Origin: Calothrix brevissima NIES-22
Lineage (GTDB): Bacteria > Cyanobacteriota > Cyanobacteriia > Cyanobacteriales > Nostocaceae
Direction of reading: 5' to 3'
Assembly (NCBI RefSeq): GCF_002367995.1
Contig: NZ_AP018207.1
Span: 3,223,083-3,287,082 of the forward strand
DNA length: 64,000 nt
Shown here in pieces: positions 1 to 64,000 of the stretch; positions within the stretch are counted from its first letter, which is position 1, and every line of letters begins with the position of its first letter. The position numbers and the translations under genes were made by a program. The notes below the pieces were generated by a model. The model searched no databases, had not been told where the DNA came from, and worked only from the letters and a program-made list of their open reading frames with translations.

Positions 1-1243
1 CTTTCAATCTCGCTTCTAAATCTGTCCGCGTCCGAGAAATTGCTTCATCTAACAAATCCCGTAACCTCACAGTATCTCCAGAACGAGTTTTAAATTTCTT
101 CCCATCTTCCCCTAGCACCAAACCAAAAGGAACATGAATTAATTCCACATCATCAGGAATCCATCCGGCTTTACGTGCTACTTGAAAGAATTGGGAAAAG
201 TGGTTTGATTGTCCAGCATCTGTAACATAAATTATCCGCTTCGCTTCATCTTTTTGAATCCGGTAGCGTAAGGCGGCTAAATCTGTTGTCGCGTAGTTAT
301 AACCACCATCAGATTTTTGCACAATTAACGGCAAAGGTTCACCTTCTCTGTTGGTAAATCCTTCGACAAATACACATTTTGCGCCTTGATTTTCTACCAG
401 CAATCCAGATTTTTCTAAATCTTCCACAATTCCTGGTAGTAAAGGATTATAAAAAGATTCGCCCCGTTCTTGGACATCAACATCTAGTAAATCGTAAATT
501 ACTTGAAATTCATGTCTTGATTGTTCGCACAGCAATTTCCAAGCATGGATTGTATCTTCCGCACCAGCTTGTAATTTGACAACTTCTTGTCTCGCTGTTT
601 CTTGAAATGCTTCATCTGCATCAAAGCGTTGTTTAGCTTTGCGGTAAAAGCTAACTAAATCGCCAATATCTAAAGCATTTGCAGTAGTTAAAGCTTCTGG
701 GTAAACTTCTCTGAGATAGGCGATTAACATCCCAAATTGAGTACCCCAATCACCGACATGATTTAACCGCAAAACATCATGTCCGAGAAATTCTAAAATT
801 CGGGCAATACTATCACCAATAATAGTAGAACGTAAATGCCCAACGTGCATTTCCTTCGCAATATTCGGACTGGAAAAATCAACAATTTCGCGCTGTGGTG
901 TTTTTGCAGTTGGTACACCTAAGCGCGAATCTGCGTGAATTGCATTGATTTGTGCTTCCAGGTATGTGGGTTTCAGCTTGAGATTGATAAACCCAGGCCC
1001 AGCAATCTCTGGCGGTTCGCAGATTTCGGATACATCTAGATTATCCGCGATCGCAGTGGCAATTTGCCTTGGTTGCTTTCCTAATCTTTTACTCAAAGAT
1101 AAAGCCACATTCGCCTGATAATCTCCAAACTTCGGATTGCTAGCAGTCACCAAAATCGGATCTACTCCAGCATAATCAGCGCCAAACGCAGCCACCAAGG
1201 CCTGTGCAAATTGATGTTTTAGTTTTTCTTGTGTAGCGTTCAT
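1..1243 (-). CDS. argS: Arginyl-tRNA synthetase, partial (3' end beyond the window)
   Basis: This class I aminoacyl-tRNA synthetase charges tRNA-Arg in the cytoplasm. The ATG at 1243-1241 opens a frame that runs without a stop to position 1, so about 414 codons are present and the C-terminal anticodon-binding part is missing. The N-terminal tRNA-binding Add-1 region is followed by the HIGH-type signature HVGH in a [17 protein letters not shown] context, and nearer the window edge by GKKFKTRSG, which takes the place of KMSKS in ArgRS enzymes. It is a housekeeping gene with no clear operon partner visible here. Identification is secure. Confidence 0.95.
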
Positions 1244-1453
1244 ATATAAATGTTATCTGTGACAGGCGGAATGTGACTGTTGAAAGGTACATATTCTCAG
1301 GAGCTTGATTATTTTAACCTTAAAATATAGCCACCTACTCTAACTCAAGACTGTCATGGTACAGTACAAGCCCCTTGAGTGTCTGCCATCCGCAGCAGAA
1401 CTCCCCGACTCTGATGACACCCCGATAGATAACGAACTTTGACAATCTCCGTC

Positions 1454-1675
1454 CTATAAGGGCGAAGATTCTTCAATCATAGACCCAACTTGCTCAGACA
1501 GGATTACTCCTGCATGACTAGAGGTCGAATCTCCTGAAGCGTTAATACTGTGCAATCTGAGGCGCAAAGCGATCGCTCTCAGTTTGGTTCGATGTGGTAC
1601 TTGATCTGCACAACTGAGTTCTTTTAGTGTCAGGTCTTCTTCAGCAGTTAGTATTATTCTTAACGCACTAGGCAT
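1454..1675 (-). pseudogene. IS630-type transposase N-terminal fragment
   Basis: A 73-codon frame whose first 38 or so residues (MPSALRIILTAEEDLTLKEL..., then RTKLRAIALRL) resemble the helix-turn-helix start of IS630-family transposases common in Nostoc. After that point the sequence no longer looks like a transposase and stops early, so the HTH continuation and the whole DDE catalytic domain are absent. It lies head to head with a truncated aldo/keto reductase tail starting at about 1690. I read it as debris of an insertion followed by deletion. The second half may come from another repeat family. Confidence 0.55.
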
Positions 1676-1689
1676 AAGCTATCACTTAA

Positions 1690-1953
1690 TTTCTGCACTC
1701 TGGTTCCCTACTTACCAAGCATCCGACATGGGAAATTAAACCACCCACCGCCGCAGATTGTTATCGTTACGCGCTCAATCATCCTGCTGTAACAGTAGCG
1801 CTTACTGCACCCAAAACTCCCCAGGAATTGCAAGCAAACCTCAGGGTTTTAAATCCTCCCCCTCTTTCCCCTGAAGAAATCGCACGCTGGCGAGAATATG
1901 GCGACTTAATTTATGGTACAGGGCAAGATGCTTTTGATACGCAATGGGTTTAA
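1690..1953 (+). pseudogene. Aldo/keto reductase C-terminal remnant
   Basis: Reading the frame that ends at the TAA at 1951-1953 gives about 87 residues with no start codon of their own: TWEIKPPTAADCYRYALNHP, then VTVALTAPKTPQEL and EEIARWREYGDLIYG. This is the C-terminal end of a cyanobacterial aldo/keto reductase, from the last barrel helices to the terminus. The upstream three quarters of the gene, including the catalytic Asp/Tyr/Lys/His, are missing, and a stop at 1687-1689 closes the frame beside the IS630 fragment. It is a dead gene remnant. The intact aldo/keto reductase at 35.9 kb is a different protein. Confidence 0.65.
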
Positions 1954-2016
1954 TTGCGGAAAGCTGGATTTCGTTTGTGTAGTAATAAATCATACCAGTT
2001 GCAAAGTGCGATCGCT

Positions 2017-2394
2017 ATGAGAACTAATCGTCCTTGGATATTTGTATTTTGGGTTTATTTGACGATTTTAATGTCCATTTCCCTATCAGCTTATTTAAAA
2101 ATCATTCCTACTGAAATTGCCCAATTTCCTCATTACGATACAATTTTGCATTTTCTGTTATTAGGTATCGCCGCATTTGTCAGTCATTTAGCCTTTAACA
2201 AAGTTAAATTTAACATTGGGAATATTGCTCTACCAATTGCGCCGATGATTGTTATATTGTTTTGTTTAATTGACGAAATCATTCAACATTTCGTCCCCTA
2301 TCGTTCAGCCGATCCAGTTGATTTATTAGCTGACTTTTGCGGTATTGTATTATTTACTTGGTTAGCAGAAAAGAAAAATTTGCGCCAAGCTTAA
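2017..2394 (+). CDS. VanZ-like family membrane protein
   Basis: A small integral membrane protein of about 125 residues with four predicted hydrophobic segments. It has the VanZ-family pattern: an Asp/His-bearing segment (YDTILHFLLLG), an acidic LIDEIIQ in the third helix and a DPVDLLADFCG segment before the last helix. VanZ proteins are named after the teicoplanin-resistance factor, but in cyanobacteria their role is unknown. I start at the ATG at 2017 (MRTNRPWIF); a TTG at 1954 directly after the preceding stop would add 21 polar residues unlike the family. The gene follows the aldo/keto reductase remnant, so it may have lost its original promoter context. Confidence 0.75.
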   Translation: MRTNRPWIFVFWVYLTILMSISLSAYLKIIPTEIAQFPHYDTILHFLLLGIAAFVSHLAFNKVKFNIGNIALPIAPMIVILFCLIDEIIQHFVPYRSADPVDLLADFCGIVLFTWLAEKKNLRQA

Positions 2395-2432
2395 TTTCCA
2401 ATTCCCATTCTTTCAAGTAATGGGAAAAACTT

Positions 2433-2517
2433 ATTTTTCTCTCTGCGTCTCTGTGTCTCTGCGGTTTAAAAATTATTTATTTAACCACAGAGGCGCAGAG
2501 AACACAGAGATAAGAGA
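2433..2517. repeat. Inverted repeat of the CTCTGCGTCTCTGTG family
   Basis: The left arm at about 2439-2468 (CTCTGCGTCTCTGTGTCTCT...) is nearly complementary to the right arm at about 2482-2511 (ACCACAGAGGCGCAGAG...), separated by a short A/T-rich loop. The same motif is a widespread dispersed intergenic repeat in cyanobacteria. It could fold in RNA between the VanZ-like gene and the porin, which converge here, and so might act as a bidirectional transcription end. Confidence 0.55.
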
Positions 2518-2561
2518 ATAAGACTTACGCACCGTATACAAATTCTTGGCGTACTTGGCGT

Positions 2562-2607
2562 CTTCTCTGCGAGACGCTGCGCGTTCACGTAGTGTCTCGC
2601 AGAGAAG
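2562..2607. repeat. 14-bp perfect hairpin just beyond the porin stop codon
   Basis: Arms at 2562-2575 (CTTCTCTGCGAGAC) and 2594-2607 (GTCTCGCAGAGAAG) are exactly complementary around an 18-nt centre. It ends five bases before the stop of the minus-strand porin gene. The arm sequence belongs to a dispersed cyanobacterial repeat, but its place suggests it also protects or ends the porin mRNA. There is no T-run, so it is not a classical intrinsic terminator. Confidence 0.55.
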
Positions 2608-2612
2608 GCGGT

Positions 2613-4211
2613 TTAAAAATCGAAAGTTGTCCGCAACAATCCTACATATTGAGTATCATTATTACTATTATTTTCCGGGTTAAGAATTACCCAAAACCCA
2701 GGAGTTACAGAAATATTGTCATGAATTCGCCAACGATAAAAAGCTTCAATATGGTAAGAGTTATCGCTTTCCTCACGAACATCACTATGAGAAACACGCG
2801 GCGGTAAACCAAAAAGAATACCTGGTAAATTACCCCTACCGCCAACATCAGGAAACGTCATTCCAATCGCGCCAAACCAAGCATTAGCACTATCACCATT
2901 ATTCACAAATAGCGAATCTGTACTACCCCTACCATTAGAAATATCACTGAAACCAGAATTCTTCGCAGTTGCCCAAATATACCCGCCCCATGCATGTACT
3001 TGAAAATTGGGAGAAAAGCGATAATATCCTTGCGCACCAACAATACTGTTAGAGGTAGCAATGCTGTTACCAAAAGGCGAGATAGATAAAGCGCTACCTC
3101 TACTGCCTGTAATATCCACAGTACCAGCAGGGCTATATCCATGAGAGTAAGCAACACCAATTGCGCCTTGTTTACCGTAGTAAACCAGATGCGCCAATGC
3201 ATTGTAACCACCATCAAATAAACCATTTTGAGGTGCTGGATTATTGGGACTGTTAGCTAAATAACCGAGAGTTAACACCAAGTCATTGCTAATCTTCCAG
3301 TTAACTGCACCACCGCCCCCACCTCGTTCAAACAGCAGACTATTCTTACCAAATAGTGAGGGAATACCATTACCATCATCAGCAACTGTCGCCGGAGTGA
3401 CGTTGTCTGTGATGTCGTTGTAGCCAATACCCACCGGGCCGATAACAAAGGATAGAGACTCGCTAACAGGAAAGTAGTAACGGATGTGGGGTACAAACAA
3501 TGTATTGTTACTATCATTATCAAAGTTTAAGCGCGTCATTCCCGTACCGCTAGCAGCAGCAATTTGGCTGACACCATTAGGATTGGCAAAGTTGCCAAAC
3601 TCTAGTCGGACTCGCAATAAATCTTTGCCTGTAAAACTACTTTCTAACTGCAAACGACCGCGAGTAGCAAAGAAGGGGTTAGATTCATCGCGCGTACCCC
3701 CAACTTTATTACCAAAGGTATCGCTAATGGCGGTAATAATTTGCGCATTTAACTTGGTAGTTGTGGAAAATTGTTGTTGTTCTAAAGTTGATGTCCGCGC
3801 TTCTATACTATCGACTCGTCCGCGTAGAGTTGCTAGTTCTGTTGCAAAGTCTTGTTGTAACTTTTGCAACACAGCTAAATCTTCTTTCTGAACTAAATCG
3901 CTGGTAGCTGTGGCGATTAATTCATTAATTCTATCCAAGCAAGCATTTAAACCTGCGGCAAATTCATAACGAGTTAAAGCACGATTTCCGCGATAAGTAG
4001 AATTGGGATAACCTGCAATACAACCATAGCGTTCAACTAATGATTGCAATGCAGCAAAAGCCCAATCGCTTGGTTCCACATCTGAGAATTGAGAAACTGA
4101 TGTGACTTGTTCTTGTAATGTATTAAATTCAGCATCTATTGTATCTGCTGCCCAAACTGCTGGAGATGCTAAAAATAAAAGTAGAAAACTGCACCAAGAA
4201 TGTTTCAGCAT
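2613..4211 (-). CDS. SLH-domain porin of the OprB family (iron uptake porin type)
   Basis: An outer-membrane channel protein of 532 residues. It has a signal peptide (about residues 1-21, ending AVWAA), an S-layer-homology domain at about 40-100 (FSDVEPSDWAFAALQSL, RGNRALTRYEFAAGLN) that anchors it to peptidoglycan, a coiled-coil stretch at about 105-150, and a long beta-barrel OprB-type region ending in the aromatic F-D-F typical of outer-membrane beta-barrels. Cyanobacteria carry many such SomA-like proteins; several are annotated as iron uptake porins and are thought to pass inorganic ions and small solutes. Substrate cannot be told from sequence. It is transcribed alone. Confidence 0.85.
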   Translation of the reverse strand: MLKHSWCSFLLLFLASPAVWAADTIDAEFNTLQEQVTSVSQFSDVEPSDWAFAALQSLVERYGCIAGYPNSTYRGNRALTRYEFAAGLNACLDRINELIATATSDLVQKEDLAVLQKLQQDFATELATLRGRVDSIEARTSTLEQQQFSTTTKLNAQIITAISDTFGNKVGGTRDESNPFFATRGRLQLESSFTGKDLLRVRLEFGNFANPNGVSQIAAASGTGMTRLNFDNDSNNTLFVPHIRYYFPVSESLSFVIGPVGIGYNDITDNVTPATVADDGNGIPSLFGKNSLLFERGGGGGAVNWKISNDLVLTLGYLANSPNNPAPQNGLFDGGYNALAHLVYYGKQGAIGVAYSHGYSPAGTVDITGSRGSALSISPFGNSIATSNSIVGAQGYYRFSPNFQVHAWGGYIWATAKNSGFSDISNGRGSTDSLFVNNGDSANAWFGAIGMTFPDVGGRGNLPGILFGLPPRVSHSDVREESDNSYHIEAFYRWRIHDNISVTPGFWVILNPENNSNNDTQYVGLLRTTFDF

Positions 4212-4667
4212 TGGATTTATGATGGTATTTGATATGAGAAAAAACTGGGTTTCTCTTGATTGTCTAAGCTCAAGAGATTGCGATTAATATCTGCGGCGTT
4301 GTCTGAAATGGGATGAAGTAACGAACCGCTAAGACGCGAAGTACGCAAAGAAGAGTTTTTTGAGAGCGAAAAAGAAAGACTCTTCTTGCAAATATGCAAG
4401 GAATATAGCAATCCTAAATCATTGGTGAAATTTGCTAATTCTCCTTTTTTCTCTAATCCTTGGCGTACTTGGCGTCTTGGCGGTTCATCAAAAAAAAATA
4501 TTTTTTTAAAACTACGCAAAAATACCAAAAATTATTAATTTATTGAACCGCCAAGAACGCCAAGACGCCAAGAATTTTTAGGATGTGGGTAAGTTCTGTG
4601 AACTCTTGAGATGAAGATAAAAGGGAAGAAGAGTTAAAAAGATAACTATTCATCCCTTCAATTTGTT
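4212..4667. other. Repeat-bearing intergenic region
   Basis: About 450 bases between the porin and the sugar permease genes, without a convincing gene. It contains three copies of the ACCGCCAAGACGCCAAG dispersed repeat family (about 4322-4350, 4459-4487 and 4544-4572); the last two form a long hairpin. A 103-codon frame here is made largely of this repeat and is not believed. The upstream part probably carries the porin promoter on the minus strand, but I cannot place it. Confidence 0.6.
4459..4572. repeat. Long inverted repeat with 29-nt arms
   Basis: The left arm at 4459-4487 (CTTGGCGTACTTGGCGTCTT...) and the right arm at 4544-4572 (TGAACCGCCAAGAACGCC...) are complementary along almost their full length, allowing one single-base bulge on each side. 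The centre contains runs of A and T. It is built from the common ACCGCCAAGACGCCAAG cyanobacterial repeat in two opposite copies. Confidence 0.6.
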
Positions 4668-5663
4668 TTATCGTCGAGAACGTCTGCGCAATCTATCAAT
4701 CATAACTGCGGCAATAATTACCAAACCTTTGACAACTAATTGCCAGAAGTAAGACATATTCAACAGAGTTAAACCATTGTTGAGTACAGCAATAATTAAT
4801 GCACCAAGAAGTGTACCGCCAATTGTACCGATACCGCCTGTGAAACTGGTTCCACCGAGAATTACAGCCGCGATCGCATCTAGTTCATAACCCTGTCCTA
4901 ACATACCGGTGGCACTATACAAGCGGCTGGCGCTCATAATTCCGGCTAAACCTGCGAGTAATCCACTCACGCCATAAACAAACAGCATGACGCGATTGAC
5001 TTTGATACCTGTTAATCTGGCGGCTCTTTCGTTACCACCTACGGCGTAAATTTGTACACCTAATACTGTTTGTCTCAGTACAAACCAACTCACAGCCACA
5101 GTCAACAAAGCAATGATTACTAGCCAGGGAAGGGGGCCGACATAGCTGTTACCTATCCAAGCAAAGTTGATATTTCGGTTAATTACTGTTGTACCATTAG
5201 CAACTAAGAATGCTGCACCACGCAGGGCAGTTAAAGAACCCAAGGTGACAATAAATGGCGGTACATCTAAAAAGGTAATTAACGCACCGTTGAGCAAACC
5301 TAACAGCAATCCGGTGACTAAAGCCGCAGGAACAGCTAGCCAACCTAACGCCGGGAGTAGAGATACTAATACCGCAACTACCGCAGAAACAGCCAAGATT
5401 GAACCGACGGAAAGGTCAATACCTCCCGTAAGAATCACAAAGGTCATCCCCGTTGCCAGGACAATATTAATTGAAGCCTGACGCAAGATGTTGACGGCGT
5501 TACCTGCTGTCATAAAATTAGGACTCAGCAGCGCAAATAGAATGCAGATAATTACCAAAATCGGTAAAATTCCGGCAACTTGCAGCAGATTGTTGATGGA
5601 TTTGCGCTGGCGTTGGGAATTCTCGTTTGGTCTTCTGTTGACTGGTCTTAAGGTTTGACTCAT
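4668..5663 (-). CDS. Sugar ABC transporter permease (RbsC/FrtC type)
   Basis: The inner-membrane permease of a CUT2-class carbohydrate importer, 331 residues with 8-10 hydrophobic segments. Family signatures include [20 protein letters not shown] near residue 77 and the loop [15 protein letters not shown] facing the ATPase. The start ATG overlaps the stop of the upstream ATPase gene (ATGA), so the two are translationally coupled. Together with the ATPase and lipoprotein upstream it forms a full importer. Annotation pipelines would call it ribose permease, but with no ribokinase nearby and a LacI regulator beside it the set looks more like the fructose transporter frtRABC of Anabaena and Nostoc. 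The sugar is an inference. Confidence 0.88.
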
Positions 5664-7213
5664 GATGCTAGTACCTCCGATGCTCCTGTTGCATAGTGCA
5701 TAATGTTTTCTTGGCTAATTTCTTTACCGGGGCTGTTGTCTAGTTCACCGACTAACTCCCCTTCGCGCATGACTAAAACGCGATCGCTCATCCCCACAAT
5801 TTCTGGTAGTTCGCTGGAAACCATGAGAATTGCAACCCCTTGGGCGGCTAAATCGCTGATAATTCGGTAAATTTCGCTTTTAGCACCGATATCTACGCCC
5901 CTGGTCGGTTCATCTAGCATCAAGACTCTAGGATTAATCGCCAACCACCTGGCTAGTAAGAGTTTTTGCTGATTTCCCCCGGAAAGATCTACGGCGCGAA
6001 TTTCTAAGTTAGCTAGGCGGATATGAAAGTTTTCGACTGCATCCGCAGCAATTTTATTGACTGAAGCCCAATTAACAATGCCACTTCTAGCATCTTGCTT
6101 GAGTCTATTAAGGCCAATATTCTTGCGGGAACTCATTTCCAGAAATAAACCTTGGTCTTTGCGATCTTCTGGGACATAGCCAATACCAACAGCGATCGCA
6201 TCACTGGGAGAATTAATTTCGACTTTTTTACCGTTGAGCAATACTTCACCGCTAACTTTGCGATCGGCTCCAAAAATTAACCGAGATACCTCTGTCCTTC
6301 CCGCACCCACTAACCCAGATAATCCAAGAATTTCCCCTGCACGCAGTTGAAAGCTGGCGGGTTTAACTTTGCGCCCATCGCTAATATTTCGCACTTCCAG
6401 CACCACCGCACCGGGATTGGTTTGGCGTTGATGTTCGTAAAAATCCTGCATCGAACGACCAACCATCATCTGTACCAAGCGCTGAGGCGTAATTTCTTCT
6501 CGCGTCAAACTGCCAATATATTGACCATCCCGCAACACGCTAATGCGGTCAGCCAAGGCATAGATTTCTTCCATGCGGTGACTAATATAGATAATGGCAA
6601 TACCATCGTTGCGCAGTTTGCGAATTACCTCAAACAACCGTTCAGTCTCTCGATCAGATAAAGCGGCTGTTGGTTCATCCATCACCAAAATCCGGCTGTT
6701 ATCTTTTAGCGCCCTCGCAATTTCTACTTGCTGCTGTTCCGCGATCGCTAAAGTACCGACAATATCCGTAGGTGCAAAACTCGCCCCCAAGCTATCTAAT
6801 ACCCGCCGGGCTTCGAGTTCCATACCTTTACGGTCTAAAAATTGACCTTTTTGCAACTCGCTACCCATAAACATGTTTTCGGTAACAGTTAAATTGGGTG
6901 CAACGTTCAATTCCTGATAAATCAGATTAATCCCGGCTTGTCTGGCTGTACCCGGATCGGTAATTTTCACCGCTTGACCATTAATCCAAATCTCGCCATC
7001 ATCAGCAATATAAGCCCCCGCCAGGATTTTCATCAAAGTGCTTTTACCAGCACCATTTTCACCCATCAAGGCGTGAACTTCACCCGGATAAATAGTCAAA
7101 TTCACACCTTGCAAAGCCGGGACACCATGAAATCGTTTAGCAATCCCGCGCATTTCTAAGACAGGGCTAGCCGTCGCGGGCGGAGAAAAATCTCTTTCAA
7201 TATTTGTTGTCAT
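5660..7213 (-). CDS. Sugar ABC transporter ATPase with two nucleotide-binding domains (RbsA/FrtB type)
   Basis: A 517-residue CUT2-type ATPase. The first domain carries an intact Walker A (GENGAGKST, about residue 52) and Walker B ([13 protein letters not shown]). The second domain shows the degenerate P-loop usual in this family (GLVGAGRTE) but a good LSGGNQQK signature and [12 protein letters not shown]. Two sites thus sit on one chain, as in RbsA, XylG and MglA. It energises sugar uptake through the permease whose gene overlaps its 3' end by four bases. The upstream binding-protein gene ends 89 bases away, across a tandem repeat. Confidence 0.92.
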
Positions 7214-7260
7214 AAATAATCAGTCGTAAATACCGAGTTGCTTGCAAAATTCAAAATTAT

Positions 7261-7300
7261 TTTTGACTTTTGACTTTTGACTTTTGACTTTTGACTTTTT
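7261..7300. repeat. Tandem heptamer TTTTGAC, five copies
   Basis: Five near-exact copies of TTTTGAC lie between the binding-protein stop and the ATPase start. It is one of the heptameric short tandem repeats typical of heterocyst-forming cyanobacteria. It separates two cistrons of the same operon and may affect RNA structure or processing there. Confidence 0.75.
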
Positions 7301-7302
7301 CC

Positions 7303-8349
7303 CTACCACCCAGTCGAAGTACTGACATTCTCTTTGGTAATCAACTTGGCGGGTATCAAAATGTTGGGTGATGCTGGTTTTTTGCCATTCAAGATGTCGT
7401 TACCTACTTGAACCGCTTTGACAGTCATCCCTCTGGGGTTTTGGGTAGCTGTGGCTGCATAAAGGCTATCTTTAATAGCGATCGCTTCTAAGGCTTCCGG
7501 TGCGCCGTCAACTCCCACAATAAAAAAGTCTCTGCGTTTGGCTTGGTTAGCAGCTAAATCTACACCCACACCACTAGGATCGTTGATGGCAAAGACAGCA
7601 TCAATTTTGGGGAAAGTTACTAGCAAATCGCTCATTACTCTCAATCCCCCATCGCGGCTACCTTCGGCATTTTGGTCTTTAGAAAGTAGTTTGATATTGG
7701 GATATTTAGCTAACACTTTCAAGCAACCATCCACGCGCTGAATGACTGAAGTTACTGGCGGCCCGTTAACTATCACGACATTGCCTTTACCTTTGAGGCG
7801 ATCGGCAATATATTGACAGCTAATTTCTCCAGCTTGCAAATTATTAGTAGTAACTGTAGCATCTACTTCTGCTTCTACAGGTGTATCTACTGCAATCACA
7901 ATTGTCCCTGCTTTTCTGGCTTGCTCCACAGCCGGTCTGATACCTTTACTATCAGCAGCATTGAGAACAATCAAGTCAGTATTCGCCGCCACAAAATTTT
8001 CTATTTGATTAAATTGCTGATTTAAGTCATAGCCGCTAGAAACTACAGTGACTTTGACATCATTACCACCAATTTTTTGCGCTTCTTTCTCCGCACCTTT
8101 AGCCATGACTACGAAGAAAGGATTGCTTAAATCGCCTAAAGTTACACCAACAGCACGTAATTTGCGATTGCGATCGCTCTTATTAGTCTGCGTACTTGTA
8201 TCAGTAACGTTTTTTGTATTAGTTGTATCCGTATTAGTTGCTGTATCGCTATTAGGAGCTACGTTTGTACAGCTAACCAGCGTACCGCTAACAATACTTA
8301 ATAAAGTAGCTGCCACACCTGAAGTCAAAGGAATTTTTTTCACATTCAT
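7303..8349 (-). CDS. Sugar-binding lipoprotein of an ABC importer (RbsB/FrtA type)
   Basis: The periplasmic receptor of the importer. A signal peptide ends in a lipobox (L24-V-S-C27), so the mature protein is a lipoprotein at the inner membrane. A Thr/Asn/Asp-rich linker (about 28-60) leads into a periplasmic-binding-protein-like I fold: GVTLGDLSNPFFVVMAKGAE near 70, then VAANTDLIVLNAADS and PKIDAVFAINDPSGVG, all typical of ribose/fructose/galactose binders. It is first in the operon and faces the divergently transcribed LacI-type gene. By analogy with frtA, fructose is the leading guess for ligand, followed by ribose. Confidence 0.88.
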   Translation of the reverse strand: MNVKKIPLTSGVAATLLSIVSGTLVSCTNVAPNSDTATNTDTTNTKNVTDTSTQTNKSDRNRKLRAVGVTLGDLSNPFFVVMAKGAEKEAQKIGGNDVKVTVVSSGYDLNQQFNQIENFVAANTDLIVLNAADSKGIRPAVEQARKAGTIVIAVDTPVEAEVDATVTTNNLQAGEISCQYIADRLKGKGNVVIVNGPPVTSVIQRVDGCLKVLAKYPNIKLLSKDQNAEGSRDGGLRVMSDLLVTFPKIDAVFAINDPSGVGVDLAANQAKRRDFFIVGVDGAPEALEAIAIKDSLYAATATQNPRGMTVKAVQVGNDILNGKKPASPNILIPAKLITKENVSTSTGW

Positions 8350-8603
8350 CTAATCCTATAACGCATTTAAATTCAACAAAAATCAGCAGAATATAAATCA
8401 CGCTTGCTATGAATTAGAAACGCCTTTCATCCCATAAGGGTTTTAAGATTTCTCCCCAATATTTGGGGTATACCCAGGAAAATACAAGGTTTTCTAGATG
8501 TCTTTCACATTAGACGTAAATTTTAAAAGTCATCACCATCGGAAGGCTTAAACTAGGGCTTGGTTATTTTAATTTTTGTTAAACATCTTGTTGATGAGAC
8601 TTC

Positions 8604-8619
8604 ATGCACAGGTGTGCAT
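8604..8619. promoter_or_regulatory. Operator 1 for the LacI-type regulator
   Basis: ATGCACA-GG-TGTGCAT has perfect 7-base arms. Its reverse complement matches the second site at 8638-8653 in 15 of 16 positions. The two centres are 34 bases apart, about three helical turns, which fits cooperative binding or a small loop by a LacI-family dimer or tetramer. Assigning it to the adjacent regulator is inference. Confidence 0.65.
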
Positions 8620-8637
8620 AGCTGCTAATTTTTATTC

Positions 8638-8653
8638 TTGCACACCTGTGCAT
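8638..8653. promoter_or_regulatory. Operator 2, overlapping a likely -35 box
   Basis: TTGCACA-CC-TGTGCAT repeats operator 1 in the opposite sense with one mismatch. Its left end supplies a candidate -35 element (TTGCAC, 8638-8643) for the regulator gene, so binding here should block that promoter and give autoregulation. Confidence 0.6.
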
Positions 8654-8665
8654 AAAAACTATGTT
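8638..8665 (+). promoter_or_regulatory. Candidate sigma-70 promoter of the LacI-type gene
   Basis: TTGCAC (8638-8643) and TATGTT (8660-8665) are spaced by 16 bases, and the start codon at 8701 lies 35 bases after the -10 box. The -35 box lies within operator 2. Motif match only; no transcription start is known. Confidence 0.45.
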
Positions 8666-8700
8666 AAGTTTAATTACGTCACCTCCAACAATCTGTAAAT

Positions 8701-9753
8701 ATGAGTAAGCGAAAAATTTCCATTGAAGATATTGCGCGTCAAGCTGGCGTTTCGCACTCTACAGTTTCCCGCGCTTTACGAGACAGTCCTTTAATTAGCG
8801 CCAAGGTGCGGGAGGAAATTAAAAAACTAGCGCAGGAAATGAATTATGTTCCAAATGCGATCGCTCAAAGTTTACAGAATCAACGCACTTATACAGTTGG
8901 AGTTGTTGTCACCTCTATCGCCGATCCTTTTTTTGGCGAATTGGTAGAAGGAATTGAACAAGTTGCGAAACAAGCCGGTTTAAATCTCTTATTAAGTGCT
9001 TCACATGGAGATTTTGAGCAAGAAATCGCCGCAATTGAGAATTTTCACTATCGCCGAGTAGACGGAATTTTAATCGCTGATTCCCGCATTAGTAAACACT
9101 ACACCCAGCAGTTAACCCCATTTACCGTACCAACAGTCTTAATTAACATTGACACAGAAGATAAAGGCGAAATCTTTCACTCAGTCGCGATCGACGATCG
9201 CTTAGGTGGTAGTTTAGCCGTAGAACATTTAATTAAACTCGGACACCGTTCTATTGGCTACCTAGGTGTAGGTGATGGTAGCAAAGCCGAACAGCAGCGC
9301 CTCGAAGGATATCAAATGGCGCTAACTCAAGCAGGTTTACCACAAAATCCTGATTGGGTAGCAATTTTTCATCGAGACAAGGAAACAATTAACGATATAG
9401 ATATTGGTAAAAAAATGCTGTCTCAACTAGTTGCATCTGGGGTTACTGGCATTTTTTGCTACAACGATATGGTAGCAGTTGGCGCGCTTTTAGCTTGTAA
9501 AGAACTAGGTATTTCCGTACCGCAAGATTTAAGCCTAGTAGGATTTGATAACATTGCTCTTGCTAGTTATATTACCCCACCACTCACCACAGTTAGCCAG
9601 CGCATGTCAGAAATGGGTGAGGTAGCAATGACGATGTTACTAGAATTATTTCAAGGTAAACCTGTAGAAAATCAACTTTTATCGCCCTTTTTAGTCAAAA
9701 GGGCTAGCAGTACAACAGTCAGTAAGCGGAAACATTCAAGGATTTCTGTATAA
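8701..9753 (+). CDS. LacI-family transcriptional regulator (FrtR-like)
   Basis: A 350-residue sugar-responsive repressor. The N-terminal HTH and hinge are canonical (ISIEDIARQAGVSHSTVSRA, then VPNAIAQSLQ, about residues 6-60), followed by a periplasmic-binding-like effector domain (TYTVGVVVTSIADPFFGELV; ends with SPFLVKRAS). It is divergent from a CUT2 sugar importer and preceded by two LacI-type operators, one covering its own promoter. The expected role is repression of the importer and of itself, relieved by the sugar. This arrangement resembles FrtR, the fructose-transport repressor of Anabaena variabilis. Confidence 0.9.
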   Translation: MSKRKISIEDIARQAGVSHSTVSRALRDSPLISAKVREEIKKLAQEMNYVPNAIAQSLQNQRTYTVGVVVTSIADPFFGELVEGIEQVAKQAGLNLLLSASHGDFEQEIAAIENFHYRRVDGILIADSRISKHYTQQLTPFTVPTVLINIDTEDKGEIFHSVAIDDRLGGSLAVEHLIKLGHRSIGYLGVGDGSKAEQQRLEGYQMALTQAGLPQNPDWVAIFHRDKETINDIDIGKKMLSQLVASGVTGIFCYNDMVAVGALLACKELGISVPQDLSLVGFDNIALASYITPPLTTVSQRMSEMGEVAMTMLLELFQGKPVENQLLSPFLVKRASSTTVSKRKHSRISV

Positions 9754-9772
9754 TATTTATCCCACTTGTTTG

Positions 9773-10882
9773 TTACTTTACTTCGCCCCTAGCAACTGGT
9801 TCCTGGCTGCTTTCGGGAATTAACCCAGCTTGCTCAATCGCCTGTTTTCCCTGAACGGTTGCTAAAAGTCTCAAATAAGCTTCGCCAACTTGTTGTTCTT
9901 TACCCTGGTTCTGCTTAATAACTACAAATAATTTAGAAGTTATGGGATACTTACCATTGGCGATCGCTTCTGTATTCAGCTGATTGCGTTTTTGCGGACA
10001 ATCATTGGCGCTAACAAAAGGTTCCCGGTAGGGCGGAACTAACTCTGCGCTAGTTAAGCCTAAAGGTAGAGGTTTAACCGAACATTGATGTACTACCCCC
10101 CTAGCGGAAGCGTAATATACTCCCCCAGGGGTTTGCTTTAATCGGCGTAATGCTTCTGTGGTGGAGTAAACATACTGCACGTTAGTACCAAGAGACTGCC
10201 GATCTAAAACCTGCTTACCAGAAGTTAAAACCACATCAGCATTTTCTGGAGATTGCGACAAAGGAGTAATTGGAAGATCCTCACCGCCTACCTGCTTCCA
10301 ATTAGTAATTTTTCCCGCATAAATTTGTTGCAATTGCTCGACAGTTAAGCCAGCAACTTTCAGCGCCGGGTTAACTACTACAGCTACCCCATCAATTCCT
10401 ACTTGACGTTCTTCCAACACAAAACCTCGCTGTTGCGCTAAATTTTTTTCTTCAGCAGTCAGGGGACGAGAAGATTGGGTAAAATCTAATTTTCCCTCAA
10501 GTAACATCCGAATACCAGACCCAGAGCCAGGACTAGCATTTTCAGGATTGACGTATCGCAACTGTAACTCCGGACGAAACACCTGGATTTGCGAATCTAC
10601 TAATTGTCTGATGGGTGCCCAAGCGGTGCTACCACCGTAGTTAAATGAACCAATGGGAATATTTTTGACAGTATTAAAGTTAGAAGTAGCAATAGCAGAA
10701 GTATTTACTGTACCCCGATTTTTAGCAGCCAAAGCACCGTTATCCACTTGTAGGCGTGGTCTCAACCATAACCAAAGTCCACCAATGATTGCAACTGTTA
10801 CCAGTTCGCCAATAATTAGACCTCTAATCATTTGCACAGCGTCTTGGCTCAGGGGAACACGCTTACTGCTATCATTAGTCAT
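9773..10882 (-). CDS. Membrane-anchored PstS-like substrate-binding protein
   Basis: A 369-residue protein with an uncleaved-looking N-terminal membrane segment (about residues 19-41) followed by a type II periplasmic-binding domain of the PstS/phosphate-binding class: FNYGGSTAWAPIRQ, PGSGSGIRMLLEGKLDF, VGIDGVAVVVNP and LQQIYAGKITNWKQVGG. True PstS proteins are secreted and sit beside pstCAB; here there is no transporter nearby and the protein is tethered, so a sensory or scavenging role is as likely as transport. It is divergent from a membrane-anchored Ser/Thr kinase 251 bases away. Confidence 0.8.
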   Translation of the reverse strand: MTNDSSKRVPLSQDAVQMIRGLIIGELVTVAIIGGLWLWLRPRLQVDNGALAAKNRGTVNTSAIATSNFNTVKNIPIGSFNYGGSTAWAPIRQLVDSQIQVFRPELQLRYVNPENASPGSGSGIRMLLEGKLDFTQSSRPLTAEEKNLAQQRGFVLEERQVGIDGVAVVVNPALKVAGLTVEQLQQIYAGKITNWKQVGGEDLPITPLSQSPENADVVLTSGKQVLDRQSLGTNVQYVYSTTEALRRLKQTPGGVYYASARGVVHQCSVKPLPLGLTSAELVPPYREPFVSANDCPQKRNQLNTEAIANGKYPITSKLFVVIKQNQGKEQQVGEAYLRLLATVQGKQAIEQAGLIPESSQEPVARGEVK

Positions 10883-11133
10883 CTTTAGTATCTTCCTGTA
10901 ATATGAGTGATTATTCAGTAAAATAGAATCAATAAACAGGTTAATCTTTGAGGCAAATGCTTATTTAATTAATTCTCTAATTTTTTAGTAGATACTAAAT
11001 GTAATCTTCATCAAGATTAGATAAGACTTGCGCTAAATTACGGTTAACTTCTTGAAGAAAACTTTATATTCATGACTAGATATAAATTGTTTAAGTAATC
11101 TTACTTAATTGCAGCCTTTATAAAAACCGTAAC

Positions 11134-12381
11134 ATGTTAAGCAGCAAGTTACTAGGCGATCGCTATCAGGTTGTGGAAGTTTTGAGCCAAGGAGCATTTT
11201 GTCAAACCTACAAGGCTCAAGACACCTACTTTCCCAATCATCCCCACCGCGTTATTAAACATTTTTTACCTAGTAGTAAATATTCAATTCCCTTAGAAAT
11301 ACGCAGACGGTTATTTACTAGAGAAGTAGAAGCACTGAAAAAACTCAGTAACTATGACCTAGTACCTAATCTTTTAAGTAGTTTTGAAGAAAATCTTGAG
11401 TTCTATTTAGTACAAGAATTTATTGAAGGACATCCTTTGAGTGCAGAACTAGCGCCAGGAAAATGCTGGACAGAAACTCAAGTTTTTCAACTCTTGTATG
11501 AGATTTTAACTATCCTCAATTTTGTTCACAGTCACGGGCTAATTCATCGAGATGTGAAACCCCACAATATTATTAGACGCCAGCCAGATAATCGCTTAGT
11601 TTTAATAGATTTTGGTGCTGTTAAGCCAATTTGGAATCACTTAATTAGAGGTCAAGATCAAACAGCAATTATTACACCTATTGAACAATATACTACTATT
11701 GCGATCGGTACTCCTGGCTATATGCCCAACGAGCAACAGCGAGGTAAACCAAGGCTCAATAGCGATATTTATGCTTTGGGTATGATTGGTATTCAAGCGC
11801 TAACGGGGATACATCCAACACAATTATCAGAAGATTCCCATACAGGTGAAATTATTTGGCAACAATCAGCACAAGTAAGTCATGGATTAGCCGCCGTACT
11901 CAATAAAATGGTGCGCTATCACTTTCAAGATAGATATAAATCGGCAAAAGAAGCATTAAATGCATTACTAGCCCTAAATAATTTTCACGACTTTCAGCAA
12001 GATTCAGGTAACATTAAATTTCCAGAATCAAAACCTTTAGCTGAAAATGAAGCTAACCAATTTTTTCAGGTTCAGGAATTAGCATCATTAGGCAAAGAAT
12101 CCAAGAATATTACACTAACAGACACGCTATTACCATCTACCGAAATTTCCGAGCAAAGTGAAGAATCTCAAGATGCTTCATTAGTGCCAAATAATTATAT
12201 TAGCCAAACGAACAATAGTACTATTGCGGCTCCAAAAAAGCCTGCTTTGCTAATTGGGTTAGCAGTAGGCGTATTTTCTGGTCTAGTGTTAATGGTTGTC
12301 AGCTATTGGTCTGTACAAATAGTAGCTCCTACTCCGCAAATTCAAGATTTACGCCTACAAATGCCAAACGAATCGCCTTGA
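11134..12381 (+). CDS. Serine/threonine protein kinase with C-terminal membrane anchor
   Basis: A Hanks-type kinase of 415 residues. The catalytic domain (about 8-280) has the ATP-binding Lys in RVIKHFL (K42), the catalytic loop HRDVKPHN (H138-R139-D140) and the DFG motif (D159-F160-G161), so it should be active. A low-complexity acidic linker follows, then one membrane segment at about 371-392 and a short tail. The catalytic domain is therefore cytoplasmic and little is left outside the membrane to sense a ligand. Cyanobacteria have many such kinases and the substrate is unknown. Confidence 0.9.
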   Translation: MLSSKLLGDRYQVVEVLSQGAFCQTYKAQDTYFPNHPHRVIKHFLPSSKYSIPLEIRRRLFTREVEALKKLSNYDLVPNLLSSFEENLEFYLVQEFIEGHPLSAELAPGKCWTETQVFQLLYEILTILNFVHSHGLIHRDVKPHNIIRRQPDNRLVLIDFGAVKPIWNHLIRGQDQTAIITPIEQYTTIAIGTPGYMPNEQQRGKPRLNSDIYALGMIGIQALTGIHPTQLSEDSHTGEIIWQQSAQVSHGLAAVLNKMVRYHFQDRYKSAKEALNALLALNNFHDFQQDSGNIKFPESKPLAENEANQFFQVQELASLGKESKNITLTDTLLPSTEISEQSEESQDASLVPNNYISQTNNSTIAAPKKPALLIGLAVGVFSGLVLMVVSYWSVQIVAPTPQIQDLRLQMPNESP

Positions 12382-12388
12382 AACTTAA

Positions 12389-12571
12389 TTATAATTGCCT
12401 TTGTTGAGTCGTTGATTGCTGAGAATTAGGTTGCACGCTATCTCTATGAATCAAGAACGCTACAATCCCCACAACAACAAAGTTAGTAATTAACAACCCC
12501 AAAGCAGTCCATATCCAAATTTTAGTTTTTGAGTTATTTGCTAATTCGGTTGGGTAGGGTTCGTGATTCAT
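12389..12571 (-). CDS. Small single-span membrane protein, unknown function
   Basis: A 60-residue protein with a polar N-terminus (MNHEPYPTEL), one hydrophobic segment at about 19-42 (IWTALGLLITNFVVVGIVAF) and a Gln/Ser-rich tail. I start at the ATG at 12571 because GGAGGC (12577-12582, minus strand) is a well-spaced ribosome site; a longer frame adds only six residues. It is tail to tail with the kinase gene, with a seven-base gap, and follows crtR on the same strand. No family recognised. Confidence 0.6.
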   Translation of the reverse strand: MNHEPYPTELANNSKTKIWIWTALGLLITNFVVVGIVAFLIHRDSVQPNSQQSTTQQRQL

Positions 12572-12659
12572 GGTTTGCCTCCACAACAACCCGATAGATA
12601 ATAATCTATTGTATCTCTACAGGTAACACACCATAAATAACAACAAAGTACGCTAAAAC

Positions 12660-12687
12660 TCAGAAAGCTCTTAACTTAATTAAGAGC
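12660..12687 (-). terminator. Possible terminator of crtR
   Basis: On the minus strand, just after the crtR stop, arms GCTCTTAA and TTAAGAGC (12680-12687 and 12667-12674) enclose a 5-base loop and are followed by TTTCTGAGTTTTAG. The stem is A/T-rich and the T-run imperfect, so it may only be a weak stop before the small membrane-protein gene. Confidence 0.4.
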
Positions 12688-12702
12688 CTTCGCAACGTTT
12701 TG

Positions 12703-13602
12703 TTAATTTTCCGTTGGTTTATGGTGATTAAACCTAATTCCTAAAAATATGTCATAAACAAACTCAAAGAAATCTTTCTTTTGTAATAGTCCTGAAGTTT
12801 GATAACAGCCTTTTTCATCTAACAGAGGTTTCATCAAGTGATAGGTAGGCTGATAGTTATACCAGGGAATTGAAGGCCATAAATGATGAATTAGGTGATA
12901 ATTCTGCCCCAAAATTAGGATATTGAGAATCGGGTTAGGGTAAACGCGAGCATTTTTCCAGCGATCGCGCTCGACAAAGGGACGATGGGGTAGATAATCA
13001 AAAAATAATCCCAATGCTATACCCACAATAAATGCTGGGATAAACCAGAAATTGAGAACATAGCCTAAAAAGTGATACTGAACGGAAATATAAACAATTG
13101 TAACGACTATTAAACGGCTGATGAACCATTCTAGTAGTTCGTAGTTACGCCACAGTCGCCTCTGAAAGAAAAATACTTCATGGTACAAAAACCTGACTGC
13201 AATTAGCCACAGAGGCCCGCCTGTGGAGACATAATGATCTGGATCGTCTTTGGGATGATTTACGTGAGCGTGATGCTGCAAATGAACTCGCGTAAATACC
13301 GGAAAAGCAAAAGCCAGGATCAGCGCACTACCATGCCCTAACATCGCGTTGATAATTTTATTGCGATGGGCAGCTTGATGACAAGCATCGTGAATTACTG
13401 TCCCCGAACAATGCAAAGCCAAAGTATTAATACCAAAGCATAGCCAATGCGGCCATTGCCACAGCCAGTAACCCAAGTTAGAAAAAACTAGCATGGTGAC
13501 TGCGGCAAAAAATAGCAGCATTGTCGGGTTAAAATCACCTGGAGGCGCTAAAAATTCCTTAGGTGGGATTGTCAGTGGCTTCTTTGCCTCCGACGTGAGC
13601 AT
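12703..13602 (-). CDS. crtR: Beta-carotene hydroxylase
   Basis: A membrane di-iron oxygenase that hydroxylates beta-carotene to zeaxanthin (and deoxymyxol to myxol) in cyanobacteria. The 299-residue protein has the histidine boxes of the desaturase superfamily: HDACHQAAH, HLQHHAHVNH and YHLIHHLWP, with the membrane segments between them. The start (MLTSEAKKPLTIPPKEFLAP) and the motifs DPDHYVSTGGPLWLIA and RRLWRNYELLEWF agree with the CrtR group rather than fatty-acid desaturases or CrtW ketolases. It is transcribed alone or with the small downstream gene. Confidence 0.9.
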   Translation of the reverse strand: MLTSEAKKPLTIPPKEFLAPPGDFNPTMLLFFAAVTMLVFSNLGYWLWQWPHWLCFGINTLALHCSGTVIHDACHQAAHRNKIINAMLGHGSALILAFAFPVFTRVHLQHHAHVNHPKDDPDHYVSTGGPLWLIAVRFLYHEVFFFQRRLWRNYELLEWFISRLIVVTIVYISVQYHFLGYVLNFWFIPAFIVGIALGLFFDYLPHRPFVERDRWKNARVYPNPILNILILGQNYHLIHHLWPSIPWYNYQPTYHLMKPLLDEKGCYQTSGLLQKKDFFEFVYDIFLGIRFNHHKPTEN

Positions 13603-14074
13603 TATGAACTCCTTACTCTCTCAAATATTACGAATATACGATAAATATTAGTAAATAATAAACTTTTATAAATTTTTGTATCGCAAATTGTCCTAACCAC
13701 ATTGCCAATGGTGTAAATAAATCAGGCTATGATTGCCAACTAGACTTGAGTATTTGTTAGGAGTTTGAGTTTCACAATACCTGAGAATGGCAAAGTCAGG
13801 CGATCGCCTCAGGCATTGATCGAACCAACTATAGTGTACGATAACAAGTCTATCCCACTGCTTTGTAGCCCTAATACAGCTTGGCATGACAGCGATTACA
13901 GGGGAAAGTTACTAGTCCCTAGCCCCTAGCCCCTAACCCCTAGTTTTATACCCTGCTGTACTAGCCTTTATTCCCCTTGTGCGCTGCTGTCATCTTATTG
14001 ATATAGCAGTGACGGAAATAAAACTGCCCCTTAATTTACGATGGTTTCCTAGATAGATCCTAGAATCAGCCCCT
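13603..14074. other. Intergenic region between crtR and pyk
   Basis: The divergent crtR and pyk genes share this 472-base spacer, which should hold both promoters. I see an A/T-rich part near crtR, a HIP1-like CGATCGC, and a run of CTAGCCCCTAACCCC heptamer repeats at about 13911-13950. A 64-codon frame at 13693-13887 has no family resemblance and is not accepted. Confidence 0.55.
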
Positions 14075-15841
14075 ATGCAATTAAGAGATTCTCTACGCCG
14101 CACCAAAATTGTTGCTACGATTGGGCCTGCCACTAGCAGTCCAGAAATGCTCAAAGCGATTATTGAAGCGGGTGCAACCACACTCAGGTTAAACTTCTCC
14201 CACGGAAGTCATGACGACCATCAACGCAGTATCCGCTTAATTCGGCAAACCGCTTTTGAACTAAATCAGCCAGTGGCAATTCTCCAAGATTTGCAAGGGC
14301 CAAAAATTCGCTTGGGGCGGTTTGAAAATGGGTCTATAGTTTTAGCAAAAGGCGATCGCTTTACCTTGACCAATCGCCCAATTATCGGTACACAAGAAAT
14401 TAGCTGTGTAACCTACGATTATCTAGCCGACGAAGTCCCCGTAGGTGCCAAAATTCTCCTCGATGATGGACGAGTAGAAATGGTAGTCGAGGAAATTAAC
14501 CGCGATAAAGGCGATTTGCATTGTCGCGTTACCGTAGCTGGTAAACTTTCTAACAATAAAGGCGTTAACTTCCCCGGAGTTTACCTTTCCATTAAAGCCA
14601 TGACCGACAAAGACCGCGAGGATCTAATGTTTGGTCTCGATCAAGGTGTAGATTGGGTAGCGCTGTCCTTTGTGCGCAATCCCCAAGACATCATGGAAAT
14701 TAAAGAATTGATTTCCAGCACCGGCAAGAATGTACCAGTAGTTGCCAAAATCGAAAAACACGAAGCCATCGAGCAAATGGAAGCCGTTTTAGCTTTGTGT
14801 GATGGCGTCATGGTAGCTAGAGGCGATTTAGGGGTGGAACTGCCAGCCGAAGACGTACCAGTACTGCAAAAGCGGCTAATTTCTACAGCCAATCGTTTAG
14901 GGATTCCCATCATCACCGCCACGCAAATGCTAGACAGCATGGTGAGTAACCCCCGTCCTACTCGCGCCGAAGTATCCGATGTAGCAAACGCGATTTTGGA
15001 TGGTACAGATGCAGTCATGCTTTCTAATGAAACTGCCGTAGGTAGTTACCCGGTGGAAGCAGTAGCAACTATGGCTAGGATTGCCGAGCGCATCGAACAG
15101 GAAGAACGACAAAACGCTAATCGTTTGTTGAGAGATACCAGACGTTCCATTCCTAACGCCATTAGCCAAGCTGTGGGACAAATTGCCGAACAGTTGGGTG
15201 CAGCAGCTATTATGACCTTAACCCAAACTGGCGCAACTGCCCGAAACGTGTCTAAATTCCGTCCCCAGACACCAATTTTGGCAATTACACCCCACGTAAA
15301 TGTGGCGCGACAGTTGCAAATGGTGTGGGGAGTCAAGCCACTATTAGTTTTAGAATTACCTTCAGCTGGTCAAACTTTCCAAGCTGCAATTAATGTAGCT
15401 CAAGAAAATAAACTCTTAACAGAAGGCGATTTGGTGGTAATGACAGCAGGTACACTCCAAGGTGTTTCCGGCTCAACCGATTTAATTAAAGTGGAAGTAG
15501 TGACGGCGATTCTCGGTCAGGGAATTGGACTAGGACAAGGCTGTGTTAGCGGTCGTGCGAGAGTCGCTCATAAAGGTCTGGATGTGAGTAACTTTAATCC
15601 TGGAGATATTTTAGTTGCTTCTCGCACCACTGCCGATTTTGTCGAAGCAATTCGCAAAGCATCGGGAATTATTACAGAAGACGAAAGCCTTACCAGTCAT
15701 GCAGCTATCATTGGCTTGCGTCTTGGCGTACCAGTAATTGTAGGTGTGAAGGAAGCAACAAAAGTCATTAGAGATGGAGCAATTTTAACTTTGGATATGC
15801 AACGGGGTTTAATTTACTCTGGTGCTGTAGGAACACCTTAG
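14075..15841 (+). CDS. pyk: Pyruvate kinase with C-terminal phosphohistidine domain
   Basis: This enzyme converts phosphoenolpyruvate and ADP to pyruvate and ATP at the end of glycolysis. At 588 residues it exceeds the classical 470: the barrel with substrate sites (RRTKIVATIGPATSS, VAKIEKHEAIE, GVMVARGDLGVELP, ITATQMLDSM) and the allosteric C-domain (to about 475) are followed by a PEP-utilising mobile (phosphohistidine) domain at about 500-585, with the His in EDESLTSHAAIIGLRLGVPV. This extended form is common in cyanobacteria. Start ATG at 14075 fits family N-termini. Confidence 0.95.
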   Translation: MQLRDSLRRTKIVATIGPATSSPEMLKAIIEAGATTLRLNFSHGSHDDHQRSIRLIRQTAFELNQPVAILQDLQGPKIRLGRFENGSIVLAKGDRFTLTNRPIIGTQEISCVTYDYLADEVPVGAKILLDDGRVEMVVEEINRDKGDLHCRVTVAGKLSNNKGVNFPGVYLSIKAMTDKDREDLMFGLDQGVDWVALSFVRNPQDIMEIKELISSTGKNVPVVAKIEKHEAIEQMEAVLALCDGVMVARGDLGVELPAEDVPVLQKRLISTANRLGIPIITATQMLDSMVSNPRPTRAEVSDVANAILDGTDAVMLSNETAVGSYPVEAVATMARIAERIEQEERQNANRLLRDTRRSIPNAISQAVGQIAEQLGAAAIMTLTQTGATARNVSKFRPQTPILAITPHVNVARQLQMVWGVKPLLVLELPSAGQTFQAAINVAQENKLLTEGDLVVMTAGTLQGVSGSTDLIKVEVVTAILGQGIGLGQGCVSGRARVAHKGLDVSNFNPGDILVASRTTADFVEAIRKASGIITEDESLTSHAAIIGLRLGVPVIVGVKEATKVIRDGAILTLDMQRGLIYSGAVGTP

Positions 15842-16029
15842 AAAATTCGTAATTCGTAATTCGTAATTAGGAAATTAGGGAAAAATTTCTCATCTGATTG
15901 ATTGTTCAAGTGGACTTATTTACAAATCTGGCGATGGAGAAATTGGTAGTTAACTGAAGCGAAAGTTAAAACTCCATCTTCATCGTCGGATTTACTAGAT
16001 AACTGTTCTAGATTGTGCAAAAATTACGT

Positions 16030-16497
16030 TTACAGGCTGATATCTCTCCAGAGTTTCGCTTCCGTAAAGCAGCTTAAATGTTTCACGTTAGTAGTAGCGA
16101 TCGCAACATAACGACCGGGAAATTCTTCTTTTAACATTTGCCAGTGGCTACAAATAATTATATCCACATCAAGACTTTTGTTATCTGCTGTAGGAATACC
16201 TTGACTACGAGCAGTAGCCCAAAGTACAGATGCTTTTTTCAGTAATTCTGAAGTTATGGGTAAGAAAGAGATCCTTTCTTGTAGCTGATCTAAATTGGCA
16301 ATGTGATTCAAAGAAGGTTTTAGCTGAGATTCCAGGATCATACTTCTTCTCACCTCAAAATCACAGATTTGAGAAGAACAAACATATACACCTTTTGCAA
16401 GTAATCTATAAATCCATTCCCAACAGTCGCGCACTTCGCTAACCTTATTGGGGTTGGCAAGAATTCCTAACACACTGGAGTCAATAAAAACTATCAT
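16030..16497 (-). CDS. PIN-domain endoribonuclease, probable toxin
   Basis: A 155-residue PIN protein. The acidic metal-binding residues are visible: D6 in IVFIDSSVLG, E48 in CDFEVRRS, and D110/D112 in SLDVDIIICSH; TTNVKHL follows as the end of the fold. It overlaps the upstream gene by four bases (ATGA), the typical antitoxin-toxin arrangement. VapC-type PIN proteins cleave tRNA or rRNA and stop growth until neutralised. It differs from short VapC toxins in its inserted middle helices, so it belongs to a divergent PIN subfamily. Confidence 0.75.
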   Translation of the reverse strand: MIVFIDSSVLGILANPNKVSEVRDCWEWIYRLLAKGVYVCSSQICDFEVRRSMILESQLKPSLNHIANLDQLQERISFLPITSELLKKASVLWATARSQGIPTADNKSLDVDIIICSHWQMLKEEFPGRYVAIATTNVKHLSCFTEAKLWRDISL

Positions 16498-16889
16498 AAT
16501 TCTGAATATAGCTTCTGTCCCTCTGGTCTTTCAGCATCGACTCTTTTTTTAAACCTTTCAAAAAATTCCTGTCTTTCCATCGCTTCTGAATCAGATATAT
16601 TATTGTAATATTCCATTTGTTTAGCGAACCATTCCATAGCGCGTTGATTTTTCCGAATTTGTTCTTCTTTATCCCATCCTGATTGATGATTGCTAACTGC
16701 ATTGTCTTTATCTAGTTGCAACAGTTGTTTTACAGCCTGAGCATCCAAGAATTCTAAATTAATAGGATGGGGATATCCTTCTAAAATCAATTGATAACTA
16801 CTATCGCCATTATTGCTAACTGGAAGCAAAGCAATAAAACGAGTAATATTCAAGATTTTGCCACTAGGTAGTTCGATTGATGTAGTCAT
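16494..16889 (-). CDS. Putative antitoxin partner of the PIN protein
   Basis: A 131-residue protein directly upstream of, and overlapping, the PIN gene. The first 65 residues look like short beta strands (ELPSGKILNITRFIALLPV..., YQLILEGYPHPINLEFLDAQ); the rest is charged and helical (EEQIRKNQRAMEWFAKQMEY, ERQEFFERFKKRV). I see none of the usual antitoxin DNA-binding folds (AbrB, RHH, Phd/YefM, HTH). Function as antitoxin is inferred from gene order and size. The helical C-terminus would be the part expected to bind the toxin. It follows the last glycosyltransferase of the glycan operon by only about 60 bases. Confidence 0.55.
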   Translation of the reverse strand: MTTSIELPSGKILNITRFIALLPVSNNGDSSYQLILEGYPHPINLEFLDAQAVKQLLQLDKDNAVSNHQSGWDKEEQIRKNQRAMEWFAKQMEYYNNISDSEAMERQEFFERFKKRVDAERPEGQKLYSEL

Positions 16890-16949
16890 TTAGCAGATTT
16901 TGAAGATTTACAAATTAATTTTACCAATTTCTCTATTCCCCATGTGCTA

Positions 16950-18020
16950 CTACAAATAACGGGATAATACCTCAGCCGTGGCAATTCCTGTTTTTTCCCA
17001 GCTAAATTCCTTGGATCTGGCGATTCCTTGAACCGCTAGACGCGATCGCAATCCTGAATCATTAGCCACAGCCTGCATAGCTGCGGTAATTTCCCCTGTA
17101 TCATAGGGATTGATCAGAATCGCCGCATCGCCAGCTACCTCTGGAAGGGAGGAAATATTAGAAGTAATTACAGGAGTACCACAAGCCATTGCTTCTAAGA
17201 CAGGTAAACCGAAACCTTCCCAGAGACTAGGAAATACGAGAGCGATCGCACTATTGATCATTTTTGGTAATTCGCTGTATCCAACATAGTCCAAAAATTT
17301 CACCTGATTAGCAATACCCAATTCCTCAGCTTGTGCTTGTAAAGTAGGAGTATAACGGCGATCGCTGGGCCCTACTATCCACAGTTCGTAATCTTGACTA
17401 TTGGGTAAAGCAGCAAAGGCGCTAATTAGTCGATGGGCATTTTTGTAAGTATCTTGGCGACCAATGTAGAGAAAGTAGTTGCGAGTTGGTAAATTTAAAG
17501 GTTGGAAGTGAGTGCGATCGTAGCCAAGGAGAATTGGTGTAATTTTGCTGCTAGGAATTTGATAAAAGTCGATGATGTCTTGCGCTGTAGCTTGGGAATT
17601 GCAAATAACATGTTGTGCTTGCTTCAGGACTTGGGGCGTATAGTAGCGATGGTAAGGTACAAGCGGTGAAAAGCGTCTTGGAAAGCGCAACGGGATTAAA
17701 TCGTGAAACATGACCACAAAACGACAATTTGTATAAAGTGGCGCTTCTGGTAAAGGTGAAAATAAGAGATGAGATTTCAGCTTTTGATAAATTTGTGGTA
17801 GTTTAAATTGCGTCCAAACTAAGCGGTTAAAATGTCCTTTTGAACCTTGGTCTGGTGTTAAATTTGCTGGAACTAAGTAGCATTTATTATCTGGTATTTT
17901 TTGCGATATTAATAAAGTAGGATTTAGGAAATTTAGCCCAGAAATAAGCTGATTGGCGTAGGTTGAAATTCCTGTAGGTTTAGTACTGACAACAGATAAA
18001 TTAACTAAAAGTTGATGCAT
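16950..18020 (-). CDS. Glycosyltransferase family 4
   Basis: A GT-B fold retaining glycosyltransferase of 356 residues, the last gene of the glycan operon. The acceptor-side half shows [16 protein letters not shown]; the donor-side half has [14 protein letters not shown], the [20 protein letters not shown] motif holding the E-x7-E pair, and [13 protein letters not shown]. It would add one sugar, from a nucleotide-sugar donor, on the cytoplasmic face. The ATG at 18020 shares a base with the TGA of the upstream gene (TGATG), so translation is coupled. A TTG one codon earlier is less likely. Confidence 0.88.
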
Positions 18021-18868
18021 CAAAAATTTGGCGATCGCTGAAAATAAATGAATACACCATAAAGTTTACCAAATGCTACATGAGGTTTGATAGGCAATAA
18101 AATCAGAGCGTAAGCAATCAACCGAGCTAATCTGATGATAAACACCGCTATATTGGTGTATTTGGCTAACGTTAATAAATAACTATAAGTACTATGTTGA
18201 GTTTTTAGAAAAATATTTCTATTAGTAATTGAAGAAGGTTGATGGATAGCGTCAAACTGCTTAGTTACCGCAACTAAATGTCCTAAATTACCATAGCGTA
18301 GACAAAAATCAAAATCCTCATAATAAAGAAAATACACCGGATCGAACAAAGGAGATTCTGAAAAATTGCCCAGATTAACAAGCGTGCTACAACCGGAAAC
18401 CCAATCGCAAGCAACATATGCGCTATCTGTATTCTCTAAAATGTTGGCTGTGATAATTGCACCAGTTAAAGGAATAAATCGACCACCAGCAAACCAAACT
18501 TCACTACTAGGAGTATGGATAATAGTTCCGAGAATTGATAGTTCTGGATAGGTTGCAAAAAATGGATTAACTTTTTCTAAGGTATTTTCTGCAAGATAAG
18601 CATCAGGATTGATTATCCAAATAATTCCTTGCTTATCTTGATGGTAAATCCATTTAATTCCTAAATTACAAGCTTGACCAAAGCCAAGATTTCTCCCAGC
18701 TTCAATAATTGTCACAGTTTCACTACTCAGTTTTTGAATCTCAACATCTTCTGGTGAATTGTTGATGATAACTGTTCTATATTCGCTCTGGTATTTAGCT
18801 GGTAGCGAATTAAGTAATTTAGCGATGAGATTTTGAGAAAAATAGTTAACTGTTAAAAAATAAATCAA
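18020..18868 (-). CDS. Glycosyltransferase family 2 (rhamnosyltransferase-like)
   Basis: A GT-A fold inverting glycosyltransferase of 282 residues. Visible motifs are IYFLTVNYFSQNLI at the N-terminus, AGRNLGFGQACNLGI, the metal/nucleotide-binding IINPDAYL, and the acceptor-base region PVYFLYYEDFDFCLR. This pattern is typical of WbbL/rhamnosyltransferase-type enzymes. A hydrophobic, basic C-terminus suggests membrane association. The start codon is TTG (18868); no in-frame ATG lies near. It is coupled to the downstream GT4 gene by a one-base stop/start overlap. Confidence 0.85.
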   Translation of the reverse strand: MIYFLTVNYFSQNLIAKLLNSLPAKYQSEYRTVIINNSPEDVEIQKLSSETVTIIEAGRNLGFGQACNLGIKWIYHQDKQGIIWIINPDAYLAENTLEKVNPFFATYPELSILGTIIHTPSSEVWFAGGRFIPLTGAIITANILENTDSAYVACDWVSGCSTLVNLGNFSESPLFDPVYFLYYEDFDFCLRYGNLGHLVAVTKQFDAIHQPSSITNRNIFLKTQHSTYSYLLTLAKYTNIAVFIIRLARLIAYALILLPIKPHVAFGKLYGVFIYFQRSPNF

Positions 18869-18941
18869 AGTTCTGGAATTTTCAAACTACCACTTTTAAA
18901 TTTTAAACCACCCAATAACAAATAACCAATGACAATTGTAC

Positions 18942-18961
18942 AGACGCGATGAATCGCGTCT
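18942..18961. repeat. AGACGCGAT-ATCGCGTCT dispersed hairpin
   Basis: Nine-base perfect arms around GA form a tight hairpin between two glycosyltransferase genes. A second copy, with TC in the centre, is at 34122-34141, and partial copies are near 50880 and 60735, often preceded by TTGTACAGA or TTGTAGAG. It is a dispersed palindromic repeat. Confidence 0.65.
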
Positions 18962-18988
18962 CTGACCAATGACTATTAAAAATATTAA

Positions 18989-19912
18989 TTACCAATTTTT
19001 CCCCAGATTTCCTATCAAACCATGATAAGTGCCTAATAAACAAGCCCATATTTTTAAATTTTTGTTATCTAAATCATAGAGGCTAATCCAAAAAGTACTA
19101 TATAGCATATATTTAATTCGCCATATTAAGCAAGTGAAACGATAGTAACCTTGAGAAAAGCGAGTTTCTAAATAAGTATGATTGCGACAGATATAATAAT
19201 AACGTAAAGCTGAATATTGTTGGATATAGCGATATTTATTCATGAATTTTACCTGAATCGGATTGCCAAAATTATGATGCATAATAGCTTGAGTCACAAT
19301 TAGGTTATGAAAACCTTTTTGTCTTAGTTGCATTCCATATTCAAAGTCAATACCATCAATAAATAATTCAGCACAAGGCGGAGAAATAGTTTTAGCCGCA
19401 GCTAATGAAACTAGAGAACCTGAAGTAATTGGTGAATCACATTCATAAAATTCTACAGTATGATTATGTTGAAGACCTTGAAAGCGATCGTTTAAAAAAA
19501 CTGCACCTTCTATGACATTACCTGTTCTCGGATCGCAAGGAGTAGGAGCGATAATCCCAATTTGATAATTATCTTCCTGAGACAATTGATGATAAATTTT
19601 TAGTAAAATTTCCAGGCAGTTGGCAGTCGGTGTACTATCCTGATCGAAAGACCATAGAAAATCATATTCTTGTTCGATAGCCCATTTGATAGCCCAATTT
19701 AGTCCAGCACCAATTCCGATATTTTCTGGATGAAATTTGATGATAATATTTTCTTGATTTATCAGATGGGATAAAGGGTTTTTTGTGGAGTTGTCTAATA
19801 TCAAAACCTTGTCTACAGCAAAGGATTGACAAGCAATAGCATTCAGACAATCCATAACTGCTTTTGGATCTTCATACGCAGTTATATAAGCTGCTATTTT
19901 ATAGCAATACAT
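18989..19912 (-). CDS. Glycosyltransferase family 2 (rhamnosyltransferase-like)
   Basis: A 307-residue GT-A enzyme of the RfbF/rhamnosyltransferase group: AYITAYEDPKAVMDCLNAI, VLILDNSTKNPL, the acidic WSFDQDSTPTANCL metal motif, and FIDGIDFEYGMQLRQKGF near the catalytic base. A C-terminal amphipathic or hydrophobic region (RFTCLIWRIKYMLYSTFWIS) may hold it at the membrane. It is separated from the next gene of the operon by about 120 bases containing a palindromic repeat. Confidence 0.85.
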   Translation of the reverse strand: MYCYKIAAYITAYEDPKAVMDCLNAIACQSFAVDKVLILDNSTKNPLSHLINQENIIIKFHPENIGIGAGLNWAIKWAIEQEYDFLWSFDQDSTPTANCLEILLKIYHQLSQEDNYQIGIIAPTPCDPRTGNVIEGAVFLNDRFQGLQHNHTVEFYECDSPITSGSLVSLAAAKTISPPCAELFIDGIDFEYGMQLRQKGFHNLIVTQAIMHHNFGNPIQVKFMNKYRYIQQYSALRYYYICRNHTYLETRFSQGYYRFTCLIWRIKYMLYSTFWISLYDLDNKNLKIWACLLGTYHGLIGNLGKNW

Positions 19913-19970
19913 AATTTTCTGGGTAGCGCTGATTTAGGAGATAAATTTATACTGTTACTATCTCCAGATT

Positions 19971-20630
19971 TTAAGCTCGTCTAGTTGTAAACCAATTAAT
20001 TGCTTTTTTAAGTTCATCTTCTTTGAAACTTATATTTCCTTTCGATGCAATTACATGTTTCTCAGCATAACGGTTCACAGCAAATTTTCTCTGCGGTTGA
20101 ATTATTTCACCTTGATATTCCCGTCTTACTTCTATATGAGCGCAAAATTCTTTAACTATACCTTTATAATATCTGAGCGCAAAATCCAGATTAATTTTAT
20201 TTTTGTAAAGTTCCACAAGAATGTGAGGTTCAATAATAAAAGTAAACTCACTTAAAATCCATCTAGCATTTAAAACTTTTTCCCAAAAATCCACATACCA
20301 AACACAAATATGCAGATAATGGTCTTCATTAAAAAATAATTTGTGGTCTATAATAAATGCCGAATTTTCCCAAGCATAAGGAGTCCATAATTCTAATTTT
20401 GCTCCATCTACACATACACGGCTGATTTCTGTAAATATTTTTGTGGGATCTTTCAAATGTTCTAAACAGTGAGAGGAATAAACATAATCAACACTGCGAT
20501 CAGCTAATGGTAAATTGTCAGTTTCCAGATTGAGAACATAATCAACTCCTGGTTGAGGTAATATATCAATCCCTATCGTTCCTTCTTTTTTACAAGAGCC
20601 ACATCCTATATCTAGTTTTAAGTAATTCAT
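19971..20630 (-). CDS. SAM-dependent methyltransferase in glycan operon
   Basis: A class I methyltransferase of 219 residues. Motif I is LDIGCGSCKKEGTIGID at the extreme N-terminus, followed by YVLNLETDNLPLADRSVDYV and the YSSHCLEHLKDP segment typical of Methyltransf_11 enzymes acting in polysaccharide clusters. It may O-methylate a sugar residue of the exported glycan; the acceptor is unknown. It sits between two glycosyltransferase genes on the same strand. Confidence 0.82.
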   Translation of the reverse strand: MNYLKLDIGCGSCKKEGTIGIDILPQPGVDYVLNLETDNLPLADRSVDYVYSSHCLEHLKDPTKIFTEISRVCVDGAKLELWTPYAWENSAFIIDHKLFFNEDHYLHICVWYVDFWEKVLNARWILSEFTFIIEPHILVELYKNKINLDFALRYYKGIVKEFCAHIEVRREYQGEIIQPQRKFAVNRYAEKHVIASKGNISFKEDELKKAINWFTTRRA

Positions 20631-20668
20631 CTTGTTTTCAACCTGATAACTTACACTAATAGTTTAGA

Positions 20669-21733
20669 TTAATTCACAACTGCTAAAATAGCATCCTTCC
20701 AGTTTTGAGCGCAATGTTTTAAGGTGCGATTTGTTAATACATATTGTTGCGCATTCTTTGCTAAATTTATCCGTAAAACTTCGTCGTTTAGCATACAATC
20801 AAAGGCTTCTAACCAAGCTTGGGGATTATTTTGAGTTAAATATCCCGTTTCTAAATGACGAATAGTATTTTCATAAGGTGCTACATGGCTGTATATACCT
20901 GGTATTCCTAAAGCACTATAATCCAAAAATTTAATATCAGATTTACAGCGTGTAAACGAGTTATCTTCTAAAGGAGCAATTGCTAAATCCCATTTAATAT
21001 TGTGGCTCATCCAACGGATGAAATCTGGATATTTATGTTGTTGACCTACATCTAGCAGCTTGATAGGTAAACCATCAAAGGCTTTTAATATCGACAAGTC
21101 AGCAATACTACCAATTAATTGAAATTCTACTGTAGTGGAATATTTGCGTAAAGTTGTGCGTAAAGCCTGTAAAATCATCATCAAATCGTCATCATGGGAA
21201 CGTGTTCCCATATAACCAATCACTTTTTTGCTATTACTATTTGTACTAGTTGTTATAGTGTCAGCTTGATGAGAAATTCGACTTTCTAGCAGGCGTTCAT
21301 CTAAAGCATTAGGTATAACTAAAATATTTGAATTTAACAAAGATAAACGTTGCTGTAAATATTTGGTAGAAACAATAATCGCATCGGCTTTTCTCGCCAA
21401 AAAACGGATGACCATCAATTGTTCATGAGTTAATTCGTTTTGGGCGATCGCATTAAATTTTAAATCTAAAAGGTTATCATCAATCGAATAAACCAAACGC
21501 GCTCCCTCGCTGCGGACTTTATCTACTAACTCTTCGGCTAAAGACAAAGATATATTTGGTTTCCAAGTCCGTTCGACAATAATGACATCAGCTGATTGAA
21601 AGCTCGTTCCTTGAGTGACTAAAAAAGTATTTTGGTTCGTAGGGTATGTTAGAGGTAACAGTAGCCTGATAAAAGAAGAACCATGTGGATAGATTTTATT
21701 GCTATGTTCATAAAGAACATGAATGGTAATCAT
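20669..21733 (-). CDS. Glycosyltransferase (GT4/GT1-like)
   Basis: A GT-B fold protein of 354 residues: ITIHVLYEHSNKIYPHGSSF at the start, LVYSIDDNLLD and DAIIVSTKYLQQRL in the first half, IGYMGTRSHDDDLMMIL opening the donor domain, and KFLDYSALGIPGIYSHVAPY where other GT4 enzymes have their E-x7-E segment. The second Glu is not obvious here, so the donor site is divergent. Fifteen bases separate it from the large fusion gene upstream. Confidence 0.8.
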   Translation of the reverse strand: MITIHVLYEHSNKIYPHGSSFIRLLLPLTYPTNQNTFLVTQGTSFQSADVIIVERTWKPNISLSLAEELVDKVRSEGARLVYSIDDNLLDLKFNAIAQNELTHEQLMVIRFLARKADAIIVSTKYLQQRLSLLNSNILVIPNALDERLLESRISHQADTITTSTNSNSKKVIGYMGTRSHDDDLMMILQALRTTLRKYSTTVEFQLIGSIADLSILKAFDGLPIKLLDVGQQHKYPDFIRWMSHNIKWDLAIAPLEDNSFTRCKSDIKFLDYSALGIPGIYSHVAPYENTIRHLETGYLTQNNPQAWLEAFDCMLNDEVLRINLAKNAQQYVLTNRTLKHCAQNWKDAILAVVN

Positions 21734-21748
21734 TTTGGTAAATTAAAT

Positions 21749-24700
21749 TTAACCTTGAGTGGTAAACAGAGCATCTAGAATTTTATATGCAGCTTTTTCT
21801 GGGAAGTATTGACAAATGTCATTAATTGCAGTTTGTTGTAATTTTTGACGTAGTTCTTGGTCAGAAATTAAACGATTTAATTCCTGAAAACAATTTTCAT
21901 CAGAGCTAGTATCTACAATCAAACTATTTTTTTCATGTATTGCAAAACTAGATGCACCACCTGCTTTTGGTACTATAACTGCTGCGCCACAAGCCATTGC
22001 TTCCATAGCAGTTAAACCCATAGCCTGAAAACTAGAGAAATCGACAAAAATATCAATTTCATTCAACAGACTTGCTAATTGGGAGCGAGTTAAAATTCCA
22101 GCGTTATCAAAGGAAAAATCACGAGTCAAAGTTGTAAATTGAGGATCGTTTGACTCACAGCCAAAAATAACTATTTGAATATTATTACCATGAATTTGAT
22201 AAATTTTCTGCAATACTTTCATGGTTAATCCAGCAGCACGGCGAGGCGTATCTGGGCGAATCATGGCTGCAATTCGCAAAGGTCTTTGAGGCCAATTTGG
22301 ATCTCGGCGGTTGCTGGGTCGATATAAATCTATGTTGACACTAGGCCCAATAATTACACAATCAGTTTGTGTCTGCTTGTTAACTAAATCACGATTCCAT
22401 TCAGTCTTAGTAAATTTGACTAAATCTGCATATTGATTGTAAGACTGCAATGCAATTTGATATTCTGGCGATGCTTCTGGAAAAAAGTATGGTTCAAAAT
22501 CTTGAATATAGTATCCTCTCACAGGAAATTTTTCATCTTGATTGAGGATTTTTAGCCAATAAACAGACTTGTATAAAGTGGCAATTACGGCATCATATTT
22601 AGATAGCAGATGAGGAATTTCATCTTCATTTTCTACATAAATAATAGGAATATTATTGTCAGGATAACCCTGTTCAAAGATAGGGCGATGGCGATTAAAG
22701 TTAACAATTCTTACATCTACGCCCATTTTTTGCATTGCTGCGGCTTCTTGAAAGACTACATTGCCACCACCACCAGGATGCAAAATAGGTAAAATAATTA
22801 AAACTCGTTTTCCTTCCCAACGGGATTTTCCCTCTTCTATAAATTTTTGTCGGGAGAGCATAACTCGGCTGCGAGAACGAATACCTGCAATTACTCTGTC
22901 AAAACGACATACTGTCACACCTTCGCTGATGATTTGCTGTCCATGCTTGGCAATTAAAGCTTGATCGGCGCGATCGCACAATAGCTTGCGCCGTTCGTGG
23001 GAATAACTGCGTGATTGACTGTGGTAAATATAGGTATCGTCAGCAATGGCTAATTCCCAACCCGCTTTTTTTGCTCGCAAACAGTAATCGTTTTCTTCGC
23101 CGTAACCTGCACCAAAGGTTTGTTCATCAAAGTATCCTAAACTAGCGATCGCCCTTCGTTTGATTGCTAGACAAAAGCCGTTTAAAAATGGTATGCGCGG
23201 GTACAAGCGTCGCGAGTAATCAGCTACTAGCTTACCCATGTAACTCACGGTCATTCCTAAGGGCAATTTGTTTTCTGCCCAATCTCCATTTTCGCTAATT
23301 TCTGGGATAGATTGCCAAGAAGCAGTATTGGAAAGGGGCCCTATCAGACCTATTTTGGGATCAGATTCTCCACAAGCAACAATTCTATCTAACCATTTAG
23401 GTGTGACGATAGTATCGCTATTGAGTAAAATTACATAATCTGCTTTTGATTTTTTCAACCCTTGATTGGCGGCGAATGTGTAGCCTTTAGCAACTTCATT
23501 TCTAATTAAAGTAGCACCTTGAGTAATCGCAAATTCTGCTAAATATTGACAAGTTTCTGCGTTACTTCCATCATCTACGATGATGATTGAATATGGCATT
23601 GAGGAGTAACGCACAACAGATTGTAGACAATTTTTAACGTCATCTAAAGCATTATGAACGCAAACAATTACATCTACAGTTAAAGAATGTTTGCTAATTG
23701 GCGATGGTGGTAATACTTGGTCTACTAGATGATGAGGAGAAAAGGTATTTTTTGCCAACCTCATACTCGATAGCTGGGGAAAAATTACTAACAATTTCCC
23801 CAATCGTTCTTTGATTTTAAACCACAATCTACGCAGTTTCCAAAACTTACTAGTTTCCATAGCAGCAATAGTTGTGTTTGATTGTTCTAATGCTGCTTGA
23901 GTTTCTTGTAACTGGGATTGCGATTGCTCTAATTGTGCCTGTAGTTGTTGCAGTTGCGATTGCGATCGCTGTAATTGTGCCTGAGTCTTTTGCAGTTGCG
24001 ATTGTAATTGCTGCGATTCTTTGAACAACTGATAACCAGAATTATGAATTACAGCTTTTTCTGTTTCTAAAATACCAGGCTCTGCCCTAATAATAAACTG
24101 TAAAGTCTCCGCATCTGCATCTGCTTCAATTTGGTTAATAATATCAGTATTAAATTGTTCTTTTTTATGTTGCGGTACCAAAGAACTTTCTGAGAAAATT
24201 TCTAGTTTTGTCCGGTCTTGATTAGTTACTAAATATCCGGCTCTGGTAAATAATTCCTCAACTGTTTCTCTGGTAAAAAACCGTAAGTGAGTATTATCTA
24301 AAATACCTAATTCTGTATATTCAAATTTACCTTGTAATAAAGCCAAGCGAATTGCACCGTGGCCTATATTGGGAATAGAAGCTACTACATATCCATCTTT
24401 TTTTAAGATATCTTTAGTGTCTGATAAAACTTTCCAAGGGTTTCGCAGATGTTCCAAAACATCCCCAAAGACTGCTACATCAAACTCTTGACTAGGTAAT
24501 ATTTCTTGCACAGACACAAAATCTAAGTCAGCAACTATTACCTCTTGACAGTACTGTGCAGCAATTTGAGCCGCATCTGAGTTTATTTCTACTCCTGTAA
24601 CAATACAACCCTTTTGATTCAGAATCTGAGCCAAATAACCCGTTGCACAGCCAAAGTCTACTACTCGCTGATTGTTACCAATCAAATTGAGCATTTTTCT

Positions 24701-24778
24701 GATACTGTTATTTTCATCCAAATTTTCTTCTGTGAGTTGTGCAACCAATGGATAATCTTTTGACCAATCTTGAGCCAT
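21749..24778 (-). CDS. Methyltransferase - coiled coil - GT2 - GT4 fusion protein
   Basis: A 1009-residue multi-enzyme polypeptide. Residues about 15-235 are a class I SAM methyltransferase (VVDFGCATG at 39-47, GDVLEHLRNPW at 105-115). Residues about 248-308 are a Gln/Ser/Leu-rich coiled coil with 7-residue repeats such as LQKTQAQ and LQRSQSQ, ending in METSKFWKLRRLW. Residues about 365-630 are a GT2 domain (VDVIVCVHNA, IIVDDGS, LLNSDT at 451-456, GAGYGEENDYCLRA). Residues about 655-1009 are a GT4 domain (ILPILHPGGGGNVVFQEAA, MGLTAMEAMACGAAV). It lies 28 bases after the Wzt gene. The layout suggests sequential sugar addition and methyl capping at the export complex; see findings. Confidence 0.88.
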   Translation of the reverse strand: MAQDWSKDYPLVAQLTEENLDENNSIRKMLNLIGNNQRVVDFGCATGYLAQILNQKGCIVTGVEINSDAAQIAAQYCQEVIVADLDFVSVQEILPSQEFDVAVFGDVLEHLRNPWKVLSDTKDILKKDGYVVASIPNIGHGAIRLALLQGKFEYTELGILDNTHLRFFTRETVEELFTRAGYLVTNQDRTKLEIFSESSLVPQHKKEQFNTDIINQIEADADAETLQFIIRAEPGILETEKAVIHNSGYQLFKESQQLQSQLQKTQAQLQRSQSQLQQLQAQLEQSQSQLQETQAALEQSNTTIAAMETSKFWKLRRLWFKIKERLGKLLVIFPQLSSMRLAKNTFSPHHLVDQVLPPSPISKHSLTVDVIVCVHNALDDVKNCLQSVVRYSSMPYSIIIVDDGSNAETCQYLAEFAITQGATLIRNEVAKGYTFAANQGLKKSKADYVILLNSDTIVTPKWLDRIVACGESDPKIGLIGPLSNTASWQSIPEISENGDWAENKLPLGMTVSYMGKLVADYSRRLYPRIPFLNGFCLAIKRRAIASLGYFDEQTFGAGYGEENDYCLRAKKAGWELAIADDTYIYHSQSRSYSHERRKLLCDRADQALIAKHGQQIISEGVTVCRFDRVIAGIRSRSRVMLSRQKFIEEGKSRWEGKRVLIILPILHPGGGGNVVFQEAAAMQKMGVDVRIVNFNRHRPIFEQGYPDNNIPIIYVENEDEIPHLLSKYDAVIATLYKSVYWLKILNQDEKFPVRGYYIQDFEPYFFPEASPEYQIALQSYNQYADLVKFTKTEWNRDLVNKQTQTDCVIIGPSVNIDLYRPSNRRDPNWPQRPLRIAAMIRPDTPRRAAGLTMKVLQKIYQIHGNNIQIVIFGCESNDPQFTTLTRDFSFDNAGILTRSQLASLLNEIDIFVDFSSFQAMGLTAMEAMACGAAVIVPKAGGASSFAIHEKNSLIVDTSSDENCFQELNRLISDQELRQKLQQTAINDICQYFPEKAAYKILDALFTTQG

Positions 24779-24806
24779 AATTCTCGTAATTTAATATGTA
24801 GCTTAA

Positions 24807-26153
24807 TTAAGTTTGCGTGACTATGTTTGGTAAACTTTTTTTGTTAATTTTAACTACCATTGGTTGAGCAACTAAAGCATGAATTCGCTTTCCCGTGTCT
24901 GGAGGTAAAATTTGCACAACCATGATATTATCAATCCAGTCAAAGCTAATAGATTCGTAATTTTCTGCCCCAGCTACTGTTAAACTATAGGAACCAGGGC
25001 GTAGAGGTAAATTAAATTCAAACCTAATTTCTATTTCTTCTGCTGCTGCTAATCGATCTATTGTGATATTTTCTTCTAAAGTATTGCTCCCAATTACTTC
25101 ATTACCGTTTTTATCGCATAAATGAAAGCCGACAATACAACTATTTATTGGCGAATAAACTTTGACATTGACAACTAATGTAACTTTTTCATTAAATAAA
25201 AATACGGGATTTTCTCCGGCATATTTTCCTAGTTGATTTAGAATTTTTACATTTTCAATTTTCGCTTTTCCACTGCCTCTACGTGTAGCATTTTTGAAAT
25301 TTAAGCTAGGAGATTCAATATCAGAATTGGCAGCAGTTGCAGATGGTATTACATTATCTGAGATATTATTTACTTGCTGTTGGGAGTTAACCTCAACTTC
25401 TGTTGATAACCCTAATTCAAGTTCTGTAACTAATTTTAAATATTCAAGTATAACAGCATTTGGCAATCCTGTCGTATGTATTTTACCGTCATGGAGCATA
25501 ATGGCTGAATTGCACAATGTTTTGATTGCGCCAGCATCATGGGAAACAAATAATGTTGTCACGCCAGAATCCATCATTGCACGCATTCGCCGCATACAAC
25601 GATGTTGAAAGACAATATCGCCTACAGCAAGTGCTTCGTCAACAATGAGAATTTCTGGATCGACATTGACGGCAACAGCAAATGCCAAGCGGACAAACAT
25701 ACCGCTAGAATAAGTTTTCACAGGTTGTTCAATAAAATCGCCTATATCGGCAAAAGCCGCAATATCATCAAATCTGTCTTCGATTTGTTTTTGACTTAAT
25801 CCTAATAATCGTCCGTTAAAAAATACATTTTGCCTACCAGTAAACTCTGGGTTAAAACCACTACCTAATTCTAATAAAGCAGAAACTCGACCGTTGACTT
25901 GCACATCTCCACTAGAGGGCGTGAGGGTGCCGGCAATTATTTGTAATAATGTACTTTTTCCCGAACCATTGCGTCCTACGATTCCCACTGTCTGTCCTTT
26001 GGGAATCTCAATGTTAATATCTTTGATTGCCCAGAATTCATCTACTTTACTATGACTGGGTAGCAACACTTCTTTAAGTTTATCTACAGGTCTGCTGTAG
26101 CGTTTAAAACATTTTGAGACATTCTGAAGGGAAATGGCAATTTCTTCACCCAT
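24807..26153 (-). CDS. wzt: Polysaccharide ABC transporter ATPase with C-terminal carbohydrate-binding domain (Wzt)
   Basis: The ATPase of an ABC-dependent O-antigen/capsule-type exporter. The nucleotide-binding domain has Walker A (VGRNGSGKST), signature (TYSSGMFVRLAFA), Walker B (ILIVDEALAVGD) and the His switch (FVSHD). After about residue 290 a beta-rich Wzt-C domain follows (KIENVKILNQLGKY, VGFHLCDKNGNEVIGSNT, LRPGSYSLTVA); in E. coli O8/O9a and relatives this domain recognises the modified non-reducing end of the glycan. I choose the ATG at 26153 (MGEEIAISLQNV); a TTG 24 bases upstream is possible. It pairs with the permease upstream. Confidence 0.9.
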   Translation of the reverse strand: MGEEIAISLQNVSKCFKRYSRPVDKLKEVLLPSHSKVDEFWAIKDINIEIPKGQTVGIVGRNGSGKSTLLQIIAGTLTPSSGDVQVNGRVSALLELGSGFNPEFTGRQNVFFNGRLLGLSQKQIEDRFDDIAAFADIGDFIEQPVKTYSSGMFVRLAFAVAVNVDPEILIVDEALAVGDIVFQHRCMRRMRAMMDSGVTTLFVSHDAGAIKTLCNSAIMLHDGKIHTTGLPNAVILEYLKLVTELELGLSTEVEVNSQQQVNNISDNVIPSATAANSDIESPSLNFKNATRRGSGKAKIENVKILNQLGKYAGENPVFLFNEKVTLVVNVKVYSPINSCIVGFHLCDKNGNEVIGSNTLEENITIDRLAAAEEIEIRFEFNLPLRPGSYSLTVAGAENYESISFDWIDNIMVVQILPPDTGKRIHALVAQPMVVKINKKSLPNIVTQT

Positions 26154-26242
26154 ATTTTTGCTGTCAATCCTCAACAATCACACAATCAATCTCAAATGCG
26201 ATCGCACTCGTTTTGCTAAATCTCACTGCATCATCTACCTGT

Positions 26243-27100
26243 TCATAACACATCAGCAAATGCTGGGCGCAGACGGCGATAACAGGACAATCCCCCGATA
26301 AAGACTACAACTGCAATGATTGAAGCAACTCCCCATTCACTCCAATGTTTCACTTCTCCAACTAAAATTAAATCACGATAAACTTCTGCGATCGCCGCTA
26401 TGGGATTTAACCACAGTACCCAACTCCGCCATTGTGCGGGAATATGGGATGCTGGATATACTAAGGGTGTTGCGTAAAACCAGATATTTAATATCACCCC
26501 TAAAGTCTGAGGAATATCTCGCAAAAATACTGTTATTCCTGCTGCTAAATAACCCAATCCAGCAGTTAACAATAACTGTGTTAACCAAACTAAGGGTAAC
26601 AGCGCTAAAGTAGGATGTAAAGTATGAGAAGTTAAGGCAACAAAAAAAATTAACGCCATTAAACCAAAAGAACTTTCGATAAATGTAGATAAAATAGGTA
26701 TTAAAGGTAATAAAGCTAAGGGAAAAACTACTTTTTTAACTAAATTTGGTTGAGTAACTACTGAATTAGCCGATTGTAATAATCCCCCTGTAAAAGCAAT
26801 CCAAGGTAGTAAGCCGGCAAACAACCACAAGCCAAAAGTAAAGTTATTTTCTGGTAAAGTTTTCAGCGTTAATTTAACTTTTAGTACAATGGAAAATACG
26901 TAGGTGTAAATTAGTAATTGCGATAACTGATTGAGCAAAGGCCATAAATTGCCTAAGACAGAACCTTTATATCTGGCTTCTAAATCTCGTCTGACTAAAG
27001 TTCTGAGTAAATCAAACTTTATCCATAATTTTTCATTAATTGGGAGAATACGCTGCAATTTTTTTGCTTGATGAATAAATCCTCTAATTGTCTTTAGCAA
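26243..27100 (-). CDS. wzm: Polysaccharide ABC transporter permease (Wzm)
   Basis: A 285-residue ABC-2 type permease, first gene of the glycan operon. It has six hydrophobic segments preceded by an amphipathic N-terminal helix and the family segment LVRRDLEARYKGSVLGNLWPL; later IPQTLGVILNIWFYATPLVYP and WLNPIAAIAEVYRDL match TagG/Wzm permeases. It exports lipid-linked glycan across the inner membrane together with Wzt. The start is TTG at 27100; no in-frame ATG lies between it and the upstream stop. The promoter should be in the 27.1-27.3 kb spacer. Confidence 0.87.
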   Translation of the reverse strand: MLKTIRGFIHQAKKLQRILPINEKLWIKFDLLRTLVRRDLEARYKGSVLGNLWPLLNQLSQLLIYTYVFSIVLKVKLTLKTLPENNFTFGLWLFAGLLPWIAFTGGLLQSANSVVTQPNLVKKVVFPLALLPLIPILSTFIESSFGLMALIFFVALTSHTLHPTLALLPLVWLTQLLLTAGLGYLAAGITVFLRDIPQTLGVILNIWFYATPLVYPASHIPAQWRSWVLWLNPIAAIAEVYRDLILVGEVKHWSEWGVASIIAVVVFIGGLSCYRRLRPAFADVL

Positions 27101-27308
27101 TTCTTGCTGCCTCGCTCGTTATCTATATATTCCATTGCTATTCATGAAGCTAATTAGCTATGAAAGTTCCCTTAGCATTTTTATCGCTATCAATAATACA
27201 TTACTAAAAGATATCCTCCTTAATTAACGGGGTAATTGTATTCTGAATAAACTATAAAGCAAGTTGATGATAATTATCTCTGTTAGCTTTTGCAGAAAAT
27301 CTGAGGAA

Positions 27309-28085
27309 TTAACTTAAATTATCAGGATCAATACCAAGCGATCGCACATACTCTGCCAATTTTTCAGCCCGTTGGCGTTCTTGTTCAGCCCGTTGGCGTT
27401 CCTGTTCAGCGCGTTGGCGTTCTTGTTCGGCTTGTTCGGCTAGGGTTGGTAGCCAACCTTGAGAATTATACCAACGCAACCATAAACCTGTTGTCTGTTG
27501 GTAAGTGCCTTGCCATAATCCTAATCCTAGTTCCAACTCTGCTAACCAAAAGCGGTTATCTGGTAGAGGTACTGCTTCATAACGATTACCAATCAGTTGA
27601 AAAATGCGCAGAATATTGTCGTAGCGGTCGTAAACTACATAGTAAGGTACTCGCAAAATGCGTTCATAAACTTCCCATTTAGTTGGCGGCTGATTAACTT
27701 CTCTAAGTGTTTTGCCTAAGTCTTCTTGTTCTGTACCTGGTGAGAGTAATTCAACTACTAAAAATGGTGCAATTCCCTCTTGCCAAATGACGTAACTTAA
27801 GCGTAAGTCTTGCTGTTGGCTAGCACTAGCTACCCCTAAAACCATGTACCAATCAGGTCTTTTGTACCATAAAGTATGGCGGGGGTCGTAGTAAAGATTT
27901 AAATCGCTAGCTAGTAAAATTTCTGTTGCTGAATAGTTGGCAGGCTGACAAGTCTCAGTGAGTAAATCAGCTTGAATACAATGAAATTCATCCGGCAATC
28001 CCGATTCCCCTATTACTTCACTGGGTAAATCATACATTGTCGGCATGGTTTCTTGAGGCGAACGTGGCGGATTTGGATCGTACAT
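27309..28085 (-). CDS. Uma2-family putative restriction endonuclease-like protein
   Basis: A 258-residue DUF820/Uma2 protein, a family greatly expanded in cyanobacteria and with a PD-(D/E)XK nuclease-like fold. Seen: LASDLNLYYDPRHTLWYKRPDWYMVLG, PFLVVELLSPGTEQEDLG and YERILRVPYYVVYDRYDN, which hold the acidic/Lys core. The C-terminus (about 217-248) is a repeated ERQRAEQ heptad making a charged coiled coil. Despite the nuclease fold the biological role of Uma2 proteins is not established. It is transcribed alone. Confidence 0.85.
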   Translation of the reverse strand: MYDPNPPRSPQETMPTMYDLPSEVIGESGLPDEFHCIQADLLTETCQPANYSATEILLASDLNLYYDPRHTLWYKRPDWYMVLGVASASQQQDLRLSYVIWQEGIAPFLVVELLSPGTEQEDLGKTLREVNQPPTKWEVYERILRVPYYVVYDRYDNILRIFQLIGNRYEAVPLPDNRFWLAELELGLGLWQGTYQQTTGLWLRWYNSQGWLPTLAEQAEQERQRAEQERQRAEQERQRAEKLAEYVRSLGIDPDNLS

Positions 28086-28255
28086 CGCTGCTAATTTAAT
28101 GATGGCAAAATAATTGCTAAGGGAGTTTTTATTATTTTAGTCATTAGTCATTGGTCATTTGTCCTCCTCATTTCCTTTCTATTGCTGTAAATTTATGACA
28201 GATGAGGTACGGATTCAGTTAAACTGAGACTTGGTTTATTGCATTGTATCTAGGC

Positions 28256-28450
28256 ATGGAAATCGGACAGAAGGTTAAGGTAGTTCGTTTGCGCGATCGC
28301 GTATCTCCCCCAATTGTGAAAAGATTAGGAGAAGTTGGCACAGTTTTAGGCTACAAAGTCACCGATGGTAGCGGTGTGGGTGTAGTAGTGCAATTTGACG
28401 ATAATTCATCGACTTGGTTTTTTGAAGATGAATTGAGAGTCGTACAGTAG
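28256..28450 (+). CDS. petP: Cytochrome b6f complex subunit PetP
   Basis: A 64-residue SH3-like (DUF2862) protein. PetP is a peripheral cytoplasmic-side subunit of the cytochrome b6f complex in cyanobacteria and red algae, affecting linear electron flow. The sequence MEIGQKVKVVRLRDRVSPP, GTVLGYKVTDGSGVGVVVQF and AWFFEDEL-like TWFFEDELRVV fits that family. Start ATG at 28256 is preferred to a TTG four codons upstream. It precedes the Get3d-type gene by 72 bases on the same strand. Confidence 0.8.
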   Translation: MEIGQKVKVVRLRDRVSPPIVKRLGEVGTVLGYKVTDGSGVGVVVQFDDNSSTWFFEDELRVVQ

Positions 28451-28522
28451 GCGGAAGTTAAGAAGATTTGCCGAGTGCTAAGTTGGAATGGACAACAATC
28501 GGCGGTAACTAAAAATCAAGTC

Positions 28523-29623
28523 ATGACCTTTATATTGACATTTTTGGGCAAAAGCGGCATTGCTCGTACCAAAATTGCGATCGCATCTGCCAAATTATTG
28601 GCTAGCCAAGGTAAGCGCGTACTTTTAGCCGGACTTGCAGAACCAGCATTACCTATTTTGCTGGATACTACTCTCACATCCGACCCTCAAGAAATTGCTC
28701 CTAATTTGCAAGTAGTACAGTTTCAAGCATCTGTACTACTACAACGCCAATGGGAAGAAGTCAAAAAGCTTGAGGCGCAATACCTCCGCACACCCATTAT
28801 TAAAGATGTTTATGGTGAAGAATTGGTGGTATTGCCAGGTATGGATAATGCCCTTGCTCTGAATGCAATCCGCGAATATGATGCTTCTGGCAAATATGAT
28901 GCGATCGTTTACGATGGTACAGGTGACGCTTCCAGCTTGCGGATGTTGGGATTACCAGAGTCTTTGAGTTGGTATGTGCGCCGCTTTCGCCAATTATTTG
29001 TTAACTCCGATTTAGGTAAAACAATTGCCGAATCGCCCTTGATTCAACCGTTGATTAGCACTTTGTTCAATTTTAATTGGACAGCAGACAACTTCGCGCA
29101 ACCGACTAATCAAGTCAATAATTTCCTCGAAAAGGGTAAAGCTGCTGTGGCTGACCCCCGGCGGCTTGCGGCTTTTTTGGTAACTACACCAGAACCGATT
29201 GAGGTAGCTAGCAGCCGCTATTTGTGGGGTAGCGCACAGCAAATTGGTATTACTGTTGGTGGTGTGATTGTTGTCTCTGGTGAAGGTAACCATAATGTCA
29301 CAGAGGAATTTAACCCCTTACCGATTAGTGTAGTACCTGATGCACCGGCTGGTGAATGGCGATCGCTCATCGATGCCCTACCAGATTTTGCCCAAGAAGC
29401 AATAAAAGCACCAAAACCCATTGAAATTGATGTCCACAACCGTCAGGTACGCTTATTCCTGCCTGGATTTGATAAAAAGCAAGTCAAGCTAACCCAGTAC
29501 GGGCCAGAAGTGACAGTAGAAGCCGGCGACCAACGGCGTAATATTGACCTCCCACCCTCATTAAGTGGTAAATCTATCACTGGAGCAAAGTTTCAAAATA
29601 GTTATTTGATCGTTTCGTTTTAA
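28523..29623 (+). CDS. Get3/ArsA-type ATPase with C-terminal alpha-crystallin domain (Get3d type)
   Basis: A 366-residue P-loop NTPase of the ArsA/Get3 group. The N-terminal P-loop region reads FLGKSGIART (residues 7-16) where typical ArsA/Get3 proteins have GKGGVGKT: the signature Lys is kept (K10) but the P-loop Lys position is Arg (R15). The body (residues about 20-280) is ArsA-like, and the last 75 residues (IEIDVHNRQVRLFLPGFDKK, then ITGAKFQNSYLIVSF) are an alpha-crystallin/Hsp20-like beta sandwich. This architecture is that of Get3d, found in cyanobacteria and plastids; its clients are unknown. Start ATG 28523 begins exactly at the first strand. Neighbours are petP and chlG. Confidence 0.82.
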   Translation: MTFILTFLGKSGIARTKIAIASAKLLASQGKRVLLAGLAEPALPILLDTTLTSDPQEIAPNLQVVQFQASVLLQRQWEEVKKLEAQYLRTPIIKDVYGEELVVLPGMDNALALNAIREYDASGKYDAIVYDGTGDASSLRMLGLPESLSWYVRRFRQLFVNSDLGKTIAESPLIQPLISTLFNFNWTADNFAQPTNQVNNFLEKGKAAVADPRRLAAFLVTTPEPIEVASSRYLWGSAQQIGITVGGVIVVSGEGNHNVTEEFNPLPISVVPDAPAGEWRSLIDALPDFAQEAIKAPKPIEIDVHNRQVRLFLPGFDKKQVKLTQYGPEVTVEAGDQRRNIDLPPSLSGKSITGAKFQNSYLIVSF

Positions 29624-29637
29624 CTTATAGATATCGG

Positions 29638-29757
29638 GGACTAGGGGCTAGGGGCTAGGGGCTAGGGACTAGGGGCTAGGAATAAATCATGCCCAATGCC
29701 CAATGCCCAATGCCCAATGCCCAATGCTCAATGCCCAATGCCCCATACCCCATACCC
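29638..29757. repeat. Tandem heptamers: CTAGGGG then CCCAATG
   Basis: A run of GGGGCTA units (about 29638-29680) is followed by CCCAATG units (about 29690-29757) between the Get3d-type gene and chlG. Other copies are at 34143-34197 and 42272-42325 (CCCAATG) and 13911-13950, 41256-41295 and 42183-42246 (CTAGGGG). Translation of the array gives spurious N-terminal MPNAQCP-type extensions on downstream genes. Confidence 0.8.
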
Positions 29758-29775
29758 TATGCCCAAATTTATCTT

Positions 29776-30819
29776 ATGTCTGATTTAACTCCCATTACTC
29801 CCAATTCTCAGCAAGCGGAAGCTATAGATTCTGTTAATCCCAGCGAAGAAATTACAGCAGTTGCCGATGACCGCAGTGCGAAAACTAGGCAATTACTGGG
29901 GATGAAAGGCGCAGCACCGGGCGAAACTTCTATTTGGAAAATCCGGTTGCAATTGATGAAGCCTATCACCTGGATTCCCTTAATTTGGGGTGTAGTTTGC
30001 GGTGCAGCTTCTTCTGGTAACTACACTTGGACATTAGAAAATGTGCTGAAAGCTGCGGCTTGTATGTTGCTTTCTGGCCCTTTGCTAACAGGTTACACCC
30101 AAACCATCAATGATTTTTACGATCGCGAAATTGATGCGATTAATGAACCTTATCGTCCTATCCCCTCTGGAGCAATTTCTGTACCCCAGGTAATTACGCA
30201 GATTGTTGTATTATTATTATCGGGAATTGGTTTAGCCTATGTCCTGGATTTATGGGCTGGGCATGACTTTCCCAATGTAACTGTACTGGCTATCTTTGGT
30301 ACATTTATTGCCTACATCTATTCAGCACCACCCCTGAAGTTAAAACAAAACGGCTGGCTAGGTAATTATGCTTTAGGTGCTAGCTATATTGCTTTACCTT
30401 GGTGGGCGGGTCATGCTTTATTTGGCGAACTGAACTGGAAAATTGTGGTGCTGACCTTAGTTTACAGCTTAGCTGGATTAGGGATTGCCATTGTTAATGA
30501 CTTCAAGAGCGTTGAAGGCGATCGCCAATTAGGATTAAAATCACTACCTGTAATGTTTGGTGTCACTACCGCAGCTTGGATATGTGTAGTGATGATTGAT
30601 GTATTTCAAGGATTAATTGCTGCCTATCTAGTTAGCATTCATGAAAATTTATATGCAGCAATTCTGGTACTGTTAATATTGCCACAAATCACTTTTCAGG
30701 ATATGTATTTCTTACGCGATCCTTTAAAGAACGATGTCAAATACCAAGCCAGCGCCCAACCTTTTCTAGTATTGGGAATGCTTGTGGCTGGTTTAGCTTT
30801 GGGTCATGCTGGTATTTAA
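29776..30819 (+). CDS. chlG: Chlorophyll synthase
   Basis: A UbiA-family prenyltransferase that attaches phytyl or geranylgeranyl diphosphate to chlorophyllide, the last step of chlorophyll a synthesis in the thylakoid membrane. The 347-residue protein has the first Asp-rich motif NDFYDREIDAINEPYRPIPSG and the second NDFKSVEGDRQLG, with eight or nine membrane helices; RQLLGMKGAAPGE is typical of ChlG. I start at the ATG at 29776 (MSDLTPITPN); an upstream in-frame ATG at 29689 lies in a tandem repeat array and is rejected. The gene is followed by a clear terminator. Confidence 0.93.
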   Translation: MSDLTPITPNSQQAEAIDSVNPSEEITAVADDRSAKTRQLLGMKGAAPGETSIWKIRLQLMKPITWIPLIWGVVCGAASSGNYTWTLENVLKAAACMLLSGPLLTGYTQTINDFYDREIDAINEPYRPIPSGAISVPQVITQIVVLLLSGIGLAYVLDLWAGHDFPNVTVLAIFGTFIAYIYSAPPLKLKQNGWLGNYALGASYIALPWWAGHALFGELNWKIVVLTLVYSLAGLGIAIVNDFKSVEGDRQLGLKSLPVMFGVTTAAWICVVMIDVFQGLIAAYLVSIHENLYAAILVLLILPQITFQDMYFLRDPLKNDVKYQASAQPFLVLGMLVAGLALGHAGI

Positions 30820-30855
30820 GTTATACATCCTGAGTTAGACGTTAAGAGTTGGGGG

Positions 30856-30890
30856 TTAGGAGTTAAAATTACTTCTAACTCCTAATTTTT
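30856..30890 (+). terminator. Intrinsic terminator of chlG
   Basis: Perfect 10-base arms TTAGGAGTTA (30856-30865) and TAACTCCTAA (30876-30885) enclose a 10-base loop and are followed by TTTTT. It lies 37 bases after the chlG stop codon. Confidence 0.65.
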
Positions 30891-31008
30891 AATTAGGCAA
30901 ATTTCAGGAATGATTGCTGATCAGAGATGACTGTCTAGGGGAAAAACAACCCCTAACTAATCAAGCTGTTGCCTGATTTTTAAGTTGGCATTAATATGAG
31001 AAATTGCC

Positions 31009-31296
31009 ATGCTCCAATTGATTTCTTATCTGATTCATGGAATTCAACCTTTTTTAATTCCTATTTGCTTTGTGACTGCTTGGGCTATAATTATTCTCGG
31101 TGCTTGGAGTTTATGGGCTACTGCAAGAGATAGCGTGAATCGAGCCAAGCAAATGCATCAAATACCTTGTACTAATTGCCAATTTTTTACTGCTGATTAT
31201 CGCCTCAAATGCACTGTACATCCCTCTCGCGCCAATACAGAAGAGGCGATTGATTGTACCGATTATCATGCGAAAACCAATCCCATGTTTTATTGA
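31009..31296 (+). CDS. Conserved small membrane protein with four cysteines
   Basis: A 95-residue protein with two hydrophobic stretches at the N-terminus (about 2-36, LISYLIHGIQPFLIPICFVT...WAIIILGAW) and a soluble tail with CTNCQFF, LKCTVHP and DCTDYH. The spacing C-x2-C ... C ... C could bind zinc or a cluster. I believe similar proteins occur across cyanobacteria without a known role; this is from memory and not verified. ATG 31009 is the only sensible start. It is separated from chlG by a terminator. Confidence 0.65.
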   Translation: MLQLISYLIHGIQPFLIPICFVTAWAIIILGAWSLWATARDSVNRAKQMHQIPCTNCQFFTADYRLKCTVHPSRANTEEAIDCTDYHAKTNPMFY

Positions 31297-31452
31297 CAGT
31301 TGACGGTTGACGGTTGACTGTTGACTGATACAAAATTGCAACATTCAAAACCGCGCAAGCAAGGGCGGGGAAACCCCGTCCCTACGAAAATGTTAATTAC
31401 GTATCACAATGCGGATTGGTATGACAACTGACAACTGACAACTGACAACTGA

Positions 31453-32409
31453 CTATTGACCAATTTCTAACAAAACTTTTAAAACTCCTCGACTCTGAGC
31501 ATGTGCAAAAGCTGCTAAACCTTCGCTGAGTTGGTAGCGAGCTTGAATTAATGGTTGTACGTCTACTTGTGCTGTGGCGAGTAATTGCAGTGCGGGTGCA
31601 AAGGGGCCGCAACGAGAACCAATCAGAGTGATTTCATCTACTACTAAAGACGATGCATCTAAGCTGAGGTTCCCTGCATAGGTACTTTTCAATACTAATG
31701 TACCTCGAGGACGTAAAGCGCGACGAGCGATCGCAAATCCTTCGGGATTTCCTGTACATTCTACAGAAATATCAAAATATCTATCTTTAACAGCAGTAGC
31801 TAAACCGGTTTTAATTCCTCGCGCTTCTAGATTAGCAAGTTTATCTTGATGACGCCCTACTACTAACAGTTCACAACCTGTAAGCGCTATTGTTTGCGCT
31901 ACTAATTGACCAAGTTTACCATCTCCTACTACTAGTACTCTATGATTAGCGCCTAACTCTACCTGCTGCTGAATTTCTAAAGCTGCGGCTAAGGGTTCGG
32001 TAAATGTTGCTACTTCTGTAGGCACATTATCGGGTACAGCATGTAAATTTGCGATCGGTAAACAGAGATATTCAGCAAAAGCCCCGTGACGATTGACAAT
32101 ACCTAATACAGTACGATTTTCACAGTGAGTTGATTGTTGACTCAAGCAAAATCGACAATTTCCGCAAACAGCATTAATTTCACCAACTACTCGCTGATTA
32201 AGTAAGTTTTCTGGCCCTTGTTCAACTACACCAACAAACTCATGTCCTAAAATACCACTGTAGGGATAGTAGCCTCTGAGCAATTCTAAATCAGTATTGC
32301 AAATCCCTGCACGCAAAACCCTGACAAGGGCTTCTCCTGGTGGTGGTTCGGGAATGGGAATATCAGTACGTAATTGTAATTGGTTGTTTTCGAGCCAGAG
32401 TCCTTTCAT
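31453..32409 (-). CDS. Zinc-containing alcohol dehydrogenase-like oxidoreductase (MDR family)
   Basis: A medium-chain dehydrogenase/reductase of 318 residues. Catalytic zinc ligands are C (AGICNTDLEL), the HE of GILGHEFVGVVE and E in FTEPLAAALE; structural zinc is bound by the four cysteines of AVCGNCRFCLSQQSTHC. The Rossmann segment VLVVGDGKLGQLVAQ follows. It would oxidise an alcohol or polyol with NAD(P); the substrate cannot be read from sequence, although threonine- and sorbitol-dehydrogenase-like proteins are nearest in pattern. The ATG is at 32409 with a TTG one codon before. Confidence 0.85.
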   Translation of the reverse strand: MKGLWLENNQLQLRTDIPIPEPPPGEALVRVLRAGICNTDLELLRGYYPYSGILGHEFVGVVEQGPENLLNQRVVGEINAVCGNCRFCLSQQSTHCENRTVLGIVNRHGAFAEYLCLPIANLHAVPDNVPTEVATFTEPLAAALEIQQQVELGANHRVLVVGDGKLGQLVAQTIALTGCELLVVGRHQDKLANLEARGIKTGLATAVKDRYFDISVECTGNPEGFAIARRALRPRGTLVLKSTYAGNLSLDASSLVVDEITLIGSRCGPFAPALQLLATAQVDVQPLIQARYQLSEGLAAFAHAQSRGVLKVLLEIGQ

Positions 32410-32462
32410 CAAAAATCTCCGAGAAACCTCAACAGAATCAATTTAGATAAATTAGTGAAAAA

Positions 32463-33050
32463 TTACTCTCCTCCTTTCTGAAGAATTGTTGTGTTGGTAA
32501 TATTGTAGGAATTAGGCTGAATTTTGCTTAACCAAGTTATCAAGTCATCTCCATGTACTGCAATCTCATTTCCTAGTGTTTTAATATAGAGAAGACCGTC
32601 GCTAATATTTAAATCTCTAATGGGATACCATGCATTTCTCGTACGGATCAGCAATTCTAAGGGAATTCCCAATTGTTGAGCATATTTACGATATCTCCAC
32701 CAAGCACGCCACAAAAAAACTGATTTAGTACCGTGCATTTTATAACCATTAGGTACTTGGCAGTAGCGATATTCATAAAAACCGCGACGATCCAATTCAC
32801 CTGTAAGAATATAGCTATAGTCAGCTAATACCTCATTTATGACTTCCCAGTAAGATGAACTGGCGTTAATTAAGAATACTGATGGTGTATGAGTTAATTC
32901 GGCAGTTGCAATCACACCCTCTGTTTTAGCCATGAGTTGGGTGCTTTGATAGACTGTTTGCGCCGTTAAAAAAGGATTTGACAGTAAAACTTCTTGCTTT
33001 TGGATGGAGTTATAAACAAAGACTCGCATCAATTCTAAATTGGACAACAT
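32463..33050 (-). CDS. Hypothetical protein, unknown family
   Basis: A 195-residue soluble protein without signal peptide or membrane span. Features seen: YWEVINEVLADYSYILTGEL, RRGFYEYRYCQVPNGYKMHG, an aromatic basic helix (VFLWRAWWRYRKYAQQLG) and GDDLITWLSKIQP near the end. No known fold is recognised. It sits on the same strand between the MDR dehydrogenase and the IMPase-like gene, with separate spacers on both sides, so co-transcription is uncertain. Confidence 0.55.
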   Translation of the reverse strand: MLSNLELMRVFVYNSIQKQEVLLSNPFLTAQTVYQSTQLMAKTEGVIATAELTHTPSVFLINASSSYWEVINEVLADYSYILTGELDRRGFYEYRYCQVPNGYKMHGTKSVFLWRAWWRYRKYAQQLGIPLELLIRTRNAWYPIRDLNISDGLLYIKTLGNEIAVHGDDLITWLSKIQPNSYNITNTTILQKGGE

Positions 33051-33212
33051 AGGTATTTTTATACTCGGTGTCTCACCGCAATATTATGGGAGTGACAACA
33101 CAGTATAAATTAGTTACAACTAATTGAATTAATTGGAAATATAATTAAACCCTTGTTGGTTAAGGGTTAGAAGGTATATTTGAGTACTTTAATTTTTTGG
33201 CTAGGAGATTAC

Positions 33213-34019
33213 CTAAATTTTGACATTCGCCAAAAATGGTGTAAAAACAGGCACTAATTCCGAACGACTAACTACCAACGTGGGAAAAGAGCGATCGCTA
33301 TAATCTTCTCCAGTTATCAGGGGAAATGGCTCTGTTTTTAAAGATTTCCAAGTAGCGCCAGCCGCTTGCACAATTACCCAAGCGCCAGCCAAATCCCAAA
33401 CTTTAGGTGTAGCTTCAATCCCCCCCAAAGTCGCACCAGTCGCCACAGTCAGGAAGTTATAGCTAGCTACCCCCAACATGCGAATTTTACAGGGAAAGTC
33501 TGGTTGCATCGCTCCTGTACTACGAGAACAGAGATTAAAAAAGTGATTATTGCTGGGAGCATCAGGACTAGAATGGATAGGGTGATGGTTAAGAAAAGCC
33601 CCTGTAGGCGTTGCTAACCCAGAATTACCTTGCCAAAAACCATGAAAAGTTTGATTCAGTGGTGGCGCGTAGACAAAACCAAAAATTGGTATTCCTCGAT
33701 ACAGTAGCCCCAAAGAAATCGACCAGATAGGAATGCCCCTTGTAAAGTTAGTTGTACCATCCAAAGGGTCAATTACCCAACACCATTCTGTACCAGGAAA
33801 AACCCGATCTGCTTCTTCGCTTAAAATCCCGTAGCCAGGAAAAGTAGATGCGATCGCATCTCTGAGGGTTTGATCCGCCCATTTATCAGATTGTGTCACC
33901 AAAGTGCCATCAGCCTTTTGTGAAGCCTGCACCCGCCCAAAATCTTGCATTAATTGCTTACCCACCTTAGCAGTGGTAGTTTGGGCAAAATCGAGAATTG
34001 TCTGCCAAAAATCGTTCAT
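33213..34019 (-). CDS. Inositol monophosphatase family protein
   Basis: A Mg-dependent, Li-sensitive-type sugar phosphatase of 268 residues. Metal-binding motifs are GILSEEADRVF, WVIDPLDGTTNFTRGIP and the C-terminal WDLAGAWVIVQAAGA. Members dephosphorylate inositol-1-phosphate, histidinol phosphate, fructose-1,6-bisphosphate or PAP; which one applies cannot be decided here, though the N-terminal pattern fits the SuhB/HisN-like group. It follows the PucC-type gene on the same strand across a 180-base tandem-repeat spacer. Confidence 0.87.
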   Translation of the reverse strand: MNDFWQTILDFAQTTTAKVGKQLMQDFGRVQASQKADGTLVTQSDKWADQTLRDAIASTFPGYGILSEEADRVFPGTEWCWVIDPLDGTTNFTRGIPIWSISLGLLYRGIPIFGFVYAPPLNQTFHGFWQGNSGLATPTGAFLNHHPIHSSPDAPSNNHFFNLCSRSTGAMQPDFPCKIRMLGVASYNFLTVATGATLGGIEATPKVWDLAGAWVIVQAAGATWKSLKTEPFPLITGEDYSDRSFPTLVVSRSELVPVFTPFLANVKI

Positions 34020-34033
34020 GAATCAGGAGATAA

Positions 34034-34198
34034 GGGAAAAGAAGGGAGACAAGGGAGACAAGGGAGACAAGGGAGACAAGGGAGACAAGGGAGACAAGGG
34101 AGACAAGGAGGACAATTGTAGAGACGCGATTCATCGCGTCTGTGCCCAATGCCCAATGCCCAATGCCCAATGCCCAATGCCCAATGCCCCATGCCCAT
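34034..34198. repeat. Tandem GGGAGACAA nonamers, hairpin, and CCCAATG heptamers
   Basis: About eight units of GGGAGACAA (34040-34112), then the AGACGCGAT-TC-ATCGCGTCT hairpin (34122-34141), then about eight CCCAATG units (34143-34197). This is the entire spacer between the PucC-type and IMPase-like genes. Frames of 60-114 codons across it are repeat translation and not genes. Confidence 0.8.
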
Positions 34199-35635
34199 TT
34201 AATCTAAATCGCTTTCTAAAACAGAAGCGATCGCTTGTTTGGTACTAGTTTGGAATTCTGCCACATTTACGCGATTAAGAAACCAAATTGATACCAACAT
34301 ACCTATAGCTTCTAAGACAAATACTAGTCCATAAGCTAACTCTAGGCTAGGTAGTAGCTTGCGACCTGTATCTAATACAGCACCACCAATGACTACAGCC
34401 AAACCTCTAGAGATAGATTGTGCTAGTCCCCAAGCACCAATAAATGTACCTGCTGCTTCCGCCGCAGTCAAATCTAGCATTAAGCTAACTGCAGCTGTGG
34501 TTAAGAAACCTGTAGCTAAACCAAATAACACTAAACCAAATTTGAGAAAGGCAGGATTCGCCGAAAATCCAGAGAAACCTAAGAGTAAGGAAGCAAATGC
34601 CACTAAAATACAGCCGAGTTTTGCCGTTCTACGCTTACCTAAGCGGGGCACAACGATAAAGCCAGTAATTCCGTAGGCAATCAGAATACCTGTGCCATAA
34701 AAAACATTCAGCTTGGTACTTTCGGCTAAAGGCATGTTAAAAACTTGCCCTGCAAAGGGTTCCACAATCGGATCTTGCATAAACAAGCTAATAGTCATCA
34801 CAAATAAAAATGTGAAAAACAAGCCTGTTTGCGGGCTAGCTGTGAGGATTTCCCAGGCTTTACCCAAGCTGATGCTATCTTCCCGATTCACTACTTGAGA
34901 ACGTTTGGTATATAGAGAGTATTTTTTCTCGACACCTAACGTCGCCGCGATCGCAAATCCAAATACCAAAGCTGGCACAATCATAAATAATCTATTGACT
35001 GCTGCCTGCAAAATCGCTATATCGATAGCTTTTGATGTTAATGGCTCCAGTATTTTAGAACTAATTATCGCCCCCACAATAATTCCTACCATCAGCATCG
35101 ACCAGACAACACCAACTACTTTAGAACGGTTGTCTTCTTCCGATACATCCACTAATAAAGCAGCGAAAGCCGTACCACTAGCGCAAAGAGCTAAACCGTA
35201 GATAGCAAACATCAAAGACAGTAAAGCAGTCCAGCCAATAGTTTGCGTATTCCAAACCCAAGAACCTGCACTTTGAGCAGCAAAATCCAGCTGCCACATT
35301 ATTTGTACAGATAAAAAGGAAGCGATCGCAAATATTGCCGCGCCTACCCATACATAAGCCGTACGATGATAACCCCATATCGGCTTGGCATCTGATATTT
35401 GCCCAAACAAAATCCGCGAAGGTGCAACAAATGCCGGCAGCGCCAGCACTAACGCTACTAACGTGGCGGGAATGGCGATTTCCTGAATCATGACTCTGTT
35501 GAGTACCCCCAGAGTCAAGATAGACATCATACTCAACCCCATTTGAAATAAGCCTAGCCTAAACATGGTCAGCAGATTGACCCTTGGCACAGACTGAGAA
35601 TTACTTGCAGAATCAAATGCTTCACTGCTTGCCAT
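34199..35635 (-). CDS. BCD/PucC family MFS transporter
   Basis: A 478-residue, 12-helix major-facilitator protein of the bacteriochlorophyll delivery (PucC/LhaA) family: FRLGLFQMGLSMMSILTLGV, RILFGQISDAKPIWGYHRTAY and the late segment GTFIGAWGLAQSISRG. In purple bacteria the family helps assemble light-harvesting complexes; cyanobacterial members are proposed to handle chlorophyll or tetrapyrroles, but this is not proven. Cyanobacteria often carry several paralogues, so orthology is uncertain. Confidence 0.85.
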   Translation of the reverse strand: MASSEAFDSASNSQSVPRVNLLTMFRLGLFQMGLSMMSILTLGVLNRVMIQEIAIPATLVALVLALPAFVAPSRILFGQISDAKPIWGYHRTAYVWVGAAIFAIASFLSVQIMWQLDFAAQSAGSWVWNTQTIGWTALLSLMFAIYGLALCASGTAFAALLVDVSEEDNRSKVVGVVWSMLMVGIIVGAIISSKILEPLTSKAIDIAILQAAVNRLFMIVPALVFGFAIAATLGVEKKYSLYTKRSQVVNREDSISLGKAWEILTASPQTGLFFTFLFVMTISLFMQDPIVEPFAGQVFNMPLAESTKLNVFYGTGILIAYGITGFIVVPRLGKRRTAKLGCILVAFASLLLGFSGFSANPAFLKFGLVLFGLATGFLTTAAVSLMLDLTAAEAAGTFIGAWGLAQSISRGLAVVIGGAVLDTGRKLLPSLELAYGLVFVLEAIGMLVSIWFLNRVNVAEFQTSTKQAIASVLESDLD

Positions 35636-35713
35636 AGCTACTTTATGCGATCTGGAATTTTATTGTCCCATTTACTCAAGATAAACCCTGACATTCCAGA
35701 TTTCTCTAAAATT

Positions 35714-35815
35714 TGTCATTAGTCATTAGTCATTAGTCATTAGTCATTAGTCATTGTCTCCCTTGTCCTCCTTGTCCCCCTTGTCCCCCTTGTCCCCCTT
35801 GTCCCCCTTCCTTGT
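35714..35815. repeat. Tandem ATTAGTC heptamers and CTTGTCCCC nonamers
   Basis: Six or so ATTAGTC units at 35714-35757 run directly into CTTGTCCCC-type nonamers up to about 35815. They fill much of the divergent spacer between the PucC-type and aldo/keto reductase genes. The same families recur at 39055-39095, 50165-50245, 50918-51005 and 60385-60440. Confidence 0.8.
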
Positions 35816-35916
35816 CCTCCTTCCCCCCCCTCCCCTGCGATTGATTACCCACTAGGAGGTGTAACGCTACACTAGAAAAGTAAAGAAATGTAACAATAAT
35901 TATAATTTTGACAAAC

Positions 35917-36864
35917 ATGGAAACCATAACTTTGGGAAAAAATGGCCCAAGTGTTACACCCCTTTGTCTAGGTACTTGGGCTTGGGGAGATAAACTTTTT
36001 TGGAATTACGGCGATGGTTACGGCCCAGAACAGTTAAAAGAAGCCTTCACCACCGCCTTAGAAGCTGGTGTAACGTTCTTCGATACGGCGGAAGTTTATG
36101 GATTAGGGGTTAGCGAAACTCTTCTCGGACAATTTTTGCAGCAAACCCAGCAACCCGTACAAATTGCTACAAAATTTGGGCCTCTACCTTGGCGATTTAC
36201 CGGACAATCAGTCGCTGATGCGTTAACAGACAGCCTCAAGCGCCTACAATTACAGCGAATCGAACTTTACCAAGTCCATTGGCCTTTTACCTTCTTTTTA
36301 AGCCAAGAAACACTGATGAACGCTTTAGCCGATGAAGTGCAGAAGGGCAGAATTGGCGCTATAGGCGTGAGTAATTATTCAGCCGCCCAAATGCGAGAAG
36401 TACACCAAATTTTGGCAGCTAGGGGAATACCTTTAGCAGTAAATCAGGTACGCTACTCTTTGCTGTCTCGCCAAATTGAAAGTCAAGGTATTTTCTCCAC
36501 TGCTCGCGATTTAGATGTAACAATTTTGGCATATAGCCCACTAGCGCAGGGATTACTCACAGGTAAATACAGCGCTAACAGTAGCGAAACACCAACTGGC
36601 GCAAGAAAAATTGACCCGAGATTTAGTAAAGAAGGACTGCAAAAAATTACACCAGTCATATCTTTACTACAGAAATTTGGCGAGAAATACGATCGCACTC
36701 CTGCCCAAGTTGCCTTAAATTGGTTAATTGCTCAAGGTAACGTCATTCCCATTGCCGGCGTGAAAACTGCCCAGCAAGTAAAACAAAATGCTGGCGCTTT
36801 AGGCTGGAAATTAAGCGATGAGGAGATCAGCGAGTTAGAACAAGTCACTCGCCCTTGGCTGTAA
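35917..36864 (+). CDS. Aldo/keto reductase
   Basis: An NADPH-dependent (beta/alpha)8-barrel oxidoreductase of 315 residues. The catalytic tetrad is visible: D and Y in FFDTAEVYG, K in IATKFGP and H in YQVHWPF. The C-terminal cofactor segment is VIPIAGVKTAQQVKQN. Related to the voltage-gated potassium channel beta subunit/plant pyridoxal reductase group; substrate unknown. The ATG at 35917 (METITLGKNG) is preferred to a TTG three codons earlier. This gene is intact, unlike the remnant at 1.7-1.95 kb. Confidence 0.88.
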   Translation: METITLGKNGPSVTPLCLGTWAWGDKLFWNYGDGYGPEQLKEAFTTALEAGVTFFDTAEVYGLGVSETLLGQFLQQTQQPVQIATKFGPLPWRFTGQSVADALTDSLKRLQLQRIELYQVHWPFTFFLSQETLMNALADEVQKGRIGAIGVSNYSAAQMREVHQILAARGIPLAVNQVRYSLLSRQIESQGIFSTARDLDVTILAYSPLAQGLLTGKYSANSSETPTGARKIDPRFSKEGLQKITPVISLLQKFGEKYDRTPAQVALNWLIAQGNVIPIAGVKTAQQVKQNAGALGWKLSDEEISELEQVTRPWL

Positions 36865-36967
36865 GATTTTTTACTAATAATTTTTCAATCTAGGAAATGT
36901 AGGGTGTGTTGTCGCGCAGCGCAACGCACCACCAATTCTATTAATTTTTGAATAAGCTGAACCACAT

Positions 36968-37077
36968 CTAGTGCTTTGTCTCATTAATTTTGCGGTGCTG
37001 CGAGATCCCGGACTTCTTGAAGAAGTCGGGGATCTGAACATCCGCGACTCATCAGAATTAATGGGACAGACCACTAG
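36968..37077. mobile_element. MITE-like element with 22-bp terminal inverted repeats
   Basis: Ends 36968-36989 (CTAGTGCTTTGTCTCATTAA..) and 37056-37077 (..TTAATGGGACAGACCACTAG) are complementary in 19 of 22 positions. Inside lies a nested hairpin of 16-base arms (37003-37018 and 37020-37035, one mismatch) with the sequence AGATCCCGGACTTCTT. There is no coding capacity. A clear target duplication was not identified. Non-autonomous mobilisation by an unlinked transposase is inferred. Confidence 0.5.
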
Positions 37078-37264
37078 TTTATATAATCTGGAATTCTACA
37101 TTTCTTGTGGGGTAGGCGTCTCGCCCGCCCAATATATGCAAGTTAAATATGTAACTTATTAATACACAATATAGCCGTAAAATTACAGGCAATTCACCAG
37201 AAAATTACTTTTTATTTAGCCCAAATCAACCAAAATCCAAAACTTGGAAGTACAAACACCAAGC

Positions 37265-37387
37265 TAGTGGTTCATCGCATTAATCATGACAGGGCGAATA
37301 AATTCGTAGTCAGGACTTCAGCCCTGCATTTTCAAACACTAAAGTACTTTACTACGAACTTATCAAAACTATTGCGATAGACCACTA
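37265..37387. mobile_element. Second, decayed MITE-like element
   Basis: Ends 37265-37283 (TAGTGGTTCATCGCATTAA) and 37369-37387 (reverse complement TAGTGGTCTATCGCAATAG) match in about 15 of 19 positions and resemble the terminal repeats of the neighbouring element. The interior holds TTCGTAGT and ACTACGAA in opposite orientation. It appears to be an older relative of the 36968-37077 element. Confidence 0.4.
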
Positions 37388-37470
37388 ACGGAATATTCAC
37401 AAAACCCGATTTGTTGAACGCCAGTTGATTTCAGGGGGATAGCCCCTGCACATAACTGACTCTTGTTACC

Positions 37471-39012
37471 TTATGAAGCAGATTCTCTACCTGAAGATGA
37501 ACCTAGCTTTTGATTAACAGGTGCTACGGAAGCATCACGACGTCCGCCAGTCCGCAATTTTGGCTTGGGAGTAGAGCGTCTGTCATCATCACCGATGTTG
37601 TTGTCTGATTTGCTCCAAGAAGAACGGGTACGTTCTCCAGAATCACGACGCTTAACCAGCTTGGGTTTGGGAGCGGAGATATTTTCCTCTTGAGGAATTT
37701 CAATATCTGAACTTAACCAAGCGGGACGAGTTTGATCGTAAGCGATTTGTAGGGCAGCAGCTGCGATCGCTTGTGCATCATATTTTTCGATCAGTTCGCT
37801 GACTATCGGTAAAAATGAAGCTAAACGTTCGCCAGCCAAAGCTTCTCTGACTTGTTCTTGCAATTTATTGATGTGGCGTGCTTCAATTTGTGCCCTGGTA
37901 GGAATTGACAGCAATTGCCAGCTTTGGCGGTTATGGCGTTCAAATATCTGCTGTTTGCGGCGCTCAAATGGTTGGACTAGGGAAATCGCTGTTCCTTCTT
38001 TACCAGCCCGACCAGTACGACCAATGCGGTGAACGTAGGTTTCGACGCTATCAGGTAAGTCGTAGTTGATCACGTGTGACAGTTGGTCTACATCTAATCC
38101 GCGTGCGGCGATATCAGTTGCTACCACCCAACGGACTTGACGATTGCGGAAGCGGCTTAATAAGCGCTCTCTGGCTTGTTGCGACAAATCACCGTGGTAT
38201 TCATCGACACTATGTCCGGCTGCTTGCAGTTGGCTAGTGAGTTCGGCGGCGGTGCGTCTGGTACGAACAAATATCAAAGCTGATTCTGGATCTTCCATTT
38301 CCAGAATTGGTTGTAGCGCTTTGGCTTTTGTCCAGTGGCGAGGAATGAGGTAAGCTACCTGATTAATCTTGGTAGGAGCAGCTTTGGGCTGTTCTACGGT
38401 CACTGTCACAGGCGATCGCAAAAACTTGTTCACCAATTGCCGAATTGATGGCGGCATGGTAGCAGAGAATAACGCTGTTTGGCGGTCTTCCGGTGCTTGG
38501 GAGAGAATTTTGATGACATCATCGATAAAGCCCATGCTTAACATTTCATCGGCTTCATCTAAGACAAACCACTTGACTTGATCGAGTTTGAGGCTACCTC
38601 TATCTAGCAAGTCGATCACCCGTCCTGGAGTACCCACAACAACATGTACGCCCCGTCTGAGTTGCAAAATTTGCCGATCGATGGACTGACCGCCATAAAT
38701 TGCTAACACCCGCAATCCGCTATCACCAATAAATTGGCTGATAGCATCATGAACTTGCATCGCTAACTCGCGAGTTGGAGTCAACACCAGTGCTTGTACA
38801 GCTCTTTGTCCAATATCTAGCCGTTCTAAAATTGGCAGAGAAAAAGCTGCGGTTTTCCCAGTTCCGGTTTGGGATTGACCGACTACATCACGACCTGCTA
38901 ACAGTTGGGGAATTGCTTGGCTTTGAATATTAGTAGGTGTGGTGAAACCGATTTTTTCTAAGTGTTCAACACGTTCTTGGGAAATGCCGAGTTCTGGAAA
39001 CGAAAGATTCAT
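37471..39012 (-). CDS. crhR: DEAD-box RNA helicase
   Basis: An ATP-dependent RNA helicase of 513 residues. Motifs in order: Q motif (TTPTNIQSQAIPQ), I (SQTGTGKT), Ia (PTRELA), II (DEAD), III (SAT), V (ATDIAARGLD) and VI (HRIGRTGRAG). The region ALQPILEMEDPESALIFVRT and the segment EYHGDLSQQARERLL, plus the basic C-terminal tail, match cyanobacterial CrhR, a cold- and redox-responsive helicase. The neighbour upstream on the same strand is rimO, as in the rimO-crhR operon of Synechocystis. Cold induction is expected from the family but not visible here. Confidence 0.9.
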   Translation of the reverse strand: MNLSFPELGISQERVEHLEKIGFTTPTNIQSQAIPQLLAGRDVVGQSQTGTGKTAAFSLPILERLDIGQRAVQALVLTPTRELAMQVHDAISQFIGDSGLRVLAIYGGQSIDRQILQLRRGVHVVVGTPGRVIDLLDRGSLKLDQVKWFVLDEADEMLSMGFIDDVIKILSQAPEDRQTALFSATMPPSIRQLVNKFLRSPVTVTVEQPKAAPTKINQVAYLIPRHWTKAKALQPILEMEDPESALIFVRTRRTAAELTSQLQAAGHSVDEYHGDLSQQARERLLSRFRNRQVRWVVATDIAARGLDVDQLSHVINYDLPDSVETYVHRIGRTGRAGKEGTAISLVQPFERRKQQIFERHNRQSWQLLSIPTRAQIEARHINKLQEQVREALAGERLASFLPIVSELIEKYDAQAIAAAALQIAYDQTRPAWLSSDIEIPQEENISAPKPKLVKRRDSGERTRSSWSKSDNNIGDDDRRSTPKPKLRTGGRRDASVAPVNQKLGSSSGRESAS

Positions 39013-39054
39013 TAAATCTCCTAAAATTTTCTTTTGGATTTTTGGATTTAGTCA

Positions 39055-39130
39055 TTGGTCAAGAGTCATTAGTCATTAATCATTGGTCATTGGCGATGAA
39101 ACAAACGACAACTGACAACTGACAACTGAC
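39055..39130. repeat. Tandem repeats in the rimO-crhR spacer
   Basis: Units of (T)CATTGGTCA/ATTAGTC at 39055-39095 and ACAACTG at about 39106-39130 occupy most of the 121-base spacer between rimO and crhR. This is the region where the homologous Synechocystis transcript is processed. Confidence 0.65.
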
Positions 39131-39133
39131 AAA

Positions 39134-40453
39134 TTAGTTATTGACAATTTGACCGTAAAGGTCATACGTATCAGCACTTTGGATGTCTACTGGCACTATT
39201 GTTCCTAACTGCGCCTGACCAACCACATAAACCTGCCCGTCAATTTCTGGGGCAAATCTTGCAGAACGACCAATCAATTCTCCAGTTTCAGGATTTTCTT
39301 GCTCAATCAGGACATTGACAGTTTTGCCGACTTCCTGTTGATTCTTTCGCCAAGTAATTGGTTGTTGCAGTTCCATGAGGCGGCTGCGGCGCTCATCCAT
39401 GACGACTTGAGGCAACTGATTTGGTAGCTTGTAGGCTGGGGTTTCCTCTTCTGGGGAAAAGGTGAACACGCCTACATGATCGAATTCGTGCCGTTGAACA
39501 AACTGTAGTAGATGTTCAAAATGCTCATCGGTTTCTCCAGGAAAACCAACAATAAATGTTGTTCTCAGCACCGCCGATGGTAGCGCTTGCTTAATGCGCT
39601 CCATAATTCCATCATTTACCCGCCCTTGCCAGGGACGGTTCATGGCGCGGAGAATTTCCGGGTGAGAATGCTGTAAGGGCAAATCTAAGTAGGGAAGGAC
39701 ATTTGGTACTTCTTGAATCGCGGCGATGACATCTGGTGTCAAGCCTGTGGGATAAGCATAGTGCATCCTGATCCAGGGTACATCTACTTCTCCCAAAGCG
39801 CGGAGTAATTCGGCTAACTTTGGCTTGCCGTAAATATCCAAACCGTAATTAGTAGTGATTTGGGAAATTAAAATAATTTCTTGTACCCCTTGGCTAGCTA
39901 ACTGCTTGGCTTCAGTGACAATCGATTCAATGGTACGCGATCGCTGGTTTCCCCGCAGATGGGGAATAATACAAAACGCACAACGATAATCACAGCCTTC
40001 GGCCACCCGCAGATAAGCTACGCCTTCGGTTGTAGTGCGATAGCGCGGTGTAGTTTCATCGGCAATATAGGTTGGTTCTATACTAACCTGCTTGACCCGT
40101 TCTCCTTGTTCTACCCGCTCAATTACATTTACAATATTGTGATAATCGCCTGTACCTACTACGGCTACTGCTTCTGGCAACTCTGCCAATAATTGTTCTT
40201 GGAAGTGCTGCGCCATACAGCCAGCAATTACGATTTTTTTATTCGCCTCTGCTAACTCTACCAAAGTTTTAACAGATTCTTCTCTTGCTGCTTCAATAAA
40301 ACTACAAGTATTGACAATAACGTAATCTGCTAACTCTTCATTACTATCTACGCCATAGCCTGCATTGACAAGCAGTCCTAGCATATGTTCTGTATCAATT
40401 CGATTTTTCTCGCAGCCCAGGTGAGAAATTGCAATCGTTGGCTTGTCACCCAT
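39134..40453 (-). CDS. rimO: Ribosomal protein S12 methylthiotransferase
   Basis: A radical-SAM enzyme that adds a methylthio group to Asp in ribosomal protein uS12. The 439 residues show the N-terminal UPF0004 domain with cluster cysteines ([24 protein letters not shown]), the radical-SAM motif [11 protein letters not shown] (C-x3-C-x2-C) and a C-terminal TRAM domain ([14 protein letters not shown]). RimO rather than MiaB is indicated by GCEKNRID and [10 protein letters not shown]. It is first of a two-gene operon with crhR. Confidence 0.93.
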
Positions 40454-40744
40454 ATTTTGCCAAAATTTTCAGTTTTTTTCTTTTCATCTAAATCCAAACA
40501 GTGTTGAGGTCTGTTTTTATTTGCACCCAACATGTGGACAGTATTCAAGTGGAAGGGTAGCATTACCCATCGCTGTCCGCAAACCTATGACCCAAATCAA
40601 CTTTCAGGTCATGTTATGATGCTTTTATTAATCAGTTTTCCCAGGGTAAAATATAGTGTCTTGGGGTACATTTGACACTTGTTGATGTTTTTTAACAATT
40701 CGCCTATTGGTATTTTACATTACCAAGAGCGTATGCGTTGTTAA

Positions 40745-40935
40745 TTTACCCATCGGGAAGCCGCCCAAAGGGCTGGTTGTGAGAAGTCGCTACCCTCAGG
40801 GAAATCGCGCTCGCGCCTACGCCTCAACAAGCGGTAATGCTACCCGTACAGATTGGGCTTTACCTACGAACATGCGCAGGAAAGAAACCTCAGACTGTAG
40901 GAAGCTGCCTCGCGTCTTGTGAGTTGCAAACTCCT
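40745..40935 (+). mobile_element. Possible remnant of an IS200/IS605-family right end (omega-RNA-like)
   Basis: The block has several short stems (for instance AGCC...GGCT near 40760 and GCGCTCGCGC near 40806) and ends with GGAAGCTGCCTCGCGTCTTG, which resembles the GAAGCTCCCGCGTCTT hairpin found at the right end of many cyanobacterial IS200/IS605 elements. There is no tnpA or tnpB frame nearby. The identification is from memory of such ends, so it is tentative; a dispersed non-mobile repeat would look similar. Confidence 0.35.
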
Positions 40936-40972
40936 CTTTGTAGTCAGGTTTTATCTTAACATATCTTATGGA

Positions 40973-41017
40973 AGGTTTTACCGCAATTTCCGTCCTGGGA
41001 TAGAGGCGGTAAAACCT
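40973..41017. repeat. 12-bp hairpin AGGTTTTACCGC
   Basis: Arms 40973-40984 and 41006-41017 are perfectly complementary around a 21-base loop. There is no T-run, so it is more likely a dispersed palindromic repeat than a terminator. Confidence 0.5.
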
Positions 41018-41332
41018 ACTACAGAAAACACCATTTAATGCTAAGGAAGGGAGGAGTCAGGGACTAGAAAGGACTAGGAATAGTGGCTTACTACATTAAA
41101 TAATGATAGATAAATTAGTTCTTAACTAGGACTTCAGTCGGTGGATTTTGAAGCACAAATCTTGCTGAGTACAAAACCAGCAAAATTTCTGTGGTTCAAT
41201 ACTAGGAACTAGAGACTGAAAGTGGTTAGGAAAGTGAAAATGAGGAAATCAGAATTTCCCTAGCCCCTAGTCCCTAACACCTAGCCCCTAGTCTTAGCGC
41301 CTCTAATCCCTCACCCCTCCTAAAAAATTGAC

Positions 41333-42181
41333 GTGGACTTATCTCAGCTATTTAAAACTCGAACACCGATTATTGGCGTAGTTCACCTACTACCACTGCC
41401 TACCTCACCCCGTTGGGGAGGTAGCCTAAAAACAGTGATCGATCGCGCCGAACAAGAAGCAACCGCCCTAGCCAGTGGTGGAGTTGACGGTATTATTGTC
41501 GAAAATTTTTTCGATGCGCCGTTTACTAAAAATCAGGTCGATCCGGCAGTGGTGAGTGCCATGACTGTAGTTGTGCAGCGAATCCAAAATTTAGTGACCT
41601 TGCCTATTGGCTTAAATGTATTGCGAAACGACGCGAAAAGTGCATTAGCGATCGCCAGTTGTGTGCGGGCGCAATTTATTCGCGTTAACGTCCTCACTGG
41701 AGTTATGGCTACAGATCAAGGATTAATTGAAGGAGAAGCCCATCAATTACTCCGCTATCGGCGAGAACTGGGCAGTGATGTTAAAATTTTAGCCGATGTA
41801 TTGGTTAAACACGCCCGCCCTTTAAGTTCCCCGAATCTCACAGTTGCTGTCAAAGACACAATTGAAAGAGGTTTGGCAGATGCAGTGATTTTGTCAGGCT
41901 GGGCTACTGGTAGTCCACCGAACATAGAAGATTTGGAACTGGCCTGTGGTGCAGCAAATGGCACACCTGTATTTATTGGCAGTGGAGCCAATTGGGAAAA
42001 CATAGGTACACTGATGCAAGCAGCAGATGGTGTAATTGTTTCCAGTTCCCTCAAACGTCACGGTCAAATTGAACAACCAATTGACCCCATTCGCGTCAGT
42101 CAATTTGTTGAAGCCGCCCATCGGAGTTGGAACTCTAAGGGCGAAACTAAATCAATTTCCTCTGTAACTATACGTTCTTAG
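41333..42181 (+). CDS. btpA: Photosystem I biogenesis protein BtpA
   Basis: A 282-residue TIM-barrel-like protein of the BtpA/SgcQ family. In Synechocystis BtpA is a thylakoid extrinsic protein needed for stable photosystem I reaction-centre proteins. Seen: IIGVVHLLPLPTSPRWGG, GVDGIIVENFFDAPF, RVNVLTGVMATDQGLIEG and DAVILSGWATGSPP. The start is GTG at 41333; no in-frame ATG matches the conserved N-terminus. A VKOR-thioredoxin gene follows on the same strand after a repeat array. Confidence 0.9.
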   Translation: MDLSQLFKTRTPIIGVVHLLPLPTSPRWGGSLKTVIDRAEQEATALASGGVDGIIVENFFDAPFTKNQVDPAVVSAMTVVVQRIQNLVTLPIGLNVLRNDAKSALAIASCVRAQFIRVNVLTGVMATDQGLIEGEAHQLLRYRRELGSDVKILADVLVKHARPLSSPNLTVAVKDTIERGLADAVILSGWATGSPPNIEDLELACGAANGTPVFIGSGANWENIGTLMQAADGVIVSSSLKRHGQIEQPIDPIRVSQFVEAAHRSWNSKGETKSISSVTIRS

Positions 42182-42182
42182 G

Positions 42183-42325
42183 GAGTGGGGATTAGGAACT
42201 AGGGGCGCTTAGGCTAGGGATTAGGGACTAGGGGCTAGGGGCTAGGGAAGGAGGATCGGGCAAAACAAATGCTCCATGCCCAATGCCCAATGCCCAATGC
42301 CCAATGCCCAATGCCCTATACTCAA
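42183..42325. repeat. Tandem heptamers: CTAGGGG then CCCAATG
   Basis: CTAGGGG-type units at about 42183-42246 and CCCAATG units at 42272-42325 fill the space between btpA and the VKOR gene. The pairing and order match the array before chlG at 29.7 kb. Confidence 0.78.
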
Positions 42326-42361
42326 TTCCCCATTCCCAATTCCTCATTCCCAAGAAAACTT

Positions 42362-43345
42362 ATGATTCGTCGTCGTTCTACTCCTTGGATTCATAAATGG
42401 TCGCGACCATTAATTGCCGCGATTGCGGGGCTTGGTGCCCTAACAACAGGTTATTTGACTTTTGAAAAGTTAACAGGAGGTAGTGCAGCATGTACAGCAC
42501 AAGCTGGTGTTAAAGGCTGTAATGATGTACTTTCAAGCCCTTGGGCGACTGTTTTCGGTCAGCCATTAGCTTTGTTTGGGCTATTGGCTTATTTAAGTAT
42601 GCTGATATTTGCTTTGGCTCCCTTAGTCTTGAAGCCTGGAGATAATAACCGCAAACAAATAGAAAACTGGACTTGGTGGTTGCTGTTAGTAGGTGCGATC
42701 GCTATGTCTATATTCAGCAGCTACTTAATGTATGTACTCGCAACACAAATCAAAGCCATTTGTCCTTACTGTATCGGCTCGGCTATTTTCTCTTTGAGTA
42801 TGTTAGTACTGACTATTCTCGGTCGAACTTGGGAAGATGTCGGGCAAATCTTTTTCACCGCTTTGATTGTTGGGATGGTGACACTAATTGGCACTTTAGG
42901 CATTTATTCAGGTATTAATCCCTCAGGAGATACAGTTACTTCCACTCCTGGTAAACCAGTCCAAATCAGCTTTACTCCCAAAGTTAATCCTAATCCCGCA
43001 TTTGGTTGGGAAATTACAACTACTTCCGGCGAAGCAGAAATCGCCCTAGCCAACCATCTGGCCAAAATTGGTGCTAAAGAATATGTCGCTTATTGGTGTC
43101 CGCATTGCCACGAGCAAAAGCTACTCTTTGGTAAAGAAGCTTACAAAATTATTAGCGATAGTCTGAAAGTCGAGTGCGCTCCCGATGGATTAAAATCTCA
43201 ACCAGATAAGTGTAAAGCTGCCAATATACAAGGCTTTCCTACCTGGATAATCAATGGACAAAGCTATAGCGGAGTCCAAAATTTAGATGAGTTAGCCAAG
43301 GTTTCTAATTATACTGGCTCTCGCAACTTCAAATATTTCAAGTAA
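42362..43345 (+). CDS. Vitamin K epoxide reductase - thioredoxin fusion
   Basis: A 327-residue disulfide-forming membrane enzyme. An N-terminal VKOR domain with four or five helices carries the loop cysteines C44 and C53 and the quinone-linked active site C134-P-Y-C137. The soluble C-terminal thioredoxin-like domain holds C246-P-H-C249 (YWCPHCHEQK) and FPTWIINGQ. Electrons pass from substrate thiols via the Trx domain and loop cysteines to quinone, in the lumen or periplasm, as known for the Synechococcus homologue. The ATG at 42362 (MIRRRSTPW) is chosen because the longer frame begins inside a repeat array. Confidence 0.9.
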   Translation: MIRRRSTPWIHKWSRPLIAAIAGLGALTTGYLTFEKLTGGSAACTAQAGVKGCNDVLSSPWATVFGQPLALFGLLAYLSMLIFALAPLVLKPGDNNRKQIENWTWWLLLVGAIAMSIFSSYLMYVLATQIKAICPYCIGSAIFSLSMLVLTILGRTWEDVGQIFFTALIVGMVTLIGTLGIYSGINPSGDTVTSTPGKPVQISFTPKVNPNPAFGWEITTTSGEAEIALANHLAKIGAKEYVAYWCPHCHEQKLLFGKEAYKIISDSLKVECAPDGLKSQPDKCKAANIQGFPTWIINGQSYSGVQNLDELAKVSNYTGSRNFKYFK

Positions 43346-44180
43346 TAGTTTTAACCAGTTGGGCGATCGCAACTTTGGCTGATACATCATCCTCAATAGT
43401 CAATTGGTAGTATTCAGTAAATTGGCTACCGATTGACTTATTTTTTGGCGCTGTAGCCTATTGCAATTCAAGATAACTAGTGATATCTGTCATTAGTTAT
43501 TTGTCATTGGTAATTTGGTGTAGGGGCGGGTTTATGCGATATCGTTATGGATATTTGAGGATATTTGTAAACTCACTCGTACAGTTATTATTTGTCAGGG
43601 GTTTTAGCGTATTTAGGTTTCTGAAGATATTTTGCTGCAATTACCGACTTACTTAGCTATCAACAGGCTTAACAATAAATATTAGAGTCAGCAGCTTTAG
43701 TATTTTAAGTCACAAATAATATAGAGGTATCAGATATTATCTTGTATATTATTTATTAGTTAAGAATTTTTGTTCGTCTTTATTTTTTCTAGTTTTAATA
43801 CTTAAATAATTTCCAGATTTAAACATTGATTAGTGACTTGTCTTTAAGTAAATTCACTACCATAAATCAATTTGCTTGTATTTTTTAAAACTTTTTTACT
43901 CAAAAATGCCAACATTTAATTACAATCTTAGGCTTTTAAAATTACCCATATATATATTACTGTTCTTACCAAACACTATTTATACTGAATTTGTGATATG
44001 AGACGGACAGGTTACAACTACCATCTCCTCAGATAATGAGTACCCAAGATTAATCTTGAGGAATGCAAAGCATCTGAAAAAACTTCTAGGAACTTCATGT
44101 AGCTTACATTGAGCTATCTTCGCTACGTAGTTAATAGAGATCCACCAATAACAAATATTTCTCCCCAGCAGGTAATGGGA
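43346..44180. other. A/T-rich intergenic region before the GGDEF gene
   Basis: About 830 bases with no gene. The first 160 bases hold fragments of GTCATTAGTTATTTGTCATTGG-type repeats. The remainder is A/T-rich and should carry the promoter and leader of the diguanylate cyclase gene; I could not place a promoter with confidence. TTG at 44109 would extend that gene upstream but lacks support. Confidence 0.5.
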
Positions 44181-46382
44181 ATGAGTAAGCAGCTAGACAA
44201 GCGTCTTGTAAAGTTCATATCTGGACTGAAAAAATCGCTTCGTCGAGGAAATAGGGAATTAATTACCGCCTCCTGCGTTGCAGTCTGCATCTTGCTTGTA
44301 CGCTCTATTGGATTATTTCAATCTTTAGAATTGTCAGCTTTAGATCAATTGTTTCGCTTACGTCCAGAAGATCCGCTAGATGAGCGGATTACGATTGTCG
44401 CGATTGATGAAGCTTCTTTACGCTATGTTGGGACTTGGCCAATTCCAGATAATGTAATTGCCCAGTTGTTACAAAAATTAAAAACTTCTAACCCCCGTGC
44501 TATTGGTTTAGATATATACCGCGATTTACCAGTAGAACCTGGTTATGAAAATTTGGTGAAAGCTTATAAATCGATGCCAAATTTAATTGGTATTGAACAA
44601 CTAGCAAATAATAAAAATGCCAGTGTTTTACCGCCATCGGTGCTGAATCAACTCAATCGCGTGGGCTTTAATAATGTGATCTATGACATTGATGGCAAAA
44701 TACGTCGTAGTTTGTTGTATTGGCATATCCATAATCAGGCACATGAAAGTTTTGCGTTGAAATTGGCTTTATTGTATTTAAAGTCCTATGGCATTAGTCC
44801 GCAAACTGCAATGAATAACTCTGAGTATTTGCAGTTAGGTAAGGCAGTATTTACGAGATTTCAGGCTAATGATGGTGGCTATGTGGGTGCTGATGATAAA
44901 GGCTACCAAATTTTGTCTAACTTTCCTAAATTTAGCTGTCCTAATCTATCAAAAGAATCTTGTAGTTTCCGCCAAGTATCGATGCGGGATGTGCTAGAGA
45001 ACAAAATATCCAAAAGCTTGTTTAGCGATCGCATTGTCCTGATTGGTTCTACTGCTCCTAGTCTCCAAGATTTTGTCTTTGTACCGCAATCCAGTGACTT
45101 TATGGGTGCAGTTAAACCGATCGCAGGTATTGAACTGCAAGCCCATTTTATCAATGACTTAATTGCGGCTGCTGTGGATGGAAGACCCTTACTAAAAGTT
45201 TGGACTAAGCTATGGGAATCTTTGTGGATTTTTGCATGGTCTTATCTAGGATCTGTGATAGCATGGCGCATCCGACATTCCAGCAGAAGCTTAATGAGTA
45301 TTGTAGTTTGTTTCTTGTTATTAATGCTATCGGTCTATTGTGCTTTTTTGCTTGGTTGGTGGATACCATTTGTGCCTGCACTGCTGAGTTTTGGAACTTC
45401 AGCTATGTGGATTATCCGTTATTTTGCTTACATGCAAGAAGAGTTAAAACGCTCGAAAGAGTTTTTACAACAAGTTATTAACACAATTCCCGATCCGGTT
45501 TTTGTCAAAAATGAACAACATCAGTGGATTGTTTTAAATGAAGCTTATTGTCGATTGATTGGTTATCCAAATCAGTTATTAACCGAAAAGTCAGATTATG
45601 ACTTTTTTCCCAAGCATGAAGCGGATGTATTTCGTCACCAAGATCAAATGGTTTTTCAGTCGCATCAACCGCAAGAAAGTGAAGAAGAGTTTACTGATGC
45701 TTATGGTAGAACTCATCTGATTGCTACTAAGCGATCGTTTCATAAAGATGCGGCTGGAAATTATTTTTTAGTTGGGGTAATTCGCGATATCACTAAGCGT
45801 AAATTGCGGGAGGAAGAACTCCAGCGTACTGCTGATGAATTATCCAAATCTAATAGTGAATTAAAACGTAAAGAAGACCATCTACGTTATTTGGCATATC
45901 ACGATCCCTTAACTGGTCTTTCTAATCGTAAATTTTTCTTAGAACAACTTCATGAATCTTTAGATTGGGCAGAAAATAATAATTTGTTATTAGGGCTATT
46001 GTTTATCGATCTCGATGGCTTTAAACAAGTTAATGATACTCTAGGGCATGAAATTGGCGATCGCTTGTTAGTCACAGTCGGACAAAGACTCAGCAATTGC
46101 TTGCGGGGTAGCGATACTGTCTCGCGCTTGGGTGGTGATGAATTTACGGTAATTGTCAGAGCAATTCCTAATATCCAAGTAGCTGCAAAAGTTGCAGAAA
46201 AAATTCTCGGGACGATTACAGAACCAATTGTGCTGGATGAGTATACTACCAGAGTTTCCGCGAGTATTGGCATCAGTATCTATCCGCTTAACAGCCAGGA
46301 CAGTGAAAACTTGATTAAACAGGCGGATACTGCTATGTACCGAGCTAAGAATCTTGGTAAAAACCGTTATGAGTTTGCGTGA
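44181..46382 (+). CDS. CHASE2-PAS-GGDEF diguanylate cyclase
   Basis: A 733-residue membrane receptor making cyclic-di-GMP. One membrane helix near the start (TASCVAVCILLV), an extracytoplasmic CHASE2 domain (LDQLFRLRPEDPLDERITIVAID onwards), then three helices, a PAS domain (VINTIPDPVFVKNEQHQWIV...VGVIRDITKR) and a GGDEF domain. The active site GGDEF is intact and an RGSD inhibitory (I-site) motif precedes it by five residues, so product inhibition is expected. The ligand of CHASE2 is unknown. Start choice is ATG 44181, 8 bases after AGCAGG; ATG 44175 and TTG 44109 are alternatives. Confidence 0.9.
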   Translation: MSKQLDKRLVKFISGLKKSLRRGNRELITASCVAVCILLVRSIGLFQSLELSALDQLFRLRPEDPLDERITIVAIDEASLRYVGTWPIPDNVIAQLLQKLKTSNPRAIGLDIYRDLPVEPGYENLVKAYKSMPNLIGIEQLANNKNASVLPPSVLNQLNRVGFNNVIYDIDGKIRRSLLYWHIHNQAHESFALKLALLYLKSYGISPQTAMNNSEYLQLGKAVFTRFQANDGGYVGADDKGYQILSNFPKFSCPNLSKESCSFRQVSMRDVLENKISKSLFSDRIVLIGSTAPSLQDFVFVPQSSDFMGAVKPIAGIELQAHFINDLIAAAVDGRPLLKVWTKLWESLWIFAWSYLGSVIAWRIRHSSRSLMSIVVCFLLLMLSVYCAFLLGWWIPFVPALLSFGTSAMWIIRYFAYMQEELKRSKEFLQQVINTIPDPVFVKNEQHQWIVLNEAYCRLIGYPNQLLTEKSDYDFFPKHEADVFRHQDQMVFQSHQPQESEEEFTDAYGRTHLIATKRSFHKDAAGNYFLVGVIRDITKRKLREEELQRTADELSKSNSELKRKEDHLRYLAYHDPLTGLSNRKFFLEQLHESLDWAENNNLLLGLLFIDLDGFKQVNDTLGHEIGDRLLVTVGQRLSNCLRGSDTVSRLGGDEFTVIVRAIPNIQVAAKVAEKILGTITEPIVLDEYTTRVSASIGISIYPLNSQDSENLIKQADTAMYRAKNLGKNRYEFA

Positions 46383-47072
46383 TTTTTCCAGTAGAGCGGT
46401 GAGATTATTTGTCATTTGTCATTCTTACAAAGTTCTGAGCGCCGGAAGCCGGCGCTCAGACTTTGCGCTTTGTCATTTTTCATTGGTAAGGGTTTCAGGC
46501 GTTTAACATGAGATAAACCTCCTTGAACCGAACTGACGTTAATTACAAAGGAGTGTTGAAAAACTAGCCTGACTGTGATTTTATCAGGACATATACTGAA
46601 AATATAATTTTTGTTGATAATATTTTTACTAAAAATTTTTCGTTGACAATGAGTTGAAGATGGCAACACAGGTAGTTTGAAGTAGAGATTTAGCCATCGT
46701 AACTCTGGAAAAATTTCTGAAAATGAGAGACTTTTTGCTGAATTGAGATAATTTTCCTCACTTTGTTATTCATCTCGCAGAGGTTTTAGATACAAATATT
46801 AAGATTGTATTAATTTTAACTAACTTAGTAAAAATTTGTGCTGAGGTGATAGTTCAAAATCTCTAACTTTAGACCGATGTTATATACAGAACCAAAATAG
46901 TATTTCTATAAATCGAATCGATTTAATTGAGGACACCCAAACATCGATTCAGCAGATGATAATAAGTGTTTTTTCTCAGTAAATTTCATTACTACAAATA
47001 AAAAATTAACTAAATTTTAATATTTTTCTGAGACAATAAGTATATCTACCGTTTAGAGAATAGAGAACAACC
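46383..47072. other. A/T-rich intergenic region with one strong hairpin
   Basis: About 690 bases between the diguanylate cyclase gene and a small exported-protein gene. Besides the hairpin at 46434-46460 I see only A/T-rich sequence with no open frame resembling a protein. The promoter of the small gene must lie in its right part. Confidence 0.5.
46434..46460. repeat. 12-bp G/C-rich hairpin after the GGDEF gene
   Basis: Arms TCTGAGCGCCGG and CCGGCGCTCAGA pair perfectly around a 3-base loop, 52 bases after the stop codon. The stem is strong enough to end transcription, but only a weak CTTTGCGCTTTG tract follows instead of a T-run. It could also be a dispersed palindrome. Confidence 0.55.
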
Positions 47073-47351
47073 ATGAAAAGTGAAACGGCGAATTTACCTA
47101 GATCGGTGACTAATAATTTAAGAATTACTAGTCTTGCCATATTATTGATCGGTGTTTACTTAACAATTCCCAAGACTGCTACTACTACAGCTGCTTTGAG
47201 CGAGATGAGCATGAATCAGTTTAGTCATAGTAGTGAAAATATAACTGAAAATATAACTATGGCAGAAGCTAATTCTTGGGAATTAGCAAAAACTTATACA
47301 CCACCGAACTATGGAGGGCCTGACAGCCAGTACGGTAGCGGTACGCGCTAA
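47073..47351 (+). CDS. Small exported or membrane protein with conserved C-terminal motif
   Basis: A 92-residue protein: basic N-terminus, one hydrophobic segment at about 17-34 (ITSLAILLIGVYLTI, possibly a signal peptide), a Ser/Asn/Glu-rich middle and the C-terminus TYTPPNYGGPDSQYGSGTR. I recall similar TPPxxGGPxxxxGSGTR endings on small proteins of filamentous cyanobacteria with unknown role; this is unverified. It lies downstream of a CHASE2 sensor gene on the same strand, but nearly 700 bases away. Confidence 0.6.
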   Translation: MKSETANLPRSVTNNLRITSLAILLIGVYLTIPKTATTTAALSEMSMNQFSHSSENITENITMAEANSWELAKTYTPPNYGGPDSQYGSGTR

Positions 47352-47522
47352 ATTAGTCAAAGTTATAGAATTGAAGCTGAGTAAGCATATAATCTACAAC
47401 TCAATCAAATATCAAAAGACATAAATTTGGATCGATGCTGGCAAAATGCTGCTTCACCCCACATCTAAGCAGCAAGCAAGAGTGCAAGTTAAAAGAATTG
47501 GCGAAATATGGCGGAAAAATTC

Positions 47523-49202
47523 CTAATAGTTTAAATTCGGAGATTTCCACCAATGGGATGTTTGTATAAGGGTATGAGCTTGCCAATCCAAGTCTGTGTC
47601 TGGATAATCTGAGCGGTAGTGTCCGCCCCGGCTTTCAGTTCTAAAAACAGCGCTTTTGAGAATTAAATCGGCTACATCTAGCAAATTACGAGTTTCTGCC
47701 CAGAGGCGCAATTGTCGTTCTACATCTGGTAGTTTTAAACGGGCTGGTGCTAATGGATTTAAAGATAGCAGGAATTGACTCAAAGGTAGGGCAGCAAAAT
47801 CTCGTTGCCAGGATTCTACAGTAGTAATGGCGGCTTCTAAGCCTGATTGCGATCGCGAAATGCCGGCACTTTGCCAAACTAAACGCGGTAATTTCTGTCT
47901 CAGCACTTCTATATGTAGTTGCTGTCTTTGCCAATCATCAGTTTCTGTCTGAAATTCGCGGATTGGTAACTCTGTTATCTCTGATGGTAACTGCTCAAAA
48001 GACAAATCGAGATTAGCCATTTGTGCGCCAAAGACAATACATTCTAACAGGGAATTGCTGGCTAAACGATTGGCTCCATGTACTCCTGTACTCGCTGTTT
48101 CTCCCACAGCGTACAAACCAGGAATATTGGTGCGATTCATCAAATCTGTAACAATTCCCCCCATCCAGTAATGAGCAGCAGGGGCTACAGGTATGGGTTC
48201 TGTGAAAACATCAATTCCCCAATGTTGACAAACTTTGATGATGTTGGGAAAGCGATGACGAATTTTTTCTGCGGGGATGGGGCGCATATCTAACCAGACA
48301 TAGGCTGTGGCTGGATCGGCGGAAGTTCGCTGCAAATGGCTAAAAATAGCTCTACTAACTACATCGCGCGGTGCAAGTTCCCCTTGTGGATGGTAATCAA
48401 AGACAAACCGCCTTCCTTCGTTGTCAACTAGGTGTGCGCCTTCACCGCGTACAGCTTCACTAATGAGAAAGCGATCGGCTCCTGGTTTGGTGAGAGCTGT
48501 AGGATGAAATTGCACAAATTCTAAGTCGCGGAGTACAGCACCAGCACGAGATGCGATCGCAACTCCATCTCCCGTACTCACAGCCGGGTTAGTAGTTTGA
48601 GCAAATACCTGTCCGCCGCCACCAGTTGCTAAAATTACTGCTTTAGCTTGAATCCAGTGAATTTCGCCTTGATAAAATAGGCTAATTCCTTGAACGCGCT
48701 CGCCTTGGGGCGTCATCCATAAACTTAAAGCCAAAGCCTGCTGAATCACCTGAATATTGGGGCGTCGCAGTACTTGGGCTGTTAAAGTAGTAATGACTTC
48801 TCGACCTGTGGTGTCAGCAGCATGAAGCACCCGATTACGAGAATGGGCAGCTTCTAAAGTTAAAGCTAAAGTACTACCATGACGGTCAAAAGCTACCCCC
48901 AATTCCACTAGAGATTGAATGCAACTAGGGGCGTGTTCGGCGAGGAATTCTACAGCAGAGCGATCGCATAAACCTGCGCCAGCCCGCATGGTGTCTTCAA
49001 TATGTAACTTGGGAGAATCTTCAGGAGCGATCGCGGCGGCGATACCACCTTGTGCCCAATCACTGGCAGACAAAGCCACTGTTTCTTTGGTAATTATACC
49101 GACTCGTAATGAATCTGGTAAACACAGTGCCGTATACAGTCCTGCGGCACCTGCACCAACTACTAAGACATCAAATTGTCTAGAAATATCTATTTGCGAC
49201 AA
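47523..49202 (-). CDS. nadB: L-aspartate oxidase
   Basis: The FAD enzyme oxidising L-aspartate to iminoaspartate, first step of NAD synthesis. The 559-residue protein has the dinucleotide-binding VLVVGAGAAGLYTALCL, SASDWAQGGIAAAI, the active-site region LVDNEGRRFVFDYHPQGELAPRDVVSRAI and ALAPARLK-type C-terminal helices. Its partner nadA is not in the window. TTG at 49202 begins the conserved MSQIDISRQFDVLV and no in-frame ATG lies nearer. Confidence 0.93.
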   Translation of the reverse strand: MSQIDISRQFDVLVVGAGAAGLYTALCLPDSLRVGIITKETVALSASDWAQGGIAAAIAPEDSPKLHIEDTMRAGAGLCDRSAVEFLAEHAPSCIQSLVELGVAFDRHGSTLALTLEAAHSRNRVLHAADTTGREVITTLTAQVLRRPNIQVIQQALALSLWMTPQGERVQGISLFYQGEIHWIQAKAVILATGGGGQVFAQTTNPAVSTGDGVAIASRAGAVLRDLEFVQFHPTALTKPGADRFLISEAVRGEGAHLVDNEGRRFVFDYHPQGELAPRDVVSRAIFSHLQRTSADPATAYVWLDMRPIPAEKIRHRFPNIIKVCQHWGIDVFTEPIPVAPAAHYWMGGIVTDLMNRTNIPGLYAVGETASTGVHGANRLASNSLLECIVFGAQMANLDLSFEQLPSEITELPIREFQTETDDWQRQQLHIEVLRQKLPRLVWQSAGISRSQSGLEAAITTVESWQRDFAALPLSQFLLSLNPLAPARLKLPDVERQLRLWAETRNLLDVADLILKSAVFRTESRGGHYRSDYPDTDLDWQAHTLIQTSHWWKSPNLNY

Positions 49203-49352
49203 GGTAAAAGATTGAGGGCGAAGGGGAGAAATCGAGAAAGTAGGAGAAGGGTAAAAGCAGAAATTTCCCGCTCATACCCATCTCTCAGCAGAAAACGCTA
49301 CTTCTTGACAGCAGAAGCAGCTTGTGATTTAGCAAATTAGCTAAAATTGCAA

Positions 49353-49802
49353 TTATCTATAGATGCCGTTGTTAAAACGATCATCTCCTTCATTGAAAGC
49401 AGGTTCAAATTCTGTCACTGTAAATTTATCTAAATTGGCTTGCAAGGTTTGTTTTTGGCGATCGCTCAATCCGGGAAGATCCAAGACATCCTCTACATTT
49501 TTGTAAGGAGCATTCTTGATGATTTTCTTAGCTAGGGTAGGATACAAACCTGGGTACTGTTGAAAAGCACGGACGTTGGTATTGTTTAAATCAATTTTTT
49601 TACCAAATTCCGTTGCTAGTTTAGCGTCTGCACGATTTTGCTTTTCAATTGCCAAAATTGGCATTTGGGGCAAAGTTAGACTATTGAAACTAGCAGCTTG
49701 GGCGCTTTGAGTAGTTCCCAGCCATCCCCAACAACCAAGCAACAAGCTAAATACTGTTAATAAACGCACCAATCCTTTCACGATTTTTCTACCTCTTTTC
49801 AT
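49353..49802 (-). CDS. psbU: Photosystem II extrinsic protein U (12 kDa)
   Basis: A lumenal photosystem II subunit that stabilises the oxygen-evolving Mn4CaO5 cluster. The 149-residue precursor has a Sec-type signal peptide ending SAQAAS and a mature part with two helix-hairpin-helix-like units: [24 protein letters not shown] and [21 protein letters not shown] at 49802 is chosen; a TTG one codon upstream is less likely. Confidence 0.95.
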
Positions 49803-50330
49803 CAAACGGAAATAAAAGCTTTAAGCTCACAGATGTCAACAGTCGCTAGTTCATAGTCAGTAGTTTTGACGTTTGAACAACAGCCACGCGCCAAAGTCAA
49901 TGGCTCCTAAAGTCGCCCTAGCTAAGGGTAGTGACTGTTTTTTGACTCTTGAATACAATCTGTTTGCCTAATCAACACACAGCAGTCATCAGAAACTAAT
50001 ATACAGCTTATTAATATCCACAATATTGACTGTTACTGGCTTTCCCCTGACATTTGCAAAAAGTTTTCTAAAGTAGGGCTTGGATAAGAGGGAGATAAAG
50101 GGATGAGGGGGATGAGCCAGCAGTCTCGATGAAAATTTTTTTATCGCTATGTATTAAAAGAAGGGAAGGGGGGGAGGACAAGGGGGACAAGGGAAGGGGG
50201 ACAAGGAGGACAAGGAGGACAAGGGGGACAAGGAAGACAAGGGAGAAATAAATCTAGCCCCATGCCCCATGACGCCACTTGCTTCAAGCCGGGAGACCCG
50301 TCCAACGCAGTGGCTCCCCCATGCCCCTAA
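49803..50330. other. Intergenic region upstream of psbU, with tandem GGGGGACAA repeats
   Basis: About 530 bases. The part nearest psbU should hold its promoter (minus strand). At about 50165-50245 there are eight or so GGGGGACAA/GGAGGACAA nonamers, then a GCTTCAAGCCGGGAGACCCG segment belonging to another dispersed repeat. No gene is apparent. Confidence 0.6.
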
Positions 50331-50804
50331 TTAATGGGTATGTTGTGCTTCCTGTTCCAGTGCTACTCGTTCTCGCGTCCAGCCATCAATAGCGTCACCC
50401 AAGGCGGTAGTTAAATTGTTACGGGTTTGAGCGTGGTTATCTTGCTCGGTTTTCAAAGCTTGCAATAGGCGATCGCGTTCTTGAATAACGGTGAGTAATT
50501 TACTTTTCAATTCCTCCACCGATTCGAGTTGTGCAATTTCTTGTTGGATAGCGGTGACTGCTGTAGCATCAGGAAGTGCGCCTGTATCCAAACCTTGGAG
50601 TTTTTGCAGTTCCGCTTTGAGAGATGCGATCGCCTGTTGCGAGAGTTGAGTATCGGTACGTCGTTGTTCTGCTTCTGTGTTATAGAGTTTTCGCCACTTT
50701 TGGGCACTTTCCCAAGCTGCATCGCGATCGCGCTCAATTGCGGCTACTTGGTCTCTTAAAGACTGAATCTCATTCAACCATTGTGTAGTTAGATCTTGAC
50801 TCAT
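50331..50804 (-). CDS. Conserved coiled-coil protein
   Basis: A 157-residue soluble protein almost entirely helical: IQSLRDQVAAIERDRDAAW, AESAQKWRKLYNTEAEQ-like region, then two long heptad segments (IASLKAELQKLQGL and QQEIAQLESVEELKSKLLTV). It lacks a signal peptide or known catalytic motif. It resembles cyanobacterial coiled-coil hypothetical proteins; no function is known. Upstream is a repeat-laden spacer shared with the divergent YihY gene. Confidence 0.6.
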   Translation of the reverse strand: MSQDLTTQWLNEIQSLRDQVAAIERDRDAAWESAQKWRKLYNTEAEQRRTDTQLSQQAIASLKAELQKLQGLDTGALPDATAVTAIQQEIAQLESVEELKSKLLTVIQERDRLLQALKTEQDNHAQTRNNLTTALGDAIDGWTRERVALEQEAQHTH

Positions 50805-50917
50805 AGTGATTTTTGATTAGTCAATAGTCAATAGTCATTTGTCATTGGTCATTTGTCATTTGTCAATAGTTAGAGAGCAGAGACGCGATGAACCCTTGTC
50901 TGTACAATTCTTAATTG

Positions 50918-51020
50918 TCCCCCTTGTCCCCCTTGTCCCCCTTGTCCCCCTTGTCCTCCTTGTCTTCCTTGTCCCCCTTGTCTCCCTTGTCCCCCTTGTA
51001 TCCCTTCCCTTCCCTTCCCT
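50918..51020. repeat. Tandem CCCTTGTCC nonamers
   Basis: About ten units of CCCCTTGTC and close variants, followed by TTCCCTTCCC, run up to 15 bases before the start codon of the YihY gene. Translated frames (VPLVPLVPL..., QGGQGGQGG...) come from the repeat. The array would be in the leader or promoter of YihY. Confidence 0.8.
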
Positions 51021-51034
51021 AGAACTACCAAACT

Positions 51035-51934
51035 ATGTATCAGTCGCGTTTTATCCGCTTCTTTCGCCACCTCACATGGCGCAATCTTAAGAGAACTTTT
51101 GCGCGGACGATAGAAAGGCGACTTTTGGGACTGGCTTCGGAAATTGCTTTTAACGCTATGCTGTCGCTATTTCCGGCTATTCTGGCTTTTGTCACGGCGA
51201 TTGGTTTATTTGCAGACTCTTTGCAAGATACCTTTAGACAACTTTTGGTGCAGTTAAGTCAAATTGCACCGCAAGAGGCGCTGGTTCTCATTAGTGATTT
51301 TGCGACAACAGAAATCGCTAATTCTAAAAATAGCGGCTTGTTTTCTCTCAGTTTTGCGATCGCTATTTGGACGGCTTCCGGGGCGGTAAGTACTGCAATG
51401 ACAGCTTTGGATCAAATTCATCAAGTTCCCCCTGAGAAAATGCGTCCCTTTTGGAAAGCCAAGCTAATTTCTTTAGGATTAACCATTGGTAATATTTTGC
51501 TGTTAGTCTTAGCCTCATTTTTAGTCTTTATCAGTGACCTAATTTTAAGACTGGTAGTCCGCGAAAGTCCTTTGTTAATTTTCTTATTTGATGTTTGGGA
51601 ACTGTTACGCTGGCCTTTAGCTTTAAGTATTGTTGCCTTTGCCTTTGGCTTTGTCTATCGCTATGGCCCTAGTGTTTGGAATCCTGGTACGCCAATGATG
51701 CCTGGAGCTAGTTTAGCAGCTATTTTTTGGGCAATTTTATCGGCTCTATTTCGGCTTTATGTCGCTAATTTTGGTAACTATAATAAAGTTTATGGTGCAG
51801 TGGGGGCGGTCATTGTTTTAATGCTGTGGTTATGGATGAGTGCGGTTGTGCTTCTGGTTGGCGATCAATTAAACGTTACAGTAGGAGAAGATATGCGCTC
51901 TCGAAAAGCTGAAACTTTTCTTAAAAAAGATTAA
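51035..51934 (+). CDS. YihY/BrkB family membrane protein
   Basis: A 299-residue protein with six hydrophobic segments. Family signatures: LGLASEIAFNAMLSLFPAIL near residue 30 and VYGAVGAVIVLMLWLWMSAVVLLVGDQLN near the C-terminus. The family was once called ribonuclease BN, which is now known to be wrong; the role is unknown, possibly transport. It begins a plus-strand run with DUF4112, hydrolase and methyltransferase genes. Confidence 0.87.
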   Translation: MYQSRFIRFFRHLTWRNLKRTFARTIERRLLGLASEIAFNAMLSLFPAILAFVTAIGLFADSLQDTFRQLLVQLSQIAPQEALVLISDFATTEIANSKNSGLFSLSFAIAIWTASGAVSTAMTALDQIHQVPPEKMRPFWKAKLISLGLTIGNILLLVLASFLVFISDLILRLVVRESPLLIFLFDVWELLRWPLALSIVAFAFGFVYRYGPSVWNPGTPMMPGASLAAIFWAILSALFRLYVANFGNYNKVYGAVGAVIVLMLWLWMSAVVLLVGDQLNVTVGEDMRSRKAETFLKKD

Positions 51935-52036
51935 TTATTTGTTTTTATTTAATTATTAATTAGTTACAAATCTCTATATTGATTATTAGCCAAATTGCTG
52001 TAAATAATTATTAAACTTCCCAAAGCGATCGCACTC

Positions 52037-52543
52037 ATGCCTGATTTACCTTCTCGGTATCCGATAATTGAACCTGATGCTAAAGCACCTACTGTGAGAC
52101 GGCTACGTCAGATTAGTCGGCTCATGGATAACTTAATTACTATTCCTGGTACTCAGGTAGGTGTGGGGTTAGATCCAATTTTAGGATTATTACCAATTGG
52201 CGGTGATTTTTTAGGAGTGATACTTTCCTGCTACATTGTTCTAGAAGCCGCCCGCATCGGTGTATCTAGAGCGACTCTCGGGAGAATGGTAGTTAATATC
52301 ATCATCGATGGTTTAATCGGTACTTTCCCTGTGCTGGGAGACTTATTTGATTTTGCTTGGAAAGCAAATACACTAAATATTGAACTATTAGAAGAACATT
52401 TAAAATCTCCCCAACTAATGCAAAAAGCAGATAAGGGATTTATGTTACTTTTATTAATTGGATTAGTGCTAATTGCTATTGTCTTAGTTGTCTTGCCTAT
52501 AATAGTAATTAGATGGCTATGGCAAGCCTTAACAGGTAGTTAA
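52037..52543 (+). CDS. DUF4112 domain-containing membrane protein
   Basis: A 168-residue protein with the DUF4112 pattern: LRQISRLMDNLITIPGTQVGVGLDPILGLLPIGGDFLG, the long conserved D-P-I-L-G-L-x-P-x-x-G-D segment, and LIGTFPVLGDLFDFAWKAN, then a C-terminal hydrophobic helix (LLLLIGLVLIAIVLVVLP). Function unknown. It starts about 100 bases after the YihY stop. Confidence 0.85.
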   Translation: MPDLPSRYPIIEPDAKAPTVRRLRQISRLMDNLITIPGTQVGVGLDPILGLLPIGGDFLGVILSCYIVLEAARIGVSRATLGRMVVNIIIDGLIGTFPVLGDLFDFAWKANTLNIELLEEHLKSPQLMQKADKGFMLLLLIGLVLIAIVLVVLPIIVIRWLWQALTGS

Positions 52544-52558
52544 TTAACTGATAAATGA

Positions 52559-53494
52559 ATGAAAGATTGGTGGCAAGCGACTTTTCCTCAAGGGCGACAA
52601 AGCTTAATTATTACTGATACAAAAGGTTATCCTGTACAAATTTCTTACGGTGAAAAAGGTAAAGGTAAGCCGCTAATTTTATTACATGGCATGGGAAATT
52701 GGAGCTATAACTGGCGTTATAGTATAAATCCTTTATCTCAACATTGCCAGGTAATTTGTTTTGACGCTAAAGGTTATGGTTTCTCCGAAAAACCAGTATC
52801 AAGACGCGAAGATAACGGACATCAAATTATTGAACTAGCGCGAATCATTCAAGAACTGTGCGATGAACCACCTGTCATTGTTGCTGAATCTCTAGGTGGA
52901 TTAGTTGCTCTTTCTCTAGCCCAAGAATACCCCCATTTAGTCGGGCGGTTAATAGTAGTCAACGTGCCAATTTTTGCCGAAAAATTACCGCATTGGGCAA
53001 TGTTGATACTGGCACAAACACCAATAGAAATTATCGAAACTATTGACACTTTACGGCTGACATATTTATTAGCACCTCTATTTCGCGAAATTATGGCAAT
53101 GGAAAGACGACAGGTGCTATACGATCCGTCAGTATTAAGTCAAGAAGATATTTATTGGATAGCTTACCCTTTTATTGAATTTCCTGGCACTATCGTCAAA
53201 GTTGCTGAAGAATTACAAATAGCAGCCCGCGAAATTGCTAAATGGCAAGAAAAGAAACCTAATTTACTCAGTAAAATTCAAAGTAAATTAAGTGTGATTG
53301 AATGCCAAACTTTAATTTTATGGGGACAGCAAGATAGTTGGTTTCCTGCTAGTCATGCAGACAAATTACATAAATATATTCCTCATGCGAAATTACAAAT
53401 TCTGCCTAACTGCTGTCACGATGCATCGATAGGTTCTTCCCAAGAAGTAAATCAAGCGATAATTGAATTTCTTCAAGAAACTAATTTTTTGTAG
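52559..53494 (+). CDS. Alpha/beta hydrolase
   Basis: A 311-residue alpha/beta-fold enzyme. The oxyanion segment LHGMGNWSYNWRY, the nucleophile elbow AESLGGLVAL (Ser), the acid in LILWGQQDSWFP and the His in NCCHDASIGS give a complete catalytic triad. It starts 15 bases after DUF4112, so the two are likely co-transcribed. Substrate unknown; ester or haloalkane-type hydrolases share the fold. Confidence 0.85.
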   Translation: MKDWWQATFPQGRQSLIITDTKGYPVQISYGEKGKGKPLILLHGMGNWSYNWRYSINPLSQHCQVICFDAKGYGFSEKPVSRREDNGHQIIELARIIQELCDEPPVIVAESLGGLVALSLAQEYPHLVGRLIVVNVPIFAEKLPHWAMLILAQTPIEIIETIDTLRLTYLLAPLFREIMAMERRQVLYDPSVLSQEDIYWIAYPFIEFPGTIVKVAEELQIAAREIAKWQEKKPNLLSKIQSKLSVIECQTLILWGQQDSWFPASHADKLHKYIPHAKLQILPNCCHDASIGSSQEVNQAIIEFLQETNFL

Positions 53495-53565
53495 ACTGTT
53501 GAATTTGTAGATTGTCTGCTAAAAGCTTTATCCTGAGAAGACACCACACCACAAAATTAAGAGTT

Positions 53566-54306
53566 ATGACACATCTGCAAGACAATAAACCTGAATCCCA
53601 GCGCCTGGAAGAGTTTTTCGGCAAACAATGGCAGATTTATCAGAAAGTGCTGAATAACAATTACATGGGACACCGAGAAATTTATCATGTACTACAAGAA
53701 TTTATTATTAACTACTTTCAAAACCCTTTTAAACTATTAGATTTAGGCTGTGGTGACGCCAGCTTCATCAGTCAGGCTTTATTAAATACTAAAATTGCCT
53801 TCTATTATGGTATAGATTTGTCTATACCAGCATTAGAAATAGCCAAAGAAAATTTGGCAAGAATTAACTGCGATAAAAATTTAATTTCTGGCGATTTCTC
53901 CCAATTAGATTCTATTTTGGATTCATCGCCAGAGCATAAATTTGATGCAATTTTCATGTCTTTTGCTCTCCACCATCAGCCTCTTGAACAAAAGTATTTT
54001 TTTATTGAAAAGTTTCACAAGCTGCTAAATTCAGGCGGTGTTTTTATTCTCATTGATGTTGTTCGCCCACATACAGAAGATAGAGATACTTACATTAGAC
54101 GTTATTTAGATATAGCAAAACAAGATTGGTTATTAGTGACTCCAGAAGAGTATTCTATGCTGGAAGAGCATATGTTATCCAGCGATTTTCCTGAAACACA
54201 ACAAACTTTACAAGAGATATCTCAAAAAATAGGTTTTATGAGATTTGAGTGCCTTTACTGCGATGCATTAAATACTACACAATTACTGTGCTTTTATAAA
54301 GGCTAA
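53566..54306 (+). CDS. SAM-dependent methyltransferase
   Basis: A class I methyltransferase of 246 residues: motif I is LLDLGCGDASFIS, then YYGIDLSIPALEIAKENL, DAIFMSFALHHQPLEQK and SGGVFILIDVVRP. Similar enzymes act on small molecules. ATG at 53566 (MTHLQDNKPE) is preferred to an upstream TTG at 53512. It follows the hydrolase by about 70 bases on the same strand, the last of this run. Confidence 0.82.
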   Translation: MTHLQDNKPESQRLEEFFGKQWQIYQKVLNNNYMGHREIYHVLQEFIINYFQNPFKLLDLGCGDASFISQALLNTKIAFYYGIDLSIPALEIAKENLARINCDKNLISGDFSQLDSILDSSPEHKFDAIFMSFALHHQPLEQKYFFIEKFHKLLNSGGVFILIDVVRPHTEDRDTYIRRYLDIAKQDWLLVTPEEYSMLEEHMLSSDFPETQQTLQEISQKIGFMRFECLYCDALNTTQLLCFYKG

Positions 54307-54508
54307 AAATCATCATATTCACCGAATAAAATCTGATATTTAATTAATATTTCCGCAATTTGCAGTCTACGGTAATTTAAATCAACAACGCTAATACCAG
54401 TTTGAAAAAATCATGCAACAGTAGGGGCATGGCATTGCCATGCCCTCTATAATATATTGATGTATCGCTCACGTTAATTGAGTTTTTGTACCTCTAGTAC
54501 CCAAATAA

Positions 54509-54541
54509 ACAAAAAGCTGCTGAGAATCTTTTCAGCAGCTT
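54509..54541 (-). terminator. Intrinsic terminator of ugd
   Basis: On the minus strand, arms AAGCTGCTGA and TCAGCAGCTT (10 bp, perfect; 54532-54541 and 54514-54523) surround an 8-base loop and are followed by TTTTTG. It starts 36 bases beyond the ugd stop codon. Confidence 0.7.
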
Positions 54542-54576
54542 AAGCATTATCAAGATTGTGAATTAAAAACTATTTT

Positions 54577-55968
54577 CTAGCGACCAATACCTACATATTG
54601 GAACCCAGCTCTAACCAGAGTTTCTGGATCAAGGTAGTTACGACCATCAATAATGACTGGATGGCTCATCAAAGTTGCCATTTTAGCGTAGTCTAAGGTG
54701 CTAAACTGTTGCCATTCAGTGACAAGTACCAAAGCATCGCAACCGTCAGCCAGTCTTTCAGCATCGGTTTCTACTAAAACACCAGAAATACCATGACGTA
54801 AACCAGTTTGGGAAACAATTGGGTCGTAAGCTTTAACTTTAGCGCCCAAGCGGTTGAGTTGTTCAATCAAGTTAAGTGCAGGCGCATCGCGTAAATCATC
54901 GGTATCAGGCTTAAAGGTTAGACCCAATAGACCTACTGTTTTACCTTTGAGGATTTTCAATACTTGTTGCAGTTTTTCTAAAGCAATCAGCCGTTGACGT
55001 TCGTTGACAGTAACAGCAGATTTCAATAGTTGAGCTTCATAACCATAGTCATCAGCAGTATGAATTAGCGCTGATACGTCTTTAGGGAAGCAGGAACCAC
55101 CCCAGCCAATACCAGCTTGTAAGAATTTATTACCGATGCGGGAGTCTAAACCAATACCTTTAGCAACTTGGGTAACATCAGCACCAACGCGATCGCAAAT
55201 GTTAGCAACTTCGTTAATAAAGCTAATTTTGGTTGCTAAGAAAGCATTAGCAGCATATTTAATCATTTCTGCCGAGCTGAGGTCTGTTGCCAAAACTGGT
55301 ACAGGTGGTAAAGACTTATCTTCAGCATACTGACGTTCGACAATCGGAGTATACAGTTCTTTCATTAAAGCGATCGCTTTTTGGCTGTTACCACCAAGAA
55401 CAATGCGATCGGGGTTAAAGGTATCGTAAACTGCAGAACCTTCCCGTAAAAACTCTGGATTGCTGACGACATCAAATTGATATGCAATCTCAGGTAGTCT
55501 TTCTTCTTCTGCAACCCCACCTGCGGGAACTAGGGTTTTTTGACGTTCAGCAATACCATCTAACACAATCATTCTTACCCAGTCACCAGAACCGATGGGT
55601 ACTGTGGATTTGTTAACAATTACCTTATAGCCGCCGTTGAGATGGTTCCCAATACCGCGTGCTACAGCTTCTACATAACGAGTATCGCTTTCACCTGTTG
55701 GTAATGGTGGTGTGCCTACAGCAATGAAGAGAATTTCGCCGTGAGCAACGCCAGCCGCCAAATCTGTGGTGAATTCAATTTTACCTGTTTGAATAGCACC
55801 TTGCATAATTTCCGAAAGTCCCGGTTCAAAAATCGGTGACTGTCCGGACTTCATCAACTTAACTTTCTCTTCGTTATTATCGACACAAATCACATCATGA
55901 CCGATATGAGCTAAACAAGCGCCTGTTACTAAACCAACGTAACCAGTACCAATGACGCAAACACGCAT
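54577..55968 (-). CDS. ugd: UDP-glucose 6-dehydrogenase
   Basis: This enzyme oxidises UDP-glucose to UDP-glucuronate with two NAD. The 463 residues show the Rossmann start VCVIGTGYVGLVTGACLAHI, the GTPPLPTGESD region, EFLREGSAV, the catalytic Cys in GWGGSCFPKD and the C-terminal domain KPDTDDLRDAP. It lies downstream of a UDP-glucuronate decarboxylase gene, so UDP-glucose is turned into UDP-xylose by the pair, feeding cell-surface glycans. Confidence 0.95.
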   Translation of the reverse strand: MRVCVIGTGYVGLVTGACLAHIGHDVICVDNNEEKVKLMKSGQSPIFEPGLSEIMQGAIQTGKIEFTTDLAAGVAHGEILFIAVGTPPLPTGESDTRYVEAVARGIGNHLNGGYKVIVNKSTVPIGSGDWVRMIVLDGIAERQKTLVPAGGVAEEERLPEIAYQFDVVSNPEFLREGSAVYDTFNPDRIVLGGNSQKAIALMKELYTPIVERQYAEDKSLPPVPVLATDLSSAEMIKYAANAFLATKISFINEVANICDRVGADVTQVAKGIGLDSRIGNKFLQAGIGWGGSCFPKDVSALIHTADDYGYEAQLLKSAVTVNERQRLIALEKLQQVLKILKGKTVGLLGLTFKPDTDDLRDAPALNLIEQLNRLGAKVKAYDPIVSQTGLRHGISGVLVETDAERLADGCDALVLVTEWQQFSTLDYAKMATLMSHPVIIDGRNYLDPETLVRAGFQYVGIGR

Positions 55969-56113
55969 TCTCTTTAACTCCTTGTTTGTTCTATTTATTC
56001 TGTAAATGGAAAACTTTTAACACTTTGCTTACGTATCTGGCAGAAATCTGATATTAGAAGGTAAGAATTTCACTTATAGCCTACGTAAGCAAGCGAGTAA
56101 TACTGCAAACAAA

Positions 56114-57064
56114 TCAGTGGACTAACTGCTTGTTATCCGTTTTAATCCGATTGCGGAAATCTTCGATTGTGAGTTTTAACCCTTGTTGTAGGGGAACGGT
56201 AGGTTCCCAATTTAACAACGTTTTAGCCTTGGTAATATCTGGACGACGGCGACGCGGATCGTCAGAAGGTAATGGTTCAAACTGAATTTCCGCATCTGGA
56301 TTAATCTGGTTTTGTACAGCCTGTGCCAATTCTAAAATGGTGTATTCATCAGGATTTCCCAGATTTACCGGCCCGACATAGTCGCTATTCATCAGCCGGA
56401 TAAAGCCTTCTACTAAGTCAGAGACGTAGCAGAAACTACGAGTTTGGGAACCATCACCATAAACTGTTAATGGCTTACCCCGTAGTGCTTGAACAATAAA
56501 GTTACTTACTACCCGACCATCGTTTTCTAACATCCGAGGGCCGTAGGTATTGAAAATACGCACAACGCGAATATCAACTTTATTTTGCCTGTAATAGTCA
56601 AAAGCTAAAGTCTCTGCAATACGTTTACCTTCGTCGTAGCAGGAACGCAACCCAATGGGATTGACATTACCTCTATACTCTTCAGTTTGGGGATGAACTT
56701 CTGGATCGCCGTAAACTTCACTGGTTGAAGCTAAGAAAAATCTTGCTTTTACACGCTTTGCTAAACCTAACATGTTGAGCGTACCCATCACATTAGTTTT
56801 AACTGTTTTTACGGGATTGTACTGATAATGTACTGGAGAAGCAGGACAAGCCAAATGATAAATTTGATCGACTTCTAACCTAATGGGTTCGGTGATATCG
56901 TGGCGGATGAGTTCAAAGTATGGATTATCCAACCATTTAAGTATGTTTTGCTTGTTACCCGTGTAGAAGTTATCCAAGCAAATGATTTCATGCCCATCGC
57001 TTATTAGTCTGTCAATGAGATGAGAACCAATAAACCCGGCACCGCCCGTCACTAGAATTCTCAT
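56114..57064 (-). CDS. UDP-glucuronate decarboxylase (UDP-xylose synthase), SDR family
   Basis: An extended-SDR sugar nucleotide enzyme of 316 residues: [15 protein letters not shown] (NAD-binding), [27 protein letters not shown] with the Tyr and Lys of the YxxxK site, and [15 protein letters not shown]. These fit UXS/ArnA-type decarboxylases rather than dTDP-glucose dehydratases. The gene is immediately upstream of ugd on the same strand (145 bases), a logical two-step pathway from UDP-glucose to UDP-xylose. Confidence 0.87.
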
Positions 57065-57423
57065 AGTTCCCCAGTTAATTACATATACTGTCAGTAGCTC
57101 TTGTGCGTATTTTTTTGATTACCTAATTCAGGTACAAAATACTCCCAAAGATTACGGTTATTTAAACATATGTTGTTAAATTTACCAAATTTTCTGTGGG
57201 TATATTTTTCAACCATGTCTTACTTTTATCTATTAGCAAAATAACAAACATCCGTTGAACTTTGTAGCTGAAGATTCTAGAATTCATCAAATCTTCACTT
57301 ATATTAAGTATATTTGCAATGAAATAGCTAAATTCGTATATAGACATAAAAAAATCTGTTTAGTAATATACATAACAATCTCAGAATGGGAAAATAGCCA
57401 ATATATATTTAAAGTCAAATATT
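57065..57423. other. A/T-rich spacer between the UXS and antiporter genes
   Basis: About 360 A/T-rich bases. A 61-codon minus-strand frame (57162-57347) has no recognisable features and is rejected. The promoter of the UXS-ugd pair should lie near 57065-57150 on the minus strand; I do not see a clear -10/-35 pair. Confidence 0.5.
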
Positions 57424-59559
57424 TTACATTGTAGATGTTTTACTGGGAACGCCTGTGGCTAATGTTACTGTTGGCTGACGTTGTGGCTCTCCTAACATCA
57501 CAATAGAACAAGTTAGTTGTCTGGCTAATTGAGTAGTAACATCACTAATAGCTAAACCACCAGGACTAGTATGATTGCGTATAAAAGGCAACACAACTAA
57601 ATCGTATAATCTTGCTGCTTGTAAAATAGCTTGAGCGACATTTTCATGGGCAATAATTTGAATTTCTGGCGGATTGGCAAAAGCTAATTTAGATACTAAT
57701 AGTGAAAGATGCGATCGCTTGGCCGCAATTTTGCTAGAACTAGTGCGACGTTCGCATACATTTAATACTGTTACTTGAGCTTGATTGCAGTCTGCTAACA
57801 TTTGGGCAAAATGCACGGGCTGTAATGTTGGTGCCATTAAATTTTCAATCGGCACTAATATCCGTTGAATTTTCCTGGGAGAGTCAACTAAACGAGTCAC
57901 CGCTACCGGACAGTGGGAGGCCCAAAGAACGTTATCAATTACGTTACCAAACAAACGCGCCCGGAAACCAGTACGTTTACCCCAACCCATGACAATCAAA
58001 CTAGCTTTTTGTTCCCGAGATGCTCTGCTGATTCCTTGAGCAAAGGCATCATCGATGCGTAGCAAGGGTTCTGCGGTGACACCTAAGACGCGGCTTTGGG
58101 CTGTAGCTTTTGCTAGTAACCGCTCGCTGCGCTGTAACGAGGCTTCTAACTGTGGTGCATCCATGTTAGCGGCCGCAGTTGCGATCGCTAACGGTACAAC
58201 TCTGCCATTAGTTTGGCGTGCTAATAATGTTGCTAGTTCAATTAAATATTGCTGAGTTTGCGGATTATAAATCGGTACTACGATAGTGAAAGCATTTTTA
58301 TTGTCTGGGATTTTTGGCTCAGGCTGATTTGTTGGTGCTGGTTCTGGAGGTGGAGATAAAGCCAACCCTCCAGCTACCCGACTGGTAACTAACGGGCCAA
58401 GTGTTGATGTCACAAGCATAACAACCACAACGCTATTGAATACTACAGGCTGGAATAACCCGATTTCGTATCCCACTAACGTTGCTGCTAATGTTATACC
58501 CACTTGCGGCACTGTGAGCGACCACATGGTTAACATTTCCTGCCAGGAATAGTTGTACAACAATTTTGTTAACCATGCGGCGATGAATTTGCTAGCAATT
58601 ACACCCAACACCAACAGCAGCATCAATTGCAAATTGATACTTTTGCTAGTCAAGGTGGTGAAATCCATCAATGAACCCAGATGTACAAAGAAAATGGGAA
58701 TGAAGAGTACGCTACCCACAAACAGTACTTTTTCTTTGACTGGCCCTTCACCGACAACTTCATTCACTGCTAAACCCGCTAAAAAGGCTCCAATAATTTT
58801 TTCGACCCCAATCAACTGAGCGCCCACAGCTGCTAGAAAAATTGTCAGGAGCACAAATAAAAACTGGTTACCTTCTTCGCCGCCAGAACGCCGGAAAAAT
58901 TCTTTTCCTATCCAGTCAAAACCAGCTAAAACCACGACTGCATAAATAGTTAACCAACCAATCAAAGTCAGCAGTTTGGGGAAGCTAAATCCGCCTACAT
59001 TATTGACAGCTACACATACAGTTAAGATTAACAGCGCACCAATATCGGTAAAAACCTTAGCTCCAATGCTGATACTGACAGACTCATTGTTTACCACTCC
59101 CAAGCGATCGAGAACGGGATATGCCAATAAAGTATGAGAAGCGAACAAAGAGCCAATTAAGATAGATGCGATCCAATTCAAGCCAAAAAGATGCCCTAAT
59201 AGACTGAGGATGGCTAAGGGCAACATAAAAGTGAAGCAACTAAACCCTAGCGAATGATTTTTTTGGCGTTGGAATTGTTCTAAGTCAACTTCCAGCCCAG
59301 CGACGAATATCAGATAAACTAACCCAATATCTGCTAGCAGCTTCATAATTTCTGATTCTGTCTGGAATAAATTCCAACCAGCAGGCCCGAGTACTACCCC
59401 AGAAAAAACCAAACCTACTAATCCTGGTAGTCGGAGGCGCTCAAATAGAATTGGCACTACTAAAATAACTACCAGCAAAATAGCGAAGGGAACAATGGGT
59501 TCCTGACCCAGTAATTGAGAGGTTGGTTCTATTGTCAGAACTTGGGAAATGAGTTCCAT
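57424..59559 (-). CDS. CPA2-family cation:proton antiporter with C-terminal universal stress domains
   Basis: A 711-residue protein: 12 or so membrane helices (about 20-400) with the CPA2 core segments VYLIFVAGLEVDLEQFQR and GAFLAGLAVNEVVGEG, then two USP-like domains (about 430-570 and 580-700; LIVMGWGKRTGFRARLFG and IQRILVPIENLM). Such proteins exchange Na+ or K+ for H+ across the plasma or thylakoid membrane. The USP tail may sense ATP or nucleotides. It is monocistronic as far as can be seen. Confidence 0.87.
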   Translation of the reverse strand: MELISQVLTIEPTSQLLGQEPIVPFAILLVVILVVPILFERLRLPGLVGLVFSGVVLGPAGWNLFQTESEIMKLLADIGLVYLIFVAGLEVDLEQFQRQKNHSLGFSCFTFMLPLAILSLLGHLFGLNWIASILIGSLFASHTLLAYPVLDRLGVVNNESVSISIGAKVFTDIGALLILTVCVAVNNVGGFSFPKLLTLIGWLTIYAVVVLAGFDWIGKEFFRRSGGEEGNQFLFVLLTIFLAAVGAQLIGVEKIIGAFLAGLAVNEVVGEGPVKEKVLFVGSVLFIPIFFVHLGSLMDFTTLTSKSINLQLMLLLVLGVIASKFIAAWLTKLLYNYSWQEMLTMWSLTVPQVGITLAATLVGYEIGLFQPVVFNSVVVVMLVTSTLGPLVTSRVAGGLALSPPPEPAPTNQPEPKIPDNKNAFTIVVPIYNPQTQQYLIELATLLARQTNGRVVPLAIATAAANMDAPQLEASLQRSERLLAKATAQSRVLGVTAEPLLRIDDAFAQGISRASREQKASLIVMGWGKRTGFRARLFGNVIDNVLWASHCPVAVTRLVDSPRKIQRILVPIENLMAPTLQPVHFAQMLADCNQAQVTVLNVCERRTSSSKIAAKRSHLSLLVSKLAFANPPEIQIIAHENVAQAILQAARLYDLVVLPFIRNHTSPGGLAISDVTTQLARQLTCSIVMLGEPQRQPTVTLATGVPSKTSTM

Positions 59560-59707
59560 AGGTAGAACTTGAAAGGGCGATAGTGAAGCTGCGATCGCCT
59601 TAAAGGCAATCGCCCGATCAATATAACTGTAAACACCACCTAGAGTAAAACTTAAAAAAATTTAATTTACTGACAATCGCCAGATTAGATAGTGGTCTAA
59701 ATACTAC

Positions 59708-60361
59708 TTATGGGTGAACCTGACGCAAAATGAACCGTAAGCGATCGTAGTCATCTTTTAACAACAAGCTTAAGGTACGTCCAGCTTTGATTAACCATTG
59801 GCGATCGGCTTTGCGTAACTGATAAACTGCCCGCATCGCCGCCGCAGTTAATGATTCTACTGGTGCGCCTTGCACAGTCAAGAGTGTCTGCAAAAAATCC
59901 AATTCTTCCGTAAATTTAACGATTGTTTCTGCTTCACAGCGATACACTGCTTGATGAATTTGTGGCGGGCGAGGAGGTAAATATTGATACGCTTTACTAA
60001 AACCTGGGGTAGCAGATGGTGGTGCAAAGCCAACGATCGCGGCGCGAAATTCAGTTTTCAACATGGCAAATATTTGGGGTTGTTCTTCCCGCAAATCTTG
60101 CAAAGATAAACCCAAAGCTACTGCCCGGTGTACGGAATCTATGGGCATAGTTGTGGCATAATATACCACTGCATAAATTTGATTACCCGATTCTTCATCC
60201 GTTGAACAAACCCAGCTACCAAAGGGAGGCATTGGGGGAAAACTTAAGTCTTCCGGTTCCAAACACTGAGCCAGAAACTCTGTAGTATTGGTTTCGATCA
60301 CCTCAGCAATATGATGAGGATGGCGATCGCCTGTAGCAAACTGTGGTAAAGGAAGGCGCAT
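59708..60361 (-). CDS. HAS-barrel domain protein
   Basis: A 217-residue soluble protein with an N-terminal HerA/ATP-synthase-type (HAS) beta barrel (about 1-110: HIAEVIETNTTEFLAQCLEP, PFGSWVCSTDEESGNQIYAVVYY) and a helical C-terminal part (VKFTEELDFLQTLLT, LKDDYDRLRFILRQVHP). The HAS barrel usually caps a hexameric ATPase such as HerA, but no ATPase domain is attached here. Cyanobacteria carry this as a conserved stand-alone protein of unknown role. It lies downstream of ndhS on the same strand with 82 bases between. Confidence 0.7.
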   Translation of the reverse strand: MRLPLPQFATGDRHPHHIAEVIETNTTEFLAQCLEPEDLSFPPMPPFGSWVCSTDEESGNQIYAVVYYATTMPIDSVHRAVALGLSLQDLREEQPQIFAMLKTEFRAAIVGFAPPSATPGFSKAYQYLPPRPPQIHQAVYRCEAETIVKFTEELDFLQTLLTVQGAPVESLTAAAMRAVYQLRKADRQWLIKAGRTLSLLLKDDYDRLRFILRQVHP

Positions 60362-60443
60362 AGTAGTGTTTTATCAATGTCAATCAGTCATTAGTCATTA
60401 GTCATTTGTCCTTGGGCAAAGACTGATGACTAATGACTACTAA

Positions 60444-60638
60444 TTATTTACCTTTCTTCTTGGCTGTGGTTTCGACAGTTTCCAATTCACTCAAGCGAAA
60501 AGTAACTAATTTATCCCAGTTTCCCCCCTCAAATAATACGGCTACCTTGCCATCGCTTACCCGTTGTACGAGTCCTTCATAGCGATAGTAAGTATCTGCG
60601 GGATTTTTGATGCGAACAGTTGCTCCAGGCAGGATCAT
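60444..60638 (-). CDS. ndhS: NAD(P)H-quinone oxidoreductase subunit S
   Basis: A 64-residue SH3-like subunit of the cyanobacterial NDH-1 complex that helps bind ferredoxin, the electron donor. [34 protein letters not shown] and [13 protein letters not shown] match NdhS; the Lys-rich tail is usual. ATG at 60638 is well placed. It lies between rodA and the HAS-barrel gene on the minus strand. Confidence 0.9.
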
Positions 60639-60791
60639 GATTTTTATCCTCGCTTAATTTCCTGTTATATAGCTTAATACTTGTCGGTAGGCATTGGGCA
60701 TTGGGCATTGTCAGGGAATTGTACAGACAAGGGTTCATCGCGTCTCTAACAACTAACAACTAACAACTGACAACTGACAACTGACCATTGA

Positions 60792-62105
60792 CTAATAATA
60801 TTTCTGCCGTTGGCGAAAGTTAGCTACCGATTCTACTATTCCTAAAGCAATGAAGTTAGTTAGCATTGCAGAACGCCCGTAACTCATCCAAGGTAAGGGA
60901 ATGCCGGCTACAGGGGCTAAACCTACTGTCATGCCAATATTAACGATGAGCTGAAAGACAATCATCGATAAAACGCCCATAGCTAACAAAGAGCCAAAAT
61001 TATCTTTAGCAGTTTGAGCTACATGCAGTAAACGGAAGCAAATTAAGCAAAATACAAATAGTACGGCTAAACAGCCAATAAAACCGAATTCTTCCCCAAC
61101 TGCGGAGAAAATAAAGTCTGTATGTTGTTCGGGGACAAAGTTAAGTTGAGTCATCGGCCCTTTAAACAAACCCCAGCCCCACATTTCACCAGCACCAATA
61201 GCAATCCGAGATTGAATCAAATGGTAACCTGCACCCAAAGGATCGTGTTCTGGGTTCATAAAGACGCTGAGTCTATTTTTCTGATAGTCGTGCAAGACAT
61301 GGTTCCAGGCAAATATACCTAATTCACCGCCCAGCATATTTAGACTCAATGCACCTATGGCTCCTAGCCCAAATTTTCGCCAAGGCAGAGTTTGCCAACC
61401 GACAATACCCATTGCGCCTGCCCAAAATAATCCTAATGGGCTTAAGGATATTTCATTAAACAAAGTTATCGGTTCTGGTAATGGCCAAGAGATCCCAAAT
61501 AAAATAGCGGCAACTATGGGAGAAATTAGTAGTATTATCCAGCCTGGATTAGCATTAGCCCAGTACAGCATACCGATGACGATCGCTCCAAATACTAATG
61601 ATGTTGCCAAGTCTGGTTGCAAAAATACTAATCCCCAAGGCACAGCAGTAATTGCTAAGGCGCGAAAAAAACTCTCGATGCTGGAAGCCGTGCGTTTGTG
61701 TAGTAGCGCTGCAAGGGTAATAATTATACCTACCTTGGCAAACTCCGAGGGTTGGACGTTAAAACCTGCAATACTAATCCACCTCTGTGCCCCTTTAGCA
61801 GCAGTACCGGCAACCATCACGGCAATGAGGCTAAAGTTGGTTAATCCGTAGGTTACCCAATGCCACTGTAGCAAATTTTCGTAACGTAGACGAGCGAGCA
61901 ATAAGGCGATCGCTGTACCAATACCAGCTACCAGCCAGTGCCACCACCAGTCAGTGACAGGCTGCTTTAATTCCGTACTGAGAATCATCACGCCGCCAAA
62001 GATACTAACAGCTATCGGCAAACAAAATAATAACCAATCTACCTGCTGCCAAGGTTTAACCCAATATTTCCAGCGAATTTTGGGGAGTGCACTTTTTAAT
62101 AACAT
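60792..62105 (-). CDS. rodA: Rod shape-determining peptidoglycan glycosyltransferase RodA
   Basis: A SEDS-family lipid II polymerase with about ten membrane helices (437 residues). Characteristic: KGAQRWISIAGFNVQPSEFAK with the catalytic-loop region, VFLQPDLATSLVFGAI, VPEQHTDFIFSAVGEEFGF and the late LPWMSYGRSAML. This is RodA rather than FtsW by its N-terminus and the loop sizes. It works with a class B penicillin-binding protein in lateral wall growth. It is directly downstream of mrp on the same strand with 101 bases between. Confidence 0.92.
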   Translation of the reverse strand: MLLKSALPKIRWKYWVKPWQQVDWLLFCLPIAVSIFGGVMILSTELKQPVTDWWWHWLVAGIGTAIALLLARLRYENLLQWHWVTYGLTNFSLIAVMVAGTAAKGAQRWISIAGFNVQPSEFAKVGIIITLAALLHKRTASSIESFFRALAITAVPWGLVFLQPDLATSLVFGAIVIGMLYWANANPGWIILLISPIVAAILFGISWPLPEPITLFNEISLSPLGLFWAGAMGIVGWQTLPWRKFGLGAIGALSLNMLGGELGIFAWNHVLHDYQKNRLSVFMNPEHDPLGAGYHLIQSRIAIGAGEMWGWGLFKGPMTQLNFVPEQHTDFIFSAVGEEFGFIGCLAVLFVFCLICFRLLHVAQTAKDNFGSLLAMGVLSMIVFQLIVNIGMTVGLAPVAGIPLPWMSYGRSAMLTNFIALGIVESVANFRQRQKYY

Positions 62106-62206
62106 TGTGTGAGTTGAGACTTTAATTGGTAAATTTTAAATTTACTATCTATCTAAAATCTGTATTCCCAGGCTATGGCCCAGGAACCAGATAGAATTGA
62201 ACTTTC

Positions 62207-63277
62207 TTATGTCAAAGCGGCAACTGATACTTTACCAGCAATAGACAATGCGATCGCACTTAGGGCTTTGGCGGACGCTGAATCTGGTTCCGCGACAACT
62301 ACGGGTACACCATTATCACCACCTACTCTGGTAGAAATCTCTAGGGGGATGCGTCCTAACAACGGCACTCCTAGTTCTGATGCTGTCTTTTCACCGCCAC
62401 CAGAACCAAAGATGTCATATTGTTTATCTGGCATATCTGGGGGGATAAAATAGCTCATATTTTCAACTATTCCCAATACAGGCACGTTCATCTGTTGGAA
62501 CATCCGCAAGCCCTTGCGGGAATCTAGCAGAGATACAGTTTGCGGTGTAGTGACGATTACTGCTCCAGCCATCGGTACGGCTTGTGCTAAAGTTAACTGG
62601 GCATCGCCGGTTCCGGGAGGCATATCGACAATTAAGTAGTCTAATTCTCCCCACTCAACTTGATAGAGAAATTGGCGAATCACACCATTTAACATTGGCC
62701 CCCGCCAAATCACTGGCTGATCTCGGTCAATTAAAAAGCCCATTGAAACCAATTTCACGCCGTGATTAAATGCAGGTTCGAGGATTTCCCCTTTTTCCCC
62801 TGGGCGGACTGTAATTTGGGCATCGCTGAGTCCCAGCATGGTGGGATCGTTGGGGCCGTAGATATCGGCATCCAGTAAACCTACTTTAGCGCCTGTCTGT
62901 GCTAAAGCTACGGCGACGTTTACGGCTACGGTACTCTTACCTACACCGCCTTTACCACTGGAAACAGCAATGATATTTTTGACGCCAGCAATGCCAGTGC
63001 GATCGGGTAAACTTTTTTGTTGTGGTGTTTCGGCTGTAACTTCAATGCTGACATCTGTAACGCCTGGGAGCTTGTTCACCGCTTTTTTACAGTCTTCAAC
63101 GATAAACTCTCTCAAAGGACAGGCGGGTGTGGTTAACACTAATGTGAAACTAACCTTGCCAGCATCAATTTTGACATTGCGAATCATATTCAGTTCTACC
63201 AGACTTTTTTGCAGTTCTGGATCTTGTACTGGTCGCAACACTTCTAGAACCGAGCGGGAATCAAGGACATCGTACAT
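62207..63277 (-). CDS. Mrp/NBP35 family ATPase (Fe-S cluster carrier type)
   Basis: A 356-residue protein with an N-terminal MIP18/DUF59 domain (about 1-90: ILVELNMIRNVKID-type, TTPACPLREFIVEDC) and a P-loop NTPase domain with the deviant Walker A GKGGVGKST, LLDADIYGPNDPTMLG and IVDMPPGTGDAQLTL. Mrp/ApbC proteins carry Fe-S clusters to targets. At the place where ApbC/Nbp35 have the cluster-binding C-x2-C, this protein reads SYFIPPDMPDKQYD, without cysteines; see findings. It is upstream of rodA. Confidence 0.92.
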   Translation of the reverse strand: MYDVLDSRSVLEVLRPVQDPELQKSLVELNMIRNVKIDAGKVSFTLVLTTPACPLREFIVEDCKKAVNKLPGVTDVSIEVTAETPQQKSLPDRTGIAGVKNIIAVSSGKGGVGKSTVAVNVAVALAQTGAKVGLLDADIYGPNDPTMLGLSDAQITVRPGEKGEILEPAFNHGVKLVSMGFLIDRDQPVIWRGPMLNGVIRQFLYQVEWGELDYLIVDMPPGTGDAQLTLAQAVPMAGAVIVTTPQTVSLLDSRKGLRMFQQMNVPVLGIVENMSYFIPPDMPDKQYDIFGSGGGEKTASELGVPLLGRIPLEISTRVGGDNGVPVVVAEPDSASAKALSAIALSIAGKVSVAALT

Positions 63278-63429
63278 AAAAATTCAAATTTTTAATTTCA
63301 AAAAGAAGAATGCTTTTGTGGCAAGTAACTTAACTACTAATCTGGATATCCTATTGTGCCGCGATCGCTGTAACAAAACTTAAAAAAAGTACATAATAAA
63401 TTGATGGTAAATATTTGATTTACTAATAG

Positions 63430-63555
63430 ATTTGTCAATGGTCAATAGTCAATTGTCATTGGTCAGTTGTCAGTTGTCAGTTGTCAGTTGTCAGTTGTAA
63501 AAAGGTACTGACAGTCAACAGTCAACAGTCAACAGTCATCAGTCATCAGTCTGTG
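63430..63555. repeat. Tandem TCAGTTG and CAACAGT heptamers
   Basis: Units of CAATAGT/CATTGGT, then TCAGTTG (about 63464-63498), then CAACAGT and CATCAGT fill this stretch between mrp and the SRPBCC gene. It is another short tandem repeat array of the same general type. Confidence 0.75.
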
Positions 63556-63559
63556 AATT

Positions 63560-64000
63560 TTAGAAATCAAAACAACTGTCATTAAGGCTTTTTTTCTGAG
63601 TTGAGACTGCTTGTAATGCAGCTTTTTCTACGGCTTCAACTAAGCTACGCGCCACGCGATCGACGTAAGGACGGGAGAAAGACCAAATCAGGGGTGACAA
63701 CCAACCGCGTAGTGTTACAGAATAAGATAAACAAGTGCCGCAAACAGTGGACTCCACTCGATAAGTGATCCGTTCTTCAATTCCCGGAATCGCTAGGACT
63801 CGAATACTCAACATTTCTTGGGGATTGACAAGCTCAACAAAAATCCGAATGGGAATTGGTGAAAAGCGAGTGACAGCTTGGAAAATTAATCCGGGTTTGG
63901 GCACTAATCCATAGGGTACATTAGTGCTTTTGAGTAGCGGATGCCAAGAAACATCAGTGAAGTTGACGACTTGTTGCCAAAGTTCATCTACAGAAGCCGA
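63560..64000 (-). CDS. SRPBCC family protein, partial (5' end beyond the window)
   Basis: The minus-strand frame is open to the right edge, so at least 146 codons are present and the start is missing. It reads SVDELWQQVVNFTDVSWHPL near the edge, then LVPKPGLIFQAVTRFSPIPIRIF, LAIPGIEERITYRVE and a C-terminal helix VARSLVEAVEKAAL. The pattern of a beta sheet with a long C-terminal helix fits a polyketide-cyclase/START-like ligand-binding fold. Function unknown. A GTG within the frame at 63904 is not the start. Confidence 0.75.
   Translation of the reverse strand, partial: SASVDELWQQVVNFTDVSWHPLLKSTNVPYGLVPKPGLIFQAVTRFSPIPIRIFVELVNPQEMLSIRVLAIPGIEERITYRVESTVCGTCLSYSVTLRGWLSPLIWSFSRPYVDRVARSLVEAVEKAALQAVSTQKKSLNDSCFDF

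Follow-up and report, generated by a model that had tools for sequence, protein, structure and literature searches.

A probable single-chain polymerase-terminator beside wzm and wzt in a cyanobacterium, with a coiled coil that varies mostly by heptads among its relatives

The window (the whole 64,000-nt stretch of DNA analysed; all coordinates are positions within it) encodes a protein of 1009 residues (21749..24778, minus strand). Judged from sequence, the odds are roughly two in three that it serves as a single-chain polymerase-terminator in making a lipid-linked surface glycan, which Wzm/Wzt would export. From the ORF, Pfam and an AlphaFold2 model the chain is a methyltransferase followed by a coil, a GT2 and a GT4 domain. 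Its SAM and glycosyltransferase motifs are intact, the module is linked to wzt, the coil is locked in register while variable in length, and the Wzt-C domain covaries with the methyltransferase. The enzyme, a probable builder and capper of the glycan, is a variant of machines known from other bacteria. The apparently new feature is a rod that varies between species almost solely by whole seven-residue steps; no paper on natural heptad-stepped variation of such rulers was found in the literature searched, most subscription journals lying outside that search.

The first-pass annotation had placed wzm, wzt and the fusion gene consecutively on one strand with short spacers, and the coordinates agree exactly: all three lie on the minus strand, with 65 bp between wzm and wzt and 28 bp between wzt and the fusion gene. 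The wzm gene (26243..27100; 285 aa, TTG start as listed) encodes the permease of a glycan ABC exporter (ABC2_membrane PF01061, 79 bits). The wzt gene (24807..26177) is listed with 456 aa, also from a TTG start; the protein perhaps has 448 aa, since in an alignment two relatives (L011 and L012) begin at the counterpart of an internal methionine (MGEE...). It comprises an ATPase (ABC_tran, 84 bits) and, at the C-terminus as first annotated, a Wzt-C carbohydrate-binding domain (Wzt_C at residues 296–436, 111 bits with a cut-off of 30). Its closest solved relative in both sequence and fold (top Foldseek match) is 8dku, the full-length WzmWzt of A. aeolicus with O antigen bound. Past the fusion gene the operon continues on the same strand with a GT4-type glycosyltransferase (20669..21733; Glyco_trans_1_4, 27.5 bits with a cut-off of 27) after a spacer of 15 bp, a second, small SAM methyltransferase (19971..20630; Methyltransf_11, 40 bits), two GT2 glycosyltransferases (18989..19912, 35 bits, and 18020..18868, 36.5 bits) and a GT4 glycosyltransferase that ends the run (16950..18023; Glycos_transf_1, 132 bits).

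Within the fusion protein, whose domains are all encoded on the minus strand, the methyltransferase occupies approximately residues 8–235 (24074..24757). It carries the SAM motif DFGCATG, matches Methyltransf_23 over residues 29–185 (80 bits) and has a solved relative in 3cc8 (E 8e-34). The structure prediction proposed at first pass was made with AlphaFold2 as a monomer (mean pLDDT 87.9, only 49–78 along the coil). It gives a single helix at residues 237–309 (23852..24070) directly C-terminal to the methyltransferase, and then a second helix at 311–329. Pfam and the model thus uphold the assignment as a SAM methyltransferase, a coil and two glycosyltransferases, but not the length of about 60 residues given for the coil, which is nearer 73 since the modelled helix runs from 237 to 309. 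The distance between its LQF and SKFW anchors is 81 residues, i.e. 4 modulo 7, and most of the coil is encoded by a 42-bp tandem repeat of 3.2 copies (23880..24012; Tandem Repeats Finder). From residue 310 the chain continues as a basic, Trp-rich segment, SKFWKLRRLWFKIKERLG (23792..23848; the modelled helix 311–329), a putative contact with membrane or polymerase. Two tryptophans are present here in 51 of 51 relatives, with a mean net charge of +4.8. The hydrophobic moment of this helix in the 51 relatives is no better than that of shuffled sequences (mean z −0.03), so amphipathicity is not claimed for it.

The GT2 domain (approximately residues 367–640, 22859..23680; Glycos_transf_2 at 370–476, 76 bits) has the conserved residues D403, N453-S454-D455 and E561-E562-N563-D564. 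The GT4 domain has a GT-B fold (approximately residues 641–1009, 21752..22858; Glycos_transf_1 at 854–985, 58 bits). Its top Foldseek match is MshA (3c4q), and it scores 21 bits with WsaF_C, below the cut-off of that profile. There is no full-length paralog of the fusion among three matches in the same genome at E 1e-10. A search of that genome with the coil helix returned a single match, the window itself, where low-complexity filtering may hide others.

In cyanobacteria the methyltransferase, coil and SKFW segment form a portable module that either stands alone or is joined to various glycosyltransferases. A family search with a cut-off of E 1e-100, which leaves remoter modules uncounted, gave 45 loci; two of these have no methyltransferase (L119 and L121), leaving 43. 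The module stands alone in 32 (325–451 aa), is joined to glycosyltransferase sets of several kinds in 10 (982–1621 aa) and is truncated in one. The linkage to the exporter seen at first pass extends to these relatives, with wzt upstream on the same strand in all 43 loci (within 150 bp in 35) and wzm found upstream in 28, but not within the stretch examined in the other 15. The nearest Wzt carries Wzt-C in 40 of the 43 loci, the exceptions being L127, L130 and L161. The same GT2-GT4 core also occurs with other N-terminal enzymes, among them Methyltransf_24 (L021 and L050) and a GT99 Kdo-transferase domain (L051), each adjoining wzm/wzt.

The C-terminal domain of Wzt appears to vary with the methyltransferase, a conclusion supported by two comparisons of sequence. 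In the 25 of 43 loci where both Wzt-C and wzm were found, pairwise identity correlates with that of the methyltransferase with r = 0.88 for Wzt-C compared with r = 0.72 for the ATPase domain, although part of this correlation could be joint inheritance because the module sits next to wzm and wzt. Where the methyltransferase is present the C-terminal region of Wzt is 0.50–0.73 identical to that of the window (six loci compared), whereas the identity falls to 0.21–0.22 in two loci that share the polymerase and lack this methyltransferase, with the ATPase domain still at 0.64–0.72.

These observations bear upon the role of the methyltransferase. O-methylated sugars are common within bacterial glycans, so the domain might make an ordinary methylated sugar of the repeat or some other decoration, with a coil that only oligomerizes and whose length is irrelevant. 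We consider this rather unlikely. Most family loci encode the module as a protein of its own, wzt precedes it in every one, Wzt-C covaries with it, and in L051 its slot on the polymerase core is taken by a GT99 Kdo-transferase, a known type of terminator. Moreover, a stalk serving oligomerization has no obvious need for the wide range of coil lengths described below. The small methyltransferase encoded at 19971..20630 is an alternative candidate for making the cap, as it shares the operon with the fusion, whose own domain would then be a relic or structural part. This is improbable, given that the domain in the fusion keeps a SAM motif in all 43 relatives (DFGCATG in 40, DFGCAVG in two and DFGCASG in one) and has 72 positions at least 95% identical among them, and a coil was not apparent in the small one. 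Termination by the methyltransferase of the fusion is the preferred reading.

At first pass a survey of coil length against glycan length was suggested; its coil side was carried out on 51 proteins, using the distance from LQF to SKFW. It ranges from 74 to 231 residues with 21 distinct values, and is 4 modulo 7 in 44 of the 51 proteins. These comprise 37 of 41 measurable family members (excluding L126, which is truncated, and L130, which has no SKFW anchor) and 7 of the 10 measurable among 14 proteins looked at outside the family (excluding L168, L181, L185 and L186). Fourteen of the 21 distinct lengths are 4 modulo 7 (P = 4e-7, treating lengths as independent), and among the remaining moduli between 2 and 15 only 14 shows such an effect. 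Hydrophobic residues fall at one phase in 51 of 51 proteins when counted from the C-terminal anchor, and in 47 of 51 from the N-terminal one. On a tree of 50 sequences (omitting L184, in which the motif anchor was unmatched) the Fitch minimum is 28 changes of length compared with 5 of register, and for 13 of 17 disjoint nearest pairs of unequal length the difference is a multiple of seven. Six of the seven proteins that break register have a net offset of +4, +3 or +1, insertions of the kind that coiled coils are described as absorbing (PMC5082667). The comparison supports a coil that behaves as a rod of variable length locked in register. The fixed heptad register across relatives also argues for a genuine coiled coil, not a low-complexity linker, and is better proof of this than the model.

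Because many of the coils are encoded by tandem repeats of 42 bp, steps of a heptad could arise from slippage alone. Repeats were detected by Tandem Repeats Finder in 30 of the 51 coils, mostly with a period of 42 or 21, and the units are up to 98% identical in L166 and 96% in L124. The coil could then be a ruler in principle, with its whole-heptad variation a by-product of slippage by 21 or 42 bp that says nothing about selection for register; we place this only a little short of even odds. Against it, the coils in which no DNA repeat was detected are also mostly in register (19 of 21 proteins and 5 of 7 distinct lengths), and the offsets of six of the seven exceptions are those tolerable in a coiled coil, from the passage cited above. 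These coils are, however, fewer in number and akin to one another, and traces of older slippage in them may have faded. A more speculative suggestion, which we put forward tentatively, is that such minisatellites tune the glycan. Units of 21 or 42 bp gained or lost by slippage would shift its length by ~1 nm per heptad while keeping cap and polymerase in register. Relatives should then exhibit discrete classes of glycan length from otherwise similar terminators, in a chromosomal locus where exporter and glycosyltransferase genes also swap between strains, and the 42-bp repeats would offer a simple route to fast evolution of surface glycan length.

In the mechanism that we infer for the single-chain polymerase-terminator, catalysis, the methyl group as cap, control of length, recognition by Wzt-C and the identity of the sugars are all presumptive. 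The GT2 and GT4 domains, together with the downstream glycosyltransferases, would lengthen the chain at the membrane. The coiled coil, probably oligomeric and ~11 nm in length (73 residues at 0.15 nm each), would hold the N-terminal methyltransferase at its far end. There the enzyme would methylate the end of any chain that has grown long enough to come within its reach, which would stop further growth. Wzt-C might next read the capped end, and the chain would be exported. The seven off-register coils, the three loci in which Wzt has no Wzt-C, the 15 in which wzm was not found upstream in the stretch examined, the hydrophobic moment at shuffle level after the coil, the presence of another methyltransferase in the operon, the possibility of slippage and the in vitro behaviour of WsaE described below stand against this reading.

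The first-pass annotation had proposed that capping, ruler and polymerization may be fused here, a combination regarded as undescribed as a mechanism in Nostocales. The ruler idea has gained comparative support from register, wzt linkage and Wzt-C covariation, but the architecture cannot be claimed as new; the published descriptions that follow come from PMC2943079, PMC3898925, PMC11231755, PMC5082667 and PMC3769361. WsaE, from the S-layer glycan system of Geobacillus stearothermophilus NRS 2004/3a, joins a capping N-terminal methyltransferase to two C-terminal rhamnosyltransferase domains in a single chain, and wsaE adjoins wzm and wzt with gene ends that overlap or are closely spaced. The Geobacillus Wzt is predicted to bind the methylated chain. 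The likeness is one of described architecture, and the host is Gram-positive with a rhamnan glycan capped by 2-O-methyl-rhamnose; the word 'coiled' has 0 occurrences in the review searched. Methylation by WsaE in vitro was independent of chain length, and its authors called for a further length factor. Klebsiella pneumoniae O7 ORF6, also encoded beside wzm/wzt, has an N-terminal methyltransferase, a central coiled-coil ruler and two C-terminal glycosyltransferases. It differs in having a kinase and CBM between methyltransferase and coil, for which there is neither space nor a match in the window protein, and in having two GT2 modules where the window protein ends in GT4. Cyanobacterial orthologs of its N-terminal part are reported, some of which stop after the coil. 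WbbB (Klebsiella O12 and Raoultella terrigena) is a single chain that polymerizes, terminates and contains a coiled-coil ruler, in a system with Wzm/Wzt, as proposed here, but its cap is a β-Kdo added by a glycosyltransferase in place of the putative methyl group. The relative of the GT2-GT4 core with an N-terminal GT99 (L051) adds to this likeness. In the genus of L051, GT99 (WbbB-like) proteins were matched in 9 of 398 genomes, seven above the cut-off, and the coil-end motif is present in three of the nine loci, too few for a test of register.

A coil beyond a putative terminating enzyme and adjacent wzm/wzt genes are shared by the window with WbbB, O7 ORF6 and WbdD (E. coli O9a and Klebsiella O3 and O5). 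WbdD carries its methyltransferase on a coiled coil that ends in a membrane- and polymerase-binding region and sets chain length by its own length; of the layouts compared, it is this one that the 32 stand-alone cyanobacterial proteins most resemble. The window protein differs in its fused polymerase and in the absence of the kinase: Pfam gives no kinase match in the fusion, and there is no space for one before the helix starting at 237. The nearest comparison is therefore the methyl-only termination of Klebsiella O5. Sequence similarity to WbdD is insignificant (E 0.06). Synechocystis slr1610 (with slr0977 and slr0982) is, by description, another cyanobacterial methyltransferase in a wzm/wzt cluster. 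Its deletion phenocopied that of the transporter, and termination by methylation was proposed in 2013, while the purified O antigen in that paper showed no difference. The ruler of WbdD was changed in length by engineering (PMC5082667), and the cyanobacteria offer a natural series, with 21 coil lengths on conserved methyltransferases. For example, the methyltransferases of L123 and the window are 81% identical, with anchor distances of 158 and 81. If modal glycan length tracks coil length across such strains, the ruler model would be tested without engineering.

The length of the putative measuring coil, taken from an LQF anchor at the methyltransferase end to an SKFW anchor, differs widely among proteins carrying the module (the methyltransferase–coil–SKFW unit, stand-alone or fused to glycosyltransferases). 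The distance equals 4 modulo 7 in 37 of the 41 measurable proteins of the host's family and in 7 of 10 measurable proteins from outside it, taken from order and phylum draws (together 44/51). Fourteen of the 21 distinct lengths, which run from 74 to 231, have this value, with a chance probability of 4e-7 if lengths are independent. Other moduli from 2 to 15 (except 7 and 14) gave no such effect on the coil lengths, and the tail past the SKFW motif has no modulo-7 pattern. The hydrophobic residues share one phase in 51/51 coils when counted back from SKFW, and in 47/51 when counted from LQF. The methyltransferase is near constant in length: its own anchors lie 188 residues apart in 41 of 50 cases. 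On the tree at least 28 changes of coil length are required vs five of register, and the difference between disjoint nearest pairs with unequal coils is a multiple of seven in 13 of 17. Of the seven coils out of register, three are offset by +4 and two by +3, with one each at +1 and +6; a passage of a review (PMC5082667) states that coiled coils absorb insertions of 1, 3 or 4 residues locally, while 2 or 6 strain the coil.

Tandem repeats, mostly with a period of 42 or 21 bp, are detected by TRF in 30 of the 51 coils, with 8.7 copies at 98% in one relative (L166), 8.8 copies at 96% in another (L124) and 3.2 copies of a 42-bp repeat in the window. With such periods slippage alone would yield steps of 7 or 14 residues. 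The 21 coils lacking detected repeats keep the register in 19 cases, yet in only five of seven distinct lengths, and older repeats in them may have decayed. The heptad steps may stem from selection or from mutation. No published account of a heptad-stepped series of natural coils was found in the part of the literature covered; it is this aspect for which we found no precedent in print, unlike the machine itself.

The first-pass annotation regarded the union of capping, ruler and polymerisation in one chain as a mechanism not known to be described in Nostocales, and the claim of an undescribed machine must be withdrawn, since Klebsiella O7 ORF6 and WbbB already share this kind of design. ORF6 comprises a methyltransferase-kinase, a coil and two GT2 domains, WbbB holds every activity within one chain, the strategy is termed widespread in print, and cyanobacteria have orthologs of the N-terminal part of ORF6. 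Deletion of the methyltransferase gene in a Synechocystis wzm/wzt cluster is described as giving a phenotype similar to that of transporter deletion. Given these cases, the window machine is a variation on a known design. Its methyltransferase is not close in sequence to WbdD (E 0.06), and the fusion contains no kinase.

The order wzm (26243–27100; ABC2_membrane in Pfam), wzt (24807–26177) and 1009-residue fusion (21749–24778; Methyltransf_23, GT2 and GT4 domains in Pfam) on one strand, here the reverse, stands as annotated, the genes being 65 and 28 bp apart, as does the C-terminal Wzt-C domain of Wzt (Wzt_C in Pfam, 111 bits). Five glycosyltransferase or methyltransferase genes lie downstream on the same strand. 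In the AlphaFold2 model of the fusion (62 sequences, mean pLDDT 87.9, pTM 0.70) the methyltransferase extends to about residue 235, and is followed by helices 237–309 and 311–329 and then by GT2 and GT4; confidence along the helix is moderate (block means 49–78). Foldseek matches the fusion to GT4 enzymes such as MshA and to the methyltransferase 3cc8, and the structure nearest to the Wzt model (pLDDT 79.7) is full-length A. aeolicus WzmWzt (8dku). The GT4 E-x7-E pair falls at residues 918 (about 22025–22027) and 926 of the fusion; among 62 aligned relatives, 60 have Gln in place of the first Glu, and 61 retain the second. The gene adjoining wzm (27309–28085) encodes a tail of repeated QERQRAE units, and homologs of it are found next to several other clusters.

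Screening 217 genomes from the family (cut-off E 1e-100) gave matches in 45, and stretches of ≤20 kb around 44 of these, with the window, make up 45 loci. The methyltransferase is present in 43. In 32 of these the module is a separate protein of 325–451 residues ending just past SKFWKLRxxWF; ten more carry it as part of a glycosyltransferase fusion (982–1621 residues), and one has it cut short. The fusion partners vary: GT2-GT4 in the window, GT4 plus a WsaF-like domain in L123, GT2-GT2 in L127 and L129, GT2-GT2-GT4 in L130 and L131, and GT4 with GT2 in L125. A same-strand wzt is upstream of the module in 43/43 loci (gap ≤150 bp in 35, ≤500 bp in 39), and the nearest Wzt carries Wzt-C in 40. 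An upstream wzm was detected in 28/43 and was not seen within the ≤20 kb examined in 15 (L140–L145, L147–L150, L152, L155, L156, L158 and L120), where wzt is adjacent to or near the module. L122 (7858–11200) is a split form of the window fusion: one ORF codes for the terminator (325 aa), a second, overlapping the first by 8 bp, for the GT2-GT4 polymerase (790 aa), and both have a coil and SKFW helix of their own. In the protein at L130:8499–13364 the coil is long and built from near-identical 14-residue units; the SKFW motif is missing, and further sequence lies between coil and GT2 domains.

Across 25 loci the identity of the methyltransferase correlates at 0.88 with that of Wzt-C, 0.72 with the ATPase domain and 0.76 with Wzm. 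The Wzt C-region is 0.50–0.56 identical to that of the window in three loci that share both methyltransferase and polymerase with it, 0.60–0.73 in three that share the methyltransferase and have a different polymerase, and 0.21–0.22 in two that share the polymerase and have no or another methyltransferase; in these two the ATPase domain is still 0.64–0.72 identical. The pattern is consistent with the predicted reading of the cap by Wzt-C, and may also arise from joint travel of neighbouring genes. Against cap reading, three loci have the module and a Wzt without Wzt-C, and would thus have a putative cap without its usual reader. In these (L127:7668–12328, L130:6922–13364 and L161:6791–10750) the module adjoins a Wzt of 243–246 aa and a divergent Wzm.

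In a scan of the best 80 of 170 relatives a GT2-GT4 ORF is found in 78 loci; wzm is present in 19/41 with an N-terminal extension of at least 250 residues vs 4/37 with a shorter one, many contigs being short. The N-terminal part, read in eight chosen proteins, is Methyltransf_24 in L021 and L050, Methyltransf_11 in L016, Methyltransf_25 in L049, Methyltransf_23 in L038, GT99 in L051 and a second GT2 in L034, with nothing recognised in L014. GT99 is the type of cap enzyme found in WbbB, which makes the position before the coil a predicted terminator slot in one relative (L051) at least.

An ArsA-like gene, usually with chlG next to it, flanks 25 of the 45 family loci. At the same site seven other genomes of the genus (L199–L205) have wzm, wzt and glycosyltransferases of differing make-up, the module being absent from all seven genomes; Wzt at the site is 437–454 aa in three and 243–260 aa in four. 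The site is probably an exchangeable, serotype-like surface-glycan locus, which would be comparable in kind to O-antigen loci. The window cluster (16950–31000) is flanked by pyk and by the ArsA-like gene with chlG.
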